From: an uncultured Myxococcales bacterium
GTDB lineage: Bacteria; Myxococcota_A; UBA9042; DTJE01
NCBI GenBank assembly: GCA_903936705.1
Contig: CAIZWN010000034.1
Coordinates: forward strand, 1 to 59,274
Direction of reading: 5' to 3'
DNA: 59,274 nt
The notes beneath the pieces are model-generated. The model was not told the origin of the DNA, did no database searches, and was given only the letters and a program-made list of their open reading frames with translations. Position numbers and translations under genes: made by a program. Each line of letters begins with the position of its first letter. Within the stretch, counting starts at the first letter, position 1. Below are positions 1 to 59,274 of the stretch, piece by piece.

Positions 1-1
1 C

Positions 2-196
2 ACCGTTTGCGATGCTTCATACTGCGCCATGACCTGCGGGAACAGATTCTGGACCAACTTCGGCGCGTTCGTAGGTGGCCTGGAAGTGCCCCTGCAATGC
101 GACTACAACGGTAGCGGCGCGAACAACGGATACCTGATCGCCGGCGACTGGGAGGCCAAGTCAGTTCCGTTCGGCGATTCCCCAACTGTGAAGTAG
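2..196 (+). CDS. C-terminal end of a cysteine-containing, probably secreted protein (5' truncated)
   Basis: Reading from base 2 gives an open frame of 64 codons that ends at TAG (194-196); the gene begins left of the window. The fragment contains four Cys (VCDASYCAMTC, then LQCDYNG) and is rich in Gly, Asn and aromatic residues, as in extracellular disulfide-bonded domains. No family was recognised. A 29-bp repeat begins on the last base of the stop codon. The frame is secure for its length; the function is unknown. Confidence 0.55.
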   Translation, partial: TVCDASYCAMTCGNRFWTNFGAFVGGLEVPLQCDYNGSGANNGYLIAGDWEAKSVPFGDSPTVK

Positions 197-224
197 ACTT
201 CCCCGGCTTTGCCAGTCAATCATG
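196..224 (+). repeat. 29-bp direct repeat, copy 1
   Basis: The sequence beginning GACTTCCCCGGCTTTGCC and ending AGTCAATCATG is identical at 196-224 and 916-944, exactly 720 bp apart. Within it GACT/AGTC and GGC/GCC can pair around a TTT loop, giving a small imperfect stem-loop. It starts on the final base of the upstream gene's stop codon. Confidence 0.8.
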
Positions 225-283
225 CACCGCGACAAAACCTTGTCAGTTCAGCATTACACCTGATCGCTATTCAGCAAATGGCT

Positions 284-308
284 TTGACCAAAGGGGTCTA
301 TGGGTCAA
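284..308 (+). promoter_or_regulatory. Possible promoter/operator upstream of the DUF6982-like gene
   Basis: TTGACC (284-289) and GGTCAA (303-308) form a perfect 6-bp inverted repeat with a 13-bp spacer. TTGACC could also act as a -35 box, with AATAAG 17 bp downstream as a weak -10. The region is more AT-rich than the flanking genes. This is a sequence pattern only. Confidence 0.25.
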
Positions 309-385
309 TAAGCTTCACTCGGCGGACAGGGTGTCATCTGCGACCCCACGCGTACTCATTGAGGGCCATCCGGCGGTAGGACTCC

Positions 386-784
386 ATGAACAAGGTAGTC
401 GCTCACTTCATCGACGGTCACATCGCCAAGGGGTTCACAAACGATTTCCTGCCGGCAAAGGACCATTTTCATGTCACGACGGTCGAAAGCCCTGAAGGGA
501 CCAAGTCCCTGAACATCACGAGAGCGGACTTGAAGGCTCTGTTCTTCGTCAAGGATTTCAAGGGCGACCCCACGCATACAGATACCAATGAGTTCGATTC
601 ATCGCGACCTTCTGCCGGTCGAAGGATCAGGGTTCATTTCAGGGACGGGGAGGTTCTCGTAGGGACCACGCAGGGCTACCAACCCGGTCGTCCCGGGCTG
701 TTCGTCGAACCTGCGGATCACGGGTCAAACGTCATGCGCTGCTATGTCGTTTCCGCGGCCACTCAGGAAATCACCTTCATTTGA
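386..784 (+). CDS. DUF6982-like small protein with two internal repeats
   Basis: The 132-residue protein is cytoplasmic by sequence, with no signal or membrane segment. It contains two related halves: residues 5-30 (HFIDGHIAKGFTNDF, then FHV) and about 83-108 (HFRDGEVLVGTTQGY, then LFVEP). Each has a DG-x(4)-G-T/F core typical of short beta-barrel modules. I associate this pattern with the DUF6982 family common in Myxococcota and relatives, but could not check it. AGGA lies 6 nt before the ATG. The gene stands alone between two copies of a 29-bp repeat. Its role is unknown; PilZ-like or RNA-binding small barrels are alternatives. Confidence 0.6.
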   Translation: MNKVVAHFIDGHIAKGFTNDFLPAKDHFHVTTVESPEGTKSLNITRADLKALFFVKDFKGDPTHTDTNEFDSSRPSAGRRIRVHFRDGEVLVGTTQGYQPGRPGLFVEPADHGSNVMRCYVVSAATQEITFI

Positions 785-915
785 ACGCTCGGTTACTGGC
801 CAGTTCATTCGAGGCATGCCGCCCACCGAGCCGCTCGTGAACCACTCACGTCCTGTGCCAAAATCCCAAAGTGTGCGATCCTGACATGACCCCGAAAGCT
901 CAGGCGCGGCACTCC

Positions 916-944
916 GACTTCCCCGGCTTTGCCAGTCAATCATG
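916..944 (+). repeat. 29-bp direct repeat, copy 2
   Basis: Identical to 196-224. This copy ends 5 bp before the stop codon of the convergent permease gene, so both copies lie immediately beyond a gene's stop. Together they frame the DUF6982-like gene as a 720-bp unit. Confidence 0.8.
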
Positions 945-949
945 AATCT

Positions 950-2446
950 TCAACAACCGACCTGCGACTGCCTGGACCTCCAACTGAAGTACAGATAGAA
1001 CGGCACCCCAAGGAAGACCAGCAAGGCGCCTACCAGCGCATTTCGAGTGTTCTCGACGACCGACAACACCACAAAAGCTGCCGAAAATAGGGCAAACGAC
1101 AACGGTACCCATGGGTAGCCAGGGACCCGAAAGGGCCGGGGAACATCCGGAAACCTGACCCGGGCAACCACAACCGCGACCGCCAGCAGGCCGTAGAAAG
1201 CCCACGACACGAATATCAGCATGTCCGTAATCTGATCAAATGTTCCCGAAAAAACCAGCGCCGACGACCACACAAATTGGATCCACAGCGAGACGTGTGG
1301 CGTCTGACGGCGCCGATGAACTGCGTCGATCCCTCGCCACAGAAGGCCGTCTCGCGACATGGCCCAGTAGACGCGGGCCGAGACCAGCGCCGTACTGTTC
1401 AGCGCCCCGAACGTCGAAAGGATGACGGCGATAGCCACCAGGACGGCACCTGACGGCACGACGGCCGAGACCGCATCGGACGCAACCAGGGAGGAGGACG
1501 CCACCTTGTCGATTGGCAGCAACGCGAAATAGGCAGCATTCACACCGACGTATCCAAGACTGACCAACGCCATGCCTATGGCCAAAGCCTTCGGGAAATC
1601 CCGTGACGGGTTTTTCATCTCGGTTCCCACATAGGTGACATTTATCCACCCGTCGTAGGCCCAGAAGACACCCGACAGGCCCAGTGTTACCGCCGCCATC
1701 AGCGGCCCCCATCCCATGGTTGCCGGGTCCAGGCCGGGCGGAACCAGTGGGCCCTCGAACGGCGCCAGCAGGGAACTGGCGCCCACAACGCCAACGCCGA
1801 TTATCAGCGCCAGGATACCCAGCTTGATCCACAGGAACGCATCCTGCACCCTGGCGCCCAGGCGGACACCCAGCACGTTGACAACCGTCACAACCAGCAG
1901 GCAGCACACGGCGACAAACTTGGTCCCAAGGTCCCTCAGAGGAAAGAAATCAATCACCCCGAAAAATGTCCCCCCCAGGGACGCAACAGCTGGAGAGGGT
2001 TCGCCCCACCCGCCGAACACCCGCAGGTACTCTGCGAATATGTAGGCTATTGAAGCCAACGTCCCAGTCTGGATCACGGACAGCACCGACCATCCGTAAA
2101 GGAACCCGGTAAATGGCCCGAACGCGCGCCTCAGGTGGGCGTAGAGGCCTCCTGCATCGGGAAACGTCGAGGCCAATTCGGCCGCGCAAAGGGCCCCAAG
2201 GAAAGATATCAAGGCTGCCGCCACCCACAGCAGAAGAACCAACGTCGGAGACGGCAGTTGTGCCGCCATCGGAGCAGCCTTCTTGAAGACCCCTGAACCG
2301 ACAACCGACCCCACGACAAGGGCGGTCGCAGTCAGCATTCCTAGGGTTCGCGGCAGATCCCGCAAGGATGTGGCGCGGGCTGACGATCCTCCGGCACCGG
2401 ATTCGACAGACGACATTCGGTCTCCCATGAATCGCAAGGGTGTCAT
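950..2446 (-). CDS. APC-superfamily amino-acid permease
   Basis: A roughly 498-residue inner-membrane transporter with about 12 hydrophobic helices. The first helix holds the unwound-helix signature GSVVGSGVF that binds the substrate backbone in APC transporters. It is followed by PDAGGLYAHLRRAFG, typical of the LAT/SteT branch (neutral amino-acid exchangers). Substrate specificity cannot be read. The frame is open further upstream, but the ATG at 2446 has GGAAGG 8 nt before it and avoids running into the HAD gene. An ATG at 2416 with GGGAG is an alternative. It lies 17 bp downstream of the HAD gene on the same strand, so co-transcription is likely. Confidence 0.85.
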   Translation of the reverse strand: MTPLRFMGDRMSSVESGAGGSSARATSLRDLPRTLGMLTATALVVGSVVGSGVFKKAAPMAAQLPSPTLVLLLWVAAALISFLGALCAAELASTFPDAGGLYAHLRRAFGPFTGFLYGWSVLSVIQTGTLASIAYIFAEYLRVFGGWGEPSPAVASLGGTFFGVIDFFPLRDLGTKFVAVCCLLVVTVVNVLGVRLGARVQDAFLWIKLGILALIIGVGVVGASSLLAPFEGPLVPPGLDPATMGWGPLMAAVTLGLSGVFWAYDGWINVTYVGTEMKNPSRDFPKALAIGMALVSLGYVGVNAAYFALLPIDKVASSSLVASDAVSAVVPSGAVLVAIAVILSTFGALNSTALVSARVYWAMSRDGLLWRGIDAVHRRRQTPHVSLWIQFVWSSALVFSGTFDQITDMLIFVSWAFYGLLAVAVVVARVRFPDVPRPFRVPGYPWVPLSFALFSAAFVVLSVVENTRNALVGALLVFLGVPFYLYFSWRSRQSQVGC

Positions 2447-2463
2447 GCCGCGGACCTTCCAGC

Positions 2464-3150
2464 CTACGGCGCTGCAGTAATGATCGACACAAGGTCCCGG
2501 GCCACCATCCCACAAAAATCGCGAACCTGTCGATCGGCCGCCGCGGCCTGCTCGGGCAGAGTGACCTCGCTCTCAACCGCCATTACCTTCATGCCGGCAG
2601 CCCTGGCAGCCAGAATCCCCGAGTGGGCATCCTCGACCACCAGGCAGCGAGGCGGTGGAATGCCCAGGTCGCCGGCAGCCAGCAGGAATATCTGGGGATC
2701 TGGCTTGAACCTCGTTACGTCGTCGCCCGTCTTGACCACATCAAAGAATTCGCCCAGCGCCGTCACCTCCAGCACCCGGCTGACGTACCGCCATGGCGAG
2801 GACGAGGCCAGTGCAACCGGCATGTCGGCCAGTCGCAGGCTTTCCAGAATCTCCCTGGCTCCGGGAACCAGCATGACGCCCTCATCATCAAGAAGACGGC
2901 ACACCTGATTCATGCGCAGGTCCACCAATTCCTGCGCCGGCTGGGTCAGTCCAAAGCGCTCGCAGTAGAACAGCATGTTCTGAATAGCCGAACGGCCTGG
3001 AATCATGGATTTTTCCTGGCAAGACAATTCGTCCAGAGATCGACCCACGCCATCCAGAATCTCCTGTGTGGCACGGCGGTAGAGGTCCTCGGACTGGACC
3101 AGCGTTCCGTCAAGGTCGAACAGTATTGCGTAGAGGCCGCGCCGCTGCAT
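2464..3150 (-). CDS. HAD-family phosphatase / beta-phosphoglucomutase-like hydrolase
   Basis: A 228-residue cytoplasmic enzyme of HAD subfamily IA. Motif I is FDLDGTLV, with nucleophile D12 and acid/base D14. Motif II is the SSS in VALASSSPW, motif III is the Lys of TRFKPDP, and motif IV is VVEDAHSG. The helical cap between motifs I and II fits beta-phosphoglucomutase or phosphoglycolate phosphatase relatives; the substrate is not deducible. The ATG at 3150 was chosen because the 64 residues upstream are low-complexity and the conserved fold starts at residue 7. The gene precedes the permease in the same direction. Confidence 0.85.
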   Translation of the reverse strand: MQRRGLYAILFDLDGTLVQSEDLYRRATQEILDGVGRSLDELSCQEKSMIPGRSAIQNMLFYCERFGLTQPAQELVDLRMNQVCRLLDDEGVMLVPGAREILESLRLADMPVALASSSPWRYVSRVLEVTALGEFFDVVKTGDDVTRFKPDPQIFLLAAGDLGIPPPRCLVVEDAHSGILAARAAGMKVMAVESEVTLPEQAAAADRQVRDFCGMVARDLVSIITAAP

Positions 3151-3274
3151 CCCGGAAGGGTACGACGGTCCGGCGCGCAGCGTCAACCTGCCCTCCTTCC
3201 TGGATCGATAATGCCGATTCGGCCGGGCTCTGATATCATCTCTCGAAGCCCAGGACTGGGTTATGGAGGCGCTG

Positions 3275-4732
3275 TTGCGGGTTCTGCTGGTAAATCCCCC
3301 CGACGACCTCCATGCGATGTTCGGCGTGGGCAAGGAATTCATTCAGAAGGCCGAACCGCTGGGTCTTCTGTACATCGCTGCGGTCTTGCGGGAACGCGGC
3401 CACCTCCCTCGGATTCTGGACGCCCACGCTGAAGGCCTCGGGATTGAAGCGGTCCGCCTGCGAATCGAGGCCGAAGCTCCCGACCTCCTGGGGCTGACTA
3501 CCCTGACCTGTCAGGGTGCGGCTGTATTCGAACTTGGACGCTGGGCAAGGCAGGCGCTCCCAGGAACCAGGATCGTCCTGGGAAACATTCACGCCTCCAT
3601 CTTCGCCAGGGCGTACCTTGAAAACGGCTGCTGCGACGCGGTAGTCCATGGAGAAGGCGAGTACGTACTTTCGGACCTCGCGGATCGCATGGCAGAAGGT
3701 CGTTCCTGGGATGACATCAATGGCATTTCGCGGCTGGATGCATCAGGCCAGTATGTCCGCCAGGGGACCGAAGCAATTGTCGATGACATTTCCGCGCTTC
3801 CATTCCCAGCGAGGGACCTGGTTGATCCGGCACTCTATGGACTCGGTTCCATCAGCAACCGTTCGTTCGTCGCCAAGGACTCGCGAAAGGCCAAGACAAT
3901 TTCATCGGCACGAGGCTGCCCGCACAGATGCTCGTTCTGCGTCATCCACGGGGGACGGCGACCGCGCTTCAATTCCGTTGAACGCGTCGTCGATGAGATC
4001 CAGCACCTTCAGGATCAATACGGCACAAACTACGTGTTTTTCGAGGATCCTCTGTTCCTGGCAAACAGGAAGAGGGTCCAGCACCTGTGCTCAGAAATCA
4101 TTCGCCGCAAAATTTCCATCAGGTTTGGCGGCGAGGCGCACGCGAGGCACCTGGACGCAGACCTCGTCCGGACTCTGGAGGCCGCTGGCTGCCACGAACT
4201 CGCCATTGGCATCGAGTCGGGCTCACAAAGAATCCTGGATTCCGTCCACAAGAACATCACGCTGGAACAGGTGCGCACGGCGGTTCACACGATCAAGGAC
4301 AATTCGGACATCCAGGTAGAGGGGCTGTTCATACTGGGCCTTCCTGGCGAGACCAAGGCCGAGGCGATGCAGTCCATCCGATTCGCCTGCGAGTTGCCGC
4401 TGGACATGGCCCAGTTTGCCGTATTCACGCCGTACCCAGGGTCGCCGCTGTTCGAGGACCTTGCTCGCCGCGGCGAAATCGACACAGGGCTGCGACCCGG
4501 CGGTGGCGTAGACCCGTCCGTCTGGCGCCGCTATGCCCAGTACATTCTTTTCACGGACATCCAGCCGATCTGGATCACGCCCGGCAGCACAGTCCAGAGC
4601 CTGCGAAGCCTGCAGAAGCAGGCGTTACGTTCGTTCTACCTGCGACCTGCGCAGTTCCTGCGAAACTTGAAGCGCCTGAGGCCTGACAACTTCCTGAAAG
4701 CTGTCAGGATTGCGCTGCGCGGGTTCTTCTGA
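3275..4732 (+). CDS. B12-binding-domain radical SAM protein
   Basis: The N-terminal 140 residues look like a cobalamin-binding Rossmann domain (RVLLVNPP, DLLGLTTLT, VVHGEGE). The radical SAM domain follows, with C215-x3-C219-x2-C222 (CPHRCSFC) for the [4Fe-4S] cluster and the downstream IGIESGSQ and LFILGLPGET signatures. This is the BchE-like family layout; such proteins modify lipids, pigments or natural products. The cobalamin His motif (DxHxxG) is not evident, so B12 binding may be absent. Start: a TTG at 3275 has GGAGG 5 nt upstream and gives the usual MRVLLVNPP start. The ATG at 3263 lacks a ribosome site. Confidence 0.85.
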   Translation: MRVLLVNPPDDLHAMFGVGKEFIQKAEPLGLLYIAAVLRERGHLPRILDAHAEGLGIEAVRLRIEAEAPDLLGLTTLTCQGAAVFELGRWARQALPGTRIVLGNIHASIFARAYLENGCCDAVVHGEGEYVLSDLADRMAEGRSWDDINGISRLDASGQYVRQGTEAIVDDISALPFPARDLVDPALYGLGSISNRSFVAKDSRKAKTISSARGCPHRCSFCVIHGGRRPRFNSVERVVDEIQHLQDQYGTNYVFFEDPLFLANRKRVQHLCSEIIRRKISIRFGGEAHARHLDADLVRTLEAAGCHELAIGIESGSQRILDSVHKNITLEQVRTAVHTIKDNSDIQVEGLFILGLPGETKAEAMQSIRFACELPLDMAQFAVFTPYPGSPLFEDLARRGEIDTGLRPGGGVDPSVWRRYAQYILFTDIQPIWITPGSTVQSLRSLQKQALRSFYLRPAQFLRNLKRLRPDNFLKAVRIALRGFF

Positions 4733-4871
4733 GATTGTCAACCTGGCGTAAGTGCGTTCTCGTCGAGAAATAACCTGCTCCGACAGACAAATTTATCTGC
4801 CGCAACAGCGAAACACCTGACTGCTGACGCCGATTCATGTACCATTGACGCGGCCTTGGCTGGATGTGCCG

Positions 4872-5585
4872 ATGAAGCGGATCTTTGCTTGCGTTGGGAT
4901 CGTGGTAGGTATTGTCGCGCTGGGCTGTTCATCGTCAACTGCTGGCAAGGATGCCTCGGAAACGCTGTCGGTGATTGATGTGGCCGTTCCGCAGGATCTG
5001 TTGGCCGACGACGCCGAGGCCGATCGCGGACCGATTGACCTGGGGTTGGTCGATACCGGCCCGGAGGACCTCGGCCCACCCGATCTTGGCCCCCCGGATC
5101 TGGGCCCCATTGATCCGGGACCACCAGACCTGGGACCGATCGACCCTGGCATCCCGGACCCAGGGCCGCCTGACCCAGGGCCTCCTGACCTTGGACCGCA
5201 GCCGGACCTTGGCCCTGAACTCAGCGAAACCGCAGCCGCATGCGTCTACGTCGTTGAGAATATTTGCGCAAAGGTGTTGCCGAAGTGCGACTTCCTGGGC
5301 CTCATTCCGGCGTCCTGGATGACCACGTGCACCGACTTCCTGGTGAACAACAACGGTGTCATCGCCGGCGGTTGCAATACGCTGGACACCGTCAATACGA
5401 CCGACCCGAACATCCTGTTGATCCAGCAGATGGGACCGCTGTTGCTGGAGCAATGTGTCGACAACTTCGTGTGCACACTGGAGACCGCCACGAAACTGGG
5501 CACAGTCGTGATGCCGATCATCGGCGGCGCGAAGGTCGATACCGGAGACATCATCAACCTTGTCGCGGGTCTCTGCTTCAAGTAG
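4872..5585 (+). CDS. Lipoprotein with Asp/Pro-rich repeat linker
   Basis: The 237-residue protein begins with a lipoprotein signal, MKRIFACVGIVVGIVALGC, in which C19 is the expected lipidated cysteine. Residues 66-115 are a DLGPP/DPGPP-type repeat that should be an extended linker. A C-terminal domain of about 120 residues follows with Cys spaced as in small disulfide-rich secreted domains (CVYVVENIC, KCDF, TTCTDF, GGCN, EQCVDNFVC, GLCFK). The fold is unrecognised. The ATG at 4872 was chosen because the signal peptide starts there. It is probably surface- or periplasm-exposed. Confidence 0.7.
   Translation: MKRIFACVGIVVGIVALGCSSSTAGKDASETLSVIDVAVPQDLLADDAEADRGPIDLGLVDTGPEDLGPPDLGPPDLGPIDPGPPDLGPIDPGIPDPGPPDPGPPDLGPQPDLGPELSETAAACVYVVENICAKVLPKCDFLGLIPASWMTTCTDFLVNNNGVIAGGCNTLDTVNTTDPNILLIQQMGPLLLEQCVDNFVCTLETATKLGTVVMPIIGGAKVDTGDIINLVAGLCFK
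5067..5216 (+). repeat. In-frame DLGPP/DPGPP coding repeat
   Basis: About a dozen degenerate 9-12 bp units (GAC-CTG-GGC-CCA-CC type) encode alternating D-L/P-G-P residues 66-115 of the lipoprotein. Copies differ at third codon positions, so this is protein-level repetition rather than a recent expansion. Confidence 0.75.
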
Positions 5586-5600
5586 GCGCCGGTAAGGTAT

Positions 5601-7178
5601 TCACTTTGCCACAACCCGGTTCCTGCCAGCGGCTTTTGCCTCCAGCAGACCGGTATCGGCACGATTTATCAAGGTCTCAGGCGTGTCGTCCGCAAGCATG
5701 TTTACGGCCACACCCACCGACACTGTCATCCTGATGCAAGACTTGTCCTCCATTCCCGGGTGCTGAACGTTGGCCTCCTCGATGGACCTGCGAATCGATT
5801 CCGCAATTGACTCGCCTTCCGCCAGGGTCGTTCCTGGAAGGGCCAGCACGAATTCCTCCCCGCCGTATCGGGCCAGAAGGTCGGTCTTCCTGATTCGCGC
5901 TTTCAGCAGTCCAGCAACGGCCTTCAGCACAACGTCACCAACGGCGTGGCCATGCAGGTCATTGACGCACTTGAAGTGGTCCACGTCGATCATCAGTACT
6001 GACAATGGATCGGCGACACGGCGCGCGCGATGCCACTCTCCCGAGAATGCCTCCATGAAATATCCACGGTTGTGCAGCCCGGTCATCGAGTCGTGGATCG
6101 CGCGTTCGTGGGTTGCCCGGTAAAGGGTCGCATTGGATACCGCAAGGGCAACGTAGTGCGAGGCAAGCCGCAGAAAATCCAGCTCCTGTGGATCAAAAGC
6201 GTTTGCCTCGCGCCGCAGCAACGTGATGACTGCCGTCGTCCCGGCCGGCCCGCGAACCGGCACCGCCACCAGTGATCCACCAGTACGCCGACGACCACGC
6301 AGGCCATCGGCAATCGGATCGATTGACAGATCTGGCACGTACTGAATCTCCCCCTCGTCCGAACAACGACCGACCATGGAAAGACCTGCCGGCCACGAAC
6401 CTTCCATTATCGTTTTATCCAGCACACCCAACGCCTGCCTGACCCGCATTACTCCGGTATCCGGATCCGGCATCAGAACCAGAAGTTCCTCGACCGCCAG
6501 CGTCTCGACCAACGTCTGGCCCAACCGGTCAAGCATGCGCCCCATCTCCAGGCTGGTCGATGCAACCTCTGCAATTCGCAGAAGATTTGACGCCTCGCGC
6601 ACCTTGCGAACCAAGGCCTCGTTCACCGACGCCAGCTCGTTGGACTTGGCCATCAGTTCTTCGCGCAACCGGATTTCAGACTGCGCCCACTTGACCATCA
6701 GATCCGAATGAAGGGCCGACGCTGCCAGCCCGGAAACCTGGTCCATCAATGCATTGTAGGTGCGCTCGACATCGGCGAACTCGTCATCGCCACCCGTCGG
6801 AAAACGTCGCTGGTAATCTCCAGCCTCGGCATTGCGCATCACATCGGCCAGTGACGACAGCCGGCGAACCAGGGTCAGTCTGGCAGCACGACAGGCCAGA
6901 CACGCAAGGACAGCGGAGGTCGCAATTGTAGCGACAACAACAGCCGTAAACGCCAGGAAGGTGTGTCCGGCCTCAGCGAGACTGCCAAACAGCAGCAGGG
7001 CAGCAGACAGGAAGGCTCCAGCTACAACACCCAAAGCAATTACACGCCGTACCTTTCCGAAGGCCGGGATACAGAACTTGACGCTGAAGCGCCCTTCCAC
7101 TAGCAGATTCCTTTGGCTCGCGAGCATTTTGCCATCGCCAGCCGGCTTTATCAACGAAGTTGCATCTGCATTCGACAT
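5601..7178 (-). CDS. Membrane diguanylate cyclase (HAMP-GAF-GGDEF)
   Basis: A 525-residue protein predicted to make cyclic di-GMP from two GTP. Two hydrophobic helices (about 42-67 and 72-95) lead into a HAMP-like segment, a short coiled coil, a GAF domain (about 195-345) and a GGDEF domain. The active site is GGEEF at 439-443. An RKTD inhibitory site (RxxD) lies five residues before it, so product feedback is expected. The loop between the helices is very short, so sensing is more likely through GAF than the periplasm. It is divergent from uvrC, with only 51 bp between them. Confidence 0.9.
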   Translation of the reverse strand: MSNADATSLIKPAGDGKMLASQRNLLVEGRFSVKFCIPAFGKVRRVIALGVVAGAFLSAALLLFGSLAEAGHTFLAFTAVVVATIATSAVLACLACRAARLTLVRRLSSLADVMRNAEAGDYQRRFPTGGDDEFADVERTYNALMDQVSGLAASALHSDLMVKWAQSEIRLREELMAKSNELASVNEALVRKVREASNLLRIAEVASTSLEMGRMLDRLGQTLVETLAVEELLVLMPDPDTGVMRVRQALGVLDKTIMEGSWPAGLSMVGRCSDEGEIQYVPDLSIDPIADGLRGRRRTGGSLVAVPVRGPAGTTAVITLLRREANAFDPQELDFLRLASHYVALAVSNATLYRATHERAIHDSMTGLHNRGYFMEAFSGEWHRARRVADPLSVLMIDVDHFKCVNDLHGHAVGDVVLKAVAGLLKARIRKTDLLARYGGEEFVLALPGTTLAEGESIAESIRRSIEEANVQHPGMEDKSCIRMTVSVGVAVNMLADDTPETLINRADTGLLEAKAAGRNRVVAK

Positions 7179-7229
7179 CTAGAGGGCCTCTGGGTTGACG
7201 CCAGGGCTCGAGAGCTACACGATTCGATC

Positions 7230-9116
7230 ATGGCTTGGACAATCGAACAGGTCAGGCGGCTGACCCTGGACATCCCACATGCTCCAGGGGTGTACCTCAT
7301 GCGCGACGGGACCGGAAAGGTCGTCTATGTCGGCAAGGCCGTGGACCTGCAAGCCCGCGTATCGCAGTATTTCCACAAGGCTGGCGACCCGCGACCGTTT
7401 GTTGCGCTGCTGTCGGGGATTCTGGAACGGATCGACACAGTGGTTACCTCGAACGAGAAGGAAGCCCTGATTCTTGAGAACGAACTGATCAAGAAGCACC
7501 GTCCGCCGTTCAACGTCCTTCTGCGCGACGACAAGACCTACCTGTACCTGCGAATCGACACAAGCGACGACTTTCCCAGGCTGGAACTTGTTCGCAGGCG
7601 CAAGTCCGACAAGGCTTTGTACTTCGGTCCCTTTGCCTCGGCATCGTCTGTGCGCAGCACTCACGCGATGGTCAACCGGCACTTCGGGCTGCGGACCTGC
7701 CCCGACACACAGTTCCGAAACCGCTCGCGTCCGTGCCTGGAGTGCCAGATGGGGCGATGCCTGGGTCCGTGCGCTGGCGGGGCCACGGCCGAACAGTATC
7801 GGCAGCGCGTGGACGCAGTCGTCATGTTCCTGAAGGGACGCTACGAGGATGTCCGGCGGCGCCTTGGCGAAAGGATGCTGGAGGCAGCCGAAGCCGAGAA
7901 CTTCGAGGAGGCCGCGCGCCTGCGGGATCAGGCTAAGGCCATTCAGACGGCGCTGGTGCGGCAGGCCGTGGTGCTTTCTTCCACGAATGACACTGATGTG
8001 ATCGGCGTGGCTCGTTCGGGAGATTGCGTTACGTTCGCCGTGCTGCGATTCGAGGGTGGCGTGCTGACCGAGCGTGTGCCTCTGGCGATGGACGGAGTGG
8101 TCGCGCCGCTGGAAGAAGTGGCTGACAGCGTGCTGTTGCAGTACTACGGGCGGGCGCCTGTGCCGGCCGAAGTGCTGGTGCCGGCCGATGGCTTCGAGGG
8201 CCTGACGGCACTGGCCGAGGTGCTGTCGATCCGGTCGGGACACCAGGTCAAGGTCCGTACTGCATCGAAGGGGCCGCTTGGAGACGCCGTCCGGATTGCG
8301 CAACTGAACGCCCAGCAACTGCTGGTGGAGCATCTGGCGAAAGGGGAAGTCCGGGGGCGATCGGCCGTACGTCTGGCCGAGCTGCTTGGCCTTGGGCGCC
8401 CGCCCGAACGGATCGAGGGCTATGACCTGTCGACGTTCCAGGCCGACGAGCCGGTAGGTTCAATGGTGGTGTTCGTGGATGGCCGGGCCGAGAAGCGCGC
8501 CTGGCGAACATTCGCGGTTCGCCTGGAAGAGGGCCCGGGAGACGTCGGCTTCCTGCGGGAGGTGCTGAAACGACGTTTCACCCGCGCCCTGGAGGAAGGC
8601 CAGCAGATGCCCGACCTGATCATGCTGGACGGTGGCGAGGCTCAGTTACGCGCTGCAATGGACGTAATGAACGCGCTGCATATCGATATCCCAATGGTTG
8701 GTCTGGCCAAGTCGCGGGTGATTGGGAAGGGCCACGGACCTGCAACGCATTCGCCGGAACGCCTGGTGATCCAGGCGCGCGGAACCGGTGTAAGAGAAGG
8801 CGCGGCTGCTTTTGGCAGGATTGAGGTCGAGACGATCGTCCCCCCCCAGAACGATCCGGGACTTCATCTTTTGATGCGAGTCAGGGACGAGGCGCATCGG
8901 TTTGCAGTGACCTTTCACAGACGACGCCGGGGCCGGAAAGAGCGCGGGTCGGTACTGGACGACATTCCGGGGCTTGGCAGGATACGACGCACGGCACTGC
9001 TGCGCCACTTCGGTTCGGTCGCTGCCCTCAGGGCGGCAGACCTGGTCATGCTGAAGGCCGTGCCTGGGATGCCAGGACCGGTGGCAGAGGCCGTCTTCTC
9101 AAAGATTCACGGGTAG
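7230..9116 (+). CDS. uvrC: UvrABC excinuclease subunit C
   Basis: A 628-residue nucleotide-excision-repair endonuclease that makes the 3' and 5' incisions beside UvrB-bound lesions. The GIY-YIG nuclease is at about 12-95 (GVYLMRDGTGKVVYVGKA). A cysteine cluster CLECQMGRCLGPC follows, then a UVR motif for UvrB contact (AENFEEAARLRDQ). The RNase H-like 5' nuclease contains EGYDLSTFQ and LIMLDGGEAQL, and helix-hairpin-helix repeats lie at the C-terminus (DDIPGLGRIRR, LKAVPGMPG). The ATG at 7230 matches the family start. Its 3' end overlaps the convergent metallopeptidase gene by 18 bp. Confidence 0.95.
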   Translation: MAWTIEQVRRLTLDIPHAPGVYLMRDGTGKVVYVGKAVDLQARVSQYFHKAGDPRPFVALLSGILERIDTVVTSNEKEALILENELIKKHRPPFNVLLRDDKTYLYLRIDTSDDFPRLELVRRRKSDKALYFGPFASASSVRSTHAMVNRHFGLRTCPDTQFRNRSRPCLECQMGRCLGPCAGGATAEQYRQRVDAVVMFLKGRYEDVRRRLGERMLEAAEAENFEEAARLRDQAKAIQTALVRQAVVLSSTNDTDVIGVARSGDCVTFAVLRFEGGVLTERVPLAMDGVVAPLEEVADSVLLQYYGRAPVPAEVLVPADGFEGLTALAEVLSIRSGHQVKVRTASKGPLGDAVRIAQLNAQQLLVEHLAKGEVRGRSAVRLAELLGLGRPPERIEGYDLSTFQADEPVGSMVVFVDGRAEKRAWRTFAVRLEEGPGDVGFLREVLKRRFTRALEEGQQMPDLIMLDGGEAQLRAAMDVMNALHIDIPMVGLAKSRVIGKGHGPATHSPERLVIQARGTGVREGAAAFGRIEVETIVPPQNDPGLHLLMRVRDEAHRFAVTFHRRRRGRKERGSVLDDIPGLGRIRRTALLRHFGSVAALRAADLVMLKAVPGMPGPVAEAVFSKIHG

Positions 9117-11405
9117 TTCTGCAAGGCGCATGAGGTATTCCTCGATCACCAGTCGGTCGCCCTCGTACAAAGCCAGGTCCATCGCCATCGAAAGCGCCAT
9201 ACGCGCCATCCTTGCATCCCCCGCCCACGTGGCAGCCTTTCCCAATGTCTTCCATGCCTCGGCGTCGAAGGGCCTGTCGTCCACACAGCCCGGGGCCACC
9301 GGCAACCCCAACGCCAGAGCGGCAGCCAGATCGTGGAATGCCTCTTCAAACTGCCCGACCGAATATAGCAGTCGCCCCGCAAGGTAACGCAGCACGGCAT
9401 CGTCCGGGACCTCGGCAGCGGCAGCAAGCAAGGCGTCCATCGCCTGACCGTCACCGCCGGCCAACGCCTCAAGCGTGGCATCGCGAGCCCGGGGAGGCAG
9501 ATCCAGCGCATGAAGGCGAGCGACAAGCGAACGCAGCTCGGGTCCATGATGGCGAACAGCCACAGCTGCGGATACCCATCCCGACTCCACGTCCGGGCCC
9601 GGGTCACGGCCGGCCACGCGAGCAGCGATGGCGCGCACGTCTCCGGCCGATACTCTGCCTGCCACTGACGGATCGGACGAGCTTCCGGCGCCCGCAAGGC
9701 CTGCCGCCAGATCCGCCACTCCCTTCAGGTCACCGGCCCGGGCCCTCAGCCTCAACAGTGCGCGACGCAAACCGACGGCGCCCGGATCGTGACGAACCGC
9801 GGCCTCAAGGCAGCTTTCAGCCCGATCCAGTTCGCCACGCTCCTCGGCCTCAATTGCATCTCCAACCATCCTGGCCACATCCACGGCACACCTGTGTCCA
9901 AGGACACCTGGTCCAAGGAACCTTCCGTATGCTCGTGCCATCAAATCAGCGGTGATCGCACCCCCAGCCACATCCCACAGGTACTGGCGCCACTCGTCCG
10001 CCAGCGCTTCCAACGTCAGCCCTGTTGCGGTTTCGAAAGTCTTGCCAGCAGCAATCGCCCTGAATGAATCGATCCCGTAGACGTCCTTGATGAAGGCTAT
10101 AAAGGACCCGGAAACAGTGTAGGCACGAGCCGGCGAAGCATTCAGGAACGATGCCGGCCCGAAAAGACCAGGCAGGTCATTAGCCACCCCGGCAAGCTCC
10201 ATTGCCAAAGCCCACTCGTGGTCTGAAGGCCCGTCGTCAGCAAATGAACACGCCTGCGCAATGCCCTCCACACGTGCCATGTCCGGAACGACGCCGAACT
10301 TGACGGGCATTCGCAGGAACCCGGGCGCCAACCGACCGGCAACGACATGGGCGATCTCGTGCTGCAGGACCGGGTCACCGACCGCAAGATCGGAAATATG
10401 AATCTCCCCCAGCCACGGCTTGGCCAGGTCCACCTGCCGCGCCCCGATCAGACGCGCCTTCTGAGCGTCATCACGGTAGATGTAGGCAATCAGAGGCGCG
10501 TCGGGCGACTCTCCAAGACATGCCGACGCCTGACGATACCTGAACCCGCAGTCCTTCAGCAGCAACGCCATCCGTGCCGGGTTTTCGGACGGGTCGTGGC
10601 GGATCGTGCACCACCGGTCGGAAACCTCGCCCGACAGAACAGTCTGAACGTTCTCCCTCGTCTCGCGAAAGCCCAGGTCCCCCGCGCGACCGAAAAGCGC
10701 CCAGCCGACCCCGAAACCGGCCGCCGCCAATGCCCACCATCGAGCCCGACGATCGATTCGCAAGCGAAGATCAATCGAGGTTATCGCGTCAACCAAAGCC
10801 CACAAGCCAACGGCAATCGCGATGCACATCGCACGAAATGCCAGGTATGGCGTCCCGACCTCCAGGCGAACGTCGTACAGCGGTCCGGGGAAGAAACCCA
10901 GGAACGGGGCGTAGAAGAAAACGGACGGCTCCCGGAAAAGGTCGACCACGGGCAGGATGAACGAGGCCACGAAAATCAGCGACCATGAAGCCACGGCCCA
11001 GCGCCGTCGCGGGATTGCAACGCCGACCAGAATGCCAGCGCAAGTCGCAAGGACTGCCGAGGCAAGCGGTCCAGCAGCATAGAAAGCCAGCCCGTATTGC
11101 CAATCGCACGGGCCGGCGAACATTGCGCTGGCAAGAATGCCAACCAGAGGCACCATCGACAGCAGGCCTGCGGCAACGAAGGCTCGGCCTCGGGCCGATG
11201 ACAAGGTCTTTCCACACTGGCGAGCCTCGGCTACCGCTGTAACCGCAAGCGATCCTGCGGCCATCGCCAGAAGGGGAGCAATGACGAGGCAGGCGTGAAA
11301 CGACAGGACGTCGAAGCCGGGAAGGAAAGAAAGGGCCAGGGAGACCAGCAAAAGAATCGCGCCCCAGGATGCAAAACGGCGTCGCAGCAAAGGTCTGCCA
11401 GCCAT
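9099..11405 (-). CDS. Membrane protein with MA-type metallopeptidase and TPR-like C-terminus
   Basis: The 768-residue protein has about 8 N-terminal hydrophobic segments. A soluble region carries H349-E350-I-A-H353 and, 27 residues after the second His, the E380-G-I-A pattern. This is the zinc-ligand layout of gluzincin peptidases of the peptidase-MA type. The C-terminal 250 residues are alanine-rich helical repeats resembling TPRs. A membrane-anchored protease acting on an envelope substrate is the natural inference; the substrate is unknown. It follows larE by 4 bp on the minus strand, so it is probably the last gene of that operon. Confidence 0.7.
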   Translation of the reverse strand: MAGRPLLRRRFASWGAILLLVSLALSFLPGFDVLSFHACLVIAPLLAMAAGSLAVTAVAEARQCGKTLSSARGRAFVAAGLLSMVPLVGILASAMFAGPCDWQYGLAFYAAGPLASAVLATCAGILVGVAIPRRRWAVASWSLIFVASFILPVVDLFREPSVFFYAPFLGFFPGPLYDVRLEVGTPYLAFRAMCIAIAVGLWALVDAITSIDLRLRIDRRARWWALAAAGFGVGWALFGRAGDLGFRETRENVQTVLSGEVSDRWCTIRHDPSENPARMALLLKDCGFRYRQASACLGESPDAPLIAYIYRDDAQKARLIGARQVDLAKPWLGEIHISDLAVGDPVLQHEIAHVVAGRLAPGFLRMPVKFGVVPDMARVEGIAQACSFADDGPSDHEWALAMELAGVANDLPGLFGPASFLNASPARAYTVSGSFIAFIKDVYGIDSFRAIAAGKTFETATGLTLEALADEWRQYLWDVAGGAITADLMARAYGRFLGPGVLGHRCAVDVARMVGDAIEAEERGELDRAESCLEAAVRHDPGAVGLRRALLRLRARAGDLKGVADLAAGLAGAGSSSDPSVAGRVSAGDVRAIAARVAGRDPGPDVESGWVSAAVAVRHHGPELRSLVARLHALDLPPRARDATLEALAGGDGQAMDALLAAAAEVPDDAVLRYLAGRLLYSVGQFEEAFHDLAAALALGLPVAPGCVDDRPFDAEAWKTLGKAATWAGDARMARMALSMAMDLALYEGDRLVIEEYLMRLAELPVNL

Positions 11406-11409
11406 CCAT

Positions 11410-12246
11410 TCACCCGTTCAGACGGCCGCTGCGAAATGGTTCAAGGTCCACGGTAACGTATGCAAATCCCGCCGCGTGGGCGGCCTTCACGACAGCTTCC
11501 CTGTCCGGGTCCATCGCCAGACGAGGCAGATCGGCCGACCGGACCTCTATTCGCACCATATCGCCGTGGAACCGAGCACGGAATTCGGCGTATCCAAGGT
11601 CGCGCAACGAGGACTCGATGGTCTCGACCTGCTTCAGCCTCTTTACGTCAATGGCCGTCCCATATGGAAAACGCGATGCCAGACATGGACTTGCCGGCCT
11701 GGCCCAGAAGGGTAAATGGTAGACATCACGGGCAAGAATGCGAACCTGTTCCTTGGTCAACCCTGCCGAAGCCAGGGGACTCAGGATGGCAAGCTCGCCC
11801 GCGGCAGTCCGGCCAGGTCGCCAGTCCGACATGTCATCCGAGGTGGTACCGTCGGCGACCGCGGCAAGGCCCAGTTCGCGCGCAACGGCCCAGGCCGTGC
11901 CGAAAACCTCCATCTTGCAGTAGTAGCAACGATCCTTCGGGTTTGAGGCGTACCTGGGGTCTTCGATTTCGTTCGTTTCACGGGTGACGAGGCGGATGCC
12001 CAGGGCAGCAGCAGCACGTTTTCCAGCCTCGAGGTCCCATGCCGGGTGCGAGGCCGAAACTGCCGTGTACGCCACGGCACGGTCCCCAAGAGTCTCCCTG
12101 GCCACAGCACACAGGAATCCCGAATCCAATCCCCCCGAAAAGCAGACAAGCATCCCGCCAGTAGAAAGCACCTGGGCCCTCACCACATCAAGACGCCCCA
12201 GCGATTCGGCATCGGGCGCCAAGCTCCCATCCTCATGTTCCGTCAT
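11410..12246 (-). CDS. larE: ATP-dependent sacrificial sulfur transferase LarE
   Basis: A 278-residue PP-loop enzyme. LarE adenylates and then thiolates the pyridinium dicarboxylate precursor of the nickel-pincer nucleotide cofactor. Visible motifs are the PP-loop SGGLDS (37-42), NPKDRCYYCK with C107 and C110, DGTTSDD, and PASPCLASRFPYG with C188. Three cysteines in this arrangement could ligate a [4Fe-4S] cluster, as in the Thermotoga-type enzyme, rather than a single sacrificial Cys; that is inference. The ATG at 12246 has GGAG about 9 nt upstream, and in-frame ATG 12264 is possible. larB, larC and larA are not in the window. Confidence 0.85.
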   Translation of the reverse strand: MTEHEDGSLAPDAESLGRLDVVRAQVLSTGGMLVCFSGGLDSGFLCAVARETLGDRAVAYTAVSASHPAWDLEAGKRAAAALGIRLVTRETNEIEDPRYASNPKDRCYYCKMEVFGTAWAVARELGLAAVADGTTSDDMSDWRPGRTAAGELAILSPLASAGLTKEQVRILARDVYHLPFWARPASPCLASRFPYGTAIDVKRLKQVETIESSLRDLGYAEFRARFHGDMVRIEVRSADLPRLAMDPDREAVVKAAHAAGFAYVTVDLEPFRSGRLNG

Positions 12247-12291
12247 CGGCAAATTCTCCACCATGGAACCCAAAGCTGTGTTGAAGAAAAC

Positions 12292-13515
12292 CTAGCGCTC
12301 ACGTCCGGCCAACTCGGCGACGACCTCGTCAAGCCCGACGTCGTTCTTGACCAGATACGCCAGCAGGAAATACATGACGTCCGCGGCTTCCCAGGCGATG
12401 TCGTCGCGGTTGCGAGCCGTCAGCAATTCGTACATCTCCTCGGTCAGCTTCCGGGGAATTCGATCGTCCTTTTCGAACAGGAACGACGTGTACGACCCAG
12501 GACGTGGATCCTGGCGCCTGGTCGCGATGATTTCATGCAAACGCTGAAGACCGAACTCGCGACCGCCATTGCCAAAGCACGAATAGATCCCCCGCGAGCA
12601 GGCGTTGCCAGCGGTATCCACGGTCAGGACGACTGCGTCGCGGCGGCATGACGCCACCGCCCGTGTCACCCGCGCCCCAGCAAGACCGTCACCATGGTCG
12701 GCCGGCGGCTCGGCGCAATTGCAAGCGAATGTCGCACAACCTGTTTCCAACGAAGTACGCAGACTGTCACAGGTGGAACACTCCAGTCGCAGAACCTGGC
12801 CAGCTCCGTCCACCACGACCGAGGAAACCCCTTCGGACGGAAAATCCAGGCAGGCAACGAACGCCTCTGCGGCGGTGAAGCGCCCCAACCTCAAGGCCGT
12901 TCCTGTCTCAACGTCCACGCCCATCCGATCAAGCTCGCGCACCTCCGCCACGGACCTGACGCCGCCCGAAACGGTCACAGGCAGGTTTGTCGCAGCGGCC
13001 AGTTCACGAACATGCTCCATTGGCAGACCAGCCATGGAACCTTCGCCCTCTACGAATGCACACGAGAACCCGGAACAATGCGGGGCCAGGATCTGCATAA
13101 CCTCGACCGGGGTCCTGCCGGTGCGCCGAGTCCATCCATCCGTCACTACATCCCACTCCAGCGCATCCACGGCCACCAGAACGCGGTTCCGCGGCAGCCT
13201 GGACAGGAATTCGCGCGACGCCGCGGTACCGATGATCACCTTGCGCGCGCCGGCACGCAGCATCCGCCTGGCCTTGTCCTCGTCCCGGATCCCGCCCCCG
13301 ACACGGCACGGAAATCGGCGCACCAGGCGGCGCAGCAGAACCTCGTTGTCCCCGCGTCCCAGCGCCGCATCCAGATCAACCACCGTGATTTCACCGACTC
13401 GTGACAGCTGCTCGGCCAGCCCCATAAGGTCGGCGCCCTCAATCGGTTCCCATCCACCGCCAGGCACGGCTCGAACGGGCTTTCCTTCCAGAACATCGAT
13501 GCCGGGAACAAGCAT
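12292..13515 (-). CDS. HisA-HisI-HisE three-domain fusion, HisA and HisI parts divergent
   Basis: A 407-residue protein. Residues 1-225 are a HisA-type (beta/alpha)8 barrel (GIDVLEG with D7, VVDLDAALG, VGGGIRDED, VSGGVRS, GTAL). The usual second catalytic Asp region (T-D-x-x-R-D-G-T) reads AFVEGEGSMAG. Residues 228-318 resemble HisI: the zinc cysteines remain (C290, C306, C313), but the DCDxD metal site reads SCRRD and the W-H-K-G-x-T-S-G-N motif is eroded. Residues 323-407 are HisE with its E-E-x-x-E (359-363) and E-x-x-D (377-380) metal residues intact. The ATG at 13515 has GGAGG 7 nt upstream. No other his gene is nearby. larE follows after a short gap. Confidence 0.8.
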   Translation of the reverse strand: MLVPGIDVLEGKPVRAVPGGGWEPIEGADLMGLAEQLSRVGEITVVDLDAALGRGDNEVLLRRLVRRFPCRVGGGIRDEDKARRMLRAGARKVIIGTAASREFLSRLPRNRVLVAVDALEWDVVTDGWTRRTGRTPVEVMQILAPHCSGFSCAFVEGEGSMAGLPMEHVRELAAATNLPVTVSGGVRSVAEVRELDRMGVDVETGTALRLGRFTAAEAFVACLDFPSEGVSSVVVDGAGQVLRLECSTCDSLRTSLETGCATFACNCAEPPADHGDGLAGARVTRAVASCRRDAVVLTVDTAGNACSRGIYSCFGNGGREFGLQRLHEIIATRRQDPRPGSYTSFLFEKDDRIPRKLTEEMYELLTARNRDDIAWEAADVMYFLLAYLVKNDVGLDEVVAELAGRER

Positions 13516-13706
13516 CGTCGATCCTCCAAGTAAGCAGGCCTCGTCGGACCCAGGTTGCCCCACGATCAACGCGGCGGCGTCATGTTATCATTCTTGGCAA
13601 ACTTCCGGGGCAGGGACATGAGACCAGCCTTGACGCTTCGTCCAATGTTCACTTCGCCCGCCGCAACCATCAAATCCATTTTGTCCAACGCGCACAGGGG
13701 GTTGCC

Positions 13707-14276
13707 GTGACCGATCCCGAGTCCCAGCCACCTCGTCGCGAACTCTCGGTGCACATGATCAGCGAGGAGATTCAAGCTGACGTCCGCGAGGCGACCGACG
13801 CACTTCGCGAACAGGTCCTGGCGGACGCAATACGCATTCAGAAGACTGCACGGCTGATGAGTCACGGGTTGGTGGCGGCGGTTCTAGTGACACACATGGC
13901 CGCCACTGCCCTGCTTACATGGATCGTGCTGGCCAACCCCGTGCCTCACCCCGGAATGTACCCGATGATGGGACTGGTATTGTGGCTGGTTCTTACAACC
14001 CGCTTCACCGCCATGATGAGCGGGCGAAAGGCGGCGGCCATACGTGGTTTGGTCATCAATCTTCTGCTGCACGCCTTCTGGATAGCCATCCTGGTAGATC
14101 AGATTCCTGCCCGCATGATTGCAGGCAACACAATGGTCCAGCGCGACCCATTGGTCTGGCTGGCGGCTCCAATCGCGCTTTACTGCGTCGCCCTTTGCGG
14201 AATGATCGTCCACTCATCCATGCGGCGCCGCCAAGATCAACCTGTCACTGCTGTCGATGCAGAAGCCGGGCGCTAG
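13707..14276 (+). CDS. Four-helix membrane protein of unknown function
   Basis: A 189-residue protein with a charged helical N-terminus (1-50) and four hydrophobic segments at about 54-75, 83-100, 111-130 and 148-169, ending in a short charged tail. No family was recognised. It begins with GTG, preceded by GGGGG about 6 nt upstream. It is divergent from the HisA-HisI-HisE gene across 190 bp. The pattern of hydrophobicity and the good start support a real gene; its function is open. Confidence 0.65.
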   Translation: MTDPESQPPRRELSVHMISEEIQADVREATDALREQVLADAIRIQKTARLMSHGLVAAVLVTHMAATALLTWIVLANPVPHPGMYPMMGLVLWLVLTTRFTAMMSGRKAAAIRGLVINLLLHAFWIAILVDQIPARMIAGNTMVQRDPLVWLAAPIALYCVALCGMIVHSSMRRRQDQPVTAVDAEAGR

Positions 14277-14332
14277 GAACCCGCAGCGCATGAAGCCCCG
14301 GGGCCAGCCACAGCTAAATCCGACCCCCAGGC

Positions 14333-15529
14333 CTAGGAAGTCAAAACTGTAATAGCAGTACCGTCGCCATACGAGGAAACACCCAGCGCGGCAGCCACCG
14401 TCGCGCCCATGTCAGCAAAGGTCGAACACAGTCCAAGGTCGCGCCCGCAGCCTGTGGAAATACCGGCATGCCATGCCAGCAACGGCACGTACTCGCGAGT
14501 GTGGTCCGTAGACCAGCCGGCCGTGGGGTCACAACCGTGATCAGCGGTAATCAGGACAAGGGTTTTTTCGCCGGCCGCCTCCAGAAGTGCCGGCAGGAAG
14601 GCATCAACCTCCTCGAGCGCGCTGGCATACCCGGCCGCATCACGCCGATGGCCGTAGACCATGTCGAAATCAACCAGGTTCGCAAAGACCAGACCCGGCT
14701 GGCCGCGCCGAAGAACCTCCTGGCACCGACGCAGCCCATCGGCGTTGCCCTCGGTATGAATGGATTCGGAGATCCCGCACCCGGCGAAGATGTCGGAGAT
14801 CTTTCCCACCCCAACGACCGGCAGTCCCGCTGCATTCAGTTGATCAAGTACCGTTGGACGTGGAGGGGTCATCGAGAAGTCCCGCCGGTTGTACGTGCGC
14901 GCAAAGTGGCCTTCACTCCCGATGAATGGCCGGGCAATGACGCGGGCCACCTGGAGCGGGTCCAGAAGGCGACGGGCTACCTCGCAAGCCGCGTACAGGC
15001 GCGGCAAGGGAACGGTTTCCTCGTGCGCCGCGACCTGGAAGACCGAATCGGCGCTGGTGTAAACTATCAAAGCCCCAGTCCGGCGGTGATCCTGGCCCCA
15101 ACGCTGGATGATCTCGGTGCCGCTGGCCGCGACGTTACCCATCCAATCGAACCCCGATTCCAGACGGAAGGCTTCCATCACATCAGCCGGGAAGCCGGTG
15201 TTCGTGAATGTGGCGAAGGCCTGTTCCAGGATGACCCCTGCCATTTCCCAGTGACCGGTCGTCGTGTCCTTGCCGGGAGAAGCCTCGGCCATTCTTGCGA
15301 AGAATCCATCCGGAGCGTCGACAGGCGGCACGCCGGCCACCTGGTGCAGATTGCCCAGTCCCAGGCGGCCCAGATTCGGCAGGCGCAGTCCACCCGCGGC
15401 CCTTGCCGTGTTTCCCAGCGTGTCGGCAGATGCATCGCCATAACGCCCGGCGTCGGGAAGCGCACCGATTCCCACGCTGTCCAATACCAGCCAGAAGACC
15501 CGTTCGAACGCCTTGTCCGTACTTCTCAT
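14333..15529 (-). CDS. deoB: Phosphopentomutase
   Basis: A 398-residue cytoplasmic enzyme that interconverts ribose/deoxyribose 1- and 5-phosphates in nucleoside salvage. It is an alkaline-phosphatase-superfamily metalloenzyme. Visible motifs are LVLDSVGIGALPDAG (first metal Asp), GKDTTTGHWEMAG with the phosphorylated Thr region, and ADHGCDPTAG with STDHTREYVP (metal His/Asp). The length matches the family. The ATG at 15529 sits just before the conserved start; a TTG at 15565 is open but less likely. It is divergent from the lipoprotein-purH-purD operon, so nucleotide salvage and synthesis lie back to back. Confidence 0.95.
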   Translation of the reverse strand: MRSTDKAFERVFWLVLDSVGIGALPDAGRYGDASADTLGNTARAAGGLRLPNLGRLGLGNLHQVAGVPPVDAPDGFFARMAEASPGKDTTTGHWEMAGVILEQAFATFTNTGFPADVMEAFRLESGFDWMGNVAASGTEIIQRWGQDHRRTGALIVYTSADSVFQVAAHEETVPLPRLYAACEVARRLLDPLQVARVIARPFIGSEGHFARTYNRRDFSMTPPRPTVLDQLNAAGLPVVGVGKISDIFAGCGISESIHTEGNADGLRRCQEVLRRGQPGLVFANLVDFDMVYGHRRDAAGYASALEEVDAFLPALLEAAGEKTLVLITADHGCDPTAGWSTDHTREYVPLLAWHAGISTGCGRDLGLCSTFADMGATVAAALGVSSYGDGTAITVLTS

Positions 15530-15665
15530 GGGCGGTATATTCGGCGCGAACCCGGCACCGGTCAATTCCGGGACGCCCGTGCGTGCATCGCAGGCCTGGA
15601 TGAACCCGGATCAGGATTTTGCCGTGTTCCCGAACTTACCGGCAAGCGGGCGATTTCGTGAGGCC

Positions 15666-16436
15666 ATGACAATGACGATTCGGGCGAGACGTTTCTTGAA
15701 GCTACCGACGATTCTTTGTTTTCTCCTTGCAACCGGGTCTACCGCCGTCGGATGCAGCGGGAAGACCGACTCCCCGGCAAAGGCGCCCCAGGCTGTGGCG
15801 GCGGCTGCGACCGAGGCGGCAAAGCCGGTCGAGCCCCCGAAGCCCGCACCCAAGCCCGAGCCGGTCTGGCCTGACCCGCTGCCATCAGGATGGAAGATTT
15901 TCAACGACTACGAGACAACATTTTCCCCACGCAAGACCATCTGGGGAGGTTACTGGGACAGTTGGGGATTCCGGGGCGGCAAGTGCGTGCTGACGACCGT
16001 GGACGATTCCGGCAGCAGGCGACTGAACGTGCAATTCGCGCTGCCGATGGACAATTCCCAGTGCGGAACCTTCGAGTATTTGGCTGGTGACAAGGGCAAG
16101 CCTAAACCCGTCGATATCAGCGGGTACGATGGAATCGCGTTCCTGCTGAAGTCGGGCGACGCCGACGATCACAAGGTACGTTTCGAAATCACGGAGCTGG
16201 ACCAGTACGACGCGGCTCTGCAGGGATACACCGGCGAGACGGCGCCCCTGACAGCCGGCAAGGAATGGGTGCGCCACGAAGTCCGTTTCGACAAGGTTTT
16301 GCACCCGATGTTCGACCGCAGGAAGGGCAAGCAGGTTGGCATCCGCATCGATCGGAAAGACCAGGGCTCCGGAGGGTCTGGGGTCGTCCTGATGGACAAT
16401 GTAACTTTCCTGACGAAGGGTGCGGGAACGCGATGA
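15666..16436 (+). CDS. Lipoprotein with carbohydrate-binding-like beta-sandwich domain
   Basis: The 256-residue protein has a lipobox TAVGC (C30) after a hydrophobic signal, then an Ala/Pro/Lys-rich linker (about 35-75). The C-terminal domain (about 80-256) has features of a galactose-binding-like or CIA30/CBM sandwich: NDYETTF, WGGYWDSWG, ISGYDGIAFLLKS, KVRFEITE and VVLMDNVTF. It probably binds a glycan or acts structurally at the envelope. It lies 22 bp before purH on the same strand, an unexpected partner for purine genes. The ATG at 15666 starts the signal peptide. Confidence 0.65.
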   Translation: MTMTIRARRFLKLPTILCFLLATGSTAVGCSGKTDSPAKAPQAVAAAATEAAKPVEPPKPAPKPEPVWPDPLPSGWKIFNDYETTFSPRKTIWGGYWDSWGFRGGKCVLTTVDDSGSRRLNVQFALPMDNSQCGTFEYLAGDKGKPKPVDISGYDGIAFLLKSGDADDHKVRFEITELDQYDAALQGYTGETAPLTAGKEWVRHEVRFDKVLHPMFDRRKGKQVGIRIDRKDQGSGGSGVVLMDNVTFLTKGAGTR

Positions 16437-16458
16437 GGCGTCCCCACCGGAGGAATTC

Positions 16459-18003
16459 ATGAAGCGTGCAATCGTAAGCGTATCGGACAAGACCGGTGTT
16501 GTTGACTTCTGCCGCGGCCTGGTGGACCTGGGGTTCCAGGTGGTCTCGACAGGCGGGACGTCTCGCAGCCTGCGCGAGGCTGGTGTACCTGTCACCGACG
16601 TATCGGACGTGACCGGCTTCCCCGAATGCCTGGACGGTCGGGTCAAGACGCTGCACCCGAAGGTGCTGGCAGGAGTCCTGGCCCGAGGCAACGCCGAAGA
16701 CCGCCACACCCTGCACGAGTTGCAGATCGAGTACGTTGACCTGGTGGCCGTCAACCTGTACCCGTTCCAGGCGACCATCGCCAAGCCCGGCGTGACCGAG
16801 GCCGAGGCGATCGAGAACATCGACATCGGCGGACCCACGATGATCCGCGCTGCGGCCAAGAACGCGGACCGCGTGACCGTCGTGGTGGACCCCGACGATT
16901 ATGCTGGGGTCCTGGACGAGTACCGGGCCAGCGGCGAGACCTCGGCGGCCACCAAGCGCCGCCTGATGATCAAGGTCTTTGCGATGACCGGCGCCTACGA
17001 CACCGCCGTGGCGTCGCACTTCGGCTCGGCCGGCGAGAACGGCGGGCTGCCTTCCGTGCTGTTCCTGGGCGGGACCAAGGCGCAGGATCTGCGATATGGC
17101 GAAAACCCGCACCAGCGGGCGGCCGTGTATCTGCCGGCTGGCGGGGCCACAGGCATCCTGGGCGCAATGCAGCGGCAGGGAAAGGCACTGTCCTACAACA
17201 ACCTGGTTGACATGGAGGCCGCCTGGCAGTTGGTGCGCGAGTTCGAAGGCTGCGCGGTGGCAATCATCAAGCACACGAACCCCAGTGGAGCAGGAACCGA
17301 CGCAACGTCACTGGCGGCAGCCTACGAAAAAGCTTTGGCGACCGACCCGGTGTCGGCCTTTGGTGGCATCGTCGCACTGAACCGCGAAGTGGACGAGGCA
17401 CTGGCAAAACGGATGTGCGAGCACTTCTACGAGGTCGTGCTGGCACCCAGGATGACGCCCGAAGCGCTGGCCGTGTTCGCCGCCAAGAAGAACCTGCGGG
17501 TGATGGAACTTGGCGAGACGTTCTTCGAGGCGTTCGCTCCAATGGTCGCCAAGCATGTCTCGGGCGGCCTGCTGGTCCAGGAGACCGACCCGCGCGCCGA
17601 CGAGGTACGTGGGGGCAAGGTCGTGACGCAGCGCGCTCCGACCGAGGAGGAGTGGGCCGCCCTGGACATGGCGTGGCGCGTCTGCAAGCACGTCAAGAGC
17701 AATGCGATCGTGTTCGCGCGCGCCGACAAGACGGCCGCAGTCGGCGCAGGCCAGATGAGCCGCGTTGACTCGGCGCGACTGGCGGCAGTAAAGGCGATGG
17801 ATCGCAAGGTGGACCTGAAGGGCACCTCGGTTGGCAGTGACGCCTTCTTCCCGTTCCCCGACGGTCTTGAAGAAGTTGCAAATGCCGGTGCGACCGCAGT
17901 GGCCCAGCCTGGAGGATCGGTCAAGGACGCTGACGTCATCGCGGCGGCCGACCGACTGGGCATAGCGATGGTCTTCACTGGCCGTCGCCATTTCAGACAC
18001 TGA
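16459..18003 (+). CDS. purH: Bifunctional AICAR formyltransferase / IMP cyclohydrolase
   Basis: A 514-residue enzyme for the last two steps of de novo IMP synthesis. The N-terminal MGS-like cyclohydrolase domain shows SVSDKTGVVDF, VSTGGTSRSL and GRVKTLHPKVLAGVL. The C-terminal transformylase domain shows DLRYGENPHQRA and IKHTNPSGAGT, with the catalytic Lys-His. The length is normal. The ATG at 16459 has GGAGG 6 nt upstream. purD follows 25 bp later, so the two are surely co-transcribed. Confidence 0.97.
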   Translation: MKRAIVSVSDKTGVVDFCRGLVDLGFQVVSTGGTSRSLREAGVPVTDVSDVTGFPECLDGRVKTLHPKVLAGVLARGNAEDRHTLHELQIEYVDLVAVNLYPFQATIAKPGVTEAEAIENIDIGGPTMIRAAAKNADRVTVVVDPDDYAGVLDEYRASGETSAATKRRLMIKVFAMTGAYDTAVASHFGSAGENGGLPSVLFLGGTKAQDLRYGENPHQRAAVYLPAGGATGILGAMQRQGKALSYNNLVDMEAAWQLVREFEGCAVAIIKHTNPSGAGTDATSLAAAYEKALATDPVSAFGGIVALNREVDEALAKRMCEHFYEVVLAPRMTPEALAVFAAKKNLRVMELGETFFEAFAPMVAKHVSGGLLVQETDPRADEVRGGKVVTQRAPTEEEWAALDMAWRVCKHVKSNAIVFARADKTAAVGAGQMSRVDSARLAAVKAMDRKVDLKGTSVGSDAFFPFPDGLEEVANAGATAVAQPGGSVKDADVIAAADRLGIAMVFTGRRHFRH

Positions 18004-18028
18004 ATAACCCTGGCCCTCGGAGGTCCGC

Positions 18029-19297
18029 ATGAAGGTGCTGGTGGTCGGAAACGGGGGGCGCGAGCACGCCATGGCGTGGAAGCTTGGGCAGTCCCGCGGC
18101 GTCGAAGTCCTGATCACGAAGGGCAATGGCGGGACTGATGCAGTGGCCCGCGCGCTGCCTGTTTCCCCGACCGACATAGACGCCGTCATCGAGACTGCCA
18201 GGGCCGAGGGCGTCGGCTTGGTAGCCATAGGGCCCGAGGCACCCCTGGCCGCCGGGCTGGCTGATCGGCTGATGGCGGCCGGGATACCCGTTTTCGGGCC
18301 TGTCCAGGCTGCGGCACGCCTGGAATCCAGCAAGGCATTCACGCACGAAGTACTAGAGGCCGCGCACGTTCCGGCCGCCGGATGGCACGTTTTCGATCAC
18401 GCCGACGATGCCCTGCGCCATGTGGTTGGGTGCCACCTGCCGGTTGTGGTCAAGGCAGACGGGCTCGCGGCAGGCAAGGGCGTCGTTGTGGCGCTGCGTC
18501 GCGAAGAGGCAATCGAGGCCGTAAAGGCATTCATGGTGGATGGCACTCTGGGCCATGCTGGTCGGCGCGTGGTGATAGAGGATTTCCTGGTAGGCGAAGA
18601 AGCGTCCTTCATGGTGATCACCGATGGCGAGCATATCCTGCCGCTGGCTGGTGCGCGGGATCACAAGAGGGTCTTCGACAACGACATGGGCCCGAATACG
18701 GGCGGCATGGGTGCCTTTTCGCCGACGCCGCTGCTTGAGGGCGAGGCCAGGGACCACGTGCTGGCCTCGGTCATCCGCCCAACCCTGTCCGAACTGGCAA
18801 AGCGAGGCATTACTTACAAGGGCGTCCTGTACGCCGGTCTGATGTTCACGGCCGAAGGACCGAAGGTACTGGAATTCAACTGCCGTTTTGGTGATCCGGA
18901 AACACAGCCTGTACTGGTCCGAACTAAAGGCAACCTGTCCGAGGTGATGCTGGCGTGCAGCGAAGGACGGCTGGATCAGGTACGCCTGGACATCGAGCGC
19001 CACCCGGCCGTTTGCGTTGTCCTGTCGTCGGCAGGATATCCCGAACAGCCGCGCGTTGGTGATGTCATCGAGGGTCTGAACGAGGCCTCCGAGGTCGAGG
19101 GCGTGCACGTGTTCCATGCCGGGACAAGGCGACTGCCCGATGGGTCGATAGTCACGGCCGGTGGCCGCGTCCTGGGAGTTACTGCGGTTGGAAAATCGTT
19201 CCGCGAAACACGGGAACGAGCCTACCTGGCCGCAAGCCGAATACGGTTTGCCGGCATGCACTACCGTTCCGACATCGGAAAGGCTGCGCGCGGGTGA
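18029..19297 (+). CDS. purD: Phosphoribosylamine-glycine ligase (GAR synthetase)
   Basis: A 422-residue ATP-grasp enzyme that joins glycine to phosphoribosylamine in purine synthesis. Motifs include the N-terminal VVGNGGREHAMAW, VVKADGLAAGKGVVV and EEASFMVITDG. The metal-binding region of the ATP-grasp fold is FNCRFGDPETQ. GGAGG lies 5 nt before the ATG. It directly follows purH. The gene ends at TGA 19295-19297 and is followed by a 362-bp gap. Confidence 0.97.
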   Translation: MKVLVVGNGGREHAMAWKLGQSRGVEVLITKGNGGTDAVARALPVSPTDIDAVIETARAEGVGLVAIGPEAPLAAGLADRLMAAGIPVFGPVQAAARLESSKAFTHEVLEAAHVPAAGWHVFDHADDALRHVVGCHLPVVVKADGLAAGKGVVVALRREEAIEAVKAFMVDGTLGHAGRRVVIEDFLVGEEASFMVITDGEHILPLAGARDHKRVFDNDMGPNTGGMGAFSPTPLLEGEARDHVLASVIRPTLSELAKRGITYKGVLYAGLMFTAEGPKVLEFNCRFGDPETQPVLVRTKGNLSEVMLACSEGRLDQVRLDIERHPAVCVVLSSAGYPEQPRVGDVIEGLNEASEVEGVHVFHAGTRRLPDGSIVTAGGRVLGVTAVGKSFRETRERAYLAASRIRFAGMHYRSDIGKAARG

Positions 19298-19310
19298 AGA
19301 GGGTGAAGTT

Positions 19311-19440
19311 TGGTGCCCTGCGAAGTCCGTCGGGGAACCTGTCCGAACCCCGGAACGACACAGGTGGGCGTCGCAGTACCCGCATAAGGCGTCCCGGCCG
19401 AGCCGGGCCTGCACACCGCGGGAAGGGGCAACTCCCGGAT
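19311..19440 (+). ncRNA. Candidate structured RNA in the purD-glpA gap
   Basis: The 362-bp gap 19298-19659 has no convincing gene. Its first 140 bases hold nested complementary segments: CTGCGA (19318-19323) with TCGCAG (19371-19376), enclosing ACCTGT (19337-19342) with ACAGGT (19360-19365), enclosing CCG/CGG around a five-base loop. A separate CCCGGC-CGA-GCCGGG hairpin is at 19393-19407. A long bulged hairpin of this kind would suit a 6S-like or other housekeeping RNA. No SRP, tmRNA or RNase P core motif is present. High GC makes chance pairing possible. In the rest of the gap I see only the GAGAG ribosome site before glpA. Confidence 0.3.
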
Positions 19441-19659
19441 TTCAACACCAGCGGTTCGACCTGAAAAGTCACCACCGGCGCACCTGCAGGGCACCAGATC
19501 GGATGGTACGGCTGTCGAACTCACATTGCAATCCGGGGTGCGGCAGACGACAGGCGAATCCAAGCGCACGGCCATGATCGTACGACAACACCGTGTCGGA
19601 ATGTCCGTTGACCAAGGATCCTGCTGGATGCAAACTCGCAACGGCTTTATGAGAGTCTG

Positions 19660-21273
19660 ATGGCAAATCCGTCGCGTATCGAAACCCAGGTCTTGATCAT
19701 CGGGGGCGGCGTTACAGGAACCGCGCTGGTCCGTGACCTCGCGCTGCGCGGGGTTGATTGCATCCTGGTCGAGAAGGATGACATCAACGCCGGCGCCTCC
19801 GGACGCAACCACGGCCTGCTTCACAGCGGCGCCAGGTACGTCGCCGGCGACCAGGAGGCAGCGGTCGAGTGCCGCGTCGAGGGCGAGATTCTCAAGCGTC
19901 TGGCCTCGCAAACCATCCAGGATACCGGCGGCTTTTTTGTTGCGGTCGAGGGTGACGATGAACGATACATCGCCGACTTTCCATCGCATTGCAAACGCTC
20001 CGGAATCCTTGTTCACCGGGTGGACGTTGCCGCTGCACGCGAGCTGGAGCCAGCGCTTTCGCCCCACACGATCGCGGTCTTCGAAGTTCCTGATGCCTCA
20101 ATCGATCCTTTCAGGCTGTCTCTGGAAAGCATGGCCCAGGCCAGGACCTTGGGCGCTCGCCTGATGAGACGCTCCCGCGTCATCGGCTTCCAGCGCGAAG
20201 GGCGGCGGATTCGTGCAGTGCAGGTGCGATCGATGCAGCTCGGGGAGGACGTGTGGATCGAGGCCGCCCAGGTGGTTAACGCGGCTGGGGCATGGGCCAG
20301 GGAAGTGGCGCTGCTGGCTGGGGCGTCGATCAACATGACGTACTCGAAGGGGACGCTGCTGGTCACTCACGGGCGCCTGGCCCAGCGGGTCGTGAACCGC
20401 CTGCGACCGCCCGGCAATGCGGATATCATGATGCCTGGGGGCACGGTCTCGATAGTCGGCACCACATCAACGCGCGTCGACTCACTGGACAACATTTACC
20501 CCACGACCGCCGAGGCCGACCTGATCGTAGATGAGGCCTCGCGGATGCTGCCGGCCCTTCAAACGATGCGATTCATTCGCGCATATTCGGGCGTGCGACC
20601 GCTGGTGGGATCAACCGGCGTTGCCGACGGCCGCACGGCATCCCGGGGTTTCGCCCTGTTCGACCACGATGTAGACGGCATCGACAACCTGGCAACCATC
20701 ACCGGTGGAAAGCTCACGACTTGCCGGCTGATGGCCGAGCGAGCTGCGGACCTGGTCTGCCGCCGCCTGGGAGTGGCTGCCCCTTGTCTTACCGCAATTA
20801 CGCAACTGCCGGTGGCCCCCGAATGCAAGTGGACCGAGCCCGGCCACGCACCGCGCGAATGGATGAGAACAGGGCAGGCCGAAACGCTTCTGTGCGAATG
20901 CGAGATGGTGTCTGCCAGTGCAGTCGATACGATCTACGCGGCGCTGGTAGCAGCCGGCGACACGCCTACGCTGACTGACATCGGCATGCGCAGCAGGGTC
21001 GGCAAGGGCGCGTGCCAGGGTGCGTTCTGCGCGGTACGCGCCGTGGCTCACCTATACCAGCGCGGCGATTTCCAGGCACAGAGGGGCCTTGACGAGATCA
21101 TCGATTTCTTTGCCGAACGCTGGAAGGGACAGCACTCGGTATTATGGGGCGAGCAACTGGCCCAGGCCGAGCTGATGGAGGCGCTGCATTGCGGCCTGTT
21201 CGGCGAGGAATTGCGCGGGGACGACATGCACGGCTTATGCCCGCCCGCCCTGAACGGCAAGGTGTCCCCATGA
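19660..21273 (+). CDS. glpA: Anaerobic glycerol-3-phosphate dehydrogenase, subunit A
   Basis: A 537-residue FAD-dependent catalytic subunit that oxidises glycerol-3-phosphate to dihydroxyacetone phosphate. The FAD Rossmann motif is GGGVTGTALVRDLALRG, followed by GASGRNHGLLHSGARY and the C-terminal FAD contact TITGGKLTTCRLMAE. A C-terminal BFD-type [2Fe-2S] domain carries C412-x-C414 and C452-x4-C457. The ATG at 19660 is preceded by GAGAG. The stop overlaps the start of glpB by four bases, typical of translational coupling. No glycerol kinase or facilitator gene lies nearby. Confidence 0.93.
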   Translation: MANPSRIETQVLIIGGGVTGTALVRDLALRGVDCILVEKDDINAGASGRNHGLLHSGARYVAGDQEAAVECRVEGEILKRLASQTIQDTGGFFVAVEGDDERYIADFPSHCKRSGILVHRVDVAAARELEPALSPHTIAVFEVPDASIDPFRLSLESMAQARTLGARLMRRSRVIGFQREGRRIRAVQVRSMQLGEDVWIEAAQVVNAAGAWAREVALLAGASINMTYSKGTLLVTHGRLAQRVVNRLRPPGNADIMMPGGTVSIVGTTSTRVDSLDNIYPTTAEADLIVDEASRMLPALQTMRFIRAYSGVRPLVGSTGVADGRTASRGFALFDHDVDGIDNLATITGGKLTTCRLMAERAADLVCRRLGVAAPCLTAITQLPVAPECKWTEPGHAPREWMRTGQAETLLCECEMVSASAVDTIYAALVAAGDTPTLTDIGMRSRVGKGACQGAFCAVRAVAHLYQRGDFQAQRGLDEIIDFFAERWKGQHSVLWGEQLAQAELMEALHCGLFGEELRGDDMHGLCPPALNGKVSP

Positions 21274-22580
21274 CGCACACGCGACAAGACACGTTCGACG
21301 TAGCAGTGATCGGCGCTGGAATGGCAGGCATGGCGGCAGCACTGTTTGCGGCGGAACGTGGTCTTTCGTGCATCCAGATCGGCAATGGCGGCGGGATCCT
21401 TTTCGCCAGCGGCCTGCTGGATCTGATGTCGATCCACCCATTGGCCGAGCGTCGCAAGTGGGGCTTTCCGTTTGATGCGCTGGCTGCCCTGGCCCTTGAA
21501 CAGCCACAGCACCCACTTGCAAGGATCGATGCCACGTCGGTCCGCACGGCGTTCAATGCCTTCGTGGCAGCGCTTGGCAAGGCAGGGCTTCCATACGCCC
21601 CGCTTGGCAAGGCAAACAGCGACGTCTTGACGTCGATCGGCACGATCAAGCCAACCTACGGTGTGCCGCGCTCGATGATTGCCGGGGTCAAGGCACTGGC
21701 CCAGCGCCCCCCGTGCCTGTTCGTGGATTTTCACGGACTGCGCGAGTTCAGCGCACGCCAGATTGTCTCGACGCTGGGCGACAGCTGGCCTGCCGCCCGC
21801 TTCCAGCGACTTCAATTTCCCGGGACCGAGGCCGTGCCCGAGTTGTATGCGGCCCACCTGGCCCGCGCCCTTGAGAACGTGGAAACTCGCGCCAGAACAA
21901 TCGACCTCGTAAAGCCGTTGCTTGGAGACGCACAAGCCATCGGATTCCCGGCGCTGCTGGGCCTGGAACACTCGGTTGAAGTCCACGCTGCATTCGAGGC
22001 TGGATTGGGCCTGCCGGTGTTCGAGATTCCGACGATGCCGACATCCGTACCCGGGTTGCGTCTGCTGATGGCGCTTGAGGCAGCAGTGGCGACCCGCGGG
22101 GTCAGCAGGCGCCACCATTCAACTGTCGATTCGATCGTTTTCGACGACGAGACTGCCACAATCGGTTTAATCGATAGTCCCGGCGGCGAACGCGTGGTCG
22201 CACGCACCGTAGTATTGGCCACTGGACGTTTCATGGGTCGCGGCCTTGTCGCCGATCGTGGACACGTCAGCGAAAGCATTATCGGGCTTCCGGTACACCA
22301 GCCGACTTCCCGAAATGAATGGCACCAGCGAGACTTCCTGGACCCAACGGGGCACGCCATCAATCGCGCCGGGCTGTTGATCGACGATTCGTGGCGGCCA
22401 CTCGACGCGGCTGGAAACCCGGCCTGGCCTCACCTCTTTGCCGTAGGCTCGATTCTGGCACACCAGGACTGGATGCGGTCGAAATGCGGCTCGGGGCTTG
22501 CTATCGCAACGGCGTGGGCGGCGGTTAGACAGATCACACGGCAGCTCTACGGAGACTGCGACAAGGCAGGAGAGCCATGA
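21270..22580 (+). CDS. glpB: Anaerobic glycerol-3-phosphate dehydrogenase, subunit B
   Basis: A 436-residue flavoprotein. The N-terminal dinucleotide-binding motif VAVIGAGMAGMAAALFAAERG is visible, as is the C-terminal LFAVGSILAHQDWM region found in GlpB. In the Escherichia complex GlpB works with GlpA and passes electrons to GlpC. The ATG at 21270 lies inside an ATGA overlap with glpA, and its own stop overlaps the next gene in the same way. The frame is open further 5', but that part is a shadow of glpA. Confidence 0.88.
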   Translation: MTHTRQDTFDVAVIGAGMAGMAAALFAAERGLSCIQIGNGGGILFASGLLDLMSIHPLAERRKWGFPFDALAALALEQPQHPLARIDATSVRTAFNAFVAALGKAGLPYAPLGKANSDVLTSIGTIKPTYGVPRSMIAGVKALAQRPPCLFVDFHGLREFSARQIVSTLGDSWPAARFQRLQFPGTEAVPELYAAHLARALENVETRARTIDLVKPLLGDAQAIGFPALLGLEHSVEVHAAFEAGLGLPVFEIPTMPTSVPGLRLLMALEAAVATRGVSRRHHSTVDSIVFDDETATIGLIDSPGGERVVARTVVLATGRFMGRGLVADRGHVSESIIGLPVHQPTSRNEWHQRDFLDPTGHAINRAGLLIDDSWRPLDAAGNPAWPHLFAVGSILAHQDWMRSKCGSGLAIATAWAAVRQITRQLYGDCDKAGEP

Positions 22581-24268
22581 CGCCAGCGCTCTTCCGGATA
22601 GCCCTGTACGGATCGCTAGCCATCTGCCTGCTGGGTTTGTTGTGGCGCGTTTCGACCTGGTTCCATCTTCGTGTCGGTCCGGATGCCTGCAATGTTACCG
22701 TGTTCCAGCGACTGATCACAGCGGTTCGTGGTGCAGTCTCGGTTACGTTTAGTCGCGGCCTGGTACACGTCCTGCGCGCTTTTTTCGTCGATGTGGTGTT
22801 TCAGAACCGGCTCTTCGCCCGCGAGAAATTGCGCTGGCTTGGACACCAGTTGATCCTGACTGGCTTCACCGGGTTGGTGTTGGTGCACGCGCTTGCCTCG
22901 GTGCTGGCGGGAAAGCTTTCTCCGGGCTACCAGCCGACACTGGATCCGTACATGTTCCTGCGTAACCTGGCTGGCGTCATGGTCTTTGTTGGAATCGCCA
23001 TGGTGTTCGCGGGAAGACGCCGGCAGCAGACCGGTTTTCCCCAATCGCGACGCCCGATTGACGCCATCTTCGTCGCTCTCCTGGGGACGATCCTGGTCTC
23101 GGGGTTCCTGCTGGAAGCCCACAAGATAGCCTCGCCGCGCGCCTTCTACCGCATGACGGACCAGTTCATCGGCACGACCGATCCCGAAGAGCTGAAGCCG
23201 TTGCGCGCCTTATGGGCCAGCGAGTTCGGTGTGGCATTCGACGACATGGGGGACGGGATCGAGCCGGCCGTCATTGCAGAGGGCCGCGAACTGCATGGCG
23301 ATGCCTGCGCATCCTGCCACGCCAAGCCGACATCCGCCTTCATCTCCTACACAGCAGCAAAGGTGCTGGCGCCATTGAGCGGGGCTCTGGACGAGGCACG
23401 CGCAGACACTTGGCTTCTGTACCTGCACCTCTTCGCCTGTTTCATCGGCCTGGCTCTGCTGCCGTTTTCGCGGTTCTTCCACGCTGTTGCCGACCCGGTC
23501 AGTTTGCTGGTCAACGGAGCGGCCCGTGAACGTGAGTTCTCGTCCGCCGGCCGTGCCTCGAGAAGGGCTCTTGCCCTTGATGCTTGCGTACACTGCGGCC
23601 TTTGCGACTCCAGTTGCTCGGTGGGACCGCTGGCACGTCACCTGGGCAACCCGGCACTGCTGCCATCGCACAAGATTGTCGCCACCGGCGCGCATGCCAG
23701 GCGGAGGCTGCTTTCCCACGGTATCGGGCCGGATGCCCTTCTGGTTTCGGAAGGCGCCTTCCAGTGCACGGACTGCGGACGCTGCACCACCAGGTGCCCG
23801 GTTGGCCTTGACCTGGCTGACCTTTGGGAAGCCGGACGCGGCGACCTTGCGATTGCCGGGCTTCCGGCGCCGTCCCAATGGGTACAGGCACGATCGGCCT
23901 TCGCATGGGCCGAGTCCCTGGACTCGCGATCGACGCCTGACGCCCCCTCGGCCCCGCTGGCGTCCGACCGCCGCACCTTCTCGCATTGCGTCCAGTGCCA
24001 GACATGCACGAACGTCTGCCCGGTCGTCGCCCACAGCATCGATACGGAACACGGCGTGGACCTTACACCCCAGAAGGTGATGAACCTGCTGCGACTGGGC
24101 ATGCTGGACCTGACTCTGGGCTCGCGAATGGTCTGGGACTGCGCCACGTGCTACCAGTGCCAGGAAAATTGTCCCGAGGGCGTCCGCGTGACCGACGTGA
24201 TGTGCGAATTACGCGGACTGGCCTACCACCGGCTGGGTTCAGTCCGGAATCCCGGGGGGCCGTCATGA
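22577..24268 (+). CDS. Cytochrome b / c-haem / ferredoxin fusion (HdrE-HdrC or QmoC-like), GlpC-replacing subunit
   Basis: The 563-residue protein has five hydrophobic helices (about 5-24, 90-111, 129-146, 163-181 and 278-300). His at H90, H104, H182, H284 and H302 are possible b-haem ligands, as in NarI/HdrE-type subunits. The loop between helices 4 and 5 contains C244-A-S-C247-H248, a c-type haem site. The C-terminal half has four C-x2-C-x2-C-x3-C clusters (C337-C347, C397-C407, C471-C481 and C522-C532). AGGAG precedes the ATG, which overlaps glpB by four bases. The likely role is moving electrons from GlpAB to the quinone pool or a c-haem partner. Confidence 0.8.
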   Translation: MTPALFRIALYGSLAICLLGLLWRVSTWFHLRVGPDACNVTVFQRLITAVRGAVSVTFSRGLVHVLRAFFVDVVFQNRLFAREKLRWLGHQLILTGFTGLVLVHALASVLAGKLSPGYQPTLDPYMFLRNLAGVMVFVGIAMVFAGRRRQQTGFPQSRRPIDAIFVALLGTILVSGFLLEAHKIASPRAFYRMTDQFIGTTDPEELKPLRALWASEFGVAFDDMGDGIEPAVIAEGRELHGDACASCHAKPTSAFISYTAAKVLAPLSGALDEARADTWLLYLHLFACFIGLALLPFSRFFHAVADPVSLLVNGAAREREFSSAGRASRRALALDACVHCGLCDSSCSVGPLARHLGNPALLPSHKIVATGAHARRRLLSHGIGPDALLVSEGAFQCTDCGRCTTRCPVGLDLADLWEAGRGDLAIAGLPAPSQWVQARSAFAWAESLDSRSTPDAPSAPLASDRRTFSHCVQCQTCTNVCPVVAHSIDTEHGVDLTPQKVMNLLRLGMLDLTLGSRMVWDCATCYQCQENCPEGVRVTDVMCELRGLAYHRLGSVRNPGGPS

Positions 24269-25089
24269 AATTTGCGCTGTTCGTCGGCTGCAAGATCCCG
24301 TCCCGACTGCCGGCGTACGAGATTTCTACGCGCGCAGTACTGGGCCGCCTGGGAGTATCGCTGGTCGATCTGGATTTCACGTGCTGCGGCTATCCTGCCA
24401 GGAACATCAGCCGGGACGCCTTTGTCCTTGCAGCAGCCAGGAACCTTGCACTGGCCGAGCGGGCAGGCCTGGACGTGCTGACACCCTGTAAATGCTGCTT
24501 CGGAAACCTTCGTCATGCCATAAGGTTCCTTGGCGAGGACGAGGCGCTGCGTTCGCGTGTTGAGAAGGCGCTGGCAACCGAGGGCCTGGCCTGGTCGGGG
24601 CACACCGAGGTCCATCACCTGTTGCCGCTGCTGGCTCGCAAGGTCGGCATCGACAAGGTCACCGCATCAGTACGCCTCCCACAGACCGGCATGCGCGTGG
24701 CGGCCCAGTACGGTTGCCACGCGCTGCGTCCTAGTAACGTGACCCGCTTCGATAACCCGATGGCGCCAACGATCTTCGAGAAATTGATTCGTGCAACCGG
24801 CGCTGTCGCTATCAACTGGCCCCGTCGCCTGGATTGTTGCGGCGACCCTCTCCACGAGGCCAACGGCCCGCTGTCGGAAAGAATAACGCTGGCCAAGCTG
24901 GCCGACGCACGCCAGTCGGGGGCAACAACAATCTGCACGGCCTGTCCGCATTGCCATCTACGCATGGACGCCGTCCTCGCCGGCAGCACCAGCGCGTCCG
25001 CCGAAACCGGGACGGAAATCAAGACCCTGCTCTATCCACAACTCCTGGGACTGGCGATGGGCCTGGCTCCAGAGGCACTTGGGATGTAG
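24265..25089 (+). CDS. CCG-domain (HdrB/GlpC C-terminal-like) Fe-S protein
   Basis: The 274-residue protein has two cysteine-rich CCG modules. The first has C9, CCGYP at C40-C41, and CKCC at C75-C78. The second has GCH, LDCCGDP and CTACPHC. These modules bind non-cubane or linked Fe-S clusters in heterodisulfide reductase HdrB and form the C-terminal half of GlpC. No membrane segment is present. The ATG at 24265 overlaps the upstream stop (ATGA), so all four genes 19660-25089 are coupled. With the cytochrome/ferredoxin fusion it supplies the parts of GlpC as two chains. Confidence 0.82.
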   Translation: MKFALFVGCKIPSRLPAYEISTRAVLGRLGVSLVDLDFTCCGYPARNISRDAFVLAAARNLALAERAGLDVLTPCKCCFGNLRHAIRFLGEDEALRSRVEKALATEGLAWSGHTEVHHLLPLLARKVGIDKVTASVRLPQTGMRVAAQYGCHALRPSNVTRFDNPMAPTIFEKLIRATGAVAINWPRRLDCCGDPLHEANGPLSERITLAKLADARQSGATTICTACPHCHLRMDAVLAGSTSASAETGTEIKTLLYPQLLGLAMGLAPEALGM

Positions 25090-25096
25090 TGGGTTT

Positions 25097-26680
25097 TCAG
25101 CGCCGATCCCGCCTGACCAGCCAGATCGGGCCCAGGTCCCAGACCCTTGTAGCGCCCTTGGCGTACTCCTCGCCAGGCAGGGTCATCATGTAACGACGCC
25201 GTGCTGCTCCGTCCTCCGGGAAGTCTTGCCCCAGTTCCCGATCGGCAATCACGTGCGCCGGATAGCTTGAACACTGGGTGCGAGGAAGGTTGCACTCGAA
25301 GGCAACGGCCTGCCCTGGACTGTCGGCAAGGATCGCCCGGGCGACTTCGCGGAATACCGGGACGCTGGTCTTCGCCTCTTCCTGCAAGTAGTAGCGCGCC
25401 GACAACACGCCCTGGGCGAAAGCGACCAGGGCCAGCAGGACCAGCACTGCCCCCTGGATTCGCACCGACCTTACCCTCGACAGCACCCATGCAACTGGTA
25501 CCAGGGCCAACGGGAACACCACAATCGTGTAGTGCGGGAAAAAGAGCTTCCTACCCCAGAACAGTGCGGCCACCAGCGGCAGATTGACTACGACCAGGAA
25601 GGCCAGCGGATTCTGCACCACCGCATCCCGACCCTTCCTTGCCAGGTTGACGATTGTGTTTCCAACCAGGGCCAGCGTGGCGCCCAGGGACAACAGAACG
25701 CCGATCGCGATCGCGCCGGTCAGCATGATCCCCGTAGGCAGATGCAATTCCAGGAAGTCCGACATGATCTTGAGATTGCTGCCGCGCAGGAACCCCCACT
25801 CGGTCATCGGAAAGGCCGACCCCTTGGCGACAAAGTAGGTCATGTCGCCGGCGGCATACAGGACCATGTAGTACACCGCACGAAGGGACTCGATCACTGG
25901 CGCCGAGCTGCCCGCAACGTTCCCCAGCAGAAGGCGGGTGTTGGCAAACCCGTTGAGGGCGTCAACGATCACGTATGGCAGGTAGGTTGCAGCCCCGGCC
26001 GCCAGGCCCGCCACAAACTGCAGCCACCTGAAACCCTTTGGCCGCACCACGACCATGGCGGCCACTGCCAGGGCGACAAGAAGCGCCACCGACAGATGGA
26101 TTTGCGGGGCCGCAACCATCAGGGCTCCCAGCCAGAAGGTCGATCGACGCCCCTGCCCGCGGATCGTGTAGACCAGCACCACCAGGAACCAGAAGCCTAT
26201 TGGCAGCAGCAGGTTGGGATTCCAGATCCGGTCCGAGTGGAACAGATGAAACGGGTTGAACGCCGCCAGCAACAGCCCGCCCAGGGCGGCAGGAGGACCA
26301 TATTCACGCCGCAATAGCCGGTATCCAATCGCCAGTCCGCCGACCGACAGCAGGACGATCAGGGCCATCGACGCCTCGGGGGAGTTGAACACCAGCAGAG
26401 GCAACCCCAGAATCCAGAAATACACACCGCCCGGAATATGGGCGCCCACGGCAACAGTCGTCAGCGTCCCCTGGACCGGGAAGTGCTTCAGGTCACCAAC
26501 ACTCTTGGCGATGCTGTACTGCAACGCCTCGTCGCCGGCGAAACGTGCGTTGTCGTAGAAGGCAAAACGGAAGATCAGCGAGGCCGCCAGTACCACACAG
26601 GCAATCCAGTCCCATGAAAGCATCCTTGAAAGCAGACGGTCGGTCGGCTGCGAAAATCCCTGCCCATCGGGGCCAGTCAT
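25097..26680 (-). CDS. Polyprenol-phosphate-dependent glycosyltransferase, GT39/ArnT-like membrane protein
   Basis: A 527-residue integral membrane protein with about 10-12 helices. The first periplasmic loop carries NARFAGDEALQY; an acidic D-E pair after the first helix is characteristic of GT-C glycosyltransferases that take sugar from polyprenyl phosphate. HSDRIWNPNLLLP is a second conserved-looking loop. It probably transfers a sugar made available by the GT2 gene just upstream. The ATG at 26680 has GGGGA about 8 nt upstream. The longer open frame would overlap the GT2 gene and was not used. Confidence 0.7.
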   Translation of the reverse strand: MTGPDGQGFSQPTDRLLSRMLSWDWIACVVLAASLIFRFAFYDNARFAGDEALQYSIAKSVGDLKHFPVQGTLTTVAVGAHIPGGVYFWILGLPLLVFNSPEASMALIVLLSVGGLAIGYRLLRREYGPPAALGGLLLAAFNPFHLFHSDRIWNPNLLLPIGFWFLVVLVYTIRGQGRRSTFWLGALMVAAPQIHLSVALLVALAVAAMVVVRPKGFRWLQFVAGLAAGAATYLPYVIVDALNGFANTRLLLGNVAGSSAPVIESLRAVYYMVLYAAGDMTYFVAKGSAFPMTEWGFLRGSNLKIMSDFLELHLPTGIMLTGAIAIGVLLSLGATLALVGNTIVNLARKGRDAVVQNPLAFLVVVNLPLVAALFWGRKLFFPHYTIVVFPLALVPVAWVLSRVRSVRIQGAVLVLLALVAFAQGVLSARYYLQEEAKTSVPVFREVARAILADSPGQAVAFECNLPRTQCSSYPAHVIADRELGQDFPEDGAARRRYMMTLPGEEYAKGATRVWDLGPIWLVRRDRR

Positions 26681-26726
26681 CGTCGATTCCCCATCCATAC
26701 AGACAACGAAGGATAGACGAACGGGG

Positions 26727-27560
26727 TCAGCCGGACACAACCGGTTGCGAGGCAGGATAGGCACCAGCCCGCAAGCGACGGCGGATCTGGATCACAGCCA
26801 GCCACATCCCGATGCTGTCCCGTACCATGCGCACCGACGAACCATCCCGCTGGATTGCAACCACCGGCAGACGCCGAATCGCCAAACCCCACAACCTGGC
26901 CAAAGCCAGCAACTCGACATCGAAGGCAAAGCGCTCGATCGTCAGGCACGCGAACAGTGCCCTGGCAACCGACCCCTTGAACGCCTTGAACCCGCACTGG
27001 GTATCGGGAATGCCCAGGTGCAGATAGTGGTCGACCATCGCCGAAAACGCCACATGGCTGAGGCCGCGTATGAATGTGTTGTTGCCTGCAGCTCCCGATT
27101 TGGAACCCAGATCACGCGCCCCAATCACGATGTCGGCACCCGAGCGCAGTTCCTGCAACGCGGCATCCAACGTGTCCAGCGGATATGAAAGGTCCGCATC
27201 AAAGAACACGACGGCTTCGCCGTTGGATGCGAGGACACCATGGACGAGTGCGGCACCCTTGCCCCGATTTTCCGGCAGAAGGACCGGAAGGACGAACGAA
27301 TGGGCCTTTGCGGCCTCTGTGATCAGCTCTGCCGTCGCATCCGTCGAACCGTCGTCAACAAGCACGATCTGGAAGGGGTGGGTGAATCGCTGGCAATATG
27401 CGGCCACCTCGCGAACAGTCCGGTCAAGGCGTGGAGCCTCGTTGTAGCAAGGAATGACAAGGGACACCGAAAAGTCGATGACCTTATCGAGATGCTGGCG
27501 CTGAAGGGGAGCTGGCCCCTTCGACAAGGAATGAACCCTGCTTTCTTCGGTGTCACCCAT
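26727..27560 (-). CDS. Family 2 glycosyltransferase, ALG5/polyprenyl-phosphate sugar synthase-like
   Basis: A 277-residue GT-A enzyme. Visible motifs are VSLVIPCYNEAPRL, VLVDDGSTD (nucleotide-sugar binding), RGKGAALVHG, FFDADLSYP (metal-binding DxD type) and DTQCGFKAF. This matches dolichyl/undecaprenyl-phosphate glucose or mannose synthases of the ALG5 branch. It would charge a lipid carrier in the cytoplasmic leaflet; the GT-C protein downstream would use it on the other side. There is no strong ribosome site at 27560, so the start is uncertain. Confidence 0.8.
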   Translation of the reverse strand: MGDTEESRVHSLSKGPAPLQRQHLDKVIDFSVSLVIPCYNEAPRLDRTVREVAAYCQRFTHPFQIVLVDDGSTDATAELITEAAKAHSFVLPVLLPENRGKGAALVHGVLASNGEAVVFFDADLSYPLDTLDAALQELRSGADIVIGARDLGSKSGAAGNNTFIRGLSHVAFSAMVDHYLHLGIPDTQCGFKAFKGSVARALFACLTIERFAFDVELLALARLWGLAIRRLPVVAIQRDGSSVRMVRDSIGMWLAVIQIRRRLRAGAYPASQPVVSG

Positions 27561-27629
27561 GGCGGCGATAGACTAGGGGAAACCGGACGGAACTGTCAAC
27601 GCGAGGTGGCAACTTGACCGCCGACCGGG

Positions 27630-29078
27630 TCAAGAACCAGCCGACTCTGGAACCCTGTCGGCGTGCAAAACATCGACCGTGCAATCAATGGCGCCACTGC
27701 CAAGCATGACATCGACGTGATCGCCAGGCTTGACCTGGTCGTGACGATGGATCAGGTGGCCGCCGCTTGTTCGAACCAGTGCGTATCCGCGGTCCAAAGG
27801 AGCGAAAGGAGACAACGGCAACAGGCGAAGGCCACAGGCATCCAGTGCGTTGCGGTGTGACAGCAGCAGATGGGCGCCAATGGCCTGCATCCGGCCGGAT
27901 TCGACCGAAAGCATATTGCGGGGACGATTCAACAGCAGAGGACCCTGGGCTTGAATTCGGCCGGCCAGAACACCCATGCGACGTCGCGCTTCACCCAGAC
28001 TGCGGGCGGGATGCGAGGCGACAAGGCGTGCCGCCAGCAGATCTGCCGAGTGGCGATGGTCCTTCAGCACGTGTTCTACGACCCGTGACAACCTGAGTCC
28101 CGATTCGACGACACGCTGCCTGGATGGATCAAGCAGACGATCGCCTGCAGCTCGCAAGCGCGTTTCCAGGTCGTCCAATCGTTGTCCCGCAACCTCCAGA
28201 CGACGCGTCAGACAAACGGACAGCCGGCTCCGCAAGTCTTCAAGGGAAATATTCAATTCGGCAATCGACGGCACGACCAGGGTCCCGGCCGCAGTCGGAG
28301 TGGCCGCCCGAGCGTCGGCCGAATCATCGGTCAGTACGCGATCCACGTCGTGCCCGACGGCCGATACCACCGGTATCCTCGATCCTGCGACCGCCCGGAC
28401 AAGTGTCTCCTGGTTGAAAGCCCAAAGGTCCTCCAGCGAGCCACCCCCTCGACCGATGATGATTACGTCCACGTCCGGCAGCAGGTTCAGCAGATCGATG
28501 CCTTTCGCCACTCCCTCGGCCGCTCCGTCACCCTGGACCACACTGTCCACCAGAAGGATTCGTGCAGGAAAGCGCATAAGAATCGTCCGAACAATGTCGC
28601 GCACCGCTGCGCCCCTCAGGGAGGTGACAACGCCGATGCGCCTTGGCAGGAAAGGGATCTTGCGCCTGCGCGCCTCGTCAAAAAGTCCCTCGGCGGCGAG
28701 GCGACGCCTTAGTTCCTCCAGGCGGCGCAGCAGGTCGCCGATACCCGCCTCCTCGACGGCATCGACGCTGAGTTGGTACCGGCTGGTCCCGCCGTATGAA
28801 GTCACACGGCCCGTGGCCACCACACGCTGGCCGTCGCGCAGGTCCAGGGCGGCTGCGACCCGGGCGAACCGGTAGATGACGCAGTCCAGCTTCAGCGTGC
28901 CGCCCTCGGGATCCCGCTCGGTCAGAGCAAAGTACGAATGGCCCGATACCGCCCGCTTGAAACCGGTGATCTCGCCTTCGACCCTGATGCGCGAAAAGGA
29001 CGTCTCCAGCAGGTTCTTCACCAAGCGGGAGACCTGCACAACGGTCAGCACGTCAGTCTGGCGGGGTTGCAATTCCAT
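27630..29078 (-). CDS. xseA: Exodeoxyribonuclease VII large subunit
   Basis: A 482-residue nuclease subunit that degrades single-stranded DNA with XseB. The N-terminal OB-fold is at about 20-110 (SRIRVEGEITGFK). The catalytic domain has IGVVTSLRGAAVRDI, IIIGRGGGSLEDLWAFN and VSAVGHDVDRVLTDDSADARAATPTAAG. A long helical region precedes a C-terminal beta part. No xseB is visible nearby. It lies between an esterase-like lipoprotein gene (14 bp upstream) and a glycosyltransferase on the same strand. Confidence 0.93.
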   Translation of the reverse strand: MELQPRQTDVLTVVQVSRLVKNLLETSFSRIRVEGEITGFKRAVSGHSYFALTERDPEGGTLKLDCVIYRFARVAAALDLRDGQRVVATGRVTSYGGTSRYQLSVDAVEEAGIGDLLRRLEELRRRLAAEGLFDEARRRKIPFLPRRIGVVTSLRGAAVRDIVRTILMRFPARILLVDSVVQGDGAAEGVAKGIDLLNLLPDVDVIIIGRGGGSLEDLWAFNQETLVRAVAGSRIPVVSAVGHDVDRVLTDDSADARAATPTAAGTLVVPSIAELNISLEDLRSRLSVCLTRRLEVAGQRLDDLETRLRAAGDRLLDPSRQRVVESGLRLSRVVEHVLKDHRHSADLLAARLVASHPARSLGEARRRMGVLAGRIQAQGPLLLNRPRNMLSVESGRMQAIGAHLLLSHRNALDACGLRLLPLSPFAPLDRGYALVRTSGGHLIHRHDQVKPGDHVDVMLGSGAIDCTVDVLHADRVPESAGS

Positions 29079-29092
29079 GGGTGAATACTACC

Positions 29093-30865
29093 TCACCAGC
29101 ACGACGTGATACCGCGAATATCAGGAACGAAGCCGGCCGGCAGCACCGGCCGCGACGAAATAGAAAACGTCTCGGGGAACAGAAGGTCTTTCGTCGTGTA
29201 GACCACGTCCACGTAGTAGACCAACGTCCCGGGGTCCTGCGGGACGAACTCGGTGTTTTTCGTCCCATAAAGGCTGTTGCCCTTCGATTCCAGTTGAAGA
29301 CTGGCCCACACCTTTGCATCGGCGCTGGCCCACAGGCGAACCTCGGAAACGTCCAGGGTCGATCCGCCTTGATCAACTTGCACCAGGGCGGCCGACGGCC
29401 CGCCCCCGGGCAGGAACGTCAGGTTCGAAGGCGGCAGCGGCACGTAGGCATACCGAGGGTCCATGCCAAAGACATGGCGGAACCACATGCGCTGGCCGCC
29501 CTTTGCCGCAACCGACGCCCTGATCTCGACGTCATCCTTGTCCTCGATCGAGGTCAACTGGAAGCAACCGTGATCGAAGTTGCCAGCAATCGCCGTCCTC
29601 TTCGCGTCACCGGGAATGGCATCGAAGGTCGCCACATGGGCGGTCAGCGGGAAGAACTCGTCAGCCGACCCGTTGACCATCAGTATCTGTGCTGTCGTCG
29701 CGGGCAACAGGTGAGCCGAGTCCAGGTTTGCCATCAGCGCCGACCACTCGGGGCTGGCTGTAGTCAGTCCCGCCTTGGTCAGCAGTTCGTGCTGCCATGC
29801 CTTTGGAGACACGGTCGCGACATCCCATGCCCCGCATGACGACAGGGGAACAGCCGCGCGAATCCGGTCGTCAACCGCGGCGCCGATCAGCGTCACAACG
29901 CCACCCGCAGAAAAGCCCGTCATGCCAAGGCGCCCGGCGTCAACATCGTCGCGCCCCTCAAGGCACGTCAGTCCGCGCAGGCCGGCGACCGCATGCCCCC
30001 AGAACCAGGACCCGCGCGGGTCGTCAAGCGTGTCGAACATCCGATACCCATTGCCATCGCCTGCCGGCAGCCCCTCGGATGTGTTTAAAGGCACGTCACC
30101 GCCGCCTGGCCCAGTGAACGCAATAACGAAAGCACCCAGCAACGCCGCCGTTCCGGTGGCATGGGCCTCCTGGGACATCCCGCCCAAACCGTGCGCCTGA
30201 ACCACTCCTGGCAGACGGCCAGACGATCCTGCTGGCCGCGCCGCGAATCCGCGGATGCGGATCGACCGCAAATGCCCATCCACAGATTCCCAGGACAGGT
30301 AGCTGACGTCCCAGGCATCCAGCAAAACATTGTCCTTCAAAACCGTGTGCTGGTTCGTGAACTGGCAGTCGGCCGTCGCACGATCGCGAATCCTCTGGGG
30401 ATCAAACAGCGAAATCCAATCGTCGGCAGGGGTATCAGCCAAGGTGTCAGACGGGGAGGTCACATCGATCGCGACATCCAAGGCAGGAACGTCGAAAAAG
30501 GCGTCAACAGCCGTCGAGTCGAACGGCACGTCGACAGGCGGCGTATCAGTCAATCCATCGGAGGCCGGGTCGGCCTGGATTCCATCGGTGACGGTGTCTC
30601 CGACAGCATCAGCGAAAGCAGTATCTGCGGACAGATCCAGCCGGACATCGCTGGACAGATCGTCGTCCATTTTGTCCTGGGTCGGCGCATCCGCAGGGAC
30701 GTCGCGCCCCCCAATATCGGGGATTGCCTGATCGGTTCCCGTGTCCTTCGGCACGACCTCCAGCGGTACATCGGTCAGGACAGCATCGGAAGCATTGCCG
30801 CCCGACCCGCAGGCCGCAAGCAGCAGCGCCAGGAACGGCCACGCCTTGCTGTTTCCGCGATTCAC
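29093..30865 (-). CDS. Lipoprotein with Asp-rich linker and alpha/beta-hydrolase (acetylxylan-esterase-like) domain
   Basis: A 590-residue protein. The signal ends in LLLAAC, with C19 lipidated. An Asp/Thr/Val-rich low-complexity linker spans about residues 28-150. The catalytic domain has a nucleophile elbow GFSAG (Ser319), an acidic region GSADEFFP and GNFDHGCF with the probable catalytic His. This fits carbohydrate esterase or dienelactone-hydrolase-like enzymes acting outside the cell. GTG 30865 has GGAGG 5 nt upstream and starts the signal peptide; ATG 30898 would overlap the upstream gene. It follows the glycosidase-like lipoprotein by 19 bp. Confidence 0.75.
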   Translation of the reverse strand: MNRGNSKAWPFLALLLAACGSGGNASDAVLTDVPLEVVPKDTGTDQAIPDIGGRDVPADAPTQDKMDDDLSSDVRLDLSADTAFADAVGDTVTDGIQADPASDGLTDTPPVDVPFDSTAVDAFFDVPALDVAIDVTSPSDTLADTPADDWISLFDPQRIRDRATADCQFTNQHTVLKDNVLLDAWDVSYLSWESVDGHLRSIRIRGFAARPAGSSGRLPGVVQAHGLGGMSQEAHATGTAALLGAFVIAFTGPGGGDVPLNTSEGLPAGDGNGYRMFDTLDDPRGSWFWGHAVAGLRGLTCLEGRDDVDAGRLGMTGFSAGGVVTLIGAAVDDRIRAAVPLSSCGAWDVATVSPKAWQHELLTKAGLTTASPEWSALMANLDSAHLLPATTAQILMVNGSADEFFPLTAHVATFDAIPGDAKRTAIAGNFDHGCFQLTSIEDKDDVEIRASVAAKGGQRMWFRHVFGMDPRYAYVPLPPSNLTFLPGGGPSAALVQVDQGGSTLDVSEVRLWASADAKVWASLQLESKGNSLYGTKNTEFVPQDPGTLVYYVDVVYTTKDLLFPETFSISSRPVLPAGFVPDIRGITSCW

Positions 30866-30884
30866 GCTCACCTCCAATTCACCG

Positions 30885-33545
30885 TCAATGTACCGCAAAA
30901 GCTACGCTGCCTCCCACCGATAGCTCCGCGGCAGGCGTCGTAGCTGACACCGTGCCAAAACGGGAGGCGGTACGTGCAATATCGCTTTCGGGCAGCGGCA
31001 ACCCATCCACGTCGATGCCTGGTTGCCCCGATGAGGCATCCCACCGCAGATCCACTTCCCACATTTCGCCCACGGCACCGCCCGCCTGCCGCGCAATCTT
31101 CACCTCGACCCGGTCAGCCTCGATCCGCTGCACCGTGAGGTCGAACCGCTCGCCCCCAGCGCGCAGCCCGCGAAACGCCATTCGCGGCCACCCGACAGGC
31201 AGATGAGGACGCAGCAGAATTCTTCGCGCCGCCGCATCGGGAGAAAATCCAGCCAGATATCGCATGGCCGCCTCGGAAACAATCCCGCCCTCCCACGGAC
31301 GGAACTTGGCTGTGTAGTCACCGACGGTCCCTTCCGGATCGTAGAAGGCCGACAGCCCCGAATGGTCATCGAACAACATGTATTCCTGAAGGTTTCCCGA
31401 AGTGTCCAACGACTTTCGCACCGCCGCAAAAGCGTCCCCTGCCTGCGGATGACTCGCGTCGGTCAGCCCGGCAAGCGCATAGCCTGGCAGCATCCCGGTA
31501 TAGACACCTTCCCAGGAATCGAAGACCCCGCCGAATGACGGGTCCGGCCGACTGACGATCTCGCCGGGAGCCCGGCCCAGACGCTGCACCAGACAATCAA
31601 GAGACGCGGCGGCAAACGGGTCGTCACCGTCCTTCCACCCCGACCACGTGACCTGCAAGGCCACGTCCTCGAACGGCATGGAAGCCGCCAGCGTGTCCTT
31701 CGAAACGAAGGCCGCCACGCATCCGTCCTCAAGCACGAAGCGAGGCACCGATGACGCTTCGACCTCGGCCGCCAGCGCCCTGGCCTCGTCGCCTTCGCCC
31801 GTCCGACCCAGTTCCTCAGCCATCCTCTCGAATGCCCGCGCCGCACCCAACCACAGGAAGGTCGAGTTCGCCGACCACGTCATGTCCTGATGCGGATACT
31901 CCAGTTCCATCCCGAAAGCGGCGTTCATCGCGGCCCGATAAGTCTCGTCGCCGGTAAAAGGCAGCAACCGGTCAGGCCCGAACCCCTGGTCGAACAGACA
32001 GCGCCGCAGCAAGTCCCACCGTTCGGCTACGCGCGCCAGATCACCGGAGTAACGGTGGTGAAGGCCGTACATGGTGACCAGATAGGATGGCGTCTCGGCG
32101 GCAACGCGACCGGACAGTGGAGACATCAACTCCCAGTCCGGTGCAGGGGGAGCGCCGGTCACGTCGAGGTCCGCATCGTAGCTATTCTTGAGGTCGCCGG
32201 CATACCGGATCGCGCCGTACACGTAGTCCAGCATCCTGTCGACATCCTCGAACGCCCCGAAGGCCAGCAGCGCCATTACCGGCCCGATATTGTCGCGTGC
32301 CCACGTCCGCGTGTACTGAGACATCGGGCAGGTGGCGCCGGTCACCGCCGTCTGGACCTTCAGGGTCATCTTCATCCCGTCCAAAAAGTCCGCCACCATC
32401 GGGTCAGGCAGGTCGGCCTGCACAGTGCCAGCTTCCCAGGCGCCATAGGCAAAGGCTGCAGCGTCCAGTGCTTCTGCGATTGCACCCTCCGGATCCGCCA
32501 CCTGCCACAGTTCATCGGAAGAAACCGGATTGATCGGGGACATTCCAACCGGTCCCGTGGCCGGCGTTTCACCTGTACAGTGGGCCAGAACCCGCAACAG
32601 CTCGCCACCGGGCTGGATTTCCCCGACGTACAACGACAAAGTCTTCCCCTGCGCCACGGCATCCTGCCCGACGGCCCCGACGAACAGCGTCGCAAGCGTC
32701 CTCACCATGCCGTCGCTCTCGACCCCGTTCTCAACCAGCACCTGAGGCTGCACTGCAAAAACTTCGTTGTTTGCAGCGACCACCAGCGTTACCGGCCTGG
32801 AAACCGTGGTTGCCCTGTTACGCACAAGGAGGATCCGGAACAGACAAGTGTCTGGCAGGACCACGGCGGACGTCGGCGAAACGTCGATCGTGTCCAGCTC
32901 AAGTTCCCCCAGCCGTCCCCGCGTCACAACTACCGGTGCCGACAGGCTTCTCCCAATCCATTCCTCCTCGAAATCGGGCGGCGCCGAATCCTGGATGCCC
33001 GCCAGCTGCACCCGGTAATCTCCAAAGAAGTTTGGCCGCCGCTCGTATGTCGGTCCGACCAGCGAGTGCAGCGTGTTCAAGGGATCCGCCAATCCTGAAA
33101 AAGCGAAAACCTTGCCGTTGCCAGCACCGAAAGACCCGCGATGGCCCTTGTTAGGTCGTTGGGCCACCGGCCCCGATACGTGCGTGGCATAGCGGCTGAT
33201 TCGGGCAAAAGCCTTCGGGTGGGCCGCATAGAAGACACCGTCCAACGGAAACTGGACTGACCCGGCCCAGGCGACATCGACCGGAAGTGCGTCGGATGCA
33301 TCGACATCAACTCGGTCGGAATCAGCAAGTACGGAATCTCCCTGGGCATCGTCCGCGTCTGCAGCCGGCATGTCGGACGACACGTCGGAAACGTCCTGCA
33401 CAATGTCAAGGTGTATCGGCAGTTCGCCCATCAGGTCGAGCTGCAGGTCTCCCTGTCCGGCAATATCGGCCCCAACCTCATCCCCACAAGAGACGACTGC
33501 CAACCCGACCATCACAACCGTCGAAAAAACCAGCAACCGCGCCAT
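30885..33545 (-). CDS. Lipoprotein with six-hairpin glycosidase-like domain
   Basis: An 886-residue protein. The signal MARLLVFSTVVMVGLAVVSC places the lipid on C20. An Asp-rich linker follows (about 25-95), then a beta-sandwich-like region (about 100-350) and an alpha-helical region (about 370-780). YTRTWARDNIGPVMALLAFG and the repeated helical hairpins resemble (alpha/alpha)6 glycoside hydrolases (GH15/63/65/78 type). A C-terminal beta domain (RILLRPHLPVGW) is also typical. Which acidic residues are catalytic, and the substrate, cannot be read. It precedes an esterase-like lipoprotein, suggesting surface glycan breakdown. Confidence 0.65.
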   Translation of the reverse strand: MARLLVFSTVVMVGLAVVSCGDEVGADIAGQGDLQLDLMGELPIHLDIVQDVSDVSSDMPAADADDAQGDSVLADSDRVDVDASDALPVDVAWAGSVQFPLDGVFYAAHPKAFARISRYATHVSGPVAQRPNKGHRGSFGAGNGKVFAFSGLADPLNTLHSLVGPTYERRPNFFGDYRVQLAGIQDSAPPDFEEEWIGRSLSAPVVVTRGRLGELELDTIDVSPTSAVVLPDTCLFRILLVRNRATTVSRPVTLVVAANNEVFAVQPQVLVENGVESDGMVRTLATLFVGAVGQDAVAQGKTLSLYVGEIQPGGELLRVLAHCTGETPATGPVGMSPINPVSSDELWQVADPEGAIAEALDAAAFAYGAWEAGTVQADLPDPMVADFLDGMKMTLKVQTAVTGATCPMSQYTRTWARDNIGPVMALLAFGAFEDVDRMLDYVYGAIRYAGDLKNSYDADLDVTGAPPAPDWELMSPLSGRVAAETPSYLVTMYGLHHRYSGDLARVAERWDLLRRCLFDQGFGPDRLLPFTGDETYRAAMNAAFGMELEYPHQDMTWSANSTFLWLGAARAFERMAEELGRTGEGDEARALAAEVEASSVPRFVLEDGCVAAFVSKDTLAASMPFEDVALQVTWSGWKDGDDPFAAASLDCLVQRLGRAPGEIVSRPDPSFGGVFDSWEGVYTGMLPGYALAGLTDASHPQAGDAFAAVRKSLDTSGNLQEYMLFDDHSGLSAFYDPEGTVGDYTAKFRPWEGGIVSEAAMRYLAGFSPDAAARRILLRPHLPVGWPRMAFRGLRAGGERFDLTVQRIEADRVEVKIARQAGGAVGEMWEVDLRWDASSGQPGIDVDGLPLPESDIARTASRFGTVSATTPAAELSVGGSVAFAVH

Positions 33546-33822
33546 TCACGTCACCTTCTTACCGGTCGCCGCAAGGGTACCGTGTCGCCGCGGTACCCGT
33601 CTACCGTCTCGACACCAATTCCAAATCTTCAGTCCACCGCACAAGATTCCGGACCGGTCTGGTCCAATTCCCCTTTTCATGTCCGAGACTTCCTTGACAA
33701 TCCCTGACCGCTGGGCTAGGAAACTGGAAGGATCGCTGGGCCGGCGGCCTCGGATTGTGCATTGCGACACCTTCCCGCCCTGCCCCCCGGCACTTGCTTA
33801 CCCAGCTTGCGGAGGTTTTCAG

Positions 33823-35157
33823 ATGACACAGAAGGAGTTCCTTGACCAGATCGCCGCGCGCAATCCGGCACAGCCGGAGTTCCTGCAGGCCGTGCAAGAG
33901 GTTGTTGAATCGGTTTGGGACGTCTACCAGGCGAACCCACGTTTCCAGAAGGCCAACATCCTTGCGCGACTCGTCGAGCCCGAAGCCGTGCACACCTTCC
34001 GCGTGGCGTGGGTCAACGATCGAGGCGATGTCGAGGTCAACCGGGGCTACCGGGTGCAATACAACAGCGCCCTCGGCCCGTACAAGGGAGGCCTGCGTTT
34101 CCACCCGTCGGTCAACCTGTCTATTCTCAAGTTCCTGGGCTTCGAACAGATCTTCAAGAACAGCCTGACCACGCTGCCCATGGGCGGCGGGAAGGGCGGG
34201 TCCGATTTCAACGCAAAGGGCCGATCTGACAACGAGATCATGCGATTCTGCCAGGCGTTCATGACCGAACTTTTCCGCTATATCGGCCCGAACACGGACG
34301 TGCCTGCCGGCGACATCGGCGTTGGCGGCCGAGAGATCGGCTACATGTTCGGGATGTACAAGAAGATTGCCCGCGAGTTCACGGGCGTGTTGACCGGCAA
34401 GGGCCTGGAGTGGGGTGGCAGCCTTATGCGGCCCGAAGCTACAGGTTTCGGCGTGACATATTTCGCCGAAGCAATGCTGAAGACAAAAGGACAGTCATTC
34501 GCGGGAAAGACCGTCGCGGTATCTGGCTTCGGCAACGTGGCCTGGGGCGCGGTGATCAAGGTCGGTCAACTGGGCGGTCGCGTCGTAACCCTGTCTGGGC
34601 CCGACGGCTACGTCTACGATCCCGAAGGCATCAGCGGCGAAAAGATTGGATTCATGCTGGAAATGCGCGCCTCGAACAATGATCGCGTCGAGGACTACGC
34701 CACAAAGTTCGGCGTGAAGTTCTTCCCGGACAAGCGCCCCTGGGAGGTCAAGTGCGACGTGGCTATACCCTGCGCGACCCAGAATGAACTGGACGAGAAT
34801 GACGCGCGCGCCCTGGTCGCCAACGGCTGCACCTGCGTGGCCGAGGGCGCCAACATGCCCTCCACACTGGAGGCCACCAAGGTCCTGCTGGAATCAGGCG
34901 TCCTGTTTGCCCCCGGCAAGGCATCGAACGCCGGCGGCGTCGCTACATCCGGCCTCGAAATGAGCCAGAACAGCATGCGGCTGCGCTGGTCTGCCGAGGA
35001 AGTGGATCAGCGCCTGCACCAAATCATGCTGCGCATCCACGAATCATGCGTGCAGTACGGCAAGGGTCCCGACGGTTTAGTCAACTACGTCAAGGGCGCA
35101 AACGTCGCCGGCTTCCTGCGCGTGGCCAACGCCATGCTGGATCAAGGCGTGGTCTGA
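33823..35157 (+). CDS. gdhA: Glutamate dehydrogenase, NADP-type hexameric
   Basis: A 444-residue enzyme that interconverts 2-oxoglutarate plus ammonia and glutamate. Motifs are GPYKGGLRFHP (K88, substrate), LPMGGGKGGSDF (catalytic K124), VPAGDIGVGGREIGYM, and the dinucleotide-binding VAVSGFGNVAWGA. The length and motifs fit the NADP-dependent assimilatory small-hexamer group. GGAGG precedes the ATG at 33823 by 7 nt; the frame is open for 150 more codons upstream, but that part does not look like protein. It is divergent from the glycosidase-like gene with 277 bp between. Confidence 0.95.
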   Translation: MTQKEFLDQIAARNPAQPEFLQAVQEVVESVWDVYQANPRFQKANILARLVEPEAVHTFRVAWVNDRGDVEVNRGYRVQYNSALGPYKGGLRFHPSVNLSILKFLGFEQIFKNSLTTLPMGGGKGGSDFNAKGRSDNEIMRFCQAFMTELFRYIGPNTDVPAGDIGVGGREIGYMFGMYKKIAREFTGVLTGKGLEWGGSLMRPEATGFGVTYFAEAMLKTKGQSFAGKTVAVSGFGNVAWGAVIKVGQLGGRVVTLSGPDGYVYDPEGISGEKIGFMLEMRASNNDRVEDYATKFGVKFFPDKRPWEVKCDVAIPCATQNELDENDARALVANGCTCVAEGANMPSTLEATKVLLESGVLFAPGKASNAGGVATSGLEMSQNSMRLRWSAEEVDQRLHQIMLRIHESCVQYGKGPDGLVNYVKGANVAGFLRVANAMLDQGVV

Positions 35158-35257
35158 CGTTTCCAAGCCTTTTCCGGGGCAGCTCCAGCCTCCTGGGTCC
35201 AGCGGCTGCCCAGGGTGTATCATTCCATGTGCGAAGGGCATGCCCGGGAGTCCATGG

Positions 35258-36568
35258 ATGAACACGCCGCTGCTTGACGACCGCGAACTTGACGAACTGT
35301 CGTACCACCTGGAACACCTGCTGCGTCCCGGAACAGGTGCCCTTGGGACCCTGGCCGGCACGTCCGTACGCTATCTGTCCGGAATCCTTGGGGCAGAGGG
35401 CGTTCCTTGCGAGGTGGTCGAGGCCGACGGCGGCCAGCCCTGCCTGGTCGCCCGACTTTCGGCACACCGGCCGGACGAGGGTCTGCTGATTGTAGCCAGC
35501 GGGGACCCCATTGGGGACATCCCGATGGAACCCAGACGGGCACTGCAGGGCGGCGTCATGGCGGCGGTCGGCCTGATGGCCCTTGCGCTCGTTCGCCGCA
35601 GGGAATTGGTGCCGTCGCGAGACATCGTTCTTGCCGTGATCCCTGGCCGCGGTCCCTATACAACTCCCAGGCTCAGGGACCTTGTTGCCCGCCAACAAAA
35701 TCGGCTTCGTTGCCGCCTGGTGCTTACCTCCGATGGCAGCGCTCCAGGAACACCTGGCAACCGAAAACTGATCGGCATCCAGGCAGCCTCGAAAGCATTT
35801 GTGCGAGTAGTAGTTCGATCCAATGCCTCAGACCTTGCTTGCGGCCCCGACAGCGCACCACTAAGACTGCTTCGCAGTTTGTTGCAACTGGAGTCCGGGG
35901 TGCTGGCGACACGCCCTTGCCTGCCGGCGACGGCATGGCTGGATGCCGTTGCATCAACCTTGCCTTCTCGTCCGGCCGCCATGCTGCGCGGCTTCCAGTT
36001 CCTTGGCGCCGGCACGGTTCTATCGAGGTTCGTGCAGGACCAGGATCTGGCTGCCACCCTGGCCTCGATAAGCAGGGACACCGCCGAGATCGTGGGTCTT
36101 CGGGCGGGGGAGGCCGCCGGCTTGCCTGCGGGCCAGGCCGAGGCAGACGTGGTCTTGAGAATCCTGCCAGGTCGACGGGTGGAGGAATGCGTGCTTGACC
36201 TGGCGTCCCTGCTGGGCTCCGAAGTTTCCGTCGAGGCTGTGGACTCGGTCCTGGCTGTGGAAACTCCTCCTATGACGCCACTTTGGATCCACATCGCCGA
36301 TGCCATTGAACACGCCATCCCGGGTGCGCTGCCGGTTCCAACCCTTTCCATCGAACCATGGGACGCGGCCGCCCTGGCTCACATCGAAACTACCTCCTAC
36401 GGATTCGGCCCGCTTTCGGTTCTTGATGACGACGAATTGACGACCCCCGATGGAACACCCGGCATCACGCGCGAAAGTCTCAGGCGAGGTGCCGACGCGA
36501 TGACTCGAGTCATCCTTGGCACCTGCATTCCCAACGTCTTTCCGCTTGGACAGACCTCTTCGCGTTGA
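35258..36568 (+). CDS. M20/M28-peptidase-like protein lacking metal ligands
   Basis: The 436-residue protein has the overall feel of an M20 aminoacylase/peptidase. A strand reading LIVASGDPIGDIP stands where G-H-x-D-x-V-P is expected. ALQGGVMAAVGLMALAL matches the helix after the second metal site, and a central segment (ASKAFVRVVVRSN) resembles the lid domain. The metal-binding His and Asp residues and the EE pair are not where expected, so it may be a non-catalytic relative. The ATG at 35258 has GGGAG 8 nt upstream; ATG 35240 is in frame but poorly spaced. It lies between gdhA and grpE. Confidence 0.45.
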   Translation: MNTPLLDDRELDELSYHLEHLLRPGTGALGTLAGTSVRYLSGILGAEGVPCEVVEADGGQPCLVARLSAHRPDEGLLIVASGDPIGDIPMEPRRALQGGVMAAVGLMALALVRRRELVPSRDIVLAVIPGRGPYTTPRLRDLVARQQNRLRCRLVLTSDGSAPGTPGNRKLIGIQAASKAFVRVVVRSNASDLACGPDSAPLRLLRSLLQLESGVLATRPCLPATAWLDAVASTLPSRPAAMLRGFQFLGAGTVLSRFVQDQDLAATLASISRDTAEIVGLRAGEAAGLPAGQAEADVVLRILPGRRVEECVLDLASLLGSEVSVEAVDSVLAVETPPMTPLWIHIADAIEHAIPGALPVPTLSIEPWDAAALAHIETTSYGFGPLSVLDDDELTTPDGTPGITRESLRRGADAMTRVILGTCIPNVFPLGQTSSR

Positions 36569-36624
36569 CAACAAGGCTTCCCGTAGCTAAGGTTTGGCGC
36601 GGCTTGAACCGGTCGGACGTGTTG

Positions 36625-37266
36625 ATGGCATTCCTGGACGCAGCGAATCCGGACGAGACTTTTGTGCAGCACGAGGAACTGTTTGACGAGTTTGGCCCTG
36701 GCACGGTTCCTGGTGCCGACGCACCGGTCGAACTGCCGCCCGCGCCTGAACTTTCGGCCCCTCATCCTGCCGAAGTGCGGCTGGCCGAACTTGAAAAGGA
36801 ACTGCGTGAGGTGCGGGACTGGTCAACCAGAATCGCTGCCGACTTCGAGAACTACAAGAAACGGATCGAGCGCGAACGCCAGGACCAGATGCGCTTTTCA
36901 AACGAGAAGTTGCTTAGGGAGTTCCTGCCGATTTTCGACAACATGATGAGAGCCCTGGATGCGTCAGTCCGGAACGGCGAGGCACCTTCGCTGACGGCCG
37001 GCATCGAACTGGTCTTGAGCGAGATGACAAAGACGCTGCGTCGTGCGGGAGTCGAGCCCATAACGGCAGTTGGCAAGGTGTTCGACCCGGCCATTCACGA
37101 GGCGTTGCAACAGGTGGAAACCGACGCCGTCGAACCCGGTTACGTCGTGCAGGAGATCCAACCCGGCTATTCGCTTTCGGGCCGCGTGCTGCGCCCGACT
37201 CTGGTCACCGTTGCCGTCGCACCCGAAGTCACCACACCAGGCGTCCTCCTGACCGACCTGGACTAG
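36625..37266 (+). CDS. grpE: GrpE-type nucleotide exchange factor
   Basis: A 213-residue co-chaperone that exchanges ADP on DnaK. The N-terminal acidic/Pro-rich tail (about 1-55) leads into a long coiled coil with RIAADFENYKKRIERE, the GrpE hallmark. The C-terminal beta domain has GKVFDPAIHEAL and VVQEIQPGYSLSGRVLRPTLVTV, nearly canonical. No dnaK or dnaJ is in the window. The ATG at 36625 was used; a TTG at 36565 overlapping the previous stop is also open and would add 20 residues. Confidence 0.92.
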   Translation: MAFLDAANPDETFVQHEELFDEFGPGTVPGADAPVELPPAPELSAPHPAEVRLAELEKELREVRDWSTRIAADFENYKKRIERERQDQMRFSNEKLLREFLPIFDNMMRALDASVRNGEAPSLTAGIELVLSEMTKTLRRAGVEPITAVGKVFDPAIHEALQQVETDAVEPGYVVQEIQPGYSLSGRVLRPTLVTVAVAPEVTTPGVLLTDLD

Positions 37267-37269
37267 GCT

Positions 37270-37671
37270 CTACAGACCAATCTTTTCAAGTGCAATAAGA
37301 GCCGCCGCGGTGTCGCTGACCTTCAGGAAAAGGGTACCGGCCTTGTCTATATTGTTCGTACCGCCGTAGGCATACTCGATGTTCACGCCAGCCTCACCCA
37401 GCGCGCGACTGACTTCCGAAAGGCTGCCCGGCCGGTTGTCGAGGGCGAGGGCAAGCACATCCGAGTCCAGAACCAGCAGTCCAGTCTCGCCAAGGACGTG
37501 CACCGCCACGTCAGCCTTGTCAACCACGAACCTCAGAACGGCGTGGTCCATTGCATCCGCGACGCTGATCCCGCGAATGTTGATCCCGTGCTGGGCAAGA
37601 GTCTGACAGATCTGGGACAACGTGCCTGGACGGTTGGCCACAAAAACCGCAAGTTGCTTCATCGTGTCCAT
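37270..37671 (-). CDS. Tandem ACT-domain protein
   Basis: A 133-residue protein made of two ACT domains: MKQLAVFVANRPGTLSQICQTL with GINIRGISVAD (about 4-65), and VLALALDNRPGSLSEVSRAL with GVNIEYAYGG (about 70-133). Stand-alone tandem ACT proteins usually bind amino acids as regulators; the ligand is unknown. The ATG at 37671 has AGGAG about 6 nt upstream. It is convergent with grpE, 3 bp apart, and divergent from the DHH phosphoesterase over 75 bp. Confidence 0.85.
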   Translation of the reverse strand: MDTMKQLAVFVANRPGTLSQICQTLAQHGINIRGISVADAMDHAVLRFVVDKADVAVHVLGETGLLVLDSDVLALALDNRPGSLSEVSRALGEAGVNIEYAYGGTNNIDKAGTLFLKVSDTAAALIALEKIGL

Positions 37672-37746
37672 CGAATCTCCTGCTGATTGCGTGTTAGAAT
37701 CGCCGCCATCGTAGATCGTGGTTCTCCCATGCGTCAAGGAGGCGAC

Positions 37747-38817
37747 ATGGATGCTAGGTCTTCCCGAACGCAGGAACTACTTAAGATCCTTGGTGAATAT
37801 TCGGGCAAACGAATGTTCGTCGCGGTCCTAGGCTCGCCGGACCCAGATGGGCTGGCATCGGCGTGGGCATTGAAGTTGCTGGCCCGTCATGCCGGCGTGA
37901 CGATGGACATTCTCAGTTTCGAGGTTCTCAGCCGCCCCGACAACATGGTTTTTGCGCAACTCCTGGGCATCCCCTTCCGGCAGGTAGTCGGCCGATTGCC
38001 GCGCCTGGGGTTCCATGCTTTCGCCGTGGTAGACCGCCAGAACGCCCGCCTGCCCGTGCCCCATTCCAAGAAACTGCCACTGGTGGTTCACGTCGATCAC
38101 CACGCGCCGGTTCCGACAGGGGCGATATTCTCGCAACAGGATCCCACGGCTGGCAGCACCTGCACGCTGATGGCTTTCCATGTGGCGGAACTGTTCCGCA
38201 TGTCGCCCCCCGATCCCAGCGAGGCTTGTCGTCTGACCACGGCACTGATGTACGGGATCCGGACGGACACAATGGACTTCGTCACGGCACGAACAGCCGA
38301 TCACGAGGCCGCTGCGGCTCTGGCCCCGTATGCTTCCTCCGAAATGACACGCACCATTGTCCAGACACCGCTGGGCAAGACATTCCTCGAGACCCTGACC
38401 GTGGCGCTGCGTACGATCCAGAGCCGAGGCGGCCTGACCGTTGCGTACGCCGGCAAGGTAAGCCGCAGGTCGCGGGACACGATAGGCGAAACGGCCGATT
38501 TCCTGGCACGGGCCGAGGGGACCAACACTGTGATTGTTTTCGGCCTGGTCAATGGCCGATTCAACGGTTCTCTGCGCGCACAGGACCCGTCGCTGGACCC
38601 CTACGCGTTCCTGGATGGGGCGTTGTCAAGCCGACTTGGATTCCCGGTTGACTGTGGTGGCCGCACGTTCTCGGGCGGTTTCTCGGTAGCCCTGTCGGAA
38701 GTTGCCGGGGGAAACGAGGAGACCGGGCACCAGCAGATCACGGATGGTCTGATGTCTGCCTGGGCTGGACGGGGAATTCGCGCACGAAGCTCCATCAGGC
38801 GCCCAACCAAGGGCTGA
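37747..38817 (+). CDS. DHH-family phosphoesterase
   Basis: A 356-residue cytoplasmic protein. The N-terminal DHH domain shows LGSPDPDGLASAWAL (metal Asp residues), FAVVDRQN and VHVDHHAPV, the family's name motif. A DHHA1-type substrate domain follows, with GGRTFSGGFSVALSE near the end. Relatives include NrnA nanoRNases, pAp phosphatases and cyclic di-AMP phosphodiesterases; the exact substrate cannot be told. The ATG at 37747 has GGAGG 5 nt upstream. Confidence 0.85.
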   Translation: MDARSSRTQELLKILGEYSGKRMFVAVLGSPDPDGLASAWALKLLARHAGVTMDILSFEVLSRPDNMVFAQLLGIPFRQVVGRLPRLGFHAFAVVDRQNARLPVPHSKKLPLVVHVDHHAPVPTGAIFSQQDPTAGSTCTLMAFHVAELFRMSPPDPSEACRLTTALMYGIRTDTMDFVTARTADHEAAAALAPYASSEMTRTIVQTPLGKTFLETLTVALRTIQSRGGLTVAYAGKVSRRSRDTIGETADFLARAEGTNTVIVFGLVNGRFNGSLRAQDPSLDPYAFLDGALSSRLGFPVDCGGRTFSGGFSVALSEVAGGNEETGHQQITDGLMSAWAGRGIRARSSIRRPTKG

Positions 38818-38873
38818 CGGCTTGTTGCCAAACTGCCGCTTGTCCAACTCCGTTGGAATTCCATAATTGCTGC

Positions 38874-38902
38874 TTGCAAATGCGCTGCTTCTCTCGTACA
38901 AT
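38874..38902 (+). promoter_or_regulatory. Sigma-70-type promoter of tRNA-Met
   Basis: TTGCAA (38874-38879) and TACAAT (38897-38902) are separated by exactly 17 bp and end 19 bp before the mature tRNA 5' end. The two boxes match the TTGACA/TATAAT consensus at four or more positions each, in an otherwise GC-rich genome. Confidence 0.65.
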
Positions 38903-38921
38903 CCTGCCGCCTTGGGCCAAC

Positions 38922-38994
38922 GGGCCTATAGCTCAGTTGGTAGAGCCACCGGCTCATAACCGGTCGGTCCCTGGTTCGAGCCCAGGTGGGCCCA
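38922..38994 (+). tRNA. tRNA-Met (anticodon CAT)
   Basis: A full cloverleaf can be drawn. The acceptor GGGCCTA pairs with TGGGCCC (one G-U). The D stem is GCTC/GAGC with loop AGTTGGTA. The anticodon stem ACCGG/CCGGT encloses CTCATAA (anticodon CAT at 38955-38957). The variable loop has five bases, and the T stem CCTGG/CCAGG encloses TTCGAGC. Discriminator A is at 38994; CCA is not encoded. The stem sequences look like elongator Met; an Ile-tRNA with modified CAT is the alternative. The acceptor starts with paired G, so it is not an initiator. Confidence 0.95.
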
Positions 38995-39182
38995 CAGTGG
39001 TGGCCGATGAAGTTGACGATCGAGTTCCGCGGAACAAACCCCGCCGCGACACTTCTCGCTGGCTCTGGGTGGTTCCAGGATCCGATTGTGCATCGGCGCC
39101 CCACCCCAGGCACTGTCCTCGACCCCGATTTCCGGTTTCGCAATTCCGGCAGCCTCACTACCGAACTTCAGGAGGTCTCGTC

Positions 39183-39914
39183 TTGAAAAGCCTCATCAAC
39201 GCCCTGCGTGCGCTGCAGGAGGTGGACCGTCAGCGGCTTGACGCCGAGAAGGAACGCCGATCCATCACCGAACGGGTGGATCAGTTGGCCGCGATGCTGG
39301 CCGACCTCGAACGCGAGCAATCCGACAAGCGGGACAAACTGCGCGAAGCCGAGCGCTGGTACAAGGAACGGGAAAAGGAACTGAAGGAGGACAACGAGAA
39401 GATCAAGCGGGCGCAAACCCGCCTGAACGCATTGAGCAAGGCGAAAGAATACGCCGCGGTTCAGCGCGAGATCGAGGGTCTTCGTCGCGGCAATTCGCAG
39501 AAGGAGGAGGAAATCCTCAAGCTGCTTGCCGTCATGGAAGAATTCAAGCGCGCCGTTGAGGAAGAAGACGCCAAGTTGAACGCCATGCGGGCCGAGCTTG
39601 CCGCCGAGCAGGCGACTACTGGCGTTCGCGTCAAGGAGCTGGACGAGCGGATCGGCCGTCTTTCGAACGAATATGCCTCGTACGAAAAGGGCATTCCGCC
39701 GGAAGTGCTGAGCCGCTACCGACGCATTCAGAAGGCATGGCAGGGCATGGCCGTGGTCCTGGTTGACGCCCGAGGATCGTGCGGAGGTTGTCACCGAAGC
39801 GTCCCGCCCCAGCTTTACAACACGTTGCTGCGCCAGGAGACCTTGCTGGCCTGCCCCTATTGCAACCGGTTCGTCTATGTCGAGACCGCTGTCGAGGAGC
39901 CGGTTCACGGCTGA
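39183..39914 (+). CDS. Coiled-coil zinc-ribbon protein (DUF164/CdsZ type)
   Basis: The 243-residue protein has a long coiled coil rich in Glu, Lys, Arg and Ala (about 5-180). A C-terminal zinc ribbon follows, with C-G-G-C-H and C-P-Y-C pairs (RGSCGGCHRSV and LACPYCNRF). Such proteins are widespread and bind nucleic acid or act as chaperone-like factors in some lineages. The start is TTG at 39183, decided by TCAGGAGGT centred 8-10 nt upstream; there is no ATG nearby in frame. The next gene overlaps its 3' end. Confidence 0.85.
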   Translation: MKSLINALRALQEVDRQRLDAEKERRSITERVDQLAAMLADLEREQSDKRDKLREAERWYKEREKELKEDNEKIKRAQTRLNALSKAKEYAAVQREIEGLRRGNSQKEEEILKLLAVMEEFKRAVEEEDAKLNAMRAELAAEQATTGVRVKELDERIGRLSNEYASYEKGIPPEVLSRYRRIQKAWQGMAVVLVDARGSCGGCHRSVPPQLYNTLLRQETLLACPYCNRFVYVETAVEEPVHG

Positions 39915-40818
39915 ACCAATCATCCAAGCGCCCCGCTACTTGTCTCTCTCGGAATCCGGCGCGCTGGCGTGCCTTGCCGATGACCTTGCAGCCACACTGG
40001 TCCAATGCGTCTTGTGCCCTCGTCGATGCGCCGTAGACCGCGTTGTCGGACCGTCAGGCCGATGCAGAACCGGGGCGATCGCTCGGGTGGAGTCGGCGTT
40101 CGCCCATTTCGGGGAAGAGCCATGCCTGGTGGGCAACGGCGGTTCTGGCACCGTGTTCTTTTCTGGGTGTGGACTCGGGTGCATCTTCTGCCAGAACTCA
40201 TTGATCTCGCGGGGGATCCATGGGCGCGAAGTCTCGACAAAGGATCTGGCTGACATGATGCTGGCTCTGCAGGATGAGGGCTGCGAGAACGTGAACCTGG
40301 TGAGCCCTACCCACGTCAGCCCTCACTGGGTGACCGCGCTGGACATGGCAGCCCGCCGCGGATTGCGGATCCCGCTGGTCCACAATTCCGGAGGGTACGA
40401 AGACACTGCATTACTGAAGATGATGAATGGAACCGTGGACATCTACCTGCCTGACCTGAAGACGATGGACAGTGAACGGGCAGGCAGATGGTTCGACGCG
40501 CCTGACTACCCGGATGTGGCAACTACCGCAATCATCGAAATGAATCGGCAGGTTGGCTCGCTGGTAACCGACGATCGCGGCATCGCTGTTGGCGGACTTG
40601 TCGTTCGCCATCTGGTCATGCCCGGTTCGACCCGCGACTCACTGGATGTAATGAACTTCCTGGCATCGATTGGCCCCGGGACGGCCGTCTCGATCCTCTC
40701 CCAATACCGTCCACTGGCCAACGCTGATGTCCATCAGGAAATAGCGCGCCGGCCAACGCCCGACGAGGTTCATGTCGTCGAAAGCGAGGCCAGAAGATTA
40801 GGTTTGCGGATCGTCTAG
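39877..40818 (+). CDS. Radical SAM protein, PFL-activase-like (COG1313 type)
   Basis: The 313-residue protein has an N-terminal cysteine group (C44, C47, C51, C63; CVLCPRRC) that could hold an extra Fe-S cluster. The radical SAM core C98-x3-C102-x2-C105 (GCGLGCIFCQN) follows. NLVSPTHVSPHW, VHNSGGYE and DIYLPDLKT are typical of the putative pyruvate-formate-lyase-activating family. The target is unknown. The start is uncertain: ATG 39877 overlaps the zinc-ribbon gene by 38 bp and has a poor ribosome site. A TTG at 39940 would avoid the overlap. Confidence 0.8.
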   Translation: MSRPLSRSRFTAEPIIQAPRYLSLSESGALACLADDLAATLVQCVLCPRRCAVDRVVGPSGRCRTGAIARVESAFAHFGEEPCLVGNGGSGTVFFSGCGLGCIFCQNSLISRGIHGREVSTKDLADMMLALQDEGCENVNLVSPTHVSPHWVTALDMAARRGLRIPLVHNSGGYEDTALLKMMNGTVDIYLPDLKTMDSERAGRWFDAPDYPDVATTAIIEMNRQVGSLVTDDRGIAVGGLVVRHLVMPGSTRDSLDVMNFLASIGPGTAVSILSQYRPLANADVHQEIARRPTPDEVHVVESEARRLGLRIV

Positions 40819-40854
40819 TGGTCTGTCCGGCCCCTGGGAAGACCGGCCCCCCCT

Positions 40855-43800
40855 TTACTGGGCACACGGAACCTGGTTGCGCAGCAGGGTGACCGTCCGA
40901 CCTTCCTGGTCTGCGGTGGCAATGTCTGGACAGCCATTGCCGTCCAGGTCGGCGATCGCCATTGCGACCGGCCCAGAACCTGTCTGGAAGACGAACGGCT
41001 GGCTGAATGTCTTGGAACCCAGGTTCATGTAAACCGCGACCGTGTTGTCAATTCCGTTCAACACGACGATGTCCAGGAACCTGTCGTTGTTCATATCGAC
41101 TACCGCCAGATCAACCGGCCCAAGGCCGGCGTGTCCCAACGGCTGGGGTGGCGCGAACAGGATCTTCATGGGATCAAGCCCTAACTGCACGGGATCACTT
41201 GTGTTGTATGAAATCATGACATCCTGATCGACCAGGGTGACAACGTCAGGAAATGTATTGTCGCGCTGGTCCTGCGGCACAAGGTCCGGATTGGACGGAT
41301 CGAACGGAACCGACAGGTAGCCGGCAGCAATTGCAATCGCGCTGGCCCCGATGGCAAAGTCCCTGACGTATTCTTCCTTGTACAGGAATCCAGATCCCTG
41401 GTTCGGGTAGACCGAAAAATCGCCAGTACCGCTGTTGGCACTCAAGATGTCCATGAAGTACTGCTCGCCCCTGAGCGCCCTGGCAAGACTGCGCCGAAGC
41501 TGGACCGCCACAAGCGCGGCCGGACGCTTGGCATCGCCGACCAGGACCGTCGCACGAACACCTATTGGGACCTTCAGCACGTATTCGCTGGAAGATGCCT
41601 CGTCGCGGTAAAACACCTGAAGGCTCTGGTTCCTGTTGCCCGACACATCAAAGAAGCCGCCAATAAAGGCCAGATCCTGATAACCGGGATAGTTTGCGGT
41701 CTGGCCTGATGCTGTCGACCAGAACATGTCGCCCGCAGTTGCAAGTGTCGGGGCCTCGCCCGCGTACAGCTGTGTCTCGCTGAAGTTGGCGTGCGTATGA
41801 GGGTCCTCGCCGGGCTGGTTATGATCCTTGAATATCAGGGCCGATGCCGTCATCGGATGGGGAGGCAGCGCCGCACCAGCATTTGCAGTAGTCAGGATCA
41901 GATCGTCCAGTCCAACGGATTTCTGGGTCGAGAAGTCAAGATTGGCGGCCACGATTCGTCGCTGGCTGGCAATCATGACCTGATACTTTTCCGCGGCAGG
42001 AACCATAGGCAGATTTGTCACGCGGTCGTCGGACACCCAGAAGACAAGGGTATCGACGCCCTTGTCATCCTTGCCCAGCAGCACGACATCACGGTTTTCC
42101 GCGGCGACACCAGCCCCACGCTTCGTGAACTTGCCGGCTGCAATGGATGCGGGAACAACCGGAGCCAGAAGAACGGGGGTGCCACGATACAACTGCGTCG
42201 CCACATCGAATGGAATGAAGACCAGGCTGGTTCCAGCTGCCGACAGCAGCACAAGATCCAGCGTCTTGTCCTGATCGGCATCGGCGCCATCAAAGTCAAC
42301 CAGGGTAAGGTCGATCACCGGCCCAGACAACATGGCAGGTCCGCTTACCAGGAAATCGGTGTAGTTGTTTTCAACCACCGAAGAAGCATTGCCATGGAAG
42401 ACGTGGACCAGGTTGCCGCCCTTGCACAGTACAGCGACATCGTTCGTGCCGTCACGATCCAGGTCCCCTACAGCAATCGCACGAGGATCGACACCTGCCG
42501 AATAGAGTTCGAGCCCCTGGTTTTTGTAGGTTCCCACCTTGAAATTCACGGATGACCCTTCCTGCAGGAAGGCGGTGTTGACGCGCCCCGAAGTCGCATC
42601 GGCCAGAACCAGGACATCCGGCTCGGCCAAAGGGTCGGCAAAGGACGTGGCAACCATCGCCGACAGCCCCGGACTATCAAGAACGCCGTTGACCCCGGAT
42701 GACATCACCCCCAGGGCACTCATCGAAAACAGCGTGACAACCTTTGACCCGCTGCGCGCCAGGAGAATCGAGTTCTTGTACTCGTTGTTCTCGGGAACTA
42801 CCGCAAACCGGCCCACTGCAACGAAAGCCGGCTGCTGGGCACCGCCGTATTTCTGAACCTTGCCCCAAGTGCCATTGGCCGCATTGGACAGCGAGAGGCC
42901 CATGGACCTATCAGCATCGCCCAACGCTAACGCGATGTCGGGAAGCTGATCGTTATTCATGTCACCAAGCGAAAATGCCACGACCAAGGCCGACACTTCT
43001 ATCACGGAAGGCTTGCCGAACGAGGCGTCCTCCGCCTGAAGGAATATGGCGATGACATCAACGACCCCGGCAAGCCACACCGGACATGACACGACCAGGT
43101 CTTCCCTGCCGTCCATGTTCAAGTCCCTGACCTCAACCTTGTTGCACGACACGCCCTTGGCAAGCTCGGCCCGCTTGTCCAGGCCGCCGGAGGTCGGATT
43201 GCGAGTAAACAACGTCAGCCCCGTGGTACCAGCAACAAGGACTCCGCCCTTGCCGTCTGCCAGACGAATGCCACCGATAGCCAGGCCTTTCAGATCGGCC
43301 GGAAGGGCAAGTGCAGTGCCGGACTGAAAATTCGGCCGTTGCGAATATGAGAACAACCGCTCGAACGTCGTCTTGCGGCCCAGGTCGTCCGTTGCTTCGA
43401 CCGTCAGAGTCTTGACGCCGCTGGTCAGAGTCGTTCCGGGAACGCTGATCGTCCCGGTATCAACCTGTGTGGGGGTCCCGCTGCCAGGCCACGAGTACGT
43501 GAATGAATCGACCTTGATTGTCACGCTGGACAGACCGGCACCGGGATCCTTGACCATGAACCTGACTGCCAAATCACCAAGAAAATTGCCTCCTTCGGGC
43601 GGGGTAGGTTCCAGAGCCTCGATCGAAGGTTCGGCATTATCGATGGTCAACAGGACGGTCTTTATGGCCGAGTTATCGTCGGATGTAGCTGTAACCTGCA
43701 GGGTCCACTTTCGCCCGTCCGGAATCTTTGTCGTATCAAGGGACATGGTCACGATTCCAGGCCCGGCCAGATCTTTCGTGACTGGGGTGAACGCCGTGGC

Positions 43801-44073
43801 CTTCAGCACCTCCATCTTCACGCTGATAGCCTGTTTCTGCGGGTTATCAATGCGGATGGACACTTCAACGGTCCCCGAAACGCGCGCCTCCTTTCCCTCT
43901 GGAGGATTCGTTATCGTCACCTGCAAGCCATCAACCGAGCCGTCGGCTGGGACATCCTCGTCGCCGATTCCGAAATCGGGCGCGCCAGAACCACCCGAAT
44001 TGCAGGCAATCATCGAAATAGCCACTGCGAACACGATAAGGGCAGGGAAATAGATACCTGTTCGTCGGTGCAT
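40855..44073 (-). CDS. Large FG-GAP/VCBS-repeat lipoprotein
   Basis: A 1072-residue surface lipoprotein. The signal ends in SMIAC (C24), followed by a short Gly/Asp-rich linker. Two Ig-like or cadherin-like domains follow (about 48-250; ITNPPEGKEARVSGTV). Then come many FG-GAP/VCBS-type blades with calcium-loop-like motifs: DLNMDGREDLVV, DMNNDQLPDIAL, DLDRDGTNDVAV, DMNNDRFLDIVV and DLDGNGCPDIAT. A seven-bladed propeller or two is expected. GGGGAGG precedes the ATG. It is likely an adhesin or matrix-binding protein. Confidence 0.85.
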   Translation of the reverse strand: MHRRTGIYFPALIVFAVAISMIACNSGGSGAPDFGIGDEDVPADGSVDGLQVTITNPPEGKEARVSGTVEVSIRIDNPQKQAISVKMEVLKATAFTPVTKDLAGPGIVTMSLDTTKIPDGRKWTLQVTATSDDNSAIKTVLLTIDNAEPSIEALEPTPPEGGNFLGDLAVRFMVKDPGAGLSSVTIKVDSFTYSWPGSGTPTQVDTGTISVPGTTLTSGVKTLTVEATDDLGRKTTFERLFSYSQRPNFQSGTALALPADLKGLAIGGIRLADGKGGVLVAGTTGLTLFTRNPTSGGLDKRAELAKGVSCNKVEVRDLNMDGREDLVVSCPVWLAGVVDVIAIFLQAEDASFGKPSVIEVSALVVAFSLGDMNNDQLPDIALALGDADRSMGLSLSNAANGTWGKVQKYGGAQQPAFVAVGRFAVVPENNEYKNSILLARSGSKVVTLFSMSALGVMSSGVNGVLDSPGLSAMVATSFADPLAEPDVLVLADATSGRVNTAFLQEGSSVNFKVGTYKNQGLELYSAGVDPRAIAVGDLDRDGTNDVAVLCKGGNLVHVFHGNASSVVENNYTDFLVSGPAMLSGPVIDLTLVDFDGADADQDKTLDLVLLSAAGTSLVFIPFDVATQLYRGTPVLLAPVVPASIAAGKFTKRGAGVAAENRDVVLLGKDDKGVDTLVFWVSDDRVTNLPMVPAAEKYQVMIASQRRIVAANLDFSTQKSVGLDDLILTTANAGAALPPHPMTASALIFKDHNQPGEDPHTHANFSETQLYAGEAPTLATAGDMFWSTASGQTANYPGYQDLAFIGGFFDVSGNRNQSLQVFYRDEASSSEYVLKVPIGVRATVLVGDAKRPAALVAVQLRRSLARALRGEQYFMDILSANSGTGDFSVYPNQGSGFLYKEEYVRDFAIGASAIAIAAGYLSVPFDPSNPDLVPQDQRDNTFPDVVTLVDQDVMISYNTSDPVQLGLDPMKILFAPPQPLGHAGLGPVDLAVVDMNNDRFLDIVVLNGIDNTVAVYMNLGSKTFSQPFVFQTGSGPVAMAIADLDGNGCPDIATADQEGRTVTLLRNQVPCAQ

Positions 44074-44103
44074 CCGGGGCCTCCCCGCGTTTCTGGCGGA
44101 TAC

Positions 44104-44132
44104 ATTCTTGCTAATGGGTGCCGGATCGTCAA
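44104..44132 (-). promoter_or_regulatory. Possible promoter of the FG-GAP lipoprotein gene
   Basis: On the minus strand TTGACG (44132-44127) is followed after 17 bp by AAGAAT (44109-44104), about 30 bp before the start codon. The -35 box is good and the -10 box moderate. This is the only promoter-like pair in the 95-bp gap. Confidence 0.35.
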
Positions 44133-44168
44133 GAAATGCGCTTTCGGCGCGGACTCAACAATGCAACC

Positions 44169-44471
44169 TCAGCTACTGATCAAGGGAGTGCTTCCGGTGG
44201 ACGTCCCGTCGATGATCTGAACCACGCTGGCATCTACCAGGACATCCCTGCTGCCTGGAACCTCGGCATTCCTTGCACCGCTGCCAAATGCGACAACAAC
44301 CTCGTCTCCCCGGCCCGCATCAAGGAGATCCATGGCCACGATGACCCGCCCGGTCGGCTGTTCGCCCTGGGGCAACATGCAAGTCTCGGCAACCAGCAGC
44401 ATCTTTTTCCCGGCAAGACGCGGGGCCTTGCGGGTCGCCCAGACTTCGCCAAGCACGCGACCTCGGATCAC
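44169..44471 (-). CDS. EutN/CcmL-type microcompartment vertex protein (third of three)
   Basis: A 100-residue BMC-P shell protein. It has the family opening VIRGRVLGEVWATRKAPRL, LAGKKMLLVAE, VAMDLLDAGRGDEVVVAFGSGAR and a C-terminal VDASVVQIID. These proteins form pentamers capping the vertices of protein-shelled microcompartments. The start is GTG 44471, fixed by AGGAG 7 nt upstream; it begins one base after the previous gene's stop. The frame is open further 5' but overlaps its neighbour. The middle loop (ETCMLPQGEQP) differs from its two paralogues. Confidence 0.82.
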   Translation of the reverse strand: MIRGRVLGEVWATRKAPRLAGKKMLLVAETCMLPQGEQPTGRVIVAMDLLDAGRGDEVVVAFGSGARNAEVPGSRDVLVDASVVQIIDGTSTGSTPLISS

Positions 44472-44472
44472 T

Positions 44473-44811
44473 TCAACGCTCCTGCATGGATTCGGGTTGC
44501 CGGTCGTGAGCAAAGCAAAAGGCCGGTTCTCGGCACGCGTCCTGGTATACCTCGACGCCATCCACGATAGCGGCGATTGCCGCCTCGACCGGGTGTCTGG
44601 CGTCGCCCAGTGCCAGCCTGGCGGGAAGCCCCATGCACACTACGACATCCTGGCCGACCTCGGCTCCCAGAGGATCCACGCAAACCAGGTGATCTGCCTG
44701 GTGATCCGGGTCGTACCAGGCCAGCGGACGCACCAGCAACAGCTTGTTGCCGTCCAGACGGGGGCTCTGGCGTGCAGCCCAGCACTGGCCTATCACTCGT
44801 CCCAGAATCAC
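44473..44811 (-). CDS. EutN/CcmL-type microcompartment vertex protein (second of three)
   Basis: A 112-residue BMC-P protein: MILGRVIGQCWAARQSPRL, DGNKLLLVRPL, VCVDPLGAEVGQDVVVCMG, and VEAAIAAIVDGVEV. A 20-residue tail rich in Arg, Glu and Cys follows the conserved fold. It starts with ATG 4 bp after the upstream vertex gene's stop. It differs from both neighbours along its whole length, so these are old paralogues rather than a recent duplication. Confidence 0.85.
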   Translation of the reverse strand: MILGRVIGQCWAARQSPRLDGNKLLLVRPLAWYDPDHQADHLVCVDPLGAEVGQDVVVCMGLPARLALGDARHPVEAAIAAIVDGVEVYQDACREPAFCFAHDRQPESMQER

Positions 44812-44814
44812 GAT

Positions 44815-45141
44815 TCAACCATTCCCGTTTGTTGGTTCAACCAGCGCCTCGTCAACGATTGCAATCACACAAGCCTTGGTGGTCACTTCGGGGCCAACCA
44901 CCAGGTCCCTGACGCGGCTTCCGACACCCACCAGAACCAGTTGACCCGTATCGGCCCCAAGCGGATCAACCGCCAGCATCGAAACAGCCGCCAGGTGCGC
45001 GTCGTCGCAATCTGCCAGGAACCTGGTTCCCCCAGTCGCCCCGCCCAGTCCCAGTGGCCGCACCTCGACCACACGACGCCCGTTCAGCCCATCCGACTGA
45101 CGGGCACCCCAAACCGTGCCAACCACACGACAAAGCTTCAT
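44815..45141 (-). CDS. EutN/CcmL-type microcompartment vertex protein (first of three)
   Basis: A 108-residue BMC-P protein: MKLCRVVGTVWGARQS, LNGRRVVEVRPLG, MLAVDPLGADTGQLVLVGVGSR, and KACVIAIVDEALVE. A long loop (about 32-52, Gly/Asp-rich with a Cys) lies between strands where most family members are shorter. The ATG at 45141 overlaps the stop of the DUF2505 gene (ATGA). The open frame extends 190 codons further 5' but there it is a shadow of DUF2505. Confidence 0.82.
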   Translation of the reverse strand: MKLCRVVGTVWGARQSDGLNGRRVVEVRPLGLGGATGGTRFLADCDDAHLAAVSMLAVDPLGADTGQLVLVGVGSRVRDLVVGPEVTTKACVIAIVDEALVEPTNGNG

Positions 45142-45653
45142 TTCCTGGCGTTCCTTTCCTGGATCAATCGGGCCAGCGCCGCAGCCTCTTCCTCGACGAT
45201 TTCCTTCGCGTAGGAATGGATTACCCGCTCGGCAATGGCGCCCAGAAGAAACACCTCGACCTTCAGTTCGCCCGACAGGATGCGTTTCGCTCGGCCTGGT
45301 CCGGCTGCCACGAATTCCACGTCGCCATGGTTCTTCAGGAGTTCTGCAACCTTGTGGGTTGTGGGGATGTTCGAATAGTGGGCTCGGCCGCTTTTGACGT
45401 CCAGCGAGGACTCCTCGATCCACTCCATCCAACGCGGTTCGACCTTCTTGGGGCCGACCGAATGGATTTTCGGAACTGGGAGATACCTGACCTTGCGGGT
45501 GATCCGGCCAGCCGACTCGGACCAGGACAGTGTCTCGGCCTCCTGCACACGGGACATCCGTGGCTTCAGCACCTCGACCACGCCCTTTTCGAACATCGCG
45601 GACATCAGCGTATCGCGGTCGCAAGGAAACTCGTGTTCGAAACGATACTTCAT
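45138..45653 (-). CDS. DUF2505-like START/SRPBCC-fold protein
   Basis: A 171-residue soluble protein. MKYRFEHEFPCDRDTLMSAMF, KVRYLPVPKI, WIEESSLDVKSG and a long C-terminal helix (IAERVIHSYAKEIVEEEAAAL) match my memory of DUF2505, a ligand-binding START-like family. GGAGG precedes the ATG at 45653 by 6-7 nt. It is translationally coupled to three microcompartment vertex genes (ATGA overlap with the first). Possible roles are a lipid or hydrophobic-ligand binder; its link to the shell genes is unexplained. Confidence 0.7.
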   Translation of the reverse strand: MKYRFEHEFPCDRDTLMSAMFEKGVVEVLKPRMSRVQEAETLSWSESAGRITRKVRYLPVPKIHSVGPKKVEPRWMEWIEESSLDVKSGRAHYSNIPTTHKVAELLKNHGDVEFVAAGPGRAKRILSGELKVEVFLLGAIAERVIHSYAKEIVEEEAAALARLIQERNARK

Positions 45654-45795
45654 TGGCGCCCTCCATACAGGCCGAGACCCTTGTCCGACCGGCGACGGCA
45701 TGATACATTTGCGCCGGTGCGCATGGCAATCCCCACGCCGGCGCAGGCCATTACGCGATCGCAGCCCTGCGACACCAGTTCCGGAGGAAAAACAA

Positions 45796-47649
45796 ATGAT
45801 TCGCTTACAACGTTTTCTTGCCGAAGCCGGAACTCTGTCCCGCCGTCAGGCCGACGAATGGATCGCCATGGGTCGCGTAATCGTAAACGGCCGTGTGGCG
45901 GAACCGGGTACGACCGTGGACCCCGAAAAGGACCATGTACAGGTCGATGGCGAGAGGGTGCAAAAGTCCCGGCACCACATAGTCCTGATGATGCACAAGC
46001 CTCGCGGCGTGGTTTGCAGCGAGAAGGATCCCGAGGGCCGCCGTAATGCACACTCGCTGCTACCCGAGCTTCCCGTTCGCGTTCACACTGTCGGACGCCT
46101 GGACATGATGAGCGAGGGGCTGCTGTTGTTCACCAACGACGGTGACCTGACGCGCCAGTTGACCCGTTCGGCCAGCGGGTTCGAGCGTGTCTACGAGGTG
46201 AAAATCCAGGGGGGCGTTCCAGCCTGGGCAATGGAACGCCTGGAACGCGGCGTGAATCTGGAGGACGGCCGCGCAAGGGCGGCTTCCTGCAAGCGCCTGC
46301 GACTGGCCAGAACGAACGAGTGGCTTGAGGTCGTGATGACAGAAGGGCGCTACCGGGAGGTGCGCCGGATGTTCCAGACGCTGGGGATGAACGTGCTGAA
46401 GCTGAAGCGCGTGCGCTTTGGGCCGCTGCGTCTGGGCAAGTTGCCGATCGGCGCGGTCCGGAACCTGACACCGGACGAAATCACGGCCCTTGTCGAGAAC
46501 AGGCCGCCAAAGGCCGTAAGACCCCCCAAGAACCGGCCCACACCCCGCGGTGCACGTGCCGACCGTGGAGGACGCAGCGAAGCTCTGGAAAAGCCGGGTC
46601 GCACACCTCGCCAGGGCGCACCGGCTGCCGGAAAACCCGGGGCAAGGCCCGGGCGCGGCCAGCCGAACGAAAGGGACGCCAGGCGACCAGGCGCCCGGCA
46701 ACAGCAGGATGCTCCAACACCGGATGCCTACGGAATCGATCAGGCGCCGCGACGCGATGCCAGGGCGCCTGGGCGACCAGAATCGTCCCGGGGACCGCAT
46801 CGTGACAGCAGGGCACCTGCGCGACCGGAGGCGGACCGGGGACCGCATCGTGACAGCAGGGCACCTGCGCGACCGGAAGCGGACCGTGGACCCCATCGCG
46901 ACGGCGGTGCACCTGCCAGATCTGAAGCGGCCCGTGGACCCCATCGCGACAGTAGGGCACCTGCCAGACCGGAGGCTTCGCGAGGACCGCATCGCGACAG
47001 CGGGGCGCAGACGCGACCATCAGTGGAAACTGGCCCGCGCCGCAGCACAAGAACACCCCAGCCGGCTGCGGCCGGACGCGGTTCTTTCCGTGATGCCGAC
47101 AGCAGCCGTCGCCCTGCCGCAGGCCGGCCTTCCCGACCGGTTTCCGATCGCGGGATCGAGTCCGGCCCTCCGGAAAAACGGTTCCAGAAACAGGTGGACG
47201 ATGCCGTCAGAAAGGCCGAGGAACTGAAAGGCGGGAAGCCAGGCCGGTCGCCACACGACACCGAACCAGCAACATCACGGACATCCCCGGCTTCACGAAC
47301 ATCACCGACGTCACGGGGATCAACGACATCAAGGGCATCAGCTACATCACGGCCAGCCGCCAGATCATCCGACAGAACTGGCAAGGCACCAAGCCGTGGA
47401 AGCGCCGATCGTGGAGGCGCAGCCGGAGGCGGCAGTCGCTCGACGAAGCCTGCCGCAGGTTCCTCGCGGCCGGCAAACCGCACCGCGAAAGGCGGCGCCC
47501 GTACCCCCAGGTTCGGGTCAGCAGCCGCCAGGCCTTCGACTCGCACGCCGAAGCCCTCGACACGCTCTTCGAAGCCCACGAAACGGCCCGCCAAGCCCGC
47601 TGGCAGGCCGCAGCGTTCGATCCACGCCAACAAGCCTCAGAAGGTGTAG
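45796..47649 (+). CDS. RluB/RsuA-family pseudouridine synthase with long basic repetitive tail
   Basis: The 617-residue protein has an S4 RNA-binding domain (about 1-60; RLQRFLAEAG, RRQADEWIAMGRVIVNG) and an RsuA/RluB catalytic domain (about 62-235). The catalytic Asp is D103 in VGRLDMMSEGLLLFTNDG, with EGRYREVRRMF later. Family members normally stop near residue 250. Here about 370 residues of Arg/Pro/Ala/Ser-rich disordered sequence follow, with six 16-residue repeats and then Ser/Thr/Lys-rich stretches. GGAGG lies before the ATG at 45796. Its end overlaps the convergent tamA-like gene by 13 bp. 23S rRNA is the likely target, as for RluB. Confidence 0.88.
   Translation: MIRLQRFLAEAGTLSRRQADEWIAMGRVIVNGRVAEPGTTVDPEKDHVQVDGERVQKSRHHIVLMMHKPRGVVCSEKDPEGRRNAHSLLPELPVRVHTVGRLDMMSEGLLLFTNDGDLTRQLTRSASGFERVYEVKIQGGVPAWAMERLERGVNLEDGRARAASCKRLRLARTNEWLEVVMTEGRYREVRRMFQTLGMNVLKLKRVRFGPLRLGKLPIGAVRNLTPDEITALVENRPPKAVRPPKNRPTPRGARADRGGRSEALEKPGRTPRQGAPAAGKPGARPGRGQPNERDARRPGARQQQDAPTPDAYGIDQAPRRDARAPGRPESSRGPHRDSRAPARPEADRGPHRDSRAPARPEADRGPHRDGGAPARSEAARGPHRDSRAPARPEASRGPHRDSGAQTRPSVETGPRRSTRTPQPAAAGRGSFRDADSSRRPAAGRPSRPVSDRGIESGPPEKRFQKQVDDAVRKAEELKGGKPGRSPHDTEPATSRTSPASRTSPTSRGSTTSRASATSRPAARSSDRTGKAPSRGSADRGGAAGGGSRSTKPAAGSSRPANRTAKGGARTPRFGSAAARPSTRTPKPSTRSSKPTKRPAKPAGRPQRSIHANKPQKV
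46759..47046 (+). repeat. 48-bp tandem coding repeat, six copies
   Basis: Six contiguous 48-bp units encode 16-residue repeats of the type SRAPARPEADRGPHRD in the tail of the pseudouridine synthase. The units at 46807-46854 and 46855-46902 are identical in protein and almost identical in DNA, while the outer ones have drifted. This indicates recent unit-level expansion in the middle of the array. Confidence 0.85.
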
Positions 47650-50600
47650 AGAACACCGAAGTGGATATTCCCGAACTCCTCGCGAACCCAGCACTTCCCG
47701 TCCTTCTGGTTCACCGACTTGCATCGACGATCCAGGATGATCCCGTAGTCCAGGCGGATCGGAACGACCCCTCCAAGGAGATATCGCAGACCCAGGCCCA
47801 CAGACTGGCGGATTGACCTGGGATTCAGATCGGTGGGCGCCTCGGCAAGGGCGCCGAAGTCATAGAACAATGCGCCGTGCAGATCGAGGCTGCGCAGGAT
47901 CGGGAAACGCATCTCCAGCGAACCTGACACGACCGTGTCGCCGCCATAAACCTTCTGGTACTGGACTACCCCGTCAACAAGTTTCGCCTCGACCCGCATG
48001 CGCCCCTGTTTGTCGTACTGCCCGATGCTGTCATTCGAGAAACCGCGGACGCCCCGGTTGCCTCCAAGGGAATAGCGCTCTTCGAGCGGCAGACGTCCCC
48101 CGCCACCAAAGGCCTCCGAACCTCCATAGTGAGCCGTAAGGCCGAAGGTCAGGAAGTTACGAATCGTCAGGAACCCCTTTGCCAGCAGTTCGTACTTGAT
48201 GAAGTTGCCCTCGCTGAGTGCGTTGATGTACGAGAACGAGACCTGAACAAAACCGCCGTTCTTCGGGTTGACCGGATGATCCAGTCGGTCATAGGTCAAC
48301 GTTGGCACAAGCTTGTTTTCGTATATCCAGTTCGAATAGGTGGCCCCAGCCACCAGGGCATCGCGGGTTTTGACCACGCCGGTCTCCCAGGCCAACGCAC
48401 CGTGAAGACGCTTGTACAATTCGCGGGACACTACGAATTCGGCCCCGAACTGTATCTGGTCAATCGCCTTTGTCGCCCGGTCATAAACCGCGTAAGGCGT
48501 CGCCCGGAAGGACAGTCCGCGGACAAAGAAATTCGGGTCATGGTACGTCGGTGCGAACGATGCGTATCGATCCCACGCCGTGAACGAGAGCCCGTACTTG
48601 ATGGGAAGATACATGCGCTTGCCAAGGCCCAGAAAGTTCAGATCCACGTATCGTGCTTCGATCGTCAACAGGATATCCGGCAGCGGCAGATCGACGGATC
48701 GTCCGGATCCGGACGTCACAAGGTCGCTGAGGCCAATCGACGTACTGATGCCCGATATGGCGCTCTCGGGCATGACGTTGGCCCGGGCATCATTCATCGT
48801 CTCGAAACCAAGGGCAAAATCAATGAACCGGGTCTTCGTTTCGCGACACTCGACCACCAGCGCCACCTGGTTCCGGGGCGGATTTTCATCGGCTCCGACA
48901 GCCGACACCTGCACCGACGTGAAAATGCCCAGATCATTCAGATAGCGAACGCCATCCGCCACGCGCACCACGTCGTAGGGGTCTCCCGGCTTCGGCAACC
49001 TGGAAGTTACGGTCACCGGCTTCGTCCGTCCCAATCCCTGCACGAATACGGATCCAATCGTGGCCGGGGTACCCTCGTTGACCCGAACCGTCAGTTCCAC
49101 CTTTTCTGCCGTGACATTGTCAAGGTCGCATGGCGCTTCAGGGTCGTCACCTCCACACAGGACCACAATCGAGGTTCGCAAGTGACCTGACGCGGCATAC
49201 CAGCGGGCCAATCGCTGAACCGCCGCCCGCACCCTTGACGGCGAGAATGGCCCGGACGACCCTAGGTCAAGCACCTTTATGGCCTCGTCAAGCCTTTTGC
49301 TGACCACCCCATCAATCGCAACTTTTCCAACCAGAGTACGCGTACCTTCGTCGATACCGATCCTCAGAAGAACACCTTCAGTGTTACCTGGCAAAACGAC
49401 CACCTGAAATGCCTGGCTGTCGGTAGCATAGGTATATACAGTTGAAGTGCCCTCTTCGGTTTTTTGCCGAACGCGCTGGCCCGAATCGACGGTACCAAGG
49501 AACCGCATGTTCCTGAATCCGTTCTCGGCATACATGCGCCGTATCTGTTCCATGTCGGAAAACACCTGATCCGGCAGGACGGCGCCAGGACCGCCCAGGA
49601 AATCGTATTCCTTGGTCGCCATGACGCCACGAACCTTCTCGATCGGCAGCGACTTGACGCCACTTAGCCGTATGTCGCGAATCTCCACTTTGCCGCCACG
49701 CGTGATGAAGTACGAGACGCGGCCGGCAACATGACGACCCCAAGCACCCCCACCGGCGTGGACGATCTCATCCTGCGCGACGGAATCGCTGGTGCCACGG
49801 CGCTGACGGTAGTCCAGGACCACGCCAGCGAACAGGAATCCACGGTTCTCGAACCAGCCACGCACCTCCTCGCGTCCCAGAACAGATTCGGCAAGATCGA
49901 AAACTCCCGAGTCAGCGAACGGCAAGGATTTAAGAAGGTCCTCGTCCTTCAGCGGGGTGAACCCGACCCGACCCGGCAACTCGCGATCCCTGGAATAGAA
50001 ACGCAGCAGATAGCACGAGTCGTACTTGGCCTCGATGCGCAGACCCTGGCTGGACGCATCGAACGCAGCCTCGACACGAACACCGGAAAAACCAACGACT
50101 CGCAACGCCCGGGTCAGACGGCTGATCACGTTCGGGATCGTTTTCTCGGTCAGGGTCGATGCCGATTCAAGGCCAGCCCAGTTCTTCAAATCGCGTTCCA
50201 GCACCACCGGGCAGCCTTCTGCCGTCGATGATGCCCCCGGATCATCCGGCCTGGAGGGGCCAAGCCCGACGTGCACGTCACGAATCCGAACGCGGCTACC
50301 CTCCTTGATATCGACCATCATGTCGGTCAGTGTGTTGCCGACATCCTGTAGGCGCGTCGTCACGACGGTCCCGATGAACCCTTCCTCCTGGTAGGCGCGT
50401 CGGATGGCATCCCTGGAACGTTCCAGCAACTCGGTCGTGCCCGAATCCAGGGCATCAATCCGGTCCCCGCGCTGCAATGCAAGCCGATTCGCAATCGCAC
50501 TGTCGTCGAAGTGGGAATTGCCCTTGAACACCAGGCTGCGCAGCCGGCGCTCAACGACAACCACCAGGGTCGCAAAGACACCTCCAACCGCGGGCTCGCA

Positions 50601-50993
50601 AACGATCGAGGCTGAACGGAAGAATCCCAATCGCCCCAGACGTTCCAGCCCTGTGGACCTCCTGCCAGCATCGGCAACGACACCGGTTGTCAGGTCAGCA
50701 AGGTCCAGCAGACCTGCAACGAATGCAGGGTCCTTGCATCCGGGCACATCGCAACCCTTCAATGACACCTCGAGAACGGGCCCTTCCAAACAGGGATCCG
50801 AGACCTCGGCCCTGGCCGTATCGGCAGTCGATTCATCGGATGCAGGCTTTTTGTCCTCGGGTTCCGGCGCAGAATCCCATACCGATGACGGTATCGGGGA
50901 TGACTCCGGCTGCTGTCCAGATTCCGCGCGCAGCACTCCCGGAGACATCGCCAGAAGAGTCGCCACGATGATCAGGCGTCGCCAAGCCGTCAT
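47637..50993 (-). CDS. Omp85-family outer-membrane assembly protein (TamA/BamA-like) with several POTRA domains
   Basis: An 1118-residue protein with a signal peptide (MTAWRRLIIVATLLAMSPG, cleavage near 23). A periplasmic part of about 700 residues shows at least five POTRA-like units (for example LVFKGNSHFDDSAIANRL, IRLSGVKSLPIEKVRGV and GSVFVQGLGRTKPVTV). A 16-strand barrel ends in FGVLYTF. The diagnostic loop-6 motif VRGF is at 982-985 within a GGNRGVRGF context, and the last residue is Phe, as required for outer-membrane targeting. The tamB-like gene lies 12 bp upstream on the same strand, favouring a TamA-like role over BamA. Confidence 0.88.
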   Translation of the reverse strand: MTAWRRLIIVATLLAMSPGVLRAESGQQPESSPIPSSVWDSAPEPEDKKPASDESTADTARAEVSDPCLEGPVLEVSLKGCDVPGCKDPAFVAGLLDLADLTTGVVADAGRRSTGLERLGRLGFFRSASIVCEPAVGGVFATLVVVVERRLRSLVFKGNSHFDDSAIANRLALQRGDRIDALDSGTTELLERSRDAIRRAYQEEGFIGTVVTTRLQDVGNTLTDMMVDIKEGSRVRIRDVHVGLGPSRPDDPGASSTAEGCPVVLERDLKNWAGLESASTLTEKTIPNVISRLTRALRVVGFSGVRVEAAFDASSQGLRIEAKYDSCYLLRFYSRDRELPGRVGFTPLKDEDLLKSLPFADSGVFDLAESVLGREEVRGWFENRGFLFAGVVLDYRQRRGTSDSVAQDEIVHAGGGAWGRHVAGRVSYFITRGGKVEIRDIRLSGVKSLPIEKVRGVMATKEYDFLGGPGAVLPDQVFSDMEQIRRMYAENGFRNMRFLGTVDSGQRVRQKTEEGTSTVYTYATDSQAFQVVVLPGNTEGVLLRIGIDEGTRTLVGKVAIDGVVSKRLDEAIKVLDLGSSGPFSPSRVRAAVQRLARWYAASGHLRTSIVVLCGGDDPEAPCDLDNVTAEKVELTVRVNEGTPATIGSVFVQGLGRTKPVTVTSRLPKPGDPYDVVRVADGVRYLNDLGIFTSVQVSAVGADENPPRNQVALVVECRETKTRFIDFALGFETMNDARANVMPESAISGISTSIGLSDLVTSGSGRSVDLPLPDILLTIEARYVDLNFLGLGKRMYLPIKYGLSFTAWDRYASFAPTYHDPNFFVRGLSFRATPYAVYDRATKAIDQIQFGAEFVVSRELYKRLHGALAWETGVVKTRDALVAGATYSNWIYENKLVPTLTYDRLDHPVNPKNGGFVQVSFSYINALSEGNFIKYELLAKGFLTIRNFLTFGLTAHYGGSEAFGGGGRLPLEERYSLGGNRGVRGFSNDSIGQYDKQGRMRVEAKLVDGVVQYQKVYGGDTVVSGSLEMRFPILRSLDLHGALFYDFGALAEAPTDLNPRSIRQSVGLGLRYLLGGVVPIRLDYGIILDRRCKSVNQKDGKCWVREEFGNIHFGVLYTF

Positions 50994-51005
50994 GCCATGA
51001 ACCGC

Positions 51006-54000
51006 CTATTCGACCGGAATCCTGAACCTGAGTTTCGTTTCGTACTTGACCCCGTCCTGGGACCCTTCACCCGTGGCCGGAGAGTCGGACCGGATACGGC
51101 CCTCCAGCGAGAGATAGTCCGTCAGACGCACCTGGAAACCTGCCCTGTAGGACGGTGACCCGGATTCCTGCATCACCCGGGTCCCGAATTTCAATCGCGA
51201 GCCAATGTGGGCCGACAGGTCCAGGTTAAGACCGCCGGACGGGCTGAAGCCAAGGCTGACCGCATCTACCAAAGACCCCAGCAGCAGCTTGGACACCATT
51301 TTTGGAACATCGTCGGTCAGCAGACCAAGGCTGAAAAACTGGCTCGAGGAACCGGACGACTGTGGATCCGTACCGGTCAACAGCACGTATTGCAATTCGG
51401 TCTGGGTATAGGCCTTGGCGTTTGATGTCAGGCTGATGTCAAGATCGGGATATCGTCCAGACGCCCTCAGGTTGACGAGAATGCCCTGCTCGAATTCATC
51501 GCTCCCCGACAAATCAGGATCGAAACGGGAGGCCACTCCAGTGCTGCTGGAGGATGCCCCCTTCAGATCTACCCGGGTCCTGGCAGACAGGTCAACACGC
51601 GGCCTGGAGATGTTTCCTTCGAAATCCACGGTTCCTCGAACCACCTCGAACACGCGCCGAACCAGTTGGTACGTGAAGGTGCCGCCTGGCAGGACCTCCA
51701 CCCGATTCCACAGCTCGGGCGCCTTGAGCTTGCCGCGAACCCTCAAATCCAGGGCGATGTCGAAATCGGTTGATCCCACGGACAGTTTGCTTCTGACCCC
51801 AAAGCGCGGACCCGTGACGGCAACATCGAGATCGGCATCGGCAAGCCAGGGCACCACGTCCTCAAGCGACCTTCCCTGACGCTGGGCAACTCGCGCTCCG
51901 GACATACCCGAAAATGCCCTGCCGACGATATCGAAGTTCTTGTAATAGGACCCGTCGGTCACCGCAACCCGACCCGAAATACTGGTGCGTGATTGCCCCG
52001 GCAGACCCAGGCCCTCGAACTTCGCGCGCAACGCCAGGTTGCCCTCCAGGAAGAACTGCCCTGGAGACATGTACCGCAGTTGGGACCCTTCCAGAATCAA
52101 TTCACCCTCGGCCGGCACCAGCCCATCAAATGTGGTCGATCCTTGTATGGCAAAGGTCCCGTCGCCCCAGGTGCCCCGCAGCATGTGTTCCTGGGCAATC
52201 GATGCCGACAGGCTGCCGGATTCGGAGGACAGGAGGATCCGCCCCCCCTCCTGCAGATGAACCGTGTTTCCCAGGCCTCGAAAGCCAAGTTCCAGGCTGT
52301 TGGTCCGCAGTTCTCCATCCGCGACAGGTTTTGCGAAAGTGCCCCGGATGATCATGGAACCTTCACCGGCCCCCGCACGTGAATCGCAACCCTCAGGAGG
52401 AGGCCCTGCCTGGAATCCGGGCCGTCCTCCGACATGCATGTACCCATCGGCCAGCGAGACCACGGTACCGACCTTGCGCAGCCAGTAGGCGCCCACCGGC
52501 CCTTGCACCCACAGGTTCATCTGGCCGTCCGCATCCAGGAGCGTGCCACAAGCACGCAGCACACCACGACCGTCATCGATGGCCAGCCCCTGCACCGAGA
52601 CCGAACCGTCCCGCTGGACTCTTGCCACGAGCTTTTCGACGTTTCGTAATTGCACTTCGTTCTCGAAAAATCCCAGGTGCATTCCATCCGGAGGAAGTGT
52701 CAGCGAGGCCTCCAGGACACCATTCGGCCCGAAGCCCATTTGCATCTGTACGTTGCCGCTGAACTCGCCCCACAGATCCCTGGGACGCAGGGTCGGAAAA
52801 ACATCCTGCAATGTCAGACGGTTCATGTCGACTGCCAGGACCAGGCCCGTGAAACGACCATCGCCCCAGGTGATCCTGGATCCCTCGCCAAGGTGCATTC
52901 CGGGAAAAAACTGGTCGCTGGCCAGCACCAGGTCGCCACCAGCCTTGCGAGTCAGGTCCAGGGAAATGTCACCCAGATGCTGATCTCCCCATGCAACTCC
53001 ATGCCCATCTGCACGGGCCACCAGGGTCGGGTCCGCATATCGGCCGCCTGCTGTGGCACGAACGTTCAGCGTGCCCTTCAGCGCATCGTCCTTCTTCATG
53101 CCCGCCAGGGCCGACAGCGGCAGATCCTGTCCGTCCAGGCTGGCATCGAATGTCCCGGCTTGCAGGTCCATCGAACCCGACAACCTGGCCACTCCACCAG
53201 CCTTGAATGGAATCTTGATCAGCGGCAACGTGACTATCCCGTCAGCGGCAGAAGCCTCGACCTCGACGTCAGCCAGCGCGCGCCCTTCGGCTGTCATTCT
53301 GGGCAACGACAGTTTTATCGAGCCGCCAAGGGTGCGCACCGGGTTTAGAAGGTCCAGTTCAAGACTGTCGATAACCACGTTCGCCCGTCCCTTGATCCCC
53401 GAGTCTTTCAATGGAGGCAGGCGGGCAAGATCCAGTGACGGGATAACGGCTTTCTTGACGGTCATGTGCATCGAACGTGATTTGCCACCCGAACGTGGGT
53501 CCAGAAGCTGCAGCGACCCGCGGGACAGGGCTATTGCGCCAAATGGAGTAGCCGCTTCGACATCCGACAGGGCAACGGCGCCATCACGCCATTCGACCTC
53601 GGCATGCGCATCCAGCACCTCCCAGGAGGCTACACTCAAGGCCTTCAAGTTCATCCTTGCCATGGCCGTCAGCGCCCTGAATTGGCCTCGCACATTCAGG
53701 TCTTCGAGGCCCAGGCGTCCCGAGATTTTCCTACCCAGCAGCGGCGCCAACGATGCCAGGTCCTTCGCCACTGCGCCGGTCACATCCATGCTGCCCTGGA
53801 CCAGGTCCACCGTTCCCTTCGCCCGTACCCGATCTGGTCCTGATTGAACGGACAGTTCCTCGATCTGAATCGACGGACGGGCCATGTCTCCGTCCACCGT
53901 CATCGACGCATCGAACCGGACCTCCGCGTCATCGCCTGCCAGAACGCTACCCTTTGGCAAAAGCGCCTCGAAGCGGCCACTGGTCCTTGCAAAGCCAATC

Positions 54001-55313
54001 CCGGTGGCCCAGGACGCCACATCTGCCCGAACCTGCATTCGACCGGATACCGATCGCGGCAGGGGCACCCAGGCGGGCGGCAACACAAGACCAAGGGATT
54101 TCATCAGTTCCGGAATACTGAATCCCTGGGCTTGAACGGCAAAGGCCGTGTCGGCCGCCAGCCCATCGGCACTGCCGAACGGGTAGAACACGCCACCATC
54201 CAGTTCCAGCCGACCATGAAGTGAGTCGGTCAGGGCGCGTATCCCCTGGAAAGCATATCGGCCGGTCTCGTCTCGGCCACCCGACGCCGCCAGTTCGACA
54301 TGGCCAAGTTCCATCCCGTTGATCGACAGCGATGGAGAGTCCATCGCGACCTGCAGCCGCGGGTCGAACCGGTCACCACGCCCCTCGACCTCCAGTCGAA
54401 TTGGCCCCTTCAATAGTCCACCAGTTGCCGTCGTCACCAGTTGGCTGTCGCCGTCGAACAGCAGTTCGGCCTCACCCTCGTAACGAAGGTTCTCGGACCA
54501 GGCCAGGAACCCATTCTTGGCCTCGAGTGTCATGCCAGGAAAAACCATGTTTGCCAGATCGAAGGAGATGCGATCCCAGTCGTAGACAAAGCCGGTGACA
54601 CGACCTGGACCAAGGTCCACCTGTCGCGGGATGGCCGAGACCCCAGGTGCGGCACGAATGTTCCCGAATCCGTGGGTCCATCCGACAGTGGAAGCATCCA
54701 CCCTGACGCGCGTATGCGGCGCCGTGACAAGGTCGAATCGCGCCTGCAAATCGAGGTCCTCGACGCGAAGATCCCACTCAGGAAACGAGACTCTCCCTAC
54801 GCCGCCGACCCCGACCACCCGATCAAACACCAGATGCACGTTCCTTTTTGGAACGGTCGCCGGTTTGGGCTTGGATGGTCGCGAAAAGGCGTCCACCAGC
54901 CTGAGATGACCGTCTGCATTGAAATCGATATGTGCCTCGTAGTCGAAAAGTCGCACCTCCCACAAATGAACGATGATGTCCGGTGTTTCCTGGGCTACGA
55001 ATCGCAGCAAGGGCACCAGATCGACACTTACGCGCAATGTGCCGACCCGAATGACTTCCTCGCCTTCCGGCGTGGTGATACGGACGTCAAGTATGTCCAA
55101 CTGCCAGGGGATCGGACTTATCTGGAGGGTCGAAAACTCGATGGAACCGGGCAGGACCGACCGCAAGAACTGGGACAGATGGCCGGGGAATGGACTGGAG
55201 TTCAGGATGAAGTACAGCGAAGGAAGCAGCACTGCAACCGACAGGACCGTCCGCGTGACGACCAGGTAAAGGCCGACCGCAAGTGCCTTGATGATTTTTC
55301 GCAGTGTTCCCAT
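51006..55313 (-). CDS. tamB: TamB-like (DUF490) translocation/lipid-transport protein
   Basis: A 1435-residue protein with an N-terminal membrane anchor (about 8-40; IIKALAVGLYLVV). A long array of beta-rich repeats of the AsmA/TamB bridge type follows, such as ISGRLGLEDLNVRGQF and FSGNVQMQMGFG. The C-terminal DUF490-type domain contains GTFTYQLVRRVFEVVRGTVDF and SNAKAYTQTELQYVLLTG. Such proteins form a hydrophobic groove across the periplasm. The ATG at 55313 has AGGA 5 nt upstream; the open frame extends 75 codons 5' without protein-like sequence. Confidence 0.85.
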   Translation of the reverse strand: MGTLRKIIKALAVGLYLVVTRTVLSVAVLLPSLYFILNSSPFPGHLSQFLRSVLPGSIEFSTLQISPIPWQLDILDVRITTPEGEEVIRVGTLRVSVDLVPLLRFVAQETPDIIVHLWEVRLFDYEAHIDFNADGHLRLVDAFSRPSKPKPATVPKRNVHLVFDRVVGVGGVGRVSFPEWDLRVEDLDLQARFDLVTAPHTRVRVDASTVGWTHGFGNIRAAPGVSAIPRQVDLGPGRVTGFVYDWDRISFDLANMVFPGMTLEAKNGFLAWSENLRYEGEAELLFDGDSQLVTTATGGLLKGPIRLEVEGRGDRFDPRLQVAMDSPSLSINGMELGHVELAASGGRDETGRYAFQGIRALTDSLHGRLELDGGVFYPFGSADGLAADTAFAVQAQGFSIPELMKSLGLVLPPAWVPLPRSVSGRMQVRADVASWATGIGFARTSGRFEALLPKGSVLAGDDAEVRFDASMTVDGDMARPSIQIEELSVQSGPDRVRAKGTVDLVQGSMDVTGAVAKDLASLAPLLGRKISGRLGLEDLNVRGQFRALTAMARMNLKALSVASWEVLDAHAEVEWRDGAVALSDVEAATPFGAIALSRGSLQLLDPRSGGKSRSMHMTVKKAVIPSLDLARLPPLKDSGIKGRANVVIDSLELDLLNPVRTLGGSIKLSLPRMTAEGRALADVEVEASAADGIVTLPLIKIPFKAGGVARLSGSMDLQAGTFDASLDGQDLPLSALAGMKKDDALKGTLNVRATAGGRYADPTLVARADGHGVAWGDQHLGDISLDLTRKAGGDLVLASDQFFPGMHLGEGSRITWGDGRFTGLVLAVDMNRLTLQDVFPTLRPRDLWGEFSGNVQMQMGFGPNGVLEASLTLPPDGMHLGFFENEVQLRNVEKLVARVQRDGSVSVQGLAIDDGRGVLRACGTLLDADGQMNLWVQGPVGAYWLRKVGTVVSLADGYMHVGGRPGFQAGPPPEGCDSRAGAGEGSMIIRGTFAKPVADGELRTNSLELGFRGLGNTVHLQEGGRILLSSESGSLSASIAQEHMLRGTWGDGTFAIQGSTTFDGLVPAEGELILEGSQLRYMSPGQFFLEGNLALRAKFEGLGLPGQSRTSISGRVAVTDGSYYKNFDIVGRAFSGMSGARVAQRQGRSLEDVVPWLADADLDVAVTGPRFGVRSKLSVGSTDFDIALDLRVRGKLKAPELWNRVEVLPGGTFTYQLVRRVFEVVRGTVDFEGNISRPRVDLSARTRVDLKGASSSSTGVASRFDPDLSGSDEFEQGILVNLRASGRYPDLDISLTSNAKAYTQTELQYVLLTGTDPQSSGSSSQFFSLGLLTDDVPKMVSKLLLGSLVDAVSLGFSPSGGLNLDLSAHIGSRLKFGTRVMQESGSPSYRAGFQVRLTDYLSLEGRIRSDSPATGEGSQDGVKYETKLRFRIPVE

Positions 55314-55450
55314 CGATCCTGATCGTTCCGGTCGGGACGAGGATACCAGAGCCCCCGACGAAGGGTTATCCGGTGCCGAACAGGGACTTGTGTTTTTGTG
55401 TCGCCGGTTTGCAACCGCTGCCGGGTTGGCTTCGCTGATCCAACGTTGAA

Positions 55451-55482
55451 CAAGTCCAGTCTTGTCCAGTTTTGTCCAGTTC
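55451..55482 (-). promoter_or_regulatory. Three 10-bp-phased GTCCAGT repeats in the tamB-comM divergent region
   Basis: GTCCAGT occurs at 55454-55460, 55464-55470 and 55474-55480, exactly one helical turn apart, with the last two preceded by TT. On the minus strand this reads ACTGGACAAA repeated. The array lies about 140 bp upstream of the tamB start and about 100 bp upstream of comM. Helical phasing is what a cooperatively binding regulator would use. The remainder of the 269-bp region shows no clear -10/-35 pair. Confidence 0.4.
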
Positions 55483-55582
55483 TGGCGCCACATGCCCAAC
55501 GCCAACCACCTGGATTCACGCATCTTTTCCGATGGCACGCATCGTGAAAACAGTTGATCAGGTCGGGTGACGGGAGGCCCAG

Positions 55583-57112
55583 GTGAACGTCCGTGTCAAG
55601 TCAGCGGTGCTCAGCGGGATAGACGGGATCCCCGTGGACGTGGAAGTCGATGTACACCCGGGCGTGGGCCATTTCGACATCGTAGGCTTGCCCGAGGCCG
55701 CGGTTCGCGAATCAAAGGTTCGCGTGCTGTCGGCGTTGCGAAACCTGGGCTTCAGGGCCCACACGCGCTGGATCACGGTCAACCTTGCTCCAGCCGACGT
55801 CCGAAAGCACGGGTCGCTGTTTGATCTTCCGGTCGCCCTTGGCGTGCTGGCGTGCCTGGATGCGTTTCCGGCGTCAGCACTGGATGGACGCCTGATCATT
55901 GGCGAATTGTCGCTGGACGGGCTGGTGCGACCGATTCCCGGAGTCCTGCCGATGGTTGCGGCGGCACGCGATCGCGGCGTCCAGGAAGTCATCGTGCCCG
56001 AGGCGAACGGCCCCGAGGCGGCCCTGGTCCAGGGGATACGAGGATACGGCGCACGGTCGCTGGCAGAGCTGATCGAGGCCCTGGCCGGACGGGACAGGCT
56101 GACCGAGGTCTTGCCACTACCCGCGTCGCCGATTTCCGTTCATTCAGCCAACGGTCCCGACCTTGCCGACGTCCGGGGACAAGCCCACGTCAAGCGAGCT
56201 CTGGAGATCGCCGCGGCGGGGCGGCACAACCTTCTGATGATCGGCCCGCCAGGGTCAGGAAAAACCATGCTGGCCAGGCGTCTGGCCGGCATTCTGCCCT
56301 CGATGACCTACGACGAATGCCTGCAGACGACCAAGGTACATTCGGCAGCCGGACTGCTGCGGCATCGCGCCGCACTGATCAGCGAACGCCCGTTTCGCGC
56401 TCCACACCACACCGGGTCGGCCGCCGCGATAGCTGGAGGCGGGACCAGGCCCCGTCCGGGCGAGGTCAGCCTGTCCCACCACGGGGTGCTGTTCCTTGAC
56501 GAACTGCCCGAGTGGCGCCGCGAAGTCCTGGAAGTCCTGCGCCAACCACTGGAGGACCGGCACGTTACCATCAGCCGGGCTGTCGCCACCGTGACCTACC
56601 CGGCCGACTTTTTACTGGTCGCTGCCATGAATCCATGCCCGTGCGGCTACCTTGGCGATTCCCGTCATCGCTGCAGCTGCACGCTGGGCGAGGTGGCGAA
56701 ATACCGGTCCCGCGTGTCGGGACCATTGATGGACCGGATCGACTTGCACGTCGAGGTGCCATCCGTTGCCTTCAGGGATCTGGCCGCTGTCTCGGGTGGC
56801 GAACCATCTGCGACGGTGCGTGCGCGCACCCAGGGCGCAGCAGACATCCAGACTGCGCGAGCTGGTCCCGGTAGGGCCCGATTCAATGGCCGAATGGACC
56901 CGGCCCAGGTCAGGGCGGTGTGTCGGGTGGGCAACGACGCGTCAAGGCTGCTGGAGGTCGCCATGGAACGGCTGGGACTGTCTGCACGGGCGTTGGACAG
57001 GGTGCTGAAGGTGTCCCGAACCATTGCCGACCTGGACGGCGCAGACGGGATCGGCACCGTCCACGTTTCCGAGGCGATCCAGTATCGGCTGCTGGACCGG
57101 CCGGCGGTGTGA
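55583..57112 (+). CDS. comM: ComM/YifB-family Mg-chelatase-like AAA+ ATPase
   Basis: A 509-residue protein. ComM is a DNA branch-migration helicase that aids recombination after natural transformation. The N-terminal Lon-substrate-like domain ([25 protein letters not shown]) is followed by a Mg-chelatase AAA+ core with Walker [10 protein letters not shown] near residue 221. Sensor and Walker B regions are [11 protein letters not shown] and [12 protein letters not shown]. The C-terminal domain has [18 protein letters not shown]. The start is GTG 55583 with GGAGG 5 nt upstream. recA follows by 80 bp, matching the recombination theme. Confidence 0.93.
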
Positions 57113-57192
57113 CCGCGGGTCGCGACATACGGGACCGGCGGCGCAGGTGCGTCCCGGCCAAAGGGGTGCGTCAACAAGGAATCGGAGGTTAC

Positions 57193-58260
57193 ATGGCCAA
57201 GAAGAACGAAAGGATCGGGGAACTGGAAAGCGTCATCGCCGCCATGGACAAACAGTTCGGCAAGGGCACTGTGATGAGGTTCGGGGACGGGCCGGTCGAA
57301 CGGGTCCCGACCTTCCCCAGCGGCTCCATGAATCTGGACCTGGCGCTGGGCATCGGGGGGGTGCCTCGAGGCAGGATCATCGAGGTATTCGGGCCCGAGT
57401 CGTCGGGAAAAACAACTCTGGCACTGGAGATGATCGCGCAGGTGCAGCGCGCCGGCGGCACCGCGGCCTTCGTCGATGCTGAACACGCGCTGGACCTCGG
57501 ATACGCCCAACGCCTGGGTGTGGCGATCGAGGATCTTCTGTTGAGCCAGCCGGACTGCGGCGAGCAGGCGTTGGACATAGTCGAAGCACTGGTCCGCAGC
57601 AGCGCGCTGGACCTGGTGGTAATCGACTCGGTGGCTGCACTGACGCCCAGGGCCGAGATCGAGGGCGACATGGGAGACAGCCACGTCGGCCTCCAGGCTC
57701 GCCTGATGAGCCAGGCCCTGCGCAAGCTGGTCGCCGCCTGCCACAGACAGGAGTGCAGCGTCCTCTTCATCAACCAGATGCGCATGAAGATTGGAGTGAT
57801 GTTCGGCAGCCCCGAGACGACGACCGGCGGCAACGCCCTGAAATTCTACGCATCAATCCGGCTGGACGTACGGAGGATCGGGTCCCAAAAAACCGGCACC
57901 GAAGTGACGGGAAACCGCGTGAAGGTAAAAGTGGTCAAGAACAAGATGGCTCCGCCGTTCACCGAAGCCGAGTTCGACATCGTGTTCGGCGAAGGCGTCA
58001 ACCACACCCTGGAACTTGTGGAACTGGGCGAACGGCTTGGTGTGATCGATAAGTCAGGATCCTGGCTGTCCTTCGGCGGGGAGCACATTGGCCAGGGACG
58101 GGATCAGGCCGATCGGCGGCTGCGTACCGACGATGTACTGCGCGACACCATCGAATCGGCCATACGCAAGGCTCTGGATGCGCGCCGCGAGAGTGGCCTG
58201 TCGCTGGTGGCGGTGCCGCAATCCGTTGCGATCAGCGCGCCTGCAGTTGCCGAAGCCTGA
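57193..58260 (+). CDS. recA: RecA recombinase
   Basis: A 355-residue strand-exchange protein. Walker A is GPESSGKT at 67-74. Loop 1 is [20 protein letters not shown] and loop 2 is [18 protein letters not shown]. Walker B is [17 protein letters not shown] lies 5 nt before the ATG. The C-terminal tail is Ala/Val-rich (ending SAPAVAEA) rather than strongly acidic, which is mildly unusual. No classical CTGT-N8-ACAG LexA box is visible in the 80 bp upstream. Confidence 0.98.
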
Positions 58261-58282
58261 AACCTGGCGATGTAACCGAGGC

Positions 58283-58852
58283 CTATCGCACGCGCTCGGC
58301 AAACTTGCCATCCTTGGTGGACACGCGGATTCGCTCGCCTTGCTGGACGAACAGAGGCACCTGGACACGCAGACCGTTGTTCATTGTGGCCGGCTTGGTA
58401 ACGCCGCCATGCGCCGTGTCGCCACGGGTGCCTGGTTCCACATCCACGATTTCGTACTCCAGCATTGCGGGCAGTTCCAGTTCCAAAATGGCGCCCTCGA
58501 AGAACAGGGCCTTCAGTTCCAGGCCATCGAACAGGAACCTGGCATCGTCGCCAAGGTCCGCGTCGGTCACCATGACCTGCTCGTAGGATTCCTGGTCCAG
58601 AAACACGCGATGCTCGCTGTCGAAGTACAGATACTGCAAAGGACGACGTTCCAGATCCGGTTCGTCAAAGCGTTCACTGGTGCGAAAAGTCTTGTCGAAG
58701 ACCTGGCCAGTCTTCAGGTTGCGGGCCTTGATCTTGGCCAGCGACGAAGCACCGCGTGCGGACGGCGTCTGAACTATGCTCTCCAGGATGGTGTAGGGGT
58801 CGCCATCAATCAGGACCCGCAGCCCCTTCTTGAAGTCCGACGTGGTAATCAT
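58283..58852 (-). CDS. efpL: Elongation factor P paralogue, EfpL/YeiP type
   Basis: A 189-residue, three-domain translation factor that relieves ribosome stalling. The loop reaching the P-site tRNA reads QTPSARGASSLAK, with Arg33 at the tip. That is the S/T-x-A-R-G pattern of EfpL (YeiP), not the P-G-K-G loop of canonical EF-P that carries a modified lysine. The C-terminal signature GVTKPATMNNGLRVQVPLFV is also present. The ATG at 58852 has GGAG 8 nt upstream. It is convergent with recA, 22 bp apart. Confidence 0.85.
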   Translation of the reverse strand: MITTSDFKKGLRVLIDGDPYTILESIVQTPSARGASSLAKIKARNLKTGQVFDKTFRTSERFDEPDLERRPLQYLYFDSEHRVFLDQESYEQVMVTDADLGDDARFLFDGLELKALFFEGAILELELPAMLEYEIVDVEPGTRGDTAHGGVTKPATMNNGLRVQVPLFVQQGERIRVSTKDGKFAERVR

Positions 58853-59274
58853 TCGAGATCTCCGCAGACCGGCGATGCCGGGGAACGGCCGGAACGTACC
58901 AGGGAACGAAGGGACGGTCAACGCGGGCCGGTGTCACCATAATCCACCGCCTGGGTCAACGGGACTCCGTTCGGGAATATTCAGAGACGAGTTTTGGGCA
59001 CTTATGCGGCTTGAAACCATTGTCGTTGAGCGAACGTTGCCGCTTTGTCGCCTGGATCGGTCATCGATGGCTGTTTTCGGTACTTCAAGGAATCGTTGAT
59101 AAGCGCGAGTAGGGACACGTAAGTATCTGGTGAAGGGGTCCGGGTCGAGGGGGAGCGGGGCCGCGCCGGTGCCCCCGCACCCGACTGGGGGCCGGCGGCC
59201 TTCGCGGCCCAAACTCGGCCCCCTTTAGGGGCCTCAAACAGTGGGCCGCGTCGCGCTGCGCGCGAACAGGCCGC
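58853..59274. other. Non-coding right edge, GC-rich and hairpin-rich from about 59100
   Basis: No convincing gene was found in these 422 bases. The first 250 resemble ordinary intergenic sequence. From about 59130 the sequence is very GC-rich and full of short inverted repeats: GGCCCC (59217-59222) with GGGGCC (59228-59233), GGCC-TTCGC-GGCC, and a long imperfect pairing of a G-rich and a C-rich stretch (about 59140-59195). A minus-strand frame at 58934-59212 exists but shows no domain. It could be an interspersed repeat, possibly of the kind found beside REP-type transposases; that is speculation. Confidence 0.4.

Follow-up and report, generated by a model that had tools for sequence, protein, structure and literature searches.

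The stretch of DNA analyzed here, the window, comprises 59,274 nucleotides and is an entire contig (CAIZWN010000034.1) of a genome of 4.85 Mb, 96% complete, from an uncultured Myxococcales bacterium. Positions 12292..13515 of its minus strand hold a gene for a protein of 407 residues, with an ATG start preceded by a GGAGG ribosome-binding site, that is a HisA-HisI-HisE fusion (the window copy). Its HisA (beta-alpha)8 barrel (residues 1-222; 12850..13515, minus strand) matches Pfam PF00977 with an E-value of 2.6e-35 (122.4 bits vs a cut-off of 23.6), and the linker plus HisE domain, that is, the phosphoribosyl-ATP pyrophosphohydrolase (PRA-PH) domain (residues 319-407; 12295..12561, minus strand), matches PF01503 at 2.1e-16 (60.6 bits vs a curated cut-off of 21.3). 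The HisI-derived domain in between (residues 223-318; 12562..12849, minus strand) scores 18 bits with PF01502, under the curated cut-off of 27 bits. ORF and domain searches thus agree with the initial annotation in placing three histidine-pathway domains in one 407-residue chain, the HisI part being sub-threshold. Among the 13 proteins of this type in the family, PRA-PH, HisA, and PRA-CH profiles match 13, 9, and 7, respectively; the MazG profile PF03819 does not match the window copy and only weakly matches one of the 13 (0.0022).

Only 18 bases downstream of the window copy lies larE (11410..12273, minus strand; TIGR00268, 1.2e-80), encoding an ATP-dependent sacrificial sulfur transferase. 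The opposite flank carries a gene for an unnamed short protein of 189 residues (13707..14276, plus strand), recognized by synteny and with no Pfam match, followed by deoB for phosphopentomutase (14333..15565, minus strand; NF003766, 4.3e-149). The gene at 13707 borders the locus in those relatives whose contigs extend far enough, among them the ones in which the his operon there is intact, and deoB does so in most relatives whose contig extends so far; deoB, purH, and purD stand beside lone copies of the fusion where contigs reach them. A functional link to these nucleotide genes was considered and rejected, as they are conserved neighbors of varying relative orientation and were treated as chromosomal background. 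A link to nickel-pincer cofactor synthesis was also discarded, larE being adjacent to and co-oriented with the fusion only in the window genome and in G007; elsewhere an HD-domain phosphohydrolase gene separates both, or gene order differs.

This HD-domain gene (L052 10608-11165; L053 about 9300-9851; L054 about 10081-10617; L049 about 1180-1716) is convergent to the fusion. In three of these four relatives it separates the fusion from larE, which was not seen on the L052 contig. It is absent from the window, where larE comes directly after the fusion. A Cys-rich lipoprotein with CDDGDxCTxDxC repeats (for example, L053 6540-7955, L055 1341-2714, and their equivalents) adjoins the fusion in relatives with enough contig, and is also absent from the window.

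The observation in the initial annotation that no other his genes are nearby holds within the window, but the genome does possess a his operon, with a second and intact HisA-HisI-HisE fusion, on another contig. In this contig (C35) hisG is found at 122.2 kb, hisF at 125.9 kb, the working fusion at 126614-127865 (L039 10612-11865), between hisF and hisD, and hisD at 128.0 kb, with hisB on this contig too, identified by reading its sequence. The annotation had held that its interpretation would fail if a histidine prototroph had no other hisA or hisI; a complete second copy is present here, so that the cell has HisA, HisI, and HisE domains besides those of the window copy. Both fusions share domain order and length and are 40% identical. 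Unlike the window copy, the operon fusion conserves all HisI residues, is flanked by hisF and hisD, and exhibits the opposite pattern of selection.

Key positions were then scored in alignment, 13 for HisA, 15 for HisI, and 10 for HisE, with HisI residue roles taken from MtHISN2 (PMC8102479). Full-length canonical fusions keep 12, 14-15, and 9-10 of them, respectively, compared with 11, 5, and 10 in the window copy. Values of 1, 5, and 9 were obtained for G011, and of 2, 3, and 10 for G004, a genome without detected his genes in which some N-terminal HisA positions are unaligned and were scored as lost. In all window-type orthologues 9-10 of the HisE key residues are kept, and the metal-binding carboxylates are conserved in 13 of 13. 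The window copy itself retains S341, T343, K356, E359, E360, E363, E376, D379, and R405, with the metal set K-x-x-E-E-x-x-E plus E-A-A-D and the S-Y-T phosphate loop all present, in agreement with the HisE motifs having been described as intact. The PRA-PH residue types that have been described for MtHISN2, namely the metal Glu/Asp, the S-x-T phosphate loop, and the C-terminal Arg (PMC8102479), are all represented.

The HisI domain of the window copy, for its part, lacks SRSR, W-x-K-G-x-[ST]-S-G, DxDxD, and the base His, and still has the three cysteines. The residue table confirms what the initial annotation had stated on the three zinc cysteines being kept, on the Asp site being degraded (DCDxD reads SCRRD at residues 289-293), and on the ruin of the W-H-K-G-x-T-S-G-N motif; the loss of the general-base His (C-H) was missing from its list. 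Regarding the HisA domain, D7, D117, and W128 are retained, the loop-6 Thr is replaced by Ala153, the GMAL phosphate loop reads GTAL, and E158 is a Glu at the loop-6 Asp position. The Asp of this T-x-x-x-R-D-G loop corresponds to D176 in S. enterica HisA (PMC9088769), and its apparent absence had been taken as a mark of lost HisA function. Nonetheless, this position is Glu in all 23 aligned canonical fusions, including those in intact his operons, indicating that the change is a lineage trait older than any decay; with 11-12 of the 13 HisA key residues kept throughout the window's own genus, and 11 in the window copy, the Glu is not confirmed as a sign of decay. Asp is observed at this position in the decayed copies of G007, G009, and G003.

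A window-type gene was found in each of the 13 family genomes. In G006 and G008 the fusion is canonical and belongs to a complete his operon, in which it is flanked by hisF and hisD; hisG lies on that contig too, in the same orientation. In G012 it is also canonical and whole, but the surrounding hisG, hisF, and hisD are ruined (L052 7644-9568): residues 3-80 of HisG are fused in frame to hisF fragments, and hisD is limited to residues 2-52, ending after about 52 residues. Misassembly is possible for this ruined operon, though the joins are in frame. In the other 10 genomes the window-type gene stands alone and its HisI is broken, HisA being also broken in 6 of them. Flanking genes are common to the intact operon of G006 (hisG...hisF-hisAIE-hisD), the ruined one of G012, and the lone copies, so that the lone copies appear to stand at the site of the ancestral his operon. 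Seven of the 10 genomes with decayed copies also hold a canonical operon fusion. In the remaining three, G003, G004, and G010 (95, 97, and 86% complete, respectively), HisG, HisD, HisI, HisF, and a second fusion were all undetected, and yet they keep the window-type gene with 10 of 10 HisE residues. Since the his genes form a single operon, their absence from each of these genomes could be due to one missing contig, although the same gap in three assemblies that are 86-97% complete is unlikely. At a broader scale, fusions of this type were matched in 40 of 52 class genomes at an E-value of 1e-20, mostly at full length; the three-domain arrangement is ordinary within this class of Myxococcota-like metagenome-assembled genomes (MAGs). 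The named relatives are MAGs labeled mostly as Myxococcota, Myxococcales, or 'Deltaproteobacteria'.

In the maximum-likelihood tree, the 10 decayed copies all fall on one side of a single branch (support 99/96), with the three canonical window-type copies adjoining them, while operon copies cluster with fusions from other families of the class. This topology implies two old fusion lineages, the second of which may have come by duplication or by transfer. The AlphaFold2 model of the window copy has a mean pLDDT of 87, and its barrel matches solved HisA/PriA structures with Z values of 26-28 over 207-223 residues. As HisA barrels filled the search with the whole model, a separate model of the second half was built and used as query; HisIE structures were then the top matches, with MazG far behind, and the HisE part superimposed on B. 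cereus HisE (1yvw) with TMt 0.87 and rmsd 1.1 (Foldseek).

Selection was evaluated per domain as dN/dS (Nei-Gojobori, 95% bootstrap intervals). In the window's own genus, window-type values are 0.111 (0.080-0.152) for HisA, 0.269 (0.186-0.392) for HisI, and 0.043 (0.024-0.070) for HisE, vs 0.098 (0.070-0.132), 0.039 (0.019-0.069), and 0.146 (0.098-0.221), respectively, for the working copy of the same three genomes; synonymous divergence exceeds 1 in several pairs, which makes single values rough and affects comparison between domains less. Thus, the order of constraint on HisI and HisE is reversed between two copies carried by the same genomes, and HisA values are matched. In the genus without detected his genes the window-type values are 0.33, 0.55, and 0.059 for HisA, HisI, and HisE, respectively, and in genus g4 they are 0.32, 0.21, and 0.031. 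Constraint at the DNA level from an overlapping gene was discarded, as the synonymous sites of HisE have diverged roughly as much as those of other parts, indicating that constraint acts on the protein.

Considering that (i) nearly all substrate-binding and general-base residues of HisI are gone, (ii) HisA is decaying in several sister lineages, and (iii) the metal and phosphate site of HisE is fully conserved, with purifying selection on this domain stronger than that on working HisE, the window copy is likely what remains of a his operon that has dissolved, and would owe its retention to the HisE domain, which would probably act as a nucleotide pyrophosphohydrolase outside histidine synthesis. 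The ancestral operon at this locus would have dissolved, with the fusion of the second operon taking over histidine synthesis or, in some genomes, with the whole pathway being lost; the old fusion would have been retained for its C-terminal domain. This domain is predicted to be a dimeric, Mg-dependent, all-alpha pyrophosphohydrolase that still converts a nucleoside triphosphate into the monophosphate and PPi, catalysis being suggested by the conservation of the metal carboxylates and of the S-Y-T loop described for MtHISN2. Where HisG is absent, its substrate should be other than phosphoribosyl-ATP, which makes a house-cleaning or other nucleotide role the most likely one. The HisA barrel and the HisI remnant would then serve as scaffold, except in the window's own genus, where the still constrained barrel may bind a phosphate ligand or retain some isomerase activity. 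The suggestion of the initial annotation that the protein had been repurposed is well in line with the inverted selection and with its retention in three genomes without a detectable histidine pathway.

This exception leads to the reading in which, within the own genus, the HisA barrel is live too, as a back-up ProFAR isomerase or a new phosphosugar isomerase, giving a bifunctional HisA and HisE protein in which only HisI is dead. The 11-12 HisA residues kept in the genus and a dN/dS of 0.11, vs 0.10 in the working copy, speak for it; a barrel constrained to this extent may still do something, and the protein is there not simply HisE plus dead weight. However, the window copy has Ala for the loop-6 Thr and an altered GMAL loop, and sister genera lose HisA yet keep the gene. 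Such an active barrel is possible but rather doubtful, and can hold together with the preferred explanation. Of the divergent functional type that the initial annotation had contemplated, the HisI part is rejected, whereas the HisA part is conceivable in this genus.

It is improbable that the window copy still serves histidine synthesis by providing extra PRA-PH activity on an otherwise scaffolding protein, even though the residue types named for MtHISN2 are kept (PMC8102479) and the window genome does have HisG. On the contrary, the gene persists in the three genomes without HisG, HisD, HisI, and HisF, and the operon copy has a complete HisE with a dN/dS of 0.15, vs about 0.10 in single-fusion lineages, a value near enough to indicate that the operon copy is not clearly relieved of its task. 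The earlier proposal of a protein acting only as PRA-PH therefore fits the residues, but cannot explain why the gene is kept in genomes where HisG is missing. There is also little to recommend HisE as a non-catalytic nucleotide-binding or dimerization module that regulates something else: in its favor, genomic context provides no partner or pathway indicating a specific substrate, and co-transcription of the fusion with its neighbors (larE, deoB, and the HD-domain gene) is not consistent, but binding alone need not demand that all metal carboxylates be conserved in 13 of 13 orthologues. Finally, a pseudogene on its way to loss, with HisE simply the last part to decay, would explain the eroding HisA and HisI motifs (up to 12 of 13 HisA positions non-canonical), but it clashes with frames open in 13 of 13 orthologues, at identities down to 36%, and with HisE dN/dS of 0.03-0.06 in pairs with well-diverged synonymous sites, so that it is highly improbable as a whole and already refuted for HisE.

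Returning to the dissolved operon with a HisE domain kept in use, we lean towards its fullest form, in which this domain has left the histidine pathway, acts on a different nucleotide from within a protein whose HisA-HisI body is dead in part or in whole, and is required strongly enough to outlive the complete loss of histidine synthesis. The family's repertoire of related enzymes does not point to a particular substrate. Extra PF01503 (MazG-like) hits occur in 12 of the 13 genomes, dUTPase (PF00692) in 12, and ITPase/HAM1 (PF01725) in 10, and all genomes with decayed copies have the three of them, except G004 for dUTPase. The idea of an obvious stand-in for a vacant house-cleaning role was therefore rejected, as the known NTP pyrophosphatases are mostly present and leave no gap that names a substrate. 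ITPase/HAM1 is absent exactly in G006, G008, and G012, those with a canonical window-type fusion, and present in the other ten; these three genomes are 82, 91, and 68% complete, and the absence may be chance or lineage loss.

Among known systems, the bifunctional PRA-PH/PRA-CH proteins HisIE (for example, Shigella 6J2L and Medicago MtHISN2 7BGM) share the HisI-HisE order and are the best structural matches to the second half of the window copy; they are also recovered by sequence search. The window copy differs from them in its destroyed HisI active site, in the HisA barrel fused in front, and in its location outside a his operon. HisE belongs to the same superfamily as MazG (Moroz et al. 2005, as cited in PMC10242683), and the putative non-histidine role of this HisE would match that of its relatives there, although its sequence and its structure both identify the domain as HisE and not as MazG. 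A switch of pathway inside this superfamily has a counterpart in Desulfovibrio, whose MazG-family protein DVU1186 seems to act as a phosphoribosyl-ATP diphosphatase (PMC5764234); there a MazG entered histidine synthesis, while the window HisE appears to have moved in the opposite direction. As for the fusion itself, a survey from 2007 names five his fusions (hisA/hisF, hisIE, hisHF, hisNB, and hisIED), none being HisA-HisI-HisE (PMC1963479), and the fused genes listed in a 2023 review do not include hisA. In the part of the literature covered no report of a HisA-HisI-HisE fusion was found, hits to 'HisAIE' being unrelated, and earlier reports may exist. The three-domain arrangement seems to be one more his fusion that published lists do not include.

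One family thus appears to record how a gene exits a pathway, from an intact operon, through a ruined operon in which only the fusion is whole, to a lone fusion whose first two domains erode while the third is tightly held. All stages occur within a single bacterial family, which makes the process testable, and the substrate that a HisE domain would use outside histidine synthesis becomes a clear target to search for. They also carry a warning, as annotation may call this gene a histidine enzyme in genomes that are unable to make histidine.

Follow-up and report, generated by a model that had tools for sequence, protein, structure and literature searches.

What takes the place of the GlpC subunit of glycerol-3-phosphate (G3P) dehydrogenase where glpA and glpB are followed by genes of another kind? 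The question is raised by a locus in the window (the whole 59,274-nt stretch of DNA analyzed here), in which glpA, glpB, a membrane cytochrome gene and an hdrB-like gene (19660-25089, + strand) are joined by three 4-base overlaps. We conclude that the quartet probably encodes a four-subunit membrane-bound G3P dehydrogenase, in which a portable electron-exit module of two genes stands in for GlpC, its main exit being quinone and its second exit a periplasmic c-haem; its assembly, cofactors, chain order, direction of flow and acceptor are those we infer.

Gene Content of the Locus

The original prediction of GlpA, GlpB and two further proteins encoded by four genes with three successive ATGA overlaps agrees with the coordinates and ORF ends (Table 1). 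Each 4-base joint reads ATGA, because the downstream ORF begins with ATG and the stop of the upstream ORF lies there. No FNR-type box was found upstream of glpA in the window; candidates for the box TTGATNNNNATCAA with at most one mismatch, located upstream in three relatives (L036, L038, and L073), are too weak to use. In the glpK of the window's genome, an apparent in-frame TAG looks like the gene's own stop, located where the match ends; the open frame spans L116:559-2043, and a new frame follows.

Table 1. Features of the glpA-glpB-cytochrome-hdrB locus (positions in the window).
Feature	Position	Strand	Evidence
GlpA-like FAD catalytic subunit of G3P dehydrogenase, 537 aa	19660..21273	+	TIGR03377, E. 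coli identity, cysteines
glpA/glpB ATGA overlap	21270..21273	+	
GlpB-like flavoprotein subunit, 436 aa	21270..22580	+	NF003725, TIGR03378, E. coli identity
glpB/cytochrome gene ATGA overlap	22577..22580	+	
Membrane fusion of cytochrome b/c and ferredoxin, 563 aa, with an EtfD/NarI-like part of five helices, a CxxCH loop predicted to be periplasmic and two dicluster ferredoxin domains	22577..24268	+	
His90, putative b-haem ligand, helix 2	22844..22846	+	invariant, 41/41
His104, putative b-haem ligand, helix 2	22886..22888	+	invariant, 41/41
Met193, predicted periplasmic loop, candidate distal c-haem ligand	23153..23155	+	invariant
CASCH (244-248), motif for attachment of c-type haem, in the loop joining helices 4 and 5 (predicted periplasmic)	23306..23320	+	CxxCH in 41/41
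His284, aligned with NarI His187 (b-haem ligand)	23426..23428	+	invariant
His302, aligned with NarI His205 (b-haem ligand)	23480..23482	+	invariant
First dicluster ferredoxin domain, Cys 337-407, two [4Fe-4S] motifs, EtfD/SdhB-like	23585..23797	+	Fer4_8 334-411; inside EtfD match 1-434
Second dicluster ferredoxin domain, Cys 471-532, two [4Fe-4S] motifs, HdrC-like	23987..24172	+	HdrC of 5odc
Cytochrome gene/hdrB-like gene ATGA overlap	24265..24268	+	
HdrB-like subunit, 274 aa, two CCG domains	24265..25089	+	TIGR03288, methanogen HdrB chains, cysteines

Both GlpA and GlpB pass the curated cut-offs for subunits of GlpABC. GlpA scores 556.1 bits with the NCBIfam model TIGR03377 (cut-off 552.8), is 41% identical to E. 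coli GlpA over 520 columns, and has the cysteines of a C-terminal [2Fe-2S] (BFD-like) domain (C412xC414...C452x4C457). GlpB, 27% identical to its E. coli counterpart, reaches 537.9 bits with NF003725 (NCBIfam, cut-off 345) and 198.9 bits with TIGR03378 (cut-off 174.15).

The fourth protein matches the HdrB model TIGR03288 over residues 2-273 (E 1.7e-57, 194.9 bits) and the HdrB chains of methanogens at E 8.6e-49 to 1.2e-37. It has the two CCG domains of a bis-cluster HdrB, each with a complete five-cysteine set for a non-cubane cluster (C9/CC40-41/C75xxC78 and C151/CC191-192/C224xxC227). Since its score lies below the methanogen equivalog cut-off of 345.15 bits, the protein is HdrB-like and not a CoB-CoM HdrB.

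Membrane Cytochrome b/c-Ferredoxin Protein

The third protein contains five hydrophobic helices (at about 4-22, 88-106, 126-144, 164-182, and 279-297), which are also present in the structure model (pLDDT 86), two Fer4_8 domains (Pfam), four CxxCxxCxxxC motifs and a single CASCH. The best PDB match of the model is EtfD (9ojn, Z 22.6, residues 1-434), and its membrane part resembles the NarI fold (Z 9.8). The family PF02665 is found, with E values no higher than 0.01, in 40 of the 41 homologues, the window's member scoring 22.0 bits against a cut-off of 22.9. His284 and His302 align without gaps with the NarI histidines, and BLASTP against E. coli NarI aligned the last helix; when the membrane part was compared with the same protein by profile alignment, no useful match resulted (3.6% probability). 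With five helices, this fold and paired membrane histidines, the protein fits the NarI/EtfD-type di-haem cytochromes b. His90, His104, His284, His302, the CxxCH and 16 cluster cysteines are all invariant among the 41 homologue sequences.

The second ferredoxin domain is similar to HdrC of 5odc in sequence (E 6.2e-11) and to HdrC in structure (Z 9.0-10.1 over about 455-556). The protein had originally been described as an HdrE/QmoC-like cytochrome. The fusion of a cytochrome to ferredoxins is confirmed, but residues 1-434 are most like EtfD, then NarI; the QmoC equivalog NF038018 scores 70.9 bits against a cut-off of 300, its best stretch covering the C-terminal ferredoxin only (467-554).

Per 100 residues, K+R number 14.7, 31.2, and 11.2 in the presumed cytoplasmic loops vs. 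3.5 and 7.7 in the presumed periplasmic ones, and this charge distribution predicts the clusters to lie in the cytoplasm and the CxxCH in the periplasm. The four invariant histidines lie in or at helices 2 and 5. The proposed cytochrome, which a cytoplasmic CASCH without histidine pairs in the membrane would contradict, is thus upheld.

The CxxCH is not a chance occurrence, as it is present in all 41 sequences at identities down to about 32%. This conserved motif on the predicted periplasmic side, together with the cytochrome c maturation genes present in the window's genome, makes the protein a putative c-type cytochrome as well. The c-haem loop, folded alone as a haem-free model (pLDDT 82), had no PDB match and showed no solved cytochrome c fold. 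The site had been taken for an addition to the G3P enzyme; it is instead a fixed trait of the whole cytochrome family, the HdrA-linked majority included.

Distribution of the Quartet and Loss of GlpC

As claimed originally, GlpC is replaced: none was found over the curated cut-off in the window's genome or in 14 quartet genome entries, and the third protein itself scores 38.8 bits with TIGR03379 (cut-off 279.9) and 51.9 bits with NF008369 (cut-off 278). The glpA-glpB-cytochrome-hdrB order was found in 15 genomes from four groups: six belong to the window's GTDB family, the window's own genome among them, and the others are MAGs, five betaproteobacterial, three from Spirochaetes, and one from Desulfosarcinaceae; the count includes G007, whose fourth gene runs off the contig end. 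Hence the order recurs in other phyla, and homologues of the third gene do adjoin glpAB rather than always lying apart from it.

The glp-linked cytochromes form one clade in the tree (support 99/97). Among the remaining homologues, the cytochrome/HdrB pair adjoins HdrA in 19 of 26 loci, in some of them with MvhD or MetF nearby. As GlpC is missing, the glp-linked cytochromes are one clade, and the other pairs go with HdrA, GlpC appears to have been replaced by a portable membrane module.

Comparison With Known Systems

The locus resembles E. coli GlpABC in having GlpA and GlpB, followed in the same operon by a dicluster ferredoxin and two CCG domains. E. coli GlpC is a single 396-aa protein with two CxxCxxCxxxC motifs, two CCG domains and no CxxCH, whereas the window's locus has two separate proteins, a doubled ferredoxin part and an added five-helix cytochrome with a c-haem site. 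The original contrast with GlpABC therefore holds for E. coli, but a membrane Hdr-type protein beside GlpAB had already been reported. The relevant passages of that 2009 report (PMC2702500) place HdrF1 and HdrF2 of Desulfobacterium autotrophicum HRM2, membrane proteins with HdrC- and HdrB-like domains, beside glpAB, an association based on gene order only; they present HdrF as one fused polypeptide and describe neither a c-haem nor a second ferredoxin domain. In place of such a single chain (transmembrane, HdrC and HdrB parts), the window has two ORFs overlapping by ATGA. The principle is thus not wholly new. A literature search on GlpC together with HdrB, cytochrome b or CCG, covering open-licence papers, turned up no account of the quartet and none of the split, double-ferredoxin, c-haem form.

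EtfD, the ETF:menaquinone oxidoreductase, is a membrane oxidoreductase serving beta-oxidation (PMC8593149). It shares with the third protein a NarI-like membrane domain and a 4Fe-4S dicluster but differs in this role and in carrying CCG domains on its own chain. An EtfD/HdrF-like frame of 748 aa in the window's genome has no CxxCH. NarI of nitrate reductase A has the same membrane fold and both helix-5 haem histidines; however, its helix-2 histidines are 10 residues apart (14 in the third protein), and it lacks both ferredoxins and c-haem. The HdrA-linked pairs of Desulfobacterota are direct homologues of the third and fourth proteins, with the same architecture and the same CxxCH, but form a separate clade with HdrA instead of GlpAB as partner; they are possibly of the same kind as the HdrA/haem c/CCG complex of HotSeep-1 (PMC10553843).

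Possible Routes of Electrons

Most likely, the quartet works as a G3P:quinone oxidoreductase that has a c-haem as an additional port to the periplasm. G3P would be oxidized at the FAD of GlpA, and electrons would pass via the GlpA [2Fe-2S] cluster and the GlpB flavin to the HdrB-like subunit with its two CCG clusters; this subunit may dock on the cytochrome's HdrC-like ferredoxin tail. Four [4Fe-4S] clusters would then lead to two membrane b-haems and, as the main exit, to the reduction of (mena)quinone, while the c-haem could exchange electrons with periplasmic cytochromes. The presence of glycerol kinase in the window's genome was counted in favor of a G3P dehydrogenase; the lack of multihaem cytochrome genes within the window was counted against this explanation. 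More tentatively, GlpC may have been swapped for the membrane module of an uncharacterized HdrA-linked respiratory complex, giving a G3P dehydrogenase with two exits, membrane quinone and a covalent periplasmic haem c.

The c-haem could itself be the main exit; the enzyme would then be a G3P:cytochrome c oxidoreductase whose electrons reach periplasmic or extracellular acceptors without entering the quinone pool. Such a route would suit the invariance of the CxxCH in its predicted periplasmic loop, as well as the nrfH-nrfA genes that immediately precede the quartet, in the same orientation, in the relative G002 and the NrfA-like cytochrome with seven CxxCH adjoining it in a Burkholderiaceae MAG. 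We consider it unlikely, however: the di-haem core has retained its four histidines, like that of the quinone-reactive NarI; nrfHA fits the quinone route too, since NrfH is a member of a quinol oxidase family; and no gene for a dedicated mono-haem partner is found repeatedly next to the quartet. Very improbable is a quartet working mainly in reverse, from DHAP to G3P for phospholipids, with electrons from quinol or periplasmic cytochromes, in some hosts without GpsA. Reduction of DHAP by quinol is uphill by established potentials, and GlpK, present in all nine genomes tested, can supply G3P. In favor of this reading, four of the six quartet genomes of the window's family (G000, G001, G003, and G009) lacked a clear GpsA, with no strong match to PF07479 or PF01210, a comparison that involves drafts and covers quartet carriers only; G002 and G007 have both the quartet and a strong PF01210 match, and the two are therefore not mutually exclusive. 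As regards direction, the GpsA result was counted against the quinone-reducing explanation.

It is also highly unlikely that GlpAB and the cytochrome/HdrB pair are merely co-transcribed, the pair acting as a heterodisulfide or thiol oxidoreductase like methanogen HdrDE. Although both cluster cysteine sets are complete in the HdrB-like subunit and the same pair stands beside HdrA at other loci, GlpAB would be left with no membrane partner, because none of the quartet genomes searched has a GlpC over the cut-off. Moreover, no HdrA was found at the two quartet loci checked (L040 and L064), and the genes overlap at all three joints in the window.

Implications

A central catabolic dehydrogenase appears able to exchange its electron-exit subunit as a unit, with respiratory parts mixed and matched: in sulfate reducers one membrane module, the cytochrome b/c-double ferredoxin protein with HdrB, goes with HdrA, and in other phyla it goes with G3P dehydrogenase. 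Having a known substrate, the glp-linked version may offer an accessible handle on the role of the c-haem in this uncharacterized module. If the reading with two exits is true, G3P oxidation would feed periplasmic cytochrome chains directly.

Organization of the quartet

ORF listing and translation revealed four successive genes on the forward strand of the window, joined by three 4-base overlaps (see table). The first scores above the curated NCBIfam cut-off for GlpA and the second above that for GlpB; their products are 41% and 27% identical, respectively, to those of E. coli. The product of the third, 563 aa long, contains five hydrophobic helices, a single CASCH and four CxxCxxCxxxC motifs within two Fer4_8 domains. 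The fourth protein has two CCG domains with both sets of cluster cysteines complete, matches the HdrB model over its whole length (E 1.7e-57) and is related, among PDB entries, to methanogen HdrB chains. This quartet is real, conserved and specific.

Coordinates of features in the window and in related loci
Feature	Sequence	Positions	Strand
4-base overlap 1	window	21270-21273	+
4-base overlap 2	window	22577-22580	+
4-base overlap 3	window	24265-24268	+
Cytochrome b/c-ferredoxin and HdrB pair with HdrA	L050	5998-12335	
Cytochrome b/c-ferredoxin and HdrB pair with HdrA	L043	618-7738	
Cytochrome b/c-ferredoxin and HdrB pair with HdrA	L056	254-6010	
Cytochrome b/c-ferredoxin and HdrB pair with HdrA	L072	5102-13703	
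nrfH and nrfA	L029	14269-16109	-
Open frame of 2377 codons	L029	2-7132	+
EtfD/HdrF-like 748-aa frame (G000:C2)	L114	1301-3544	-

In E. coli, GlpC combines two cluster motifs with two CCG motifs and lacks CxxCH. No GlpC above the curated cut-off was found in the window's genome or in the 14 quartet genome entries searched (G056 and G058 among them duplicate the operons of relatives G009 and G003, respectively), while two well-known control genomes do yield it; the replacement of GlpC claimed in the original prediction is thus borne out. The known GlpABC enzyme feeds menaquinone through GlpC (PMC11962113). In Desulfobacterium autotrophicum HRM2, a 2009 report places two HdrF genes beside glpAB, describes HdrF as membrane, HdrC and HdrB parts on a single chain, and proposes electron transfer to it from GlpAB (PMC2702500). 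No description of a split, double-ferredoxin, c-haem module with GlpAB was found in the open-licence literature.

Structure and topology of the third protein

The AlphaFold2 model built on a 41-row alignment (mean pLDDT 86, pTM 0.82) has mycobacterial EtfD (PMC8593149) as its top PDB match (Z 22.6, 336 residues of 1-434), followed by NarI chains (Z 9.0-9.8); the C-terminal ferredoxin matches HdrC chains (Z 9-10). On these matches, the protein is an EtfD-like cytochrome and dicluster to which an HdrC-like dicluster has been added. The cytochrome had been proposed to be HdrE/QmoC-like; the QmoC match, however, arises from the ferredoxin part. EtfD carries the CCG part on its own chain, whereas in the window this part is a separate HdrB-like subunit. 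The 95-residue CxxCH loop, modelled alone, resembles nothing in PDB, and this haem-free model may be wrong. The window's genome also encodes an EtfD/HdrF-like 748-aa frame with membrane helices, a dicluster and two CCG domains; as it lacks CxxCH, it lends itself to comparison with the c-haem form.

Scanning 84,980 species genomes yielded 47 loci, and at most of these the third protein has a full-length homologue. Every sequence in the 41-sequence alignment keeps CxxCH, His90, His104, His284, His302, Met193 and each of the sixteen cluster cysteines. Residues 260-311 align by BLASTP without gaps with NarI 163-214, so that His284 and His302 fall on NarI His187 and His205, respectively, two of the four residues that ligate the b-haems of NarI. 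Positive charge is found in loops 1 and 3 and beyond helix 5, and loops 2 and 4 are acidic; therefore CxxCH is predicted to be periplasmic, and the ferredoxins and HdrB-like subunit cytoplasmic. These data show the motifs and the predicted topology of the quartet proteins. The CASCH is accordingly not placed in the cytoplasm, nor are candidate b-haem histidines lacking from the membrane, and homologues do recur beside glpAB.

Distribution and origin

The order glpA-glpB-cytochrome-hdrB, in one orientation, was found in the window's genome and five relatives of its GTDB family, including G007, whose fourth gene falls beyond the contig. The order was also found further afield, in five betaproteobacterial, three Spirochaetes and one Desulfosarcinaceae MAG. 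It is rare: 6/379 genomes of the window's phylum, all of one family, and 2/299 in the family of a Rhodocyclaceae MAG. GlpB itself occurs in only 11 of the 379, the five without the quartet being 31-35% identical. Some of these five distant GlpB homologues (L100-L104) have next to them a short frame in which a dicluster ferredoxin motif is present; the surroundings suggest a short dicluster protein and not this module, and perhaps a further arrangement that does without GlpC.

The window's third protein groups, though not firmly, with betaproteobacterial ones (support 84/89). Its identity to the nearest of these is 68%, versus 59-60% to those of its own genus; this points to horizontal transfer.

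Twenty-six homologues lie away from glpAB, 19 of them with an HdrA gene no more than a few kilobases away, in most cases immediately behind the hdrB-like one. Glp-linked and other sequences occupy two sides of a single branch (support 99/97) in an unrooted tree with a long Desulfosarcinaceae row. The c-haem site had been regarded as an addition; since both sides share it, it is a trait of the module itself and not one acquired for G3P oxidation. The HdrA-linked pair is apparently an uncharacterised membrane Hdr complex; a complex of HdrA with haem c and a CCG protein has been noted in HotSeep-1 (PMC10553843). The pair occurs with HdrA in further Desulfobacterota and Spirochaetes loci, and MvhD- or MetF-like genes, in some cases both, accompany it in some loci, where it is possibly tied to methylene-tetrahydrofolate reduction.

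Proposed role in the host

The quartet most likely delivers electrons to quinone. GlpA would oxidise G3P, and electrons would pass from its [2Fe-2S] cluster via the GlpB flavin to the HdrB-like clusters, then through four [4Fe-4S] clusters to two b-haems and finally to quinone; the c-haem in the periplasm is a putative second port. We infer subunit assembly, cofactors, chain order and direction of flow from GlpABC, HdrBC, EtfD and NarI.

Glycerol kinase and cytochrome c maturation proteins are encoded in the genome. No strong PF07479/PF01210 match for GpsA, the NAD-dependent G3P dehydrogenase, was found in four (G000, G001, G003 and G009; 87-96% complete) of the six quartet genomes of the family. 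FNR-like palindromes (TTGACGTGCATCAA, TTGATTTTTGTCAA) lie 5' of glpA in three relatives (L036 ~2538, L038 ~2982, L073 ~2850); none was found upstream of glpA in the window. A GlpD-like gene apart from the quartet (C44) forms with it a parallel to the E. coli aerobic/anaerobic pair. The contig of relative G002 that carries nrfHA starts with an open frame containing 52 CxxCH motifs. In G002 the quartet is immediately preceded, on its own strand, by nrfH and nrfA, and in a Burkholderiaceae MAG an NrfA-like cytochrome gene is upstream and divergent, which suggests a link of the quartet to nitrite respiration in those hosts.
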